Of a DNA stretch of 35,770 bases, positions 1 through 35,770 are shown in pieces. The stretch spans positions 1-35,770 of the forward strand of contig CAJBBN010000040.1 of assembly GCA_903951325.1 (NCBI GenBank), read 5' to 3'. The position numbers and the translations under genes were made by a program. The notes under the pieces were generated by a model, which had not been told where the DNA came from, ran no database searches, and was given only the letters and a program-made list of their open reading frames with translations. Every line of letters begins with the position of its first letter. The first letter of the stretch is position 1. The stretch comes from an uncultured bacterium (GTDB taxonomy: Bacteria > Bacteroidota > Bacteroidia > Sphingobacteriales > Sphingobacteriaceae).

Positions 1-479
1 AATATTTATCATCGGGTAATGAGCACCACGATAACATAGCGGTAGAAGCCGCAAACGTGGGTTTGTTTTTAGGCGTATTGGGTTTATTAACAGGTATGCT
101 TTGGGCTAAATATACCTGGGGAGAAGCTTGGAGTAACGATCCTAAACAAAACAGTGCTGCAATAGGCATGTTGGTTTACTTAGCCTATTTTGTATTAAGA
201 GGTTCATTAGACGAAGCACAAAAAAGAGCTAAAATATCTGCTGTATATAGTGTTTTCGCCTTTCCTGTCATGATCGTATTACTCTTTATATTACCTCGTT
301 TAACCGATTCTTTGCATCCTGGTAATGGCGGAAATCCAGGTTTCAATAAATACGATATGGACAATCAAATGCGCATGGTATTTTATCCTGCAGTTATTGG
401 ATGGATATTAATGGGCGTTTGGGTGATGCAAATCAGGGTTCGTTTATTGGAAATTACTAATCAAATACTTGAAAACTAA
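1..479 (+). CDS. ccmC: Cytochrome c biogenesis heme-handling protein CcmC/CcsA-like, 5'-truncated by window edge
   Basis: Frame is open from base 3 (YLSSGNEHHDNIAVEAANVGLFLGVLGLLTGMLWAKYTWGEAW...); multi-TM with CcmC-like WAKYTWG.W and LRGSLDE segments; ccmD-like gene directly downstream. Confidence 0.85.
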   Translation, partial: YLSSGNEHHDNIAVEAANVGLFLGVLGLLTGMLWAKYTWGEAWSNDPKQNSAAIGMLVYLAYFVLRGSLDEAQKRAKISAVYSVFAFPVMIVLLFILPRLTDSLHPGNGGNPGFNKYDMDNQMRMVFYPAVIGWILMGVWVMQIRVRLLEITNQILEN

Positions 480-488
480 TACTTTACA

Positions 489-707
489 ATGAAAAAAATC
501 TTTATTTTATGTTTATTGACCTTTGTGGTACAATGGGCATTTGCGCAAGAACCAACAGCAGCACCAGTAGAAATGGCAGATTTACTCAGAAGCTCCGGGA
601 AAATCTATGTTGTCATAGGAACTATTTCTGTAGTATTCATTGGCTTAGCGATTTATCTTTTTTCAATAGATAAAAGACTCTCTAAATTAGAAAAAGAGCA
701 TAAATAA
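489..707 (+). CDS. ccmD: CcmD-family small membrane protein
   Basis: 72 aa, single TM plus charged tail (IYLFSIDKRLSKLEKEHK), directly downstream of ccmC; N-terminal signal-peptide-like segment ending AFAQ. Confidence 0.75.
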   Translation: MKKIFILCLLTFVVQWAFAQEPTAAPVEMADLLRSSGKIYVVIGTISVVFIGLAIYLFSIDKRLSKLEKEHK

Positions 708-795
708 TTTGCTAATCCTAATTATTAATCAAACATTTGCTCCATAATTTATTCAAACAAAACAAAAACCTATCATTAACTAGATTTATTTATTT

Positions 796-2241
796 ATGGC
801 TAAAACCGTAAAAGCAAAAAAAGCTGAACCAGAAGTACATTTCTTCGGAGATGTATGTTCGTTTTTCGATAAAGCAGCTCGCTTTACTCCGCACCCTCAA
901 GGGTTGTTGAATCAAATTAAAACATGTAATAGTGTTTATCGTTTTCAATTTCCGATTCGAAAAGGAAATGGTCAATTCGAAGTAATCGATGCGTGGAGAG
1001 TAGAACACTCTCAACACAAATTACCAACTAAGGGTGGTATTCGTTACAGCGAAATGGTAAATGAAGATGAGGTTATGGCACTAGCTGCTTTAATGACTTA
1101 CAAATGTGCTGTTGTAAATGTTCCATTTGGTGGAGCAAAAGGTGGTGTAAAAATTAATCCAAAAAATTACACTGTCGATCAATTAGAAAACATTACCCGT
1201 CGTTATACTTCAGAATTAATTAAGAAAAATTTCATTGGTCCGGGCATCGATGTACCAGCTCCAGATTATGGAACAGGTGAACGCGAAATGTCTTGGATTG
1301 TAGATACCTATGCCGCTATGAACCCAGGTTCATTAGATGCTAGTGCTTGTGTTACGGGTAAACCAATTTCACAATCGGGTATCAATGGTAGAAGAGAAGC
1401 AACCGGTAGAGGTATTTTTTATGCAGTTCGTGAATGCGTTAGCGTAAGCGAAGACATGAAAAAATTAGGCTTATCAGTTGGCTTAGAAGGTAAAAAAGTA
1501 ATTGTACAAGGTTTAGGAAACGTTGGTTTCTATGCTTCTAAATTTATCCAAGAAGCAGGTGGAATTATTGTTGGTTTATGTGAATTTGAAGGCGCTATTT
1601 ACAATCCAAAAGGATTAGATATAGACGCAGTTTTCAATCACCGTAAAAAAACAGGTTCTATTTTAAATTACAAAGGTGCAACCAAAGAATTTAAAAATTC
1701 ATCTATTGGTTTAGAGCAAGAATGTGATATTTTAATTCCAGCAGCTTTAGAAAACCAAATTACTAGCTCAAATATTTCTAAAATAAAAGCAAAAATTATT
1801 GCGGAAGGCGCAAATGGTCCAACTACTCCAGAAGCAGAAGAGTTCTTTACCAAAAAAGGTGGTATCATTATTCCAGATATGTATTGTAATGCAGGTGGTG
1901 TAACGGTTTCTTACTTCGAATGGTTGAAAAACTTATCGCATGTTGCTTTTGGTCGTATGGATAAAAGATACGAAGAAAACGCTAGTAGAACTTTCGTAGA
2001 TACTATAGAAAAAGCAACTGGTGTTACCTTATCGGCAGATCAACGTAAAGCTGTAATCAAAGGCCCAACAGAATTAGAGTTGGTAAACTCTGGTTTAGAA
2101 GACACTATGATTCGTTCATACCACGAAATGCGTGAAATTAAAGTAGTTAACAGAAAAGTAGACAGTTTAAGAACTGCCGCTTTTGTGGGCGCCATTGATA
2201 AAATTGCTGTATCATATATGAATCTTGGTATTTTCCCTTGA
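796..2241 (+). CDS. Glu/Leu/Phe/Val dehydrogenase (glutamate dehydrogenase family)
   Basis: 481 aa; [61 protein letters not shown] motifs. Confidence 0.95.
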
Positions 2242-2263
2242 TCCATGCTTATTATGCAGAAAC

Positions 2264-2294
2264 AAAAAGCCTCGTATTTACACGGGGCTTTTTT
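2264..2294 (+). terminator. Rho-independent terminator after the dehydrogenase gene
   Basis: AAAAAGCCTCG-tatttaca-CGGGGCTTTTT: perfect stem apart from one T-G wobble, followed by a T run. Confidence 0.8.
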
Positions 2295-2380
2295 GTTGCT
2301 ATATTATTTCTAAAAGGCTTATTAAATAGGTATTGTAGCCTAATTTCTCCTAATTTTTTTTTATATTTATTTTGAAAAAA

Positions 2381-3124
2381 ATGGGAAATCCGAAAAACAT
2401 ACTCCTCGAAATTTGTGCTGCAAATTTTGCTTCTGCGCAAGCAGCTAGTTTAGCTGGTGCAGACAGAATTGAACTGTGTTCGGCTTTAGCAGTTGGCGGA
2501 TTAACACCTTCGCATGCTTTGCTCGAAGCGGTGCAGCATGCGTTTGCAATTCCGGTGCATGTTTTGGTTCGTCCAAGAGAAGGTGATTTTTTGTATTCTG
2601 ATGCGGAGTTTCAAATCATGCAAGAAGAAATTTTAAAAATCAAACAAATGGGTTTTGCTGGCGTAGTGTTTGGTATATTAAATGCCGATGCAACCATAGA
2701 TGAAAAAAGATGTGCAGCATTAGTCGCAATGGCAAAACCGATGCAACTTACTTTTCATCGTGCTTTCGACTTTGTAAGGCAAGCCAATGTAGCACTAGAA
2801 AAACTAATCGAATTAGGCTTTGATTATGTTTTAACCTCTGGTTTGAAAAGCACGGCCGAGTTGGGTTTAACGCAATTAACCGACTTAGTAGCCCAAGCAA
2901 ACAATCGTATTCAAATAATACCCGCTGCTGGTATCAACGAAAACAATGTTACAGCAATTTTACAAACAACAAAAGCCAATATTATTCATTGTTCATTAAG
3001 CGAAGAAGTGCCAAGTAAAATGCAAGTTAATGTTGGTCCTGATTTAGGATTTGTGAATGTAGTGTCGAGCGAAATAAAAATAAGAGCGGTCAAAAAAATA
3101 ATAACAACCATAAGCCATGCGTAA
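2381..3124 (+). CDS. cutC: CutC-family protein (annotated copper homeostasis; TIM barrel)
   Basis: ILLEICAANFASAQAASLAGADRIELCSALAVGGLTPS..., VHVLVRPREGDFLYS, TFHRAFDF, VLTSG. ORF track starts at a TTG (2372); ATG at 2381 is preferred. Confidence 0.9.
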   Translation: MGNPKNILLEICAANFASAQAASLAGADRIELCSALAVGGLTPSHALLEAVQHAFAIPVHVLVRPREGDFLYSDAEFQIMQEEILKIKQMGFAGVVFGILNADATIDEKRCAALVAMAKPMQLTFHRAFDFVRQANVALEKLIELGFDYVLTSGLKSTAELGLTQLTDLVAQANNRIQIIPAAGINENNVTAILQTTKANIIHCSLSEEVPSKMQVNVGPDLGFVNVVSSEIKIRAVKKIITTISHA

Positions 3125-5657
3125 ATTAGGCTCGATGTTGTTTTTTTTACTTTCGATTGTTAGCCTAGCAAATGTGCAGGCACAGTCCATTGTTGATTTA
3201 ACAAATGCAGCACCATGGTATTTTAAAGAATTCAATAATGCCGATTCGCAATGGCTGCAGGCTAAAGTGCCGGGTACCATTCACCAAGATTTATTAGCTC
3301 ATCAATTAATTGCAGATCCCTATTTATTAAATAACGAACAGCAGGCACAATGGCCAGCTCAAAAGGAATGGCTTTACCAAACCACCATTTTATTGACACC
3401 AGCCATGGCGGCTTATCAGCAAATTGATTTAGTTTTCGAAGGCTTAGACACTGATGCAGAAATTTCAATCAATGGAAAAGTAATAGCAAGTGTTAATAAT
3501 ATGTTTCGTGTTTGGAAATTCAATATTCGAAAGCAATTAAAAATAGGTAATAATCAGTTGCAGGTAAAATTTTTATCCAGCGAAAAAATCGCAGCTTCTG
3601 CATACGAAAAACTACAGCCTAAAATTCCATTAGATGAAAGAATCATGGTCCGTAAAGCAGCCTATCAATTTGGCTGGGATTGGGGCCCTCGTTTGGTTAC
3701 AGCAGGTATCTGTAAAAATGTGTATTTACATTGCTGGGATCAATTAAAAATAGCACACATTCAATATCAGCAGTTGCAAATAGACACCGTAATGGCCTGC
3801 TTAAATGCAAAAGTGTGTATCAATAGTCTTGTCGAACAAAATGTTAGCTATCAAATTATCGATAGTATCACCAAGCAAGTTTATGCAAGTAGTGAATTAA
3901 AATTAATGAAAGGGCAGCAATTTTTTAATATTCCCTTTACCATTAACAAGCCCAAGTTATGGTGGTGCAATGGTTTGGGAGCACCCAATTTATTAAATTT
4001 AACATTTAACTTGCAAAATAAAAATAATCAAATTTCAGAAAACACCCGCATAGGCTTGAGAAAAATCGAACTCATTCAACAAGCTGATCAAAAAGGCAAA
4101 AGTTTTTATTTCAAATTAAATGGGCTGTCTGTTTTTATGAAAGGTGCTAATTATATACCGCAAGATAATTTTATACCTCGGGTAAGTAGCGCGCAAACTA
4201 AAACTTTAATTCATCAAGCAAAAGCCGCAAACTTCAATATGTTAAGGGTTTGGGGCGGTGGCATCTACGAGAGCGATGCGTTTTATAACGCCTGCGACGA
4301 ATCTGGAATATTAGTTTGGCAAGATTTTATGTTTGCTTGTGGCTTAGTACCCGGAGACGCGGCTTTTGCTAATAATGTCAAACAAGAAATTGCCGATCAA
4401 CTTATTCGATTAAGAAACCATCCTTGTATTGCTTTGTGGTGTGGTAACAACGAAGTAGCAGAGGGATGGTCTAATTGGGGTTGGCAAAAACAATTTAATA
4501 TGAACGCTACAGATTCCATTCGAATTTGGTCCGATTATCAAAAAATATTTCATCAAATTATTCCATCGGTAATCGATAGCTTGAGCGATGGCATTGCTTA
4601 TTGGCCATCTTCGCCTCAATTTGGTTGGGGAAGAAAAGAAAGTTTACAATATGGTGATATTCATTATTGGGGAGTTTGGTGGGGCGAAGAACCTTTCGAA
4701 AAATACCAACAAAAAGTAGGTCGATTTGTATCCGAGTATGGCTTTCAATCTTTTCCAAGTAAAAGCACGCTCGAAAAATTTACGAACCTAAACGAACGAA
4801 AATTAAATTCGAGCACTATGCAAGCGCATCAAAAACATCCTAAAGGTTTTCAAATCATAGATCAGCAAATGGGCTTGTACTATCAAAAGCCCTCGGAGTT
4901 CGATACATATACTTACACGAGCCAAGTTTTGCAAGCAGAGGGCTTAAAAATAGCAATAGAGGCGCACCGTTCGGCTATGCCATATTGTATGGGTACTTTG
5001 TATTGGCAGTTCAACGATTGTTGGCCGGTGGTGTCTTGGTCGAGCAGCGATTATTATCAAGATAAAAAAGCAGCTTATTATTTTGTAAAAAAATGTTTTG
5101 CTACCAACATGTTGGCATTCAAAAAACAACAGGATTCTTTACAAGTTTGTTTAGTGAGTGATTCACTAAACGAAATGCAAGTCCAATTTAAATTTCGGGT
5201 AATGGATTTTACTGGAAAAAAAATCTTGGAAAACAATCAGTTGTTAAAGGTGGCGCCACAATCTGCTACTATGCTATTAAATAAATCCATCGCTTCGATT
5301 GTTTCTAACCATTCCTTGCAAAATTTAGTAGCTGTAGCAAGCATTCAAAAAGTCGATGGAAGTATAATTGATCAATATTATTATTTTGATACTGTTAAAA
5401 ATTTAGCCTTAAAAAAAGATACCATCCAACTGCAACAAACTAGGCAAAACAACCAAGTAGCCATTACTTTACTTTCTCCAACATTAAAAAAGAATGTACA
5501 ACTGGCTACAAATATATCTGGCGAATTTTCTGATAATTATTTTGATCTTTTACCCAATCAAACACAAATTATTTATTTCAAACCCGCTCAGCTACTGCCT
5601 TTGGAAAGTATTCCATTGACTACCAAATTTATCTATAATAAAGAATCGAAAAAATAA
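3117..5657 (+). CDS. Secreted beta-mannosidase, glycoside hydrolase family 2
   Basis: Signal peptide (..SLANVQAQ); GH2 mannosidase motifs VPGTIHQDL, MLRVWGGGIYE, acid/base WCGNNE, nucleophile VSEYGFQSFPS, LYWQFNDCWPVVSWSS. Overlaps cutC by 8 nt. Confidence 0.93.
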   Translation: MRKLGSMLFFLLSIVSLANVQAQSIVDLTNAAPWYFKEFNNADSQWLQAKVPGTIHQDLLAHQLIADPYLLNNEQQAQWPAQKEWLYQTTILLTPAMAAYQQIDLVFEGLDTDAEISINGKVIASVNNMFRVWKFNIRKQLKIGNNQLQVKFLSSEKIAASAYEKLQPKIPLDERIMVRKAAYQFGWDWGPRLVTAGICKNVYLHCWDQLKIAHIQYQQLQIDTVMACLNAKVCINSLVEQNVSYQIIDSITKQVYASSELKLMKGQQFFNIPFTINKPKLWWCNGLGAPNLLNLTFNLQNKNNQISENTRIGLRKIELIQQADQKGKSFYFKLNGLSVFMKGANYIPQDNFIPRVSSAQTKTLIHQAKAANFNMLRVWGGGIYESDAFYNACDESGILVWQDFMFACGLVPGDAAFANNVKQEIADQLIRLRNHPCIALWCGNNEVAEGWSNWGWQKQFNMNATDSIRIWSDYQKIFHQIIPSVIDSLSDGIAYWPSSPQFGWGRKESLQYGDIHYWGVWWGEEPFEKYQQKVGRFVSEYGFQSFPSKSTLEKFTNLNERKLNSSTMQAHQKHPKGFQIIDQQMGLYYQKPSEFDTYTYTSQVLQAEGLKIAIEAHRSAMPYCMGTLYWQFNDCWPVVSWSSSDYYQDKKAAYYFVKKCFATNMLAFKKQQDSLQVCLVSDSLNEMQVQFKFRVMDFTGKKILENNQLLKVAPQSATMLLNKSIASIVSNHSLQNLVAVASIQKVDGSIIDQYYYFDTVKNLALKKDTIQLQQTRQNNQVAITLLSPTLKKNVQLATNISGEFSDNYFDLLPNQTQIIYFKPAQLLPLESIPLTTKFIYNKESKK

Positions 5658-5663
5658 ATACCC

Positions 5664-8585
5664 ATGAAAAAAATTATCCTGTACTTTTTTTGTTTCCCCA
5701 TTTTGTTGGCTTCGGCACAAAAACAAACAACAAATTTAGCAAGTATGGTCAATCCATTTATCGGCACAGGAGGCCACGGGCATACCTTTCCAGGCGCTTC
5801 AAGTCCTTTCGGCATGGTGCAATTAAGCCCAGATACTCGATTAGATGGATGGGATGGATGCGGCGGTTACCATTACGATGATAGTATTATTTACGGTTTT
5901 TCTCATACGCATTTAAGCGGCACAGGTGTTTCGGATTACGGTGATATTTTATTGATGCCTAGTACCAATGCGGCAGTTGATTTATCAAATTATGCCTATG
6001 CGCAAAAATTTAGTCACCAAGCAGAGTCGGCACATGCGGGCTTTTATGAAGTACAATTAGCTAATCAAGTTAAAGTAGCACTGACCGCAACTTCTAGAGC
6101 AGGCTACCATCGTTACCAATTTCCAAATCAATCGTCTGTTAATTTGGTACTCAACTTAAAACACCGCGATCAAGTGATTGCATCAAGCTTAAAACAAATC
6201 AATGCATATGAAATAGAAGGAATGCGTCGTTCCAAAGCTTGGGCGAATGATCAACATGTTTATTTTGTGATGCGTTTTTCCAAGCCTATTCAAAGTATCC
6301 AATTAGCGAATCAACAAATAGTAAAAATTGGAGAAACTATTCAAAGTAATGATATCATATCACTTATAAATTTTCAGCAAGATCAAAATTCAACGCTAGA
6401 AGTTAAGGTTGGCATATCAGCGGTAAGTGAAGCAGGCGCTAGGCTCAATTTAGCAACAGAAATTGCGAACCAATCTTTTGAAAAAGTACTTGCTAAAGTG
6501 AACGCAAGTTGGAACAAAGAATTAGGTAAAATTACCATCAAAGATTCTCGTGTAAAATTAAAAAAGATTTTTTATACCGCCTTGTACCATGCCATGCTCA
6601 GCCCTAATGTTTACAATGATGTAGATGGTCAATACAGGGGAAGAGATTTGCAAATTCATCAATCCAAAGAATTCAATAATTATTCTGTTTTTTCATTATG
6701 GGATACTTATCGAGCAGCGCATCCTTTGTTAACAGTGATAGATCAAAAGAGAAGCAATGATTTTATTCAAACATTTATTCAACAAGCCGAACAAGGTGGC
6801 TTGCTTCCAGTATGGGAGTTAGCTGGCAACGAAACCAATTGTATGATTGGTTATCATTCCGTTTCGGTTATTGCCGATGCCTTTCTCAAAGGAATTCGTC
6901 AATATGATGTAGAGAAAGCATTTGAAGCGATGAAAAAATCTGCGAATCAAAACGAACTTTCTTTAAATGCTTATCGAAAATACGGATTTGTACCTGCAGA
7001 TATTGCTTCGGAGTCTGTTTCAAAAACGCTAGAATACGCTTACGACGATTGGTGTATTGCCCAAATGGCAAAGGCCTTAGGGCATCAAGCCGATTACGAT
7101 ATTTTTATTCAGCGTGCGCAATATTATAAAAATGTTTTTGATCAAGAGCGTGGTTTTATGCGTGCAAGAATTAATAATTCATGGATTAGTCCATTCAATC
7201 CTTACGAAGTTAATTTCAATTATACCGAAGCAAATGCTTGGCAATATTTATTTATGGTTCCTCAAGATATCAATGGATTAATGGATTTGATGGGTGGTAA
7301 AGAAAAATTTGCTACAAAATTAATGGATTTGTTCATGGCCGATTCCGCTACTACAGGAAGGGTACAAGCCGACATCACCGGATTAATAGGACAATATGCA
7401 CATGGCAACGAACCAAGTCATCACATGGCTTATTTGTTTAATGCTGCTGGGCAACCATGGAAAACACAAAGTTTAGTTAGCGTTATTTCAGAAGAAATGT
7501 ATCGTAATAATCCTGCTGGTTTAATCGGCAACGAAGATTGTGGTCAAATGTCTGCTTGGTATGTATGGTCTGCTATGGGGCTGTATCCGGTTACACCAGG
7601 CTCAGCCAATTATGAAATTGGTTCACCCATGTTTGAAGAAGTAACCATTCATTTAGAAAATGGTAAGCAGTTTATTATTAAAGCGAAAAAGAATGGTGAT
7701 TATGCTCAGTACATTCAGTCTGCTACTTTCAATCAACGCGAATTCAATCAAAGTCATATTTCGCATCAGTCAATAATGAATGGAGGTACGCTTGTATTTC
7801 AAATGGCTGATACTGCCAATAAAAAATGGGCTGTTGAAAATTATAATATAACTTCCATAAAAGATCAATTGATTACCGCTGTGCCTTATATAAAACAAGC
7901 CACTCGAACTTTTTATGATTCTACTTTAGTGGCTATGCAATGTGTGAGTTCGAATGCTAGTATTTACTATACCCTTAATGGAGATGTGCCAAGTGTAAAA
8001 TCAAATTTATATAGCAAACCTTTTTATATTCATCAAACAACGCCTATTAAAATGTTAGCCATTGCGCCAAAAGCTTTGCCTTCTAAAACAGTAGCGTCGC
8101 TGCATACTAAAATGATAGATCATCGAACGGTGCAATTGCAATTTCCATATGCGCCACAATATGCTGCCTCGGGTCCACAAACTTTAGTTGATTTTATTAC
8201 TGGAACGACTAGCTTTCAAACAGGCGCATGGCAAGGTTTTGAAGGAGTTGATTTAATTGCTACGGTAGATTTGGGAGAAATTAAAAACATTAAACAAATA
8301 GCGACTACCTTTTTGCAAGACCAAGGTTCTTGGATTTTTTTACCTAAAGAGGTGTCTTATGCTATTTCAACAGACGGCCAGCATTTTACAGCATTTGATG
8401 CAATTAATTATGATGCGGCAAAAGAGGATGCAAGTAAATTAATTCATGCATTTGTGAGAAGTTTTAATGTAACTAAAGTGAGGTACGTAAAAATGACCGC
8501 AAAAACTATTGGTCAATGTCCAAGCTGGCACTTAGGCGCTGGGGGCACTTCCTGGATTTTTGCAGACGAAATAGCTATTGAATAA
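5664..8585 (+). CDS. Secreted GH92 alpha-mannosidase with C-terminal chitobiase-C-like and F5/8 type C (discoidin-like) modules
   Basis: VNPFIGTGGHGHTFPGASSPFGMVQLSPDT, FSHTHLSGTG, WDTYRAAHPL, GNEPSHHMAYLFNAAGQPWKTQ, GNEDCGQMSAWYVWSAMGLYPVTPGS; signal peptide ending SAQ. Confidence 0.95.
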   Translation: MKKIILYFFCFPILLASAQKQTTNLASMVNPFIGTGGHGHTFPGASSPFGMVQLSPDTRLDGWDGCGGYHYDDSIIYGFSHTHLSGTGVSDYGDILLMPSTNAAVDLSNYAYAQKFSHQAESAHAGFYEVQLANQVKVALTATSRAGYHRYQFPNQSSVNLVLNLKHRDQVIASSLKQINAYEIEGMRRSKAWANDQHVYFVMRFSKPIQSIQLANQQIVKIGETIQSNDIISLINFQQDQNSTLEVKVGISAVSEAGARLNLATEIANQSFEKVLAKVNASWNKELGKITIKDSRVKLKKIFYTALYHAMLSPNVYNDVDGQYRGRDLQIHQSKEFNNYSVFSLWDTYRAAHPLLTVIDQKRSNDFIQTFIQQAEQGGLLPVWELAGNETNCMIGYHSVSVIADAFLKGIRQYDVEKAFEAMKKSANQNELSLNAYRKYGFVPADIASESVSKTLEYAYDDWCIAQMAKALGHQADYDIFIQRAQYYKNVFDQERGFMRARINNSWISPFNPYEVNFNYTEANAWQYLFMVPQDINGLMDLMGGKEKFATKLMDLFMADSATTGRVQADITGLIGQYAHGNEPSHHMAYLFNAAGQPWKTQSLVSVISEEMYRNNPAGLIGNEDCGQMSAWYVWSAMGLYPVTPGSANYEIGSPMFEEVTIHLENGKQFIIKAKKNGDYAQYIQSATFNQREFNQSHISHQSIMNGGTLVFQMADTANKKWAVENYNITSIKDQLITAVPYIKQATRTFYDSTLVAMQCVSSNASIYYTLNGDVPSVKSNLYSKPFYIHQTTPIKMLAIAPKALPSKTVASLHTKMIDHRTVQLQFPYAPQYAASGPQTLVDFITGTTSFQTGAWQGFEGVDLIATVDLGEIKNIKQIATTFLQDQGSWIFLPKEVSYAISTDGQHFTAFDAINYDAAKEDASKLIHAFVRSFNVTKVRYVKMTAKTIGQCPSWHLGAGGTSWIFADEIAIE

Positions 8586-8586
8586 T

Positions 8587-10314
8587 ATGAAAAAAAGAAT
8601 TTTAATTTTATTTTTTTCTGTTTTGTTTAGCTTTTTAGCTAATGCACAAACAGCCGTTAATTCGCAATGGTATAACGATGCTAAATTTGGCATTTTTGTG
8701 CATTATGGATTGTATGCGCAAATTGGTTATACCGAATGGGCGCAAAATCATTTCGAAATACAAGCAGCCGATTACGAAAAACTACAAAGCCAATTTGCAC
8801 CAAGCCAATTCAATGCCAATCAATGGGTTCAATTATTTATGGAAGCTGGTGCAAAATACCTTGTTTTTACGGCTAAACACCACGAAGGGTTTTCGATGTA
8901 TCAATCAAAATATACCGATTTCAATTCTTTTAAAAGCCCATACAGCATTGACTTTCTGGCGCAATTAAGTGAAGCTTGTTTACAAAAGAAAGGTTTGCCT
9001 TTTGGGGTATATTATTCGGTTATGGATTGGCATCATCCCGATTATTTACCGCGTCGCTATTTTGATAATCGACCAAAGGAATTAGCAAATACAAATAACT
9101 ATAAACTATTTTTTAAAAATCAAGTATCCGAAATAATCGATCGCTATCAACCCTCATTATTGTGGTTTGATGGTGAATGGGAAAATACGCACGATAGTTT
9201 AGAAAGTGTAGCGCTCGATCAAATGATTCGTGATAAAAATCCAAGTATTTTAATCAATAACCGATTGAGTAGGTATGTAAAAGGAGATTTTAAAACCCCC
9301 GAAAATGCAGTGCCTGCAACAGGACTTAAAAGCGAAGATGGCAAACCCGTAAATTGGGAATTATGTTATACCATCAACGATAGCTGGGGCTATGATCCAT
9401 ACAGTACAGAGTTTAAGTCGGCTAGAGGCCTTATACGATTGCTAGTTGATATTTGTTCAAAAGGAGGCAACTTATTGCTCAATGTAGGGCCTAAACCCGA
9501 TGGCAGTATACAATCCGAATTTCAAGAAAGATTATTGGCTATGGGTAAATGGTTAAAAGAAAATGGAAATGCCATTTATGGAACCAAAGCCAGCATCTTC
9601 GAACAATTACCATTTTATGGTGCAAGTACCACTAAAGGAAACACCATTTATTTGCATGCTTTTTTAATGCCATCGAATCGTCAATTGGCTATGCCACTAT
9701 TGAAAAATAACATCACCAAGGTTTACCATCTTGCATCTAAAAAAGAATTACCCTATCATATTTCAAACAACCAATATATCATAGATTGTAATGGAATTAA
9801 AATTGATGATGCTGCAACCGTTATTGCCGTTGAGACTGCAGGCCTACCCGAATTAAAATCGCAATTCCCTTTATATGCTGCTAATCAAACCATCGACTTA
9901 TTGCCAGAGACAGCAAGCTTTGATCCGATGACTAAAAAAGAAAATATGTTGGTGCAATATTTTGATAAAATGTTATTAAAAAAATGGAATCAACAAAACG
10001 CTTTAAATAATATTCAATGGCATTTTTCGATTTCCAAACCAACAATTTACGACGTATATATTAAAGCGGCAAGTGCCAACGAATTAAAAGGAAATATATC
10101 AGCTAACTTACAAATAGATAGTACGCGTAATTTACTTTTCGAAATTCCAGCCCGAACGGCTTATACCTATACCAATGCTTATATGTACAAACCAATATAC
10201 ATAGGCCAAATAACCATAAACAAAGGGTTTAACGACATCAAATTAAAAGTGTTACCTAAAGCTGGTCAAGAACTCGTATTCGAAAAAATCACATTTATTC
10301 CACATCAAAAATAA
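8587..10314 (+). CDS. Secreted GH29 alpha-L-fucosidase
   Basis: WYNDAKFGIFVHYGLYA, YLVFTAKHHEGFSMYQSKYTDFNS, LLWFDGEW (nucleophile region), GGNLLLNVGPKPDGSI; signal peptide ending LANAQ. ATG at 8587 preferred over TTG at 8578. Confidence 0.95.
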   Translation: MKKRILILFFSVLFSFLANAQTAVNSQWYNDAKFGIFVHYGLYAQIGYTEWAQNHFEIQAADYEKLQSQFAPSQFNANQWVQLFMEAGAKYLVFTAKHHEGFSMYQSKYTDFNSFKSPYSIDFLAQLSEACLQKKGLPFGVYYSVMDWHHPDYLPRRYFDNRPKELANTNNYKLFFKNQVSEIIDRYQPSLLWFDGEWENTHDSLESVALDQMIRDKNPSILINNRLSRYVKGDFKTPENAVPATGLKSEDGKPVNWELCYTINDSWGYDPYSTEFKSARGLIRLLVDICSKGGNLLLNVGPKPDGSIQSEFQERLLAMGKWLKENGNAIYGTKASIFEQLPFYGASTTKGNTIYLHAFLMPSNRQLAMPLLKNNITKVYHLASKKELPYHISNNQYIIDCNGIKIDDAATVIAVETAGLPELKSQFPLYAANQTIDLLPETASFDPMTKKENMLVQYFDKMLLKKWNQQNALNNIQWHFSISKPTIYDVYIKAASANELKGNISANLQIDSTRNLLFEIPARTAYTYTNAYMYKPIYIGQITINKGFNDIKLKVLPKAGQELVFEKITFIPHQK

Positions 10315-10321
10315 TCTACCG

Positions 10322-12622
10322 ATGAAAAAATATATAGTCTTATTTTTTATAATTAATATTTCGCCTCTTTGGATTCTTGCACAACAAAGCTCCATAGCAA
10401 TTCAAATCATTCCTGCGCCACAACAATTAATACGCAGTGAAGGGCAATTTTTTTTTAATGAGCATACGCAAATAGCTTTTGACCAAGCCAATGCTGAATT
10501 AAAAAACACAGCACTTTATTTGCAACATTTTTTGCAAGAAGCAACGCATTTACCTTTTAAGATAGCTACTAAAAATGCGCCCGAAAATAATGTCATTTAC
10601 TTAGGTGTGGCAAGTAATTTTGTTGCTAATACTTCTGAAAATAAGCAACTGAGTGCAGAAGCCTATCAATTAATTATTAAAAATAAAAGCATCAGTATCA
10701 CTGGGAAGAGCATCGCCGGCGTATTTTACGGATTTCAAACCCTCCGACAATTATTGCCGGCAACAATAGAAAATAAAGGGATTGTGAAATCATTAAACAC
10801 CTGGTCTTTGCCCTGCTTAAGCATTTTTGATTATCCAACATTTGCTTGGCGCGGACTAAATTTAGATTGTTGTAGACATTTCATGGACAAAGCTTTTATA
10901 CTTCATTATCTAGATGTATTAGCTTATTACAAAATGAATAAATTTCATTGGCATTTAACCGAAGATCAAGCTTGGCGAATAGAAATAAAAAAATATCCAA
11001 AACTTACCTCTGTTGGTGCTTTTAGAAAAGAAAAAGAAGGCAATATTTATGGTGGATTTTATACCCAAGCAGACATCAAAGAAGTGGTGGCCTATGCTGC
11101 CAAATTAAACATCGAAGTTATTCCAGAAATCGAAATGCCAGGCCATTCTATGGCTGCTATTGCTGCTTATCCTGGGCTTTCTTGCACTAAAGCACCACTT
11201 GCGGTTGCAAATACCTGGGGTGTTTTTAAAGACATCTATTGTGCAGGTAGCGATAGCACATTTATCTTTTTAGAAAATGTATTAACAGAAGTGTTTGCAT
11301 TATTTCCTTCTAAATATATTCATATAGGTGGAGACGAAGCACCTAAATATCGTTGGGAAAATTGCGCAGCTTGTCAACTAAGAATGCAAAACGAAAAACT
11401 CAAAGATGCGCACGAATTACAAAGTTATTTTATCAAACGAATGGAGAAATTTGCCAACACGAATGGTAAAAAAATAATTGGTTGGGATGAAATTTTAGAA
11501 GGAGGTTTAGCCCCTAATGCAACGGTGCAATCGTGGAGAGGAGTAGAAGGTGCAATAGCTGCAGTTAATTCGCAACACGATGCCATTGTATCGCCAACCA
11601 GTCATTGTTATTTTGATTATTCTTTAAAGTCCATTGATTTAGCTAAAGTTTATAGTTTTAATCCAATACCAGCAGGCATTTCGGCCGAAAACGAAAAGTA
11701 TATTTTAGGTGGAGAATGTAATATGTGGACCGAAAAAGCACCACAAAACTTAGTCGATTCGAAAGTATTTCCACGCTTATTGGCTTTATCCGAAGTTTTA
11801 TGGACCAATCCAATGCCCCGCAATTTTGAAGCATTCAATCAAAGAGTGGAGTCGCATTATCCTCGCTTAACCGCATTGGGTATTCAATATGGTTTTGATA
11901 AACAAGCCATCACTTTTTCGATTCAAGCAAATCCAATGGCTAAAGCTTTTCAAGTGGAATTAATTCCTGCCCAAGCCGATTTAAAAATCTTATATACTTT
12001 AGATCAATCGCTGCCACAAATTGGAAATCCAAAGGCTATGCCATATCAGAAAGCTATTCAATTACAACAAGCTGGCATTTTAAAAGCGGCGATACAACAA
12101 ACAGATACCAATCAATTAGAAGTCTTCAGCCGTCAATTCGATATTCACCAAGCCATCGCCAAGCCATGTACAATCAAAGTTAAGCCTAGCGATAGTTATG
12201 CAGCCAATGGCGCTAATTCCTTAGTCGACGGGCTCATTGGTTCGATTGATTTTCATGATGGACTTTGGTTAGGGTTTCAGCAAAATAATTTAGAAGCCAT
12301 CATAGACTTAGGAGAAAATAAAAAAATCAACAGCATACAAACTCATTTTTTACAAAGTATGCCTTCTTGGATTTTATTTCCCGAAAGCGTTTCCCTATAT
12401 ACTTCGAGCGATGGCATTCAATTTAAATTATACAAAGTGATTGAGAATAAATTTCCTCAAAATGTGAGCGAAACAAGTATGCAAAACTTTACCTTCGATT
12501 TGTCAAATACAGCCACACGTTATATTAAAGTGATTGCTAAAAAAGTTGATAAATGTCCCGAATGGCACGAAGCGGCTGGGAGTGAGGCTTGGTTGTTTGT
12601 AGATGAAATTAGTATATATTAA
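10322..12622 (+). CDS. Secreted GH20 beta-N-acetylhexosaminidase with C-terminal chitobiase-C-like and F5/8 type C modules
   Basis: AWRGLNLDCCRHFMDK, YYKMNKFHWHLTEDQAWRIEIKKYP, EIEMPGHSMAAIAAYP, IHIGGDEAPKYRW (catalytic DE), CNMWTE; signal peptide ending LAQ. Confidence 0.95.
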   Translation: MKKYIVLFFIINISPLWILAQQSSIAIQIIPAPQQLIRSEGQFFFNEHTQIAFDQANAELKNTALYLQHFLQEATHLPFKIATKNAPENNVIYLGVASNFVANTSENKQLSAEAYQLIIKNKSISITGKSIAGVFYGFQTLRQLLPATIENKGIVKSLNTWSLPCLSIFDYPTFAWRGLNLDCCRHFMDKAFILHYLDVLAYYKMNKFHWHLTEDQAWRIEIKKYPKLTSVGAFRKEKEGNIYGGFYTQADIKEVVAYAAKLNIEVIPEIEMPGHSMAAIAAYPGLSCTKAPLAVANTWGVFKDIYCAGSDSTFIFLENVLTEVFALFPSKYIHIGGDEAPKYRWENCAACQLRMQNEKLKDAHELQSYFIKRMEKFANTNGKKIIGWDEILEGGLAPNATVQSWRGVEGAIAAVNSQHDAIVSPTSHCYFDYSLKSIDLAKVYSFNPIPAGISAENEKYILGGECNMWTEKAPQNLVDSKVFPRLLALSEVLWTNPMPRNFEAFNQRVESHYPRLTALGIQYGFDKQAITFSIQANPMAKAFQVELIPAQADLKILYTLDQSLPQIGNPKAMPYQKAIQLQQAGILKAAIQQTDTNQLEVFSRQFDIHQAIAKPCTIKVKPSDSYAANGANSLVDGLIGSIDFHDGLWLGFQQNNLEAIIDLGENKKINSIQTHFLQSMPSWILFPESVSLYTSSDGIQFKLYKVIENKFPQNVSETSMQNFTFDLSNTATRYIKVIAKKVDKCPEWHEAAGSEAWLFVDEISIY

Positions 12623-12632
12623 AATATATCAT

Positions 12633-15251
12633 ATGCGTATTAGGATCTTATTTTTTTTGATTTATTGCATGTTTGCAGCTTCGGCTTGCCAAAACGAGAT
12701 GCATTTAATTACCGATGCCAACTTTTTAGCGAAAGTAGATAGTCAGTTTCAAAAGCAAAAAGCGCTCTGCACAAATAAAGATTCGGCACTCTTTCATGTA
12801 TTTAATAAATCCTTAAGTCCTTTTGAAAACGAGGCTTTGAAGTTTTTATATGCGTATATGCCCTTGTCTGATTTAGCAGATTACGATGGCGAATTTTATT
12901 TGAAAAATATACAATCATCTGCACAAGCAAAATTGACCATGCCATGGTCTGAAAAAATACCGGAAAATATTTACCGACATTTTGTATTGCCCATTAGAGT
13001 GAATACCGAAACGCTAGATACAGCTCGTATAGTTTTTTATCAAGCACTCAAAGATAGGGTAGCCGGCTTATCCATGGAAGCAGCCGTTTTGGAGGTGAAC
13101 CACTGGTGCCACGAAAAAGTTATTTACCGTTCTACAGACGATCGTACTTCCTCTCCTTTAAATTGTGTAAAAACTACTTTTGGTAGGTGCGGCGAAGAAT
13201 CGACTTTATTGGTTACTGCGTTGCGTTCGGTTGGTATTCCAGCTCGTCAATGTTATACACCCCGTTGGGCGCATTGCGACGACAACCATGCTTGGGTAGA
13301 AGCATGGGTAGATGGAACATGGAAATATTTAGGCGCCTGCGAACCCGAAGCGGAATTAAATAAAGGATGGTTTACGGGCCCATCTAAAAGGGCTATGTTG
13401 GTTAATACCACTGTATTTGGTGATTATCAAGGACCCGAAGCGGTTTTAGAAAAAACGCCTTGGTATACCAAAATAAATGTTTTATCAAATTATACGAAAA
13501 CAAAAAAAATAGTTGTTCAAGTTATTGATCAACAAAATCAACCAATTGAAAATGCGAATGTGGCTTTTAAACTGTATAACTATGCGGAGTTTTATAGTTT
13601 AAGTAATCAACTAACCGATAAAAATGGTTTTTGTAATTTCGAAACGGGCTTTGGCGATTTATTAATTTGGGCTAGCAAAGGGGATGCCTATTATTATCAA
13701 AAAATTACAGTAGCCAATACCGATACATTGTTCTTGTCAATTGCGAATAAACCGGTTTTTATGAGTACTCATTTTACCCCTCCGGCAGACACCTATCAAG
13801 AACCTAAAACAGCTAATCCAAACCAAACTAAACTATCGCAAAGATTAAAACAAGAAGATTCGCTAAGAGCCAATCAATTAAGTACTTTCCCAGATAGTGC
13901 TCAAATAAAAAATTGGGCATTAAAAAATAATTTACCAGTCGAACAAAGTGTTCGGTTTATTACTTTATCGGCAGGAAACTACCAAACTATTCAAGCATTT
14001 TTACTCAGCTACAGTAAATACCAAGATTGGAAATTTGAATTACTTCAGCAAATATCAGAAAAAGATTTAAGAGACATTTCTTTATTAACTTTATTAGATC
14101 ATTTAAATAATAGTACTTCGTTAGCAGTATTAAATCCTCGAATAGCAAACGAAATGTCTTCGGCCTACAAAGCTTATTTTCAACAACATTTCGACACACA
14201 ATTTCAACAAAAATCTAAAACAGATATTTCTTTTTTAGTGCAATGGTTTCAACAAAATATCCAAATCGAAAAGCAAGCCAATTATTATAATATACCCATG
14301 AGCCCCATTGGTGTGATACAACTTAAACATGCCGATATACAATCGAGAAATATTTTATTTGTGGCTATGTGCAGGAGCTTTGGAATACCGGCACGCATTG
14401 ATCCGGAATATGCTCAAGTCCAAGTAAAATCTAATGATCAGCTTAATTGGCAAACAATTAATTTTGAAAAAACAAGTAATGAAATTGCTGCTAATGCTAC
14501 ACTTAAATTAATTTACCAAAACCCTGCTGCAATTGAACTGCAATACGGATTAAATTTTAGCATTGCTAAAATTAGTAATGGTATAGCACAAACTATTAAT
14601 TTCGAAAACAATCCCATCTTCGCACAATTTCCTGCAAATCTATCATTAACACCAGGAAACTATATCGTTATTACAGGCAATCGATTAAGCGATGGAACTG
14701 TTTGTAGCAATATATATCCTGTAACTTTAACGGCTAATCAATCGGTAATTCTCCCAATGGAATTGTTTATTCCTAAGGCTGAAAATAAAATGCTGGGCAG
14801 TATAGATGCCAAACACCAAGTGTTAATCAATCAACAATATAAAAGCATTGCGAGTTTTAAAAATACAAATGGCTTGGCCATATTGTGTTTAGATTTACCA
14901 GCAGAACCATCCAAGCATGTCATTGTAGAGCTACAATCCTTAAAACAGCAATGGCAGGCTATGCAATTTCCGCTCTTAGTATTGTTGCCCCAAGAAAGCA
15001 AACTGCAAGACATCAAGCAAAAATACCTAGCTTTTTTTCCTGAAAATACCTCATTTGTAATAGATACAGGATTTGCCGTTCAACAAAGCCTAAAAATGGT
15101 AAAAAGTAAAACAAATGCCCCCTTATTGATGTTGATTAATACAAAAGACCAAATAAAGTTTATCTCTGCTGGTTATGCCATTGGCAATATCGATTTAATG
15201 ATTCAATCGATGCAAGCAGAACTGCTTTGTTTAAAAAACTGTACAAAATAA
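12633..15251 (+). CDS. Multidomain lipoprotein: transglutaminase/PNGase-superfamily domain, Ig/CnaB-like domain, second degenerate TG-like domain, C-terminal thioredoxin-like domain
   Basis: Lipobox MRIRILFFLIYCMFAASAC-QN; TG core SSPLNCVKTTFGRCGEESTLLVTALRSVGIPARQCYTPRWAHCDDNHAWVEAWVDGTWKYLGACEPEAELNKGW; repeat-like DIQSRNILFVAMCRSFGIPAR; C-terminal NAPLLMLINTKDQIKFISAGYAIG. ATG at 12633 preferred because it places the lipobox correctly. Confidence 0.85.
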   Translation: MRIRILFFLIYCMFAASACQNEMHLITDANFLAKVDSQFQKQKALCTNKDSALFHVFNKSLSPFENEALKFLYAYMPLSDLADYDGEFYLKNIQSSAQAKLTMPWSEKIPENIYRHFVLPIRVNTETLDTARIVFYQALKDRVAGLSMEAAVLEVNHWCHEKVIYRSTDDRTSSPLNCVKTTFGRCGEESTLLVTALRSVGIPARQCYTPRWAHCDDNHAWVEAWVDGTWKYLGACEPEAELNKGWFTGPSKRAMLVNTTVFGDYQGPEAVLEKTPWYTKINVLSNYTKTKKIVVQVIDQQNQPIENANVAFKLYNYAEFYSLSNQLTDKNGFCNFETGFGDLLIWASKGDAYYYQKITVANTDTLFLSIANKPVFMSTHFTPPADTYQEPKTANPNQTKLSQRLKQEDSLRANQLSTFPDSAQIKNWALKNNLPVEQSVRFITLSAGNYQTIQAFLLSYSKYQDWKFELLQQISEKDLRDISLLTLLDHLNNSTSLAVLNPRIANEMSSAYKAYFQQHFDTQFQQKSKTDISFLVQWFQQNIQIEKQANYYNIPMSPIGVIQLKHADIQSRNILFVAMCRSFGIPARIDPEYAQVQVKSNDQLNWQTINFEKTSNEIAANATLKLIYQNPAAIELQYGLNFSIAKISNGIAQTINFENNPIFAQFPANLSLTPGNYIVITGNRLSDGTVCSNIYPVTLTANQSVILPMELFIPKAENKMLGSIDAKHQVLINQQYKSIASFKNTNGLAILCLDLPAEPSKHVIVELQSLKQQWQAMQFPLLVLLPQESKLQDIKQKYLAFFPENTSFVIDTGFAVQQSLKMVKSKTNAPLLMLINTKDQIKFISAGYAIGNIDLMIQSMQAELLCLKNCTK

Positions 15252-15252
15252 C

Positions 15253-16038
15253 ATGAATGCACATTTCGACACTTTAAATCAAAAAATTGAACCACTTAGG
15301 GGGCAGATTATTCAACATGCTTTATACCAAGAAATAAATAATCTATCCGACTTGCAAATTTTCATGAAATACCATGTATTTGCTGTTTGGGATTTCATGT
15401 CATTATTAAAATCACTTCAAATTAATTTAACCTGTGTAGAAACACCGTGGTTGCCAGTTGGTAATGCAGACACTCGTTTTTTAATTAACGAAATTGTAGT
15501 AGGAGAAGAGTCGGATGTAGATCAAAATGGGAATAGAACCAGTCATTTTGAATTATACTTATCGGCTATGAAGCAAGCTGGCGCTAATACACAACAAATC
15601 AACGATTTTATCGATAATTTAAAAATTTATAAAAGTTTAACCTTAGCATTCGAACATGCCAATGTGCCGGATGCTATTCGTTCATTTGTGGAGCATACTT
15701 TTTCGATTGTCAATTCAAACGAATCTTATTTACAAGCAGCTGTTTTTACATTTGGCCGCGAAGATTTAATTCCAGCCATGTTTTTAAGTATGGTTAATAA
15801 TTTTTCGGTAGAAGAATCTCAAAAAGCCGAAATTTTTAAATATTATTTAGAAAGACATATTGAAATAGATGGCGATCATCACAGTCATTTAGCAATAGCC
15901 ATGACCGATCAATTATGTGGCGACGACCAAAGTAAATGGACCGCATTAACAAAAGCAGTAATAGATTCGCTTGAAATGCGCATACAACTTTGGGATGCAG
16001 CCTATCAAGAAATAATTGCAGCAAAACAAAATGCATAA
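15253..16038 (+). CDS. DUF3050 family protein (heme-oxygenase-like fold)
   Basis: IFMKYHVFAVWDFMSLLKSLQ, NEIVVGEESD, SHFELYLSAMKQAGA, YYLERHIEIDGDHHSHLA; starts 1 nt after the upstream stop. Confidence 0.82.
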   Translation: MNAHFDTLNQKIEPLRGQIIQHALYQEINNLSDLQIFMKYHVFAVWDFMSLLKSLQINLTCVETPWLPVGNADTRFLINEIVVGEESDVDQNGNRTSHFELYLSAMKQAGANTQQINDFIDNLKIYKSLTLAFEHANVPDAIRSFVEHTFSIVNSNESYLQAAVFTFGREDLIPAMFLSMVNNFSVEESQKAEIFKYYLERHIEIDGDHHSHLAIAMTDQLCGDDQSKWTALTKAVIDSLEMRIQLWDAAYQEIIAAKQNA

Positions 16039-16068
16039 AAAAAGGCGCTTCTCGAAGCGCCTTTTTTT
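16037..16068. terminator. Bidirectional rho-independent terminator between convergent genes
   Basis: AAAAAAAGGCGCTT-CTCG-AAGCGCCTTTTTTT: perfect 14-bp symmetric stem with A and T tracts; converging DUF3050 (+) and TonB receptor (-). Confidence 0.92.
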
Positions 16069-16084
16069 ATTATAAACCGCTCAA

Positions 16085-18298
16085 TTAAAAATTTCCTTTA
16101 ATGGCAAATAATACATTTCTGCCCGATGCAGAAATTCCTGAACCAAATACACGGTAATTTTTATCGGAAATATTTTCGATTGCCATTTGTAAATCAATGT
16201 TTTTATTTACTTTATAATTTGCTCTTAAATTAAGTGTATGCCAAGCTGGTAAACCGTTTGCTGTAGCATAAATTAAATTATCTTCTCCAGCAACGTTATA
16301 ATCTTTTAATTTTTTTGCACCATTAAATAGGGTATAAAAACTAGCAGACCAATTTTGGTGATCGTAGTTTAAACTTGCTTTACCAAAAATAGGGGAAATA
16401 TGATCAAGCGGACTCGCAATTTCATTAGTTGTAATCATACCTTTGGTATAATTTACATTTGCAGAAAAACTAAATCCAGCTTTTAATTGATGTTCGATAT
16501 TTGCTGAAACACCATATATATAGGCTTTTCCTGCGTTTACATTTTGTTGTACTCTACATAAGGTATCACCATATAGTATTAACGCGCTTCCATTAAAAGT
16601 ACTGTTTTGTGTTACAATGGCATTGGTTAAATCTGTAAAGAAAGTATTGACTTTAAATTGAGCTACTGACCATTTTTTACTTAATCCTATTTCATAATTA
16701 ATAGCAAATTCTGGTTTTAAATCTTTATTTGGCACAATTAAAGTACCTATGGTAGTACTATTCCCAATGGTATCACCTTTAGTAGATTCAAACACCTTAG
16801 CTAAGTCATCTAAATTAGGTGTTCTAAAGCCAGAAGATATTAAGAAGCTAAATTTCCAATTATTATTTGTGCGATAGCATGCGCTTACATCTGCTACTAA
16901 GCTTTGATTGTTTTGCGTAATTTCTTTATATGGAAAGGAAAAAAATGTTTGGTCGTTGAAAGTGGCGCGAAGTTGAGAGTTAGTATATCTTACCCCTTCA
17001 TATATTGCTAATTTACCAAACGAAATTTCTTCCGAAAGGTAAATCGCATGCGAGCGTGTACTTGAGCCTCCGTCTGGATAGCGCGTATCTAAAGCACTTC
17101 GGCTTCCAGTAATTATATTTTCGGCATTTGCGGTAGATTTTACCTCGTTGAAATTACTTTCTAATCCATAACGAACGAAGCGATTTTTATATTTTTTTTC
17201 AAAATCCAAATTGATAGCATTTACCGTTACATTTTCGATTCGGTGGTTTAAGTTCGTTTTATTCCAGCCACGATTGTGACGGCTCTCTTGAATTGCTTGA
17301 TGTGAAAGGGTTATATTTCCTTGGTCATAAAACTTACCTTGTTTTAGTTGTGCTTGGTAAGATAATAACAATCTATTTTGTGGGCCATAATACCATTCTG
17401 CGCTTTTAAATACACCAGCACTATTTGTTTCCGTTAATCGATCATAACGAGGCACATTAGTGCTATTAGATAATTGAAAATTTACCACGTGACTCACATT
17501 TTTGTTTTGTTTCCAAACAACTTTTTGAATCAAATCGTATTGTTGATAGGCGCTTCCTTTTTGGATATTTGGATTATCATTCACTAGCATGGTGTCTTTG
17601 CCATTGATGCGTCCTTGGTAAAAGTTCCTTTTACCTAAATCGCCAATGGCCGCAGATCTATTGGCTCCCTGGCGTAAATCGCCAAAAGCAGATTGCGTAT
17701 AAGAAGTATAAGATCCCCATTTATTATTGGCCACACTTAAAGAAACTTGATTGGTTATTTCGTTGTTCGTGGTTGCGTATCTGCTAGCCACATTGCCTTT
17801 CACCAATATTTTTTTACTATTCGAAAATTCGGGAGATTTTGTATAGAAATGAATCACGCCACCTAATGCATCACTACCATATAATACAGATCCAGGACCG
17901 TTTACAATTTCTATTTTTTCTAAACTGAATTGATTTATGGTAATGCTATTTTGTAAATGGCCAGCACGATAAATGGCATTGTTCATGCGAACGCCATCTA
18001 CTACTAATAAAATTTTATTTGCTTCAAAGCCTCTCATAATAGGGCTTCCGCCACCTTGTTGACTTTTTTGTACTAATACTTGACCTGAATTTTGTAGTAA
18101 ATCGGCTGTGTTTGGCTGGTTTGCTTGCGCAATTTCTTTTGCACTTATAACACTCACCTGATTCGCAATAAGTTGAAGCGCCCATGGGAATTTTCTAGCA
18201 GCAATAACTGCTTCATCCATTTCCACTTTAATCAAAACCTGAGCCTGAAGTATGCTAAAATTCAATAGCATGCCCAAAGCCAATGTTATTTTTTTCAT
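16085..18298 (-). CDS. TonB-dependent outer membrane receptor, heme/hemoglobin receptor-like
   Basis: Plug motifs SGQVLVQKSQQGGGSPIMRGFEANKILLVVDGVRMNNAIYRAGHLQNSITI, VNGPGSVLYGSDALGGVIHF; barrel motif SGFRTPNLDDLAKVFES; C-terminal aromatic AIKGNF; no SusC-type N-terminal extension. Confidence 0.9.
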   Translation of the reverse strand: MKKITLALGMLLNFSILQAQVLIKVEMDEAVIAARKFPWALQLIANQVSVISAKEIAQANQPNTADLLQNSGQVLVQKSQQGGGSPIMRGFEANKILLVVDGVRMNNAIYRAGHLQNSITINQFSLEKIEIVNGPGSVLYGSDALGGVIHFYTKSPEFSNSKKILVKGNVASRYATTNNEITNQVSLSVANNKWGSYTSYTQSAFGDLRQGANRSAAIGDLGKRNFYQGRINGKDTMLVNDNPNIQKGSAYQQYDLIQKVVWKQNKNVSHVVNFQLSNSTNVPRYDRLTETNSAGVFKSAEWYYGPQNRLLLSYQAQLKQGKFYDQGNITLSHQAIQESRHNRGWNKTNLNHRIENVTVNAINLDFEKKYKNRFVRYGLESNFNEVKSTANAENIITGSRSALDTRYPDGGSSTRSHAIYLSEEISFGKLAIYEGVRYTNSQLRATFNDQTFFSFPYKEITQNNQSLVADVSACYRTNNNWKFSFLISSGFRTPNLDDLAKVFESTKGDTIGNSTTIGTLIVPNKDLKPEFAINYEIGLSKKWSVAQFKVNTFFTDLTNAIVTQNSTFNGSALILYGDTLCRVQQNVNAGKAYIYGVSANIEHQLKAGFSFSANVNYTKGMITTNEIASPLDHISPIFGKASLNYDHQNWSASFYTLFNGAKKLKDYNVAGEDNLIYATANGLPAWHTLNLRANYKVNKNIDLQMAIENISDKNYRVFGSGISASGRNVLFAIKGNF

Positions 18299-18329
18299 CC
18301 ATTCAAAAATAGAATTTATTTAATAAAAC

Positions 18330-18359
18330 CGAAATAGCGGTATTCTTCAGCTATTTTCG
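18330..18359. repeat. Imperfect inverted repeat in the divergent intergenic region
   Basis: CGAAATAGC - 11 nt - GCTATTTTCG (one extra T in the right arm). Confidence 0.5.
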
Positions 18360-18367
18360 TACTTTTG

Positions 18368-20143
18368 ATGTTTAAACATCTTTCTTCAATTCAATTAATG
18401 AAAATTTTATATCCCTATTTAAAAAACTATTGGAAATTAGGCGTATTAGCTTTGTTTTTGGCCGCTATTAACCAAGGTTTTTCACTTTTAGATCCCTTAT
18501 TGTTTCGTTATATAATTGATAATTATGCTAGTAAGTTTTCTGAACTAACAAAAGAAGAATATATCAGGGGAGTTGGATTTTTATTATGCGGTACTATTAG
18601 TGTAGCATTTGTTTCTAGAATTGCGAAAAATTTTCAGGATTACTTTGTGAATGTAATTACCCAGAAACTTGGTGCGCAAATGTATTCCGACGGTTTAGAA
18701 CATTCTTTAGGCTTGTCTTATGCGCAATTCGAAGACCAACGCAGTGGCGAAACATTAGGCATTTTACAAAAAGTAAGAACCGATGTCGAAAAGCTGATCG
18801 CTTCTTTTGTCAATACTTTATTTACCTCTTTTATTGGAATTGTTTTTGTAATGGTGTACGCCATTAGAGTACATTGGCTTATTGCGCCTGTGTTTTTAGC
18901 AGTCGTACCTTTGCTTGGTATTTTAAGTTCGGTACTGAGTAAAAGAATTAAAAAAATTCAAAAGGTAATTGTAGGCGAAACCACCGCGTTGGCAGGCTCT
19001 ACCACCGAATCATTGCGTAATATAGAATTAGTAAAATCTTTAGGCCTAGTAAAGCAAGAAATAAATAGACTCAATAATACGACCGAAAAAATCCTAGGTT
19101 TAGAATTAAGAAAAGTAAAATACATCAGGAGTTTAAGTTTTATTCAAGGCACTGCGGTTAATTTCTTAAGAACCTGCATCATGTTTATCATGTTGTATTT
19201 GATTTTTCAAAAAGAAATTTCCATTGGTCAAATGTTTTCTTTGATGTTTTATTCTTTCTTTATTTTTGGCCCATTACAAGAATTAGGCAATGTAATTAAT
19301 ACTTTCAGAGAGGCAGAGGTTTCTTTAGCTAATTTTAAAGCCATTATGGAAATGCCTAAAGAGCCTAAACCTGCACATCCAAAAATAATTAGCACGGTAA
19401 CAAAATTAACTTTTGATAAAGTTTCTTTTCAGCATCAGTCGGCTAAAACTAAAGCAATACAAGAAATTAGTTTCGAAGTAAATGCTGGTCAAACGGTTGC
19501 TTTTGTTGGACCTTCGGGATCTGGTAAAACAACATTGGTTAAATTATTGGTTGGATTGTATCGCCCTCAATCTGGACAAATTAGGTATAACGATGTACCC
19601 GAAAACGAAATTGATTTAGATACTTTAAGAGAAAAAATTGGATTTGTAACCCAAGACACCCAGTTGTTTGCTGGTAGTATTCGAGAGAACTTGTTATTTG
19701 TAAATCCAGGGGCTACAGATGCGCAATGTATGGAAGTGCTTGAAAAAGCAGCTTGCCAAAACTTATTGGCTCGCGCAGATAAAGGATTAGATACCGTTAT
19801 TGGCGAAGGCGGTGTAAAAGTTTCGGGAGGGGAGAAGCAGCGTTTATCTATTGCTAGGGCATTGCTCCGTAAACCTAATTTATTGGTCTTCGACGAAGCC
19901 ACCTCGGCGCTCGATTCTTTAACAGAAGAGGAAATCAATGAAACCATTAAAAAAATAGCCCATGGCGATTTACATATTACGATCATGATTGCCCATCGAT
20001 TATCTACTATTATGCATGCCGACAAAATTGTAGTCTTAGAAAAAGGCTTGGTTATTGAGGAAGGCAAACACGAAGATTTATTGGCTTTAAAGGGCTTATA
20101 TTATGCCATGTGGCGTCAGCAAATAGGCGAAAGAAATAGCTAA
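18368..20143 (+). CDS. MsbA-like ABC exporter (fused TM and ATPase domains)
   Basis: Walker A GPSGSGKTT, signature VSGGEKQRLSIARALL, Walker B LLVFDEATSALD, H-loop IMIAHRLST; N-terminal six-TM exporter domain. Start may be 18368 or 18398. Confidence 0.93.
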   Translation: MFKHLSSIQLMKILYPYLKNYWKLGVLALFLAAINQGFSLLDPLLFRYIIDNYASKFSELTKEEYIRGVGFLLCGTISVAFVSRIAKNFQDYFVNVITQKLGAQMYSDGLEHSLGLSYAQFEDQRSGETLGILQKVRTDVEKLIASFVNTLFTSFIGIVFVMVYAIRVHWLIAPVFLAVVPLLGILSSVLSKRIKKIQKVIVGETTALAGSTTESLRNIELVKSLGLVKQEINRLNNTTEKILGLELRKVKYIRSLSFIQGTAVNFLRTCIMFIMLYLIFQKEISIGQMFSLMFYSFFIFGPLQELGNVINTFREAEVSLANFKAIMEMPKEPKPAHPKIISTVTKLTFDKVSFQHQSAKTKAIQEISFEVNAGQTVAFVGPSGSGKTTLVKLLVGLYRPQSGQIRYNDVPENEIDLDTLREKIGFVTQDTQLFAGSIRENLLFVNPGATDAQCMEVLEKAACQNLLARADKGLDTVIGEGGVKVSGGEKQRLSIARALLRKPNLLVFDEATSALDSLTEEEINETIKKIAHGDLHITIMIAHRLSTIMHADKIVVLEKGLVIEEGKHEDLLALKGLYYAMWRQQIGERNS

Positions 20144-20197
20144 AATATTGCTTAAAATCGGTTTTTATGCTTAATTTTGAGTGATTTAAATCAGCAA

Positions 20198-20602
20198 ATG
20201 AAAAAGACCCATTTAATTGGCATTTTAGTTATTGCCATTGCCATTGCAGCCATCGTGAGTACTTTCTCCGATTCTAGTTCTTATGCAAGTTTTGCAGAGT
20301 CAAAACAAAGCAATAAAGAAATTCATGTAGTTGGTAAATTACAGAAAGAAAAGGAAATGATTTACAATCCTATTCAAGATGCCAATTATTTTTCTTTTTA
20401 TGTAAAAGACCAAGAAGGTGAAGAGTGTAAAGTGATTTACGCTGGCACCAAACCTCAGGACTTCGAAAAATCTGAACAAATTGTGTTAATTGGTAAAATG
20501 CAAGCGGATGAATTTCATGCATCGAAAATTTTAATGAAATGTCCTTCAAAATACACGAACGATAAAGTGGAGACCAAAGAGTTCAAAGCGCAAACATCAT
20601 AG
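20198..20602 (+). CDS. ccmE: Cytochrome c maturation protein CcmE (Cys variant)
   Basis: N-terminal TM anchor, beta-barrel with VVGKL...FYVKD.....VIYAGTKPQDFE....VLIGKM....FHASKILMKCPSKY; adjacent to ccmF. ATG 20198 preferred over TTG 20177. Confidence 0.85.
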   Translation: MKKTHLIGILVIAIAIAAIVSTFSDSSSYASFAESKQSNKEIHVVGKLQKEKEMIYNPIQDANYFSFYVKDQEGEECKVIYAGTKPQDFEKSEQIVLIGKMQADEFHASKILMKCPSKYTNDKVETKEFKAQTS

Positions 20603-20629
20603 CATATCCTATTCTTTCAAAATAAATTC

Positions 20630-23065
20630 ATGGAAATAAAATTTTTAGGGGAACATTTGTTACCCGGTATAGCTGGTAATTTTGCAGTGGTCTTGGCTTT
20701 TTCAAGTGCATTACTTACCACAATTGCTTATTTTTTTGCAGCCAAAACTGCCGAAAATTCGTGGTTAAAAATTGCGCGAACCGCTTTGTATGTGCATGCG
20801 ATATCCATCATTGGTATTATTGTAAGTTTAGCGGTTATCATTGGTAATCATTATTTCGAATACCATTATGCTTGGGCTCATTCGAGCACCACTTTGCCAA
20901 CTAAGTATATTATTTCTTGTTTCTGGGAAGGACAAGAGGGAAGTTTTTTATTGTGGTCATTTTGGCAAATGTGTTTAGCATTGGTGCTTCGTTTTTTTGC
21001 AAGAAAATGGGAACCTTCGGTTATAGCCATTGTCATGCTTTCACAAGTTTTAATTATGTCTATGTTATTAGGCGTAGAAATTCTTGGACATGTGATTGGT
21101 TCTAATCCATTTATTTTACTACGCGATGCCTTGCAAGCACCCATTTTTCAAAGAGCCGATTATTTATCTTTAATTAAAGATGGTAATGGTTTAAATCCAT
21201 TATTACAAAACTATTGGATGGTCATTCATCCGCCAACTTTGTTTTTAGGTTTTGCCTCTATGGTGGTACCATTTGCTTTTGCACTAGCAGGTGTATGGCA
21301 AAAGAAATACGATGAATGGATGAAACCTGCATTGCCTTGGGCTTTATTTGCCGTTATGGTTTTAGGCACAGGTATTATCATGGGCTCTTTTTGGGCTTAT
21401 GAGGCTTTAAATTTTGGTGGTTTTTGGGCTTGGGATCCGGTAGAAAATGCATCTTTAATTCCTTGGCTAACTTTAATTGCAGGCGTGCATGTAATGCTAG
21501 CTTATAAGCATAGCGGGCATTCGTATTTTACCGCTTTATTTTTAGTCTTCATTAGTTATGTATTGGTTTTCTATGCTTCCTTTTTAACTAGAAGCGGTAT
21601 TCTTGGAAATGCCTCAGTACACGCATTTACAGACCTTGGTATGTCGGGCCAATTGGTTATTTATATTTTAGTTTTCTTAGGAATTGGATCTTATTTATTA
21701 ATTAAAAATTGGAAACATTTTCCGCGTACAAAAAAAGACGAAGAAACTTATTCAAGAGAATTTTGGTTATTTATCGGTGCGGTCATGTTAGGTATATCTT
21801 GTTTCCAAGTGATCTTAACCACTTCTATTCCGGTAATCAATAAATTATTTGGTAGCAATATTGCGCCACCTGTAAATGTAATTGATCATTATAATAAATG
21901 GCAAATTCCAATCGCAGTGTTAATTTTAATTATTTCTGGATTTGCACAATTTTTAAAATATAAAAATACAGATCCTCAAAAATTCAAAAAAGTATTTTTC
22001 ATCACCTTATTATTAAGTGGCATTACCTCTACTATCATTTGTTATTATGCAGGATATTTTCAATTAATTCCTTTTGCATTATTGGTATTTGCGGCAAATT
22101 TTGCGGTGTTTGCCAATGGAGAAATTTTACTATCTGTTTTCAAAGGGAAAATAAAATTAGCTGGTTCGGCCATTGCACACATGGGCTTTGCGCTATTGTT
22201 ATTGGGAGCGCTAATAGCAGCCTCTAAAAGCGAAGTATTGAGTATTAATAATTCTGGATACAATTACGGTAAAGAATTTAATGAAAAAAATACCAAAGAA
22301 AATATTCTATTGTGGAAAGACGAACCACTTAAAATGGGAAATTACGAATTGACTTACTTAGGTGATTCATTAGCGCCACCCAATACCTATTATAAAGTTC
22401 ATTACGATGAATTAGATAAGAATGGTAAAATAGTACATTCGTTTTTATTGTATCCAAATGCACAAGTGAATCCGAAAATGGGTTTAATTGCTTCGCCAGA
22501 TACTAAACATTATTTAACACACGATATTTATACACACGTAAGCTCGGTTCCTCAAAAAGAAGAAACGCATCAAACACACGAAGGGCATAGCGAAGACGAA
22601 GGCTATACAAGTACGAAAAACTATACCGTTAAAATTGGAGATACCATTCGTTACGATAAAGGCATCATTATCTTAGCTGGTTTAAATAATAAAGTAACCG
22701 TAAAAGACATCACACTAGAAAGTAATGATATTGCAGTAGGAGCAGATTTACGAATCATCAACGAAGATAGAGAAACACTGATCACACCCATATTTGTAAT
22801 TAAAAATAATTACCAATTTGATCTGCCTCAGGAATCTGATGCGGTGGGTATTAAAGCTAAGTTTACTAAAATCAATCCTAGCACAGGCGAAATTGACTTA
22901 GTCATTATGCAAAAGCCACCAAAGCAACGCGATTATATCATTATGAAAGCCATTGTATTCCCTTATATTAATTTCTTATGGGGCGGTACTATTTTAATGG
23001 TCTTAGGTTTTATTCTCTCTATTTTTAGAAGAGTAAAAGAATATAAAAGAGAACCTATTTCATGA
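20630..23065 (+). CDS. ccmF: Cytochrome c maturation heme lyase subunit CcmF/CcsA-type
   Basis: WWD-type motif FGGFWAWDPVENASLIPWL, WEGQEGSFLLW, NPLLQNYWMVIHPPTLFLGF, FLTRSGILGNASVHAF. Confidence 0.95.
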   Translation: MEIKFLGEHLLPGIAGNFAVVLAFSSALLTTIAYFFAAKTAENSWLKIARTALYVHAISIIGIIVSLAVIIGNHYFEYHYAWAHSSTTLPTKYIISCFWEGQEGSFLLWSFWQMCLALVLRFFARKWEPSVIAIVMLSQVLIMSMLLGVEILGHVIGSNPFILLRDALQAPIFQRADYLSLIKDGNGLNPLLQNYWMVIHPPTLFLGFASMVVPFAFALAGVWQKKYDEWMKPALPWALFAVMVLGTGIIMGSFWAYEALNFGGFWAWDPVENASLIPWLTLIAGVHVMLAYKHSGHSYFTALFLVFISYVLVFYASFLTRSGILGNASVHAFTDLGMSGQLVIYILVFLGIGSYLLIKNWKHFPRTKKDEETYSREFWLFIGAVMLGISCFQVILTTSIPVINKLFGSNIAPPVNVIDHYNKWQIPIAVLILIISGFAQFLKYKNTDPQKFKKVFFITLLLSGITSTIICYYAGYFQLIPFALLVFAANFAVFANGEILLSVFKGKIKLAGSAIAHMGFALLLLGALIAASKSEVLSINNSGYNYGKEFNEKNTKENILLWKDEPLKMGNYELTYLGDSLAPPNTYYKVHYDELDKNGKIVHSFLLYPNAQVNPKMGLIASPDTKHYLTHDIYTHVSSVPQKEETHQTHEGHSEDEGYTSTKNYTVKIGDTIRYDKGIIILAGLNNKVTVKDITLESNDIAVGADLRIINEDRETLITPIFVIKNNYQFDLPQESDAVGIKAKFTKINPSTGEIDLVIMQKPPKQRDYIIMKAIVFPYINFLWGGTILMVLGFILSIFRRVKEYKREPIS

Positions 23066-23835
23066 ATTTAAAAATTGCAATTGTAGGAGCGGGTAATGTG
23101 GCGAGCTTTTTTGCTAAGAAGTTTGCAGCAGCCGGATTTACCATTGTATCTATTCATAGTAAAAATTTAGCACATGCCGAAAGTTTAGCCAGCGAGGTGC
23201 AAGCCGTCGCCAGCAACACATTATCGACCATCGGCTCCGACTTCGATTATTTATTATTTGCAGTGTCGGACGATGCGCTCAAAGCCTGTGTAGCCGAGGT
23301 TCCTGCAAGCAACAACTTTTGTTGGTTACATACTTCTGGCGCAATGTCTAAAGAAATTTTTGCAGCAAAAACGAATCAGTACGGCGTTTTTTATCCACTC
23401 CAAACCTTTACTAAATCTGTATCGTTAAGTCAATCAGTTTTTCCTGTTTTAATTGAATCTTCTTCGGAGGAAATTCAACAAGCGCTCGAAAAATTAGCTG
23501 CGCAAATACAATTGCCTTTTCAATACGCCGATTCTGATCAGCGAAAAAATATTCATTTAGCTGCCGTATTTGCTTGTAATTTTTCCAATCATTTATTTCA
23601 AATTGCTTCCCAAATTTTAGCAGAGCAAAATTTGCCTTTTGAATTATTGTTGCCTTTAATTCAAGAAACAGTTGCAAAATTAAATCATTTGTCGCCTTCG
23701 GCTGCACAAACTGGCCCAGCCATCCGAAACGATCAAGCAGTAATTTCAGCTCATATTGCGTTACTTAAAGAGCATCCACAATGGGCCGAGCTTTACCAAT
23801 TATTATCTGCCGAAATTCAAAAACCAAAACAATAA
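23062..23835 (+). CDS. Rossmann-like, DUF2520 domain protein (putative NAD(P)-dependent)
   Basis: AIVGAGNVASFFAKKFAAAG, LHTSGAMS, GVFYPLQTFTK, AAVFACNFSNHLF, SAAQTGPAIRND; ATGA-type overlap with ccmF. Confidence 0.85.
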   Translation: MNLKIAIVGAGNVASFFAKKFAAAGFTIVSIHSKNLAHAESLASEVQAVASNTLSTIGSDFDYLLFAVSDDALKACVAEVPASNNFCWLHTSGAMSKEIFAAKTNQYGVFYPLQTFTKSVSLSQSVFPVLIESSSEEIQQALEKLAAQIQLPFQYADSDQRKNIHLAAVFACNFSNHLFQIASQILAEQNLPFELLLPLIQETVAKLNHLSPSAAQTGPAIRNDQAVISAHIALLKEHPQWAELYQLLSAEIQKPKQ

Positions 23836-23875
23836 AAAAATCCTAGATTAGATTCATTCTAATTTGGTATTTTTT
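23834..23875 (+). terminator. Possible weak intrinsic terminator
   Basis: ATTAGA-ttcat-TCTAAT core with flanking CC/GG and A-tract/T-tract; imperfect outer stem. Confidence 0.4.
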
Positions 23876-23930
23876 GTTATTTTTGTGTTTAATCAAACAA
23901 AAAAGGCATTTTGTTGATTTATATACTATT

Positions 23931-24263
23931 ATGAAAATATTTAACCTCACTATAAATTTCGAAGAAAAAGACCATTCAAGCATTGTATTACCCATTGCCG
24001 AAGGCGAATCGGTATTAGATGTATGCATGGAAAATGGCATTGAATTACAACATAATTGCGGAGGCGTATGCGGTTGCAGTACTTGTCATTTATATGTCAA
24101 TAAAGGCATGGAGTTTTTACAAGACATTTCGGATAAAGAAGAAGATTTCATAGATCGTGCGGTTAACCCACGCATCAATTCTAGATTGGGTTGCCAATGC
24201 ATTACCACAACCGGCGATTTTGAAGTATTAATACCCGATCAATCGGGATTTATGGGTCATTAA
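23931..24263 (+). CDS. [2Fe-2S] ferredoxin, adrenodoxin/ISC type
   Basis: HNCGGVCGCSTCHLYV...RINSRLGCQCITT; ATG at 23931 preferred. Confidence 0.92.
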   Translation: MKIFNLTINFEEKDHSSIVLPIAEGESVLDVCMENGIELQHNCGGVCGCSTCHLYVNKGMEFLQDISDKEEDFIDRAVNPRINSRLGCQCITTTGDFEVLIPDQSGFMGH

Positions 24264-24272
24264 ACAAATCAA

Positions 24273-24515
24273 ATGAAAGACGAAAAATTTCAATTAACCT
24301 ACGGCTGGAAAGACACCGAGGACATTGCCATTCATTTATACGAAAAATTCGGAGATGATTTTTCGGAATCAAAAATATATCGAATTCGATTTACGGAATT
24401 ATTAGAATGGGTGCTTACTTTGCCTAATTTTACAGGAACCAAAGAAACCTGTAACGAATCTTATTTAGAAATGATTCAATCTGCTTGGGTTTACGAGTGG
24501 AGAGATAATCAATAA
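24273..24515 (+). CDS. iscX: IscX-like Fe-S assembly protein
   Basis: 80 aa acidic protein; YGWKDTEDIAIHLYEKFGDDFSESKIYRIRFTELLEWVLTLPNF...NESYLEMIQSAWVYEW matches the IscX layout. Confidence 0.8.
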   Translation: MKDEKFQLTYGWKDTEDIAIHLYEKFGDDFSESKIYRIRFTELLEWVLTLPNFTGTKETCNESYLEMIQSAWVYEWRDNQ

Positions 24516-24532
24516 AAGCTTATATTTACTTT

Positions 24533-25060
24533 ATGGCTTATTTAAATCGACTAACCGATATCTGTGTTTTTGTGCTCGACTTAGACGGTGTGCTCACCGA
24601 TGGTACTGTTTATGTATCTGAATCTGGCGAACAATTAAGACGCATGAATATCAAAGATGGCTATGCCATTCAATTAGCGATTAAAAAAGGATATAAAATA
24701 ATTGTGATTTCTGGTGCTGGTTCTAATACCGTAATTAAAAGATTAAATGGATTAGGGATTACCGATATTCATTTAGCGGTAAAAGATAAGGTTGCTGTAC
24801 TCGAAAATTATTTACAGCAACACCATTTAAGCTTTTCGCAGGTAGCTTATATCGGCGATGACATTCCAGATTTAAATTGCATGAAACTAGTGAGTGTAGC
24901 GGTTTGTCCGGCAGATGCAGTGCAACAAATTAAAGCCATTGCACATTATGTTTCGCCACTAAAAGGGGGAGAAGGATGTGTGCGCGATTTCATTGAAAAA
25001 GTAATGACCATTCGCAACGATTGGAATAACGAATTTAGTAATACCACTACTTCTGCATAA
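24533..25060 (+). CDS. HAD-family phosphatase, KdsC-like (KDO-8-phosphate phosphatase)
   Basis: VFVLDLDGVLTDGTVYVSESGE, NIKDGYAIQLAIKKGYKIIVISG, VAYIGDDIPDLNCM, SPLKGGEGCVRDFIE. Confidence 0.9.
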   Translation: MAYLNRLTDICVFVLDLDGVLTDGTVYVSESGEQLRRMNIKDGYAIQLAIKKGYKIIVISGAGSNTVIKRLNGLGITDIHLAVKDKVAVLENYLQQHHLSFSQVAYIGDDIPDLNCMKLVSVAVCPADAVQQIKAIAHYVSPLKGGEGCVRDFIEKVMTIRNDWNNEFSNTTTSA

Positions 25061-25062
25061 CT

Positions 25063-26004
25063 ATGGTTCCATTTTTAAAATTGATTCGCTTGCCCAATTT
25101 AATTTTGATCGCAGCACTTCAATATTTTATTCGTCAATTTTTATTATTTCCCATGTTGGCGAGCTATGGTTTTATTAGCAGCTTAAGCAACGAATCATTT
25201 TATTTATTATTAGTTGCTTCTGCACTCATTTCCGCAGCTGGTTATATCATCAACGATTATTTTGATTTGCGTATCGATTATGTCAATAAACCCGAAAAGG
25301 TAATCATTGGTATTGCCATCAAACGCAGAGTGGCTATGGCTTTGCATGTAGTGTTTAGTTTATTGGGTGTAGTCATTTTTAGTTATTTAGCCTTTCAATT
25401 AAAAGTAGGCGTTTTGGCATTAGTGCCTATGTTAATTGTGGGCTTATTGTGGTTTTATTCTACCGATTACAAAAGACAATTCTTAATTGGAAATATAGTC
25501 GCAGGCCTATTAGCGGTATTCCCCATTTTATTGGTGGTACTTTTCGAAACCAGTATTTTCAAAGCTTATTATACAATAGAAAATAAATTAATTGCGGTAT
25601 TAATATTAAAAGTAATCGGCTATTTTAGTGTAGTTGTATTTTTAATGGCTATGCTTATTTCTATTTTGAAAGATATCAACGAAGTGCAAGGCGATGCAAG
25701 ATTGAAATGCAAAACCATGCCTATTGTGCTGGGCGTTAAATGGGCTAAAGTAATTGTGGTGGTATTGGTTGCTTTAATTTGTTATGTATTGTCTTCTATT
25801 CAACAATTACAATATGCCAATCATGCCTATGTGCCATTACTATTTATTTTACTAGGCATAGAGCTTCCCTTATTAACTGCCATGTTTGCATTGATCTTCT
25901 CAAGCACAACAAGTGCAGGTATTTGGGCACATCGATTAGCAATCTTAGCCATGGTAATTGGTGTTTTTGCTATTCCTGTTTTAAACTTTTTCCCTGGAAA
26001 TTAA
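25063..26004 (+). CDS. UbiA-family prenyltransferase (GGGP synthase-like annotation likely)
   Basis: LIRLPNLILIA, INDYFDLRIDYVNKPEK (NDxxDxxxDxxN), KDINEVQGDARLKCKTMPIVLG; multi-TM. Confidence 0.85.
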   Translation: MVPFLKLIRLPNLILIAALQYFIRQFLLFPMLASYGFISSLSNESFYLLLVASALISAAGYIINDYFDLRIDYVNKPEKVIIGIAIKRRVAMALHVVFSLLGVVIFSYLAFQLKVGVLALVPMLIVGLLWFYSTDYKRQFLIGNIVAGLLAVFPILLVVLFETSIFKAYYTIENKLIAVLILKVIGYFSVVVFLMAMLISILKDINEVQGDARLKCKTMPIVLGVKWAKVIVVVLVALICYVLSSIQQLQYANHAYVPLLFILLGIELPLLTAMFALIFSSTTSAGIWAHRLAILAMVIGVFAIPVLNFFPGN

Positions 26005-26005
26005 T

Positions 26006-26587
26006 ATGCTGAAATTCCCTTTTCAAATTGTATTGGGTTCGCAATCGCCGCGCCGAAAAGAGCTTTTAAGCTTAATGAATATCGACTTCAGAGTAGAAGT
26101 ACAAGAAGTGGAAGAAAGTTACCCCGAAAATTTAACACCTATTGAAATAGCTATTCATATTGCTAGTAAAAAAGCGAAGGCATTTAAAGGCCTTTCTGCA
26201 AACGAATTATTAATTACGGCAGATACTATTGTTGCGCAGCATCATCATATTCTAGGCAAGCCTAAAGATGCCGCACATGCCAAAGAAATGATTCAGCAAT
26301 TAGCCGGTAATACGCACGAAGTAATTACCGCAGTTGCTTTTCAATACCAATCACAATTAATCACTTTTCATGATTGTACCAAAGTCTACATGAATCCATT
26401 AAGCGAATCAGAAATTAATCATTATATCGAAAATTATAAACCCTACGATAAGGCTGGAGCCTACGGGATACAAGAGTGGATAGGATTAGTAGCGATTCAA
26501 AAAATCGAAGGTTCTTATACCAATGTAATGGGTTTACCTACCGAAAAACTGTATCAAGAACTCCAAAAAATAAAAACAATAGCTTAG
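26006..26587 (+). CDS. maf: Maf-family nucleotide pyrophosphatase
   Basis: IVLGSQSPRRKELLSLMN, SKKAKA, ITADTIV, ILGKPKDAAHAKEMIQQLAGNTHEVITAV, YDKAGAYGIQEW, NVMGLP. Confidence 0.95.
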   Translation: MLKFPFQIVLGSQSPRRKELLSLMNIDFRVEVQEVEESYPENLTPIEIAIHIASKKAKAFKGLSANELLITADTIVAQHHHILGKPKDAAHAKEMIQQLAGNTHEVITAVAFQYQSQLITFHDCTKVYMNPLSESEINHYIENYKPYDKAGAYGIQEWIGLVAIQKIEGSYTNVMGLPTEKLYQELQKIKTIA

Positions 26588-27897
26588 TTTTTATAGAAAA
26601 TCCATTTACCAATTTCTTTCCAGCTAGTTTTTTTACCCACCATTAAAATACCCGTGCGGTAAATCTTTGCGGCTAACCATACGGTTCCAAAAAATCCGGC
26701 AATTAATAAAAGCATAGAAGTAATAATTTCCCAGGTTGGTACGCCAAATGGTAAACGAACCATCATGACTATAGGCGAACTCAAAGGAATAAGAGATAAC
26801 CAAAAAGCAACCGGTCCATCTGGATTATTAACCACCGTAGAGGTAGAAATAATAAAAGAAAATATGAGTGGAATAGTTACCGGCATCATAAATTGTTGCG
26901 TTTCGGATTCGCTATCAACAGCCGAGCCTATGGCAGCAAACAGTGCGCTGTATAATAAATAGCCTCCTAAAAAGTAAAATAAAAAACAACCTATCACCAA
27001 TGGGTAATTAATAGTAGACAAGGCGTTCAGCACTTCGCCTGCAGCTATAGACGGTTCGCTTTTATCCGAATTACTACTTTCAGCTGTTTTTTCTATTGAC
27101 ATGAGTTTGCTTTTATCTTGCGCAAATTTTTGTCCAATAATGCCGGTAATGGCGCTTGTTAAAATAACCCATAAAGCAAATTGCGTAAGTCCTACTAAGG
27201 CAATGCCCACAATTTTACCCATCATTAATTGAAATGGCTTTACCGAAGAAATCAATACTTCAACAATTCTATTATTTTTTTCTTCAATTACGCCACGCAT
27301 CACTTGCAAGCCATAGAGAAAAATAAACATATATATTAGGATTGAACTAAACATGCCAATCATATAACTTGCACTTGTATTTCCGTCTTGTTCTCCTTCC
27401 TCTGTAAATCGGATGGTTTCAATATTTAAATTAAAATCGAGTTCTGAAATGATTTTTTTACTAATGCCTTTTTCTGTTAATTTTTGATCGCTTAAAGTAT
27501 TTTCTAATTGATCTTCAATATATTTTACAATGGCAAGGCTGGGTTGCTTGTCTGAATAGAGTTGTACGCCTTCAAAGTTTTTGCTTTTTTGCGGGATATA
27601 TAATAAATAGCTATTGCCCGACGAATCAAAATCACTTTTTAAACTGGCTAAACTTAGCGAACTAAATTCAAATTCGTATTGCGCATTACTTTTAATAATG
27701 TTTGATAAAGTGTTGGTTTCGTCGCATACAACAATCTTCTTTTTATCCGACATATTATCGCTGTTAACTGCAAGAAAGATGGCAAATGCATACATCGCTG
27801 CGATTAACACAGGGCCTAAAAAAGTCATGACGATAAAAGATTTCTTTTTTACCCTCGACAAATATTCTCTCTGAATAATTAAAGCAATTTTTTTCAT
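26584..27897 (-). CDS. ABC-2 type transporter permease, NatB-like
   Basis: IQREYLSRVKKKSFIVMTFLGP; large extracytoplasmic domain; MRGVIEEKNNRIVEVLISSVKPFQLMMGKIVG. Confidence 0.9.
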   Translation of the reverse strand: MKKIALIIQREYLSRVKKKSFIVMTFLGPVLIAAMYAFAIFLAVNSDNMSDKKKIVVCDETNTLSNIIKSNAQYEFEFSSLSLASLKSDFDSSGNSYLLYIPQKSKNFEGVQLYSDKQPSLAIVKYIEDQLENTLSDQKLTEKGISKKIISELDFNLNIETIRFTEEGEQDGNTSASYMIGMFSSILIYMFIFLYGLQVMRGVIEEKNNRIVEVLISSVKPFQLMMGKIVGIALVGLTQFALWVILTSAITGIIGQKFAQDKSKLMSIEKTAESSNSDKSEPSIAAGEVLNALSTINYPLVIGCFLFYFLGGYLLYSALFAAIGSAVDSESETQQFMMPVTIPLIFSFIISTSTVVNNPDGPVAFWLSLIPLSSPIVMMVRLPFGVPTWEIITSMLLLIAGFFGTVWLAAKIYRTGILMVGKKTSWKEIGKWIFYKN

Positions 27898-27905
27898 CTC
27901 AATAA

Positions 27906-28814
27906 TTAAGCGTTTTTAACTTGGTCGATAAAAATTTCGTTGATAGAAGGGATGATTTCTTTGATGCCATTAAACTGAATTTTTGGCATTAAAAAAGCGA
28001 TGGCATCGTTAATTTGAAAGCCTGCATTTAACTGAATTTCTTGCACAAATTTACCTTCTTTTATTTTGGCATTGCCAATGCTTTGAAAAGCCGAAGAACC
28101 ATTTAAATCAATACTTTCGGCGTTATTATAGGTAATTTCAAAACAGTTTTTGCTGTATTGTTTTCGAATGTCCGAAACTTTTCCTTCCAACATTTTTTCT
28201 GATAAATTCAAGATGGCAATATGGGAACATAATTCTTCTACCGATTCCATTCTATGTGATGAAAAAATAATGGTAGTACCTTGTTGATTTAAATTTAAGA
28301 ATTCGTTTTTAATCATTTCGGCATTGATTGGATCGAAGCCGCTAAATGGTTCATCTAAAATTAATAATTCGGGTTGATGAATAACCGTAGCTACAAACTG
28401 CACTTTTTGTTGCATGCCTTTTGACAAATCCTCTACATTTTTATTCCACCAGCCTTTCATTTCAAGCCTTTCAAACCATTGCTTGGCGCGCTTTTCAGCT
28501 TCTTGTTTACTTAAGCCTTTGAGTTGTGCTAAATACACAATTTGATCGGCTACACCCATTTTTTTATACAATCCGCGTTCTTCGGGAAGGTAGCCAATAC
28601 TGCTAATGTGCTTTTCTTGTAACTTTTCATCTTTGAAATAAATATCTCCCGAATCGGCTTTGGTAATCTGATTGATAATCCTAATTAAAGAAGTTTTTCC
28701 GGCTCCATTAGGGCCCAAAAGTCCAAATACACTGCCTTTAGGGATTTCCATACTCACCGAATTTAAAGCTCGGTGGTTTTCGTAATCCTTAATAATAGAC
28801 CTAATACTTAACAT
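27906..28814 (-). CDS. ABC transporter ATP-binding protein, NatA-like
   Basis: Walker A GPNGAGKTS, signature LSKGMQQKVQFVATVIH, Walker B LLILDEPFSGFDP. Confidence 0.94.
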   Translation of the reverse strand: MLSIRSIIKDYENHRALNSVSMEIPKGSVFGLLGPNGAGKTSLIRIINQITKADSGDIYFKDEKLQEKHISSIGYLPEERGLYKKMGVADQIVYLAQLKGLSKQEAEKRAKQWFERLEMKGWWNKNVEDLSKGMQQKVQFVATVIHQPELLILDEPFSGFDPINAEMIKNEFLNLNQQGTTIIFSSHRMESVEELCSHIAILNLSEKMLEGKVSDIRKQYSKNCFEITYNNAESIDLNGSSAFQSIGNAKIKEGKFVQEIQLNAGFQINDAIAFLMPKIQFNGIKEIIPSINEIFIDQVKNA

Positions 28815-28825
28815 AAATTTTTATA

Positions 28826-29977
28826 TTATTCGAAGTATTCTTTCATTCGCTCGAAAAATCCTTTATCATTTTTACCTGGGCTCGGTTTAAAATTCTCCGA
28901 GTTTTGTAATCCTTCTAAAGCAATTCTTTCCTCGCGTGATAAGGTTTTAGGTGTCCAAACATTGATGTGTATTAATTCATCGCCTCTATGGTAAGAGTTA
29001 ATGTCTTTAATGCCTTTACCTTTTAATCTTAATATTTTTCCGCCTTGTGTACCCGCATCAATTTTAATTCTTGCTTTTCCATCAATGGTCGGAACTTCTA
29101 CACTTGTGCCTATGGCCGCATCTATAAAACTAATGTATAAATCGAATACCACGTTAACACCATCTCTTTTTAATTGTTCGTGTTCTACTTCTTCAATCAC
29201 AATGAGTAGATCGCCCGGTATGCCTCCTTTAGGAGCCGCATTTCCTTTGCCACTCATCGATAATTGCATGCCTTCGGTTACACCCGCTGGAATATTAATA
29301 GTTATAGTTTCTTCGCCTCTTTCTACACCATCGCCATTACATGCAGTACATTTAGCGGTAATTTTTTGACCTTCTCCATTACAGGTAGGGCAGGTAGTGG
29401 TCGTTTGCATTTGACCAAGAATGGTATTCTGTACTCTTCTTACACTTCCTGCTCCATTACAAGTACTACATTTAGAAAAGGAGTTTTTATCTTTTGCGCC
29501 CGATCCGCCACAAACTTTACACGAATTTAATTTTTGAACTTTAATGGTTTTTTCGGCACCGTTTGCAATTTCTTCTAAAGTTAATTTTACTTTAATTCGC
29601 AAGTTGGTTCCTTTTTGCACGCGTCGGCCGCCACCGCCACCGCCGCCAAAGAAACTTTCAAAAGGGCTGCCGCCACCACCAAATACATCTCCGAATTGAG
29701 AGAAAATATCTTCCATGTTCATGCCACCGCCGCCACCATATCCGCCACCAGCTCCAGGACCCGAATGTCCAAACTGATCGTAGCGTTGTTTCTTTTCAGG
29801 GCTACTTAAAACTTCGTAAGCTTCTGCTGCTTCTTTGAATTTTTCTTCCGAAGCTTTATCGCCAGGGTTTTTATCGGGATGAAATTTAATAGCAGCCTTT
29901 CGGTATGCTTTTTTTATTTCATCTGCATCGGCGTTTTTGCTCACGCCTAAAATATCGTAAAAATCTTTCTTTGCCAT
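28826..29977 (-). CDS. dnaJ: Chaperone DnaJ
   Basis: J domain with HPD, Gly-rich region, four zinc-binding motifs ([32 protein letters not shown]). Confidence 0.98.
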
Positions 29978-29978
29978 G

Positions 29979-30530
29979 TTATGAACCTACTACCACTTTT
30001 GCGTAACGAATTACTTTGTCATTTAATAAATATCCTTTTTCTACTTCATCCATTACTTTACCTTTTAGGTCTTCGCTTGGTGCGGGAACATTGGTAATAG
30101 CCTCATGTAAATCGGTATCAAAAGTCTTACCCAGCACCGATTCCATTTCACTTAAGCCTTGGCTTTGTAAAGTACTTTTTAATTTATGGTGAATGAGTTG
30201 AATACCTTCTTTTACCGCGTCAATATCTTTGGCAATTTCCATCGATTTTTTTGCACGATCAAAATCATCTAATACCGAAAGCATCGATTTAATTACATCT
30301 GCATTTGCTGTTTTAAATAATTCGATGCGTTCTTTTGCGGTCCTTCTTTTGTAATTATCAAATTCTGCATATAAACGAAGGTATTTATCGTTTAATGCAT
30401 CTATTTGCACCTGAGGGTCTAAAACCTCCTCTTCGCTTTGAGCGGTATTCACTTCCGCATTATTTTCCGCGTTTTCCAAATTAATTGGCGCTTCTTCCTC
30501 GTTTGTCAAATTTTCAGTCGATTCGGTCAT
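29979..30530 (-). CDS. grpE: Nucleotide exchange factor GrpE
   Basis: [49 protein letters not shown]-terminal [21 protein letters not shown]; directly upstream of dnaJ. Confidence 0.96.
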
Positions 30531-30584
30531 ATATCTTTATTTATAGCTTTATTCTTACGATATGGCATTTTTCAAATTCTCTGC

Positions 30585-30612
30585 CAAAGATAAAAAAAAG
30601 CCAAGCTGTCAG
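30585..30612 (-). promoter_or_regulatory. Putative Bacteroidota-type promoter for grpE-dnaJ
   Basis: On the - strand: CTGACA ... TATCTTTG (match to the TAnnTTTG -7 consensus), about 55 nt upstream of the grpE start. Confidence 0.4.
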
Positions 30613-30662
30613 TTAATTTACAGCGAAATTGTCAAAAGGATATATAAACAGCGGTTTTTTGC

Positions 30663-31370
30663 CTAGAAATTAGGCTTCAATACATACTTTTCGTAAAACT
30701 CAATGATGGCGTTTACGGCTTCATCGGCGGTATCTACTACCGAAAATAACAATAAATCATCTTCGTGTATGTTTTGTTCTTTTTTGAGCATGACTTCTTT
30801 GATCCAATCAACTAAACCAGTCCAAAATTGACTACCCACGAGTACCACCGGAAATTGTGCTACTTTTTTAGTTTGAATTAAAGTAAGCGCTTCAAATAAT
30901 TCGTCGAGTGTACCAAAACCACCAGGTAAAACCACAAAGCCCTGGGCATATTTTAAGAACATCACTTTGCGTACAAAGAAGTAATCAAAATTCATGAGCT
31001 TATCTAAATCGATATATGGGTTATGAGTTTGTTCGAAAGGCAATACAATATTTAAGCCTACAGATTTGCCGCCAGTTGCACGCGCACCTTTGTTGCCTGC
31101 TTCCATGATGCCTGGACCACCACCGGTAATCACACCGTAGCCTTTTCTGGTTAATTTTTGCGCAATTTCTTCGCCTAATAAATAATATTCATGATCGGGT
31201 TTTGTACGAGCAGAACCAAAAATACTCACGCAAGGCCCAATCTTTGCAAGCTTTTCAAAGCCTTCTACAAATTCGGCCATGATTTTAAAAATCTGCCAAG
31301 AATTTTGGGTTTTTATTTCATTCCAATTTTTATTTTCAAATGCACTTCTAAATTTATCTTCTCCGGTCAT
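30663..31370 (-). CDS. TIGR00730 / LOG-family Rossmann-fold protein
   Basis: VSIFGSARTKPDHEYY, VITGGGPGIMEAGNKGARATGGKSVGLNI, VLPGGFGTLDELFEALTLIQT. Confidence 0.94.
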   Translation of the reverse strand: MTGEDKFRSAFENKNWNEIKTQNSWQIFKIMAEFVEGFEKLAKIGPCVSIFGSARTKPDHEYYLLGEEIAQKLTRKGYGVITGGGPGIMEAGNKGARATGGKSVGLNIVLPFEQTHNPYIDLDKLMNFDYFFVRKVMFLKYAQGFVVLPGGFGTLDELFEALTLIQTKKVAQFPVVLVGSQFWTGLVDWIKEVMLKKEQNIHEDDLLLFSVVDTADEAVNAIIEFYEKYVLKPNF

Positions 31371-32827
31371 ATGGTTTCTTTTTTAATTTTTCTAAGAATC
31401 AGTAAACCTATAAATGTAATGAAACCATTTACAATTAACAATTCGAAGCCAAATTTGTAGCCATTAAACCATTGCTGGCTGTTGGAATTAATGATGTAAC
31501 ATAAAATAGGGGAGAGTATGCACACAATTGGCACTAATTTATCTTTCACTGCATGTTTAGTAAATAGTCCAAAAGCATACAATCCTAATAAAGGCCCATA
31601 GGTATAACCTGCTACCGTAAACAGTTTGCCAACAACTGCTTGGTCGTTGATTGATTTAAATAGTACAATCACGCCAAACAATAATAAGGCAAAACCAATG
31701 TGAACCATATGTCTCATACGAATGCGTTTTTTTTCTGATAAATTTTCGTTTCGATTGATGCCTAAAATATCGACACAGAAAGAAGTGGTGAGCGAAGTAA
31801 GTGCGCCATCTGCACTGGGATAAGCTGCAGAAATTAATCCAATAATAAATACAATACCTGCAAATTTTCCTAAGTAATTAATGGCAAGCGTCGGAAATAA
31901 TTCGTCGGAATTAGCGGGTAATGCAATACCTTTTCTTTGTGCATATTGATATAAAACTACACCTAAACATAGAAACAAAAAGTTAACTAAAACTAATACT
32001 ATGCTAAAGCTAAACATGTTCTTCTGCGCATCTTTCAGCGATTTACAGCTCAAGTTTTTTTGCATCATTTCTTGGTCTAAACCAGTCATTGTGATGGTGA
32101 TAAACATGCCGCTTAAAAATTGTTTCAAGAAAAATCTTTTATCATTTACATCTGTAAAAATTACTTGTGAATAATTACTTTCTTTAATTGTTTTTACCAA
32201 ATCTGAAAAATGATATCCTAATTCATTGGAAATAATATACACCGAAATAATAACCCCTAAGAGCATGAAAGTTGTTTGCAAAGTATCTGTCCAAATAATT
32301 GTTTTGATGCCACCTTCGTAGGTGTATAAAAGAATTAGTGCGATAAATAACAATACCGTCACATAAAATGGAACACCCCAAGATTGAAATACAAAAGTTT
32401 GTAAAACACTCACCACTAAAAACATTCTAAAAGAAGCGCCTATTACCCTGGATAAAATAAAAAAGAAAGCACCCGACTGGTAAGTGTAAAATCCAAATCG
32501 TTGATCCAAATAGGCATAAATAGAGGTCAGGTTTAATCGATAGTATAAAGGAAGCAATACGGTTGCGATGACTAAATAACCCGCCAAGTAGCCTAAAACT
32601 ACCATTAAATAAGAGAATTGCGTTTGGTTTACCCAGCCCGGTACCGAAATAAAGGTAACGCCCGATAAAGAAGCGCCAATCATACCATAGGCAATGATAT
32701 ACCAAGGCGATGATTTATTTCCTAAAAAATAGGATTGGTTATTTGAATTTCTGCTTGTTAACCAAGTAATTACAAATAGTAAAACAGAATAGGCGGCAAC
32801 GCAGGTAAAAATAAAACTAGCAGACAT
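31367..32827 (-). CDS. Sodium:solute symporter family transporter
   Basis: Multi-[67 protein letters not shown]. The internal Met at 32827 avoids overlap with the divergent recR. Confidence 0.92.
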
Positions 32828-32875
32828 AAGCAAGGGCTTTGTAACAAATGTAATTATAAATCTTATTTTTACCTC

Positions 32876-33490
32876 ATGAATATTCCTTCTAGGCAGCTCG
32901 AAGAAGCTGTAAAGCAATTCGCCCAATTACCTGGCGTGGGCAGCAAAACCGCGCTTCGCTTGGTTTTGCATTTATTAAAACAAGAGCCGGCCATGGTGCG
33001 TCATTTTGGAACGGTATTTCAAACATTAAAAGATGATATTCATTATTGCAAAAGGTGTAATAATATTTCGGATACCGAATTGTGTAGTATTTGTAATAAT
33101 CCCAAAAGAGTACAACATGAATTATGTGTGGTAGAAGATATTCGTGATATTATTGCCATAGAAAATACCCAGCAATACAATGGCTTGTACCATGTATTGG
33201 GTGGCTTAATATCGCCAATGGAAGGAGTAGGCCCCAACGAATTACAAATAGAATCTTTAATTCTACGCTTGCAAAACGAACCCATTACAGAAGTGATTAT
33301 GGCCTTAAGCGCTACCATGGAAGGAGATACCACTTTGTTTTACATCGATAAAAAAATAAAAGGATTTTCGTTAAAAGTAACCACATTGGCCCGTGGAGTT
33401 GCCTTTGGTGGCGAGCTCGAATATGTGGATGAACTTACATTGGGTCGTTCAATCGTAACCAGGGTGCCTTACGAAAGCAATAATCGCTAG
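32876..33490 (+). CDS. recR: Recombination mediator RecR
   Basis: [15 protein letters not shown], zinc finger [52 protein letters not shown]. Confidence 0.97.
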
Positions 33491-33560
33491 GCTTATTCGT
33501 TAAAACGCATGGCGCGGCAAACACAAAAAAATAGTATATTTCCTCAATTTTAAGAGTTAA

Positions 33561-35525
33561 ATGAAGTTATCGGTTGTTATTGTTAATTATAATGTGAAGT
33601 ACTTTTTAGAGCAGTGTTTGTATGCTGTTCGAAAAGCGAAACAACATTTACCAATCGAAGTTTTTGTGGTCGATAATAATTCGGTCGATGGTTCGATGGA
33701 AATGCTCAAAGAAAAATTTCCAGAAGTTCAATTAATTGAAAATAAAAAAAATGTTGGTTTTTCTGTAGCTAATAATCAAGCCATGCAAATTGCGCAAGGC
33801 GAATACTTCTTATTGCTTAACCCCGATACCGTGGTGCAAGAAGACACCTTTGTTAAAATCTGCGACTTTATGGATGTGCATCCAAATGCAGGTGGCTTAG
33901 GCGTGAAAATGATAGATGGTAAAGGTCAATTTTTACCCGAATCTAAACGCGGATTACCTACTCCATTTGTTGCTTTTTGCAAAATTATGGGTTTGTCTAA
34001 TTTGTTTCCAAAATCAAAAAAGTTTGGCCGTTATCATTTAGGTTTTTTAGATAAAAATAAAATACATAAAGTAGATGTACTTGCGGGTGCCTTTATGTTG
34101 ATGCGTAAATCGGCGCTCGACAAAGTGGGTTTGCTCGACGAAACATTTTTTATGTATGGCGAAGACATCGACCTCTCGTACCGCATACAGCTTGGCGGTT
34201 ACGACAATTATTATTTCCCAGACACGCAAATTATCCATTATAAAGGAGAGAGTACCAAAAAGAGTTCGGTGAATTATGTCTTTGTGTTTTACAATGCCAT
34301 GATTATTTTCGCTCAAAAACATTTTACTAAAAAAAACGCAAAGTTATTTTCTTTCTTAATTAACATCGCAATTTATTTGCGTGCAGGATTAGCTATTTTT
34401 TCGCGCTTATTGCGTAAAATGGTTTTGCCTTTTTTAGATGCAGCTACTTGGTATGCTGGCATTTATTTTATCAAAATTTATTGGGAGCATAACCATCGAT
34501 TTGTTCGAAAGGCCTATGCTCCTGAATTAATGAATACAGCTGTTCCCATTTATATACTTATTTGGTTAATGGCCGTTTGGTTATTAGGAGGTTACGATAA
34601 ACCTTATAAGCTTTCTAAACTGGTGCGTGGTTTATTTATTGGTACCATAGGCATTGGTTTAATGTATGCATTCCAAAACGAAGCTTGGCGTTTTTCTCGC
34701 GCAATTATTATTTTAGGTGCTTTTTGGACAGTGATTGCTGCAGTAGGTTTACGCATTCTTCTAAATGCATTGGGATTAAAAAACTTTAAGTTAGATGGTA
34801 TCAGCTCTGAAAAGAAAATAGTCATTGTTGCCAAAATTGAAGAAGGCCAGCGGGTACTAGAAATGATCAGACATGCCGTTGGAAGCATTAATTTTATTGG
34901 CTTTGTGCAACCTGACAGAAATGCAAGCGAAGCTTATTTAGGTGATGTTTCTCAATTAAACGAAGTAGTAGAAGTTTACCAAGTAGACGAAATTATTTTC
35001 TCGACCAAAGACATACAATTACAAGAAATAATTTTGGCTATGTCTAAAGTAAATCAATCACAAGTTGATTTTAAAATAGCACCCGAAGAAAGTTTATTTA
35101 TTATTGGCAGTAATTCGGTCGATAATCCTGGCGATTTATATACCATTGATATTAATTTTGCTATCGCTAAACCTGCAGCTAAACGAAATAAACAATTGCT
35201 GGATTTTATGCTGAGTATATTGTTTTTATTAACTTTCCCAATTCATCTATTATTTGTTAAATCACCTTTTCAATTGTTGAAAAATATATTTTCGGTTTTG
35301 TTTTTAGAAAAATCATGGGTCGGTTATGCCAATAAAGTGATTGATAATAAGCATTTGCCAAAATTAAAACCAGGTGTTTTAAGTCCAGTGAATGGCATTA
35401 AAAATAAACAATCCGTTTCCGAATCAACTGCTCAAAGATTAAATCTTTTATATGCAAAACATTATCAAATAGCGAGTGATCTTATTTTATTATGGCGAGG
35501 CTATCAACAATTAGGCAATGAGTAA
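33561..35525 (+). CDS. GT2-family glycosyltransferase fused to TM region, Rossmann-like domain and a remnant sugar-phosphotransferase-like C-terminus
   Basis: LSVVIVNYNVKYFLEQCLYAV, VVDNNSVDGS, LLLNPDTVV, GAFMLMRKSALDKVGLLDETFFMYGEDIDLSYRI; C-terminal KKIVIVAKIEEGQRVLEMI and KRNKQLLDFMLSILFLLTFPIHLLFVKSP...KSWVGY...LPKLKPGVLSPV. Confidence 0.88.
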   Translation: MKLSVVIVNYNVKYFLEQCLYAVRKAKQHLPIEVFVVDNNSVDGSMEMLKEKFPEVQLIENKKNVGFSVANNQAMQIAQGEYFLLLNPDTVVQEDTFVKICDFMDVHPNAGGLGVKMIDGKGQFLPESKRGLPTPFVAFCKIMGLSNLFPKSKKFGRYHLGFLDKNKIHKVDVLAGAFMLMRKSALDKVGLLDETFFMYGEDIDLSYRIQLGGYDNYYFPDTQIIHYKGESTKKSSVNYVFVFYNAMIIFAQKHFTKKNAKLFSFLINIAIYLRAGLAIFSRLLRKMVLPFLDAATWYAGIYFIKIYWEHNHRFVRKAYAPELMNTAVPIYILIWLMAVWLLGGYDKPYKLSKLVRGLFIGTIGIGLMYAFQNEAWRFSRAIIILGAFWTVIAAVGLRILLNALGLKNFKLDGISSEKKIVIVAKIEEGQRVLEMIRHAVGSINFIGFVQPDRNASEAYLGDVSQLNEVVEVYQVDEIIFSTKDIQLQEIILAMSKVNQSQVDFKIAPEESLFIIGSNSVDNPGDLYTIDINFAIAKPAAKRNKQLLDFMLSILFLLTFPIHLLFVKSPFQLLKNIFSVLFLEKSWVGYANKVIDNKHLPKLKPGVLSPVNGIKNKQSVSESTAQRLNLLYAKHYQIASDLILLWRGYQQLGNE

Positions 35526-35770
35526 AATGGAATTAAAAGAAAAAGTAGTTGTTATTACTGGTGCAAGTTCTGGTATTGGAATGGCTATGGCTACTGCATT
35601 TGCAGCCGAAGGTGCTCATTTAGTTTTGGCAGCACGCAATCATACTAAACTGCTTGAAATTGCCACACAATTAAAAAATTCGTATGGCATACAAGTGATT
35701 GCCATTGCTACAGATGTTTCGAAAGAAATTCAATGTAAACAATTAATGGATCAAGCATTAGCCACATTTG
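35518..35770 (+). CDS. SDR-family oxidoreductase, 3'-truncated by window edge
   Basis: ATG at 35518 overlaps the GT2 stop; MSKMELKEKVVVITGASSGIGMAMATAFAAEGAHLVLAARN; open to the window end, so absent from the ORF track. Confidence 0.9.
   Translation, partial: MSKMELKEKVVVITGASSGIGMAMATAFAAEGAHLVLAARNHTKLLEIATQLKNSYGIQVIAIATDVSKEIQCKQLMDQALATF

What the first reader, a model, noticed from the sequence alone, without database searches (positions are those of the whole stretch)
12633..15251. Candidate unrecognised N-glycan-releasing enzyme: PNGase/transglutaminase-fold lipoprotein in an exoglycosidase operon
Sequence shows RCGE(ES), GIPAR, NHAWVEAW and W-KYLGACE in one domain. Established knowledge: cytoplasmic PNGases (yeast Png1/human NGLY1) use a TG-fold Cys-His-Asp triad in a similar layout (RCGEW...R...HVWxE...RW....CE). 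The gene is the only operon member that could make the first endo cut (no GH18, GH85 or PNGase F-like gene is present), it follows GH2, GH92, GH29 and GH20 genes suited to trimming fucosylated/paucimannose N-glycans, and it has a lipobox so is predicted to be membrane-anchored outside the cytoplasm. Inference: it is an exported TG-fold amidase acting on glycan-Asn or glycopeptides, or a glycopeptide protease partner.
Basis: partly seen in the sequence, partly recalled or inferred. Interest (0 to 1): 0.8.

Follow-up and report, generated by a model that had tools for sequence, protein, structure and literature searches.

The report
Possible stand-in enzyme for glycosylasparaginase
A transglutaminase-like lipoprotein sits in a bacterial operon for eating protein-linked sugars exactly where related bacteria carry the enzyme that cuts the last sugar off asparagine, so it is probably an unrelated replacement for that enzyme, and it can be tested at the bench.

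Summary
An 872-aa exported protein with a transglutaminase (TG) fold ends a tight operon (CutC–GH2–GH92–GH29–GH20–TG–DUF3050). Cys and His of the TG site are invariant in 86 homologues. The claimed Cys-His-Asp triad is not met: the Asp position is Gly in all 86. Sequence and fold searches place it in the TG superfamily only, with mouse PNGase second to an uncharacterised protein.

Genome comparison is stronger. In the window's family and class, the same operon kit (CutC, β-mannosidase, GH92, GH20) carries a Tat-exported glycosylasparaginase (AGA) beside CutC. The window's genus has no Asparaginase_2 gene at all and has the TG protein instead. In 117 Bacteroidales genomes TG and AGA never co-occur (0 of 31 TG genomes; weakly significant), and 30 of 31 TG genomes have CutC.

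Best reading: an exported TG-fold amidase that replaces AGA, cutting GlcNAc–Asn after exoglycosidases have trimmed the glycan. Activity is untested, and peptide-bond cleavage is not excluded. The family has hundreds of members, including Bacteroides fragilis and Tannerella forsythia. I found no paper on its function.

The parts
12633..15251 (+). TG-fold lipoprotein, 872 aa; candidate GlcNAc-Asn amidase (ORF may also start at 12603)
13071..13322 (+). Transglut_core match, catalytic domain (aa 147-230)
   Evidence: domain model pLDDT 88, pTM 0.90
13188..13190 (+). C186 (C196 in ORF-track numbering), predicted nucleophile, invariant in 86/86
13287..13289 (+). H219, predicted catalytic His, invariant in 86/86
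13332..13334 (+). G234, at the position of the triad Asp of PNGase and other TGs; Gly in 86/86
13509..13745 (+). Ig-like domain (aa 293-371), homologous to PDB 3e8v from Bacteroides fragilis
   Evidence: profile E 4e-30; Foldseek TM 0.94 to target
14205..14417 (+). second TG-like copy lacking the nucleophile Cys (pseudo-TG)
14862..15239 (+). thioredoxin-like C-terminal domain (aa 744-869) without a CxxC
   Evidence: 2m72 E 0.0012; ResA/DsbE-like Foldseek hits
2372..3124 (+). CutC-family protein, no signal peptide; first gene of the operon and main genomic partner of TG and AGA
3117..5657 (+). GH2 with mannosidase-type Ig domains, exported; likely beta-mannosidase
5664..8585 (+). GH92 alpha-mannosidase, exported
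8578..10314 (+). GH29 alpha-fucosidase, exported; not detected between GH92 and GH20 in genus member G005
10322..12622 (+). GH20 beta-N-acetylhexosaminidase, exported
15253..16038 (+). DUF3050 (haem-oxygenase-like), co-directional last gene; no match in the AGA loci, so probably not part of the pathway
16035..16070 (.). strong terminator-like hairpin (listed on - strand) closing the operon

Best explanation
The protein is an exported, membrane-anchored TG-fold cysteine amidase that hydrolyses the amide bond between the innermost GlcNAc and asparagine, once GH92, GH2, GH29 and GH20 have trimmed the N-glycan. C186 would attack the Asn side-chain amide, helped by H219. The substrate (GlcNAc-Asn amino acid, GlcNAc-peptide or a longer glycan) is not resolved. 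In this genus and in many Bacteroidales it is a non-orthologous replacement of glycosylasparaginase (AGA), and CutC acts somewhere downstream of both. Shown: fold superfamily, Cys/His conservation, export signal, operon, and replacement pattern. Inferred: the reaction, the substrate, the mechanism and the role of CutC.
For: Window's own family and class: in 31 genomes CutC lies within 300 bp of an AGA gene, and 4 more lie within 1.6 kb. Two of these AGAs tested match E. meningoseptica glycosylasparaginase at E about 1e-121 to 1e-125, and the AGAs carry Tat-type leaders. Their operons hold the same kit: L117 GH20-AGA-CutC-GH2-GH92, L113 GH20-AGA-CutC-GH2, L120 CutC-GH2-AGA-GH20. The window's genus has no Asparaginase_2 gene in 6 of 6 genomes. 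Five of the six have TG and CutC, and the sixth (99% complete) lacks all three. In 117 Bacteroidales genomes, nearly all from different families, TG with CutC is 30/31 against 16/86 without TG (p 4e-15). TG with GH92 is 30/31 against 45/86 (p 2e-6). AGA is 0/31 with TG against 11/86 without (p 0.04), and among CutC-positive genomes 0/30 against 6/16 (p 9e-4). An isoaspartyl-peptidase control shows no such effect, p 0.26. None of 80 TG loci holds AGA. CutC partners of TG and AGA are mixed on the CutC tree, with at least 3 changes forced by well-supported branches. The catalytic motif is almost invariant.
Against: The triad Asp is Gly in all 86 homologues, so another residue must do its job. The domain matches PNGase only at superfamily level, with TM about 0.3. 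No activity data exist. TG is an orphan in many Bacteroidales loci, for example beside DcuC in B. fragilis. Fisher tests ignore phylogeny, and the TG/AGA exclusion alone is weak (p 0.04). TG-GH92 proximity in the 117 genomes is only borderline (P 0.06).
Confidence: 0.62

Rival explanations
1. It is a glycopeptide protease or peptidase partner: the TG-fold cysteine site cuts peptide bonds of glycopeptides so that exoglycosidases or transporters can work, and loss of AGA is coincidental.
For: The closest solved TG fold is an uncharacterised 'putative cysteine protease' (3isr), and LapG, a TG-fold protease, also appears. The protein has Ig and thioredoxin-like domains and is an orphan in many genomes.
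Against: It does not explain why AGA is missing from every TG genome sampled while CutC and GH92 are kept, or why TG takes the AGA place in the operon.
Confidence: 0.2
2. It is a TG-type PNGase acting first, on intact or partly trimmed glycans of glycoproteins.
For: It shares R-C-G-E and x-x-C-E with mouse and yeast PNGase. Mouse PNGase is the second-best protein fold hit. It is an exported protein in an N-glycan operon.
Against: The triad Asp is absent. PNGases and TGs in general are about equally distant in fold. The enzyme it replaces acts on single-amino-acid GlcNAc-Asn (PMC6960285), not on glycoproteins.
Confidence: 0.12
3. It is a catalytically dead TG-fold binding protein, for example one that captures glycopeptides.
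For: Gly replaces the catalytic Asp in 86/86; the second TG copy is clearly dead.
Against: C186, H219, E188, W221 and E223 and nearly all neighbours are invariant, which is typical of a working active site.
Confidence: 0.06

Closest known systems
Glycosylasparaginase (AGA, EC 3.5.1.26; Elizabethkingia enzyme, PF01112)
   Same: Same genomic slot beside CutC and the N-glycan exoglycosidases; also exported; replaced one for one in the window's genus.
   Different: Unrelated fold and nucleophile (AGA self-cleaves and uses Thr); no sequence relation; the TG protein is about 870 aa and multidomain.
Cytoplasmic PNGase (yeast Png1, mouse/human NGLY1)
   Same: TG superfamily; Cys and His in register; shared R-C-G-E, H-x-W-x-E and x-x-C-E motifs.
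   Different: Asp of the triad is Gly; exported; no PUB or PAW domain named by Pfam; weak overall similarity (profile E 0.004 to 0.025, TM about 0.3).
PNGase F superfamily of Bacteroidota (PNGase F, PNGaseL, BF0811)
   Same: Exported N-glycan-releasing amidases of the same phylum, found in similar gene settings.
   Different: Different fold and acidic catalytic residues; no sequence relation.
Bacterial TG-superfamily proteins of unknown function such as PDB 3isr and the B. fragilis protein whose Ig domain is PDB 3e8v
   Same: 3isr is the closest solved TG domain; the 3e8v domain belongs to this very family.
   Different: 3isr keeps the Asp and lacks RCGE and CE; no function is known for either.

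Membership tests
Transglutaminase superfamily | TG core fold with Cys and His in register | tested here: met
   Pfam PF01841 E 5e-26; aligned Cys and His; Foldseek hits to TGs
Transglutaminase superfamily | third triad residue Asp at W+4 (W..xD) | tested here: not met
   G234 in 86/86; aligned with Asp of 2f4m, 1x3w and 3isr
Cytoplasmic PNGase (Png1/NGLY1) | specific sequence or fold similarity above other TGs | tested here: not met
   3isr scores better than PNGase by profile and by Foldseek
Cytoplasmic PNGase (Png1/NGLY1) | RCGE and x-x-C-E motifs around the active site | tested here: met
   alignments; absent from seven other Bacteroidota TG domains examined
Cytoplasmic PNGase (Png1/NGLY1) | release of N-glycans from glycopeptides | not testable with these tools
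   needs an enzyme assay
Glycosylasparaginase (works like, not member) | PF01112 Ntn-hydrolase fold | tested here: not met
   no PF01112 match; no Asparaginase_2 in the window's genome
Glycosylasparaginase (works like, not member) | genomic slot next to CutC and the N-glycan exoglycosidases | tested here: met
PNGase F superfamily | PNGase F catalytic domain | tested here: not met
   no Pfam hit other than Transglut_core and Big_1
Bacterial lipoproteins | signal peptide with lipobox Cys | tested here: inconclusive
   FAASAC has Ala, not Leu, at -3; lipobox-like motif in 56/86 relatives by a simple pattern

The most novel reading that the evidence does not exclude
TG protein and AGA are interchangeable GlcNAc-Asn amidases feeding a shared step, and CutC, long listed as a copper protein, is the enzyme for that step, for example acting on GlcNAc-amine or another product of the amide cut.
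Probability: 0.2. Interest if true: 0.8.

Novelty: new variant of a known kind. Interest (0 to 1): 0.62.

Why it matters
If true, a family of hundreds of uncharacterised Bacteroidota proteins, including ones in B. fragilis, Phocaeicola massiliensis and Tannerella forsythia, gains a function as a second, unrelated solution to the last step of N-glycan catabolism. It would also tie CutC, a conserved protein with an unsettled role, to protein-glycan breakdown, a link that can be tested directly.

Tried and rejected
(1) Literature for bacterial TG-type PNGase, for TG with glycosylasparaginase, and for CutC with N-glycan enzymes: nothing relevant found. (2) PNGase F, GH18 or GH85 in the operon: none. 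(3) GH92/GH20/GH29 as conserved neighbours across the family: only occasional, and TG-GH92 proximity in sampled genomes was borderline (3 seen, 0.9 expected, P 0.06). (4) Whole-protein Foldseek: dominated by mammalian TG multidomain hits with TM under 0.2, uninformative, so the catalytic domain was refolded alone. (5) GH125 as a specific marker: modest link, 9/31 against 8/86, p 0.015. (6) Isoaspartyl peptidase as a negative control: no association. (7) DUF3050 as a pathway member: no match in the AGA loci.

Full report
What is there. The ORF at 12603/12633-15251 is real. It encodes an 872-aa exported protein (from the 12633 ATG) with a lipobox-like FAASAC. Pfam finds Transglut_core at E 5e-26 and nothing else beyond a weak Ig match. 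A second TG-like copy at 14205-14417 has lost the nucleophile Cys: the family consensus there is AD..SR(D/N)I. AlphaFold2 with 44 homologues gives pLDDT 89. The order is signal, helical N-terminal part, TG domain, Ig domain (PDB 3e8v, from B. fragilis, is this domain of a homologue), pseudo-TG, beta domain, thioredoxin-like C-terminus without CxxC.

Operon. CutC (2372), GH2 (3117), GH92 (5664), GH29 (8578), GH20 (10322), TG (12633) and DUF3050 (15253) are co-directional, with gaps of -8 to +10 bp. A terminator-like hairpin follows DUF3050. A hairpin with a T-run is also visible by eye between glutamate dehydrogenase and CutC, though the terminator scan did not list it. The four glycosidases have signal peptides and CutC has none. 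The set is kept in the genus: G005 has CutC-GH2-GH92-GH20-TG-DUF3050, and G002, G004 and G001 show the same pieces on broken contigs.

The active site. In 86 homologues C186, H219, R185, E188, R205, W221, E223, W230, C236 and E237 are invariant. Profile alignments to mouse and yeast PNGase and to 3isr put G234 on the catalytic Asp, and Gly is found in 86 of 86. The near-total conservation argues for a working site with another acid, perhaps E237 or D216/D217, but I could not inspect coordinates. RCGE and x-x-C-E are shared with PNGase and are missing from seven other Bacteroidota TG domains. Even so, 3isr, an uncharacterised protein, is closer than PNGase by profile (E 2e-6 against 4e-3) and by Foldseek, and all TM-scores are about 0.3. 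It is a TG-superfamily member and cannot be filed as a PNGase.

Family and neighbours. The genome scan found at least 586 loci; the best 80 are Bacteroidota, mostly Bacteroidales, including B. fragilis, P. massiliensis, T. forsythia, Dysgonomonas and Parabacteroides. The commonest neighbour is CutC: 28 of 80 loci, usually the gene just upstream. Alpha-mannosidases GH92, GH125 or GH38 lie within 10 kb in 9; these are the families that demannosylate N-glycans (PMC10154615). Many other loci look like orphans among housekeeping genes.

The replacement pattern. I searched 117 Bacteroidales genomes, nearly all from different families, for TG, CutC, GH125, GH92 and Asparaginase_2. TG is in 31, and 30 of these have CutC, against 16 of 86 without TG (p 4e-15). 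GH92 is in 30 of 31 against 45 of 86 (p 2e-6). Asparaginase_2 splits into an isoaspartyl-peptidase type and a shorter AGA type. The AGA type occurs in 11 genomes, none with TG (p 0.04). Among CutC-positive genomes it is 0 of 30 with TG and 6 of 16 without (p 9e-4). The isoaspartyl control shows no link (p 0.26). CutC with 'AGA or TG' is 36 of 46 against 6 of 71 (p 5e-15). These tests ignore phylogeny.

In the window's own relatives (129 genomes) TG exists only in the genus and in one Bacteroidales genome. AGA lies within 300 bp of CutC in 31 genomes and within 1.6 kb in 4 more, and 51 of 55 listed AGA genomes have CutC (the AGA list was cut off, so these are minimum counts). The window's genus has no Asparaginase_2 gene in any of 6 genomes. 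Five have TG and CutC, and the sixth, 99% complete, lacks all three. Twenty loci around CutC/AGA were fetched. The AGAs are Tat-exported by their leaders, two tested ones match Elizabethkingia glycosylasparaginase at E 1e-121 to 1e-125, and their neighbours are the window's kit: L117 GH20-AGA-CutC-GH2-GH92, L113 GH20-AGA-CutC-GH2, L120 CutC-GH2-AGA-GH20, L109/L110/L115 AGA-CutC-GH2. No TG locus contains AGA. On a CutC tree the TG-paired and AGA-paired CutCs are intermixed, with at least three changes forced by well-supported branches, so partners were swapped, or CutC was transferred, more than once. The closest relative outside the genus, L015, has GH2-GH92-GH20 upstream of TG.

How it most likely works. 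Exported GH92, GH2, GH29 and GH20 strip the glycan. What is left is GlcNAc on Asn. In the sister operons AGA cuts that amide; it acts on single-amino-acid GlcNAc-Asn (PMC6960285). The TG protein occupies this slot, is also exported, and has a cysteine active site of the superfamily that, in PNGase, cuts the same bond. This convergence is the core of the argument, and every step from 'slot' to 'reaction' is inference. Whether it prefers GlcNAc-Asn, GlcNAc-peptide or longer glycans is open; acting on peptides would also make AGA dispensable.

CutC. Its biochemical role is unsettled. In E. coli the cutC gene also holds the start of the sRNA MicL (PMC9438474), and my recollection that this explains its copper phenotype was not checked in a paper here. 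In Bacteroidota it follows AGA or TG, so a step after the amide cut is a reasonable, untested guess.

Verdict. Function remains to be shown by assay.

Noticed in passing
window 2372-3124; L102-L121; Bacteroidales genomes: CutC is tightly linked, by adjacency and by co-occurrence, to glycosylasparaginase or the TG protein and to GH92 across Bacteroidota (45 of 46 CutC genomes have GH92), suggesting a role in N-glycan catabolism rather than copper.
   Followed up: partly
window 14205-14417: A second TG-like domain in the same protein has kept the fold signature but lost the nucleophile Cys in the whole family, a built-in pseudo-enzyme copy.
   Followed up: partly
window 15253-16038: DUF3050, a haem-oxygenase-like protein of unknown function, is the last gene of the operon and is kept in the genus, but has no match in the AGA operons.
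   Followed up: partly
genome G459 C621:2014-2601: The only TG-bearing Bacteroidales genome of 31 with neither CutC nor GH92; the assembly is in 700 contigs, so this may be contamination or a real orphan.
   Followed up: no
L132 (G504:C378), L022: GH125-CutC-TG arranged as one unit: an alpha-1,6-mannosidase family joined directly to the pair.
   Followed up: no
L008, L100: Distant Bacteroidota TG proteins of about 470-500 aa share the N-terminal 'FVLPYR..NE' region with this family but not the RCGE/CE motifs; function unknown.
   Followed up: no
window 16085-18298 (-): TonB-dependent haem/haemoglobin-type receptor, convergent with the operon.
   Followed up: no
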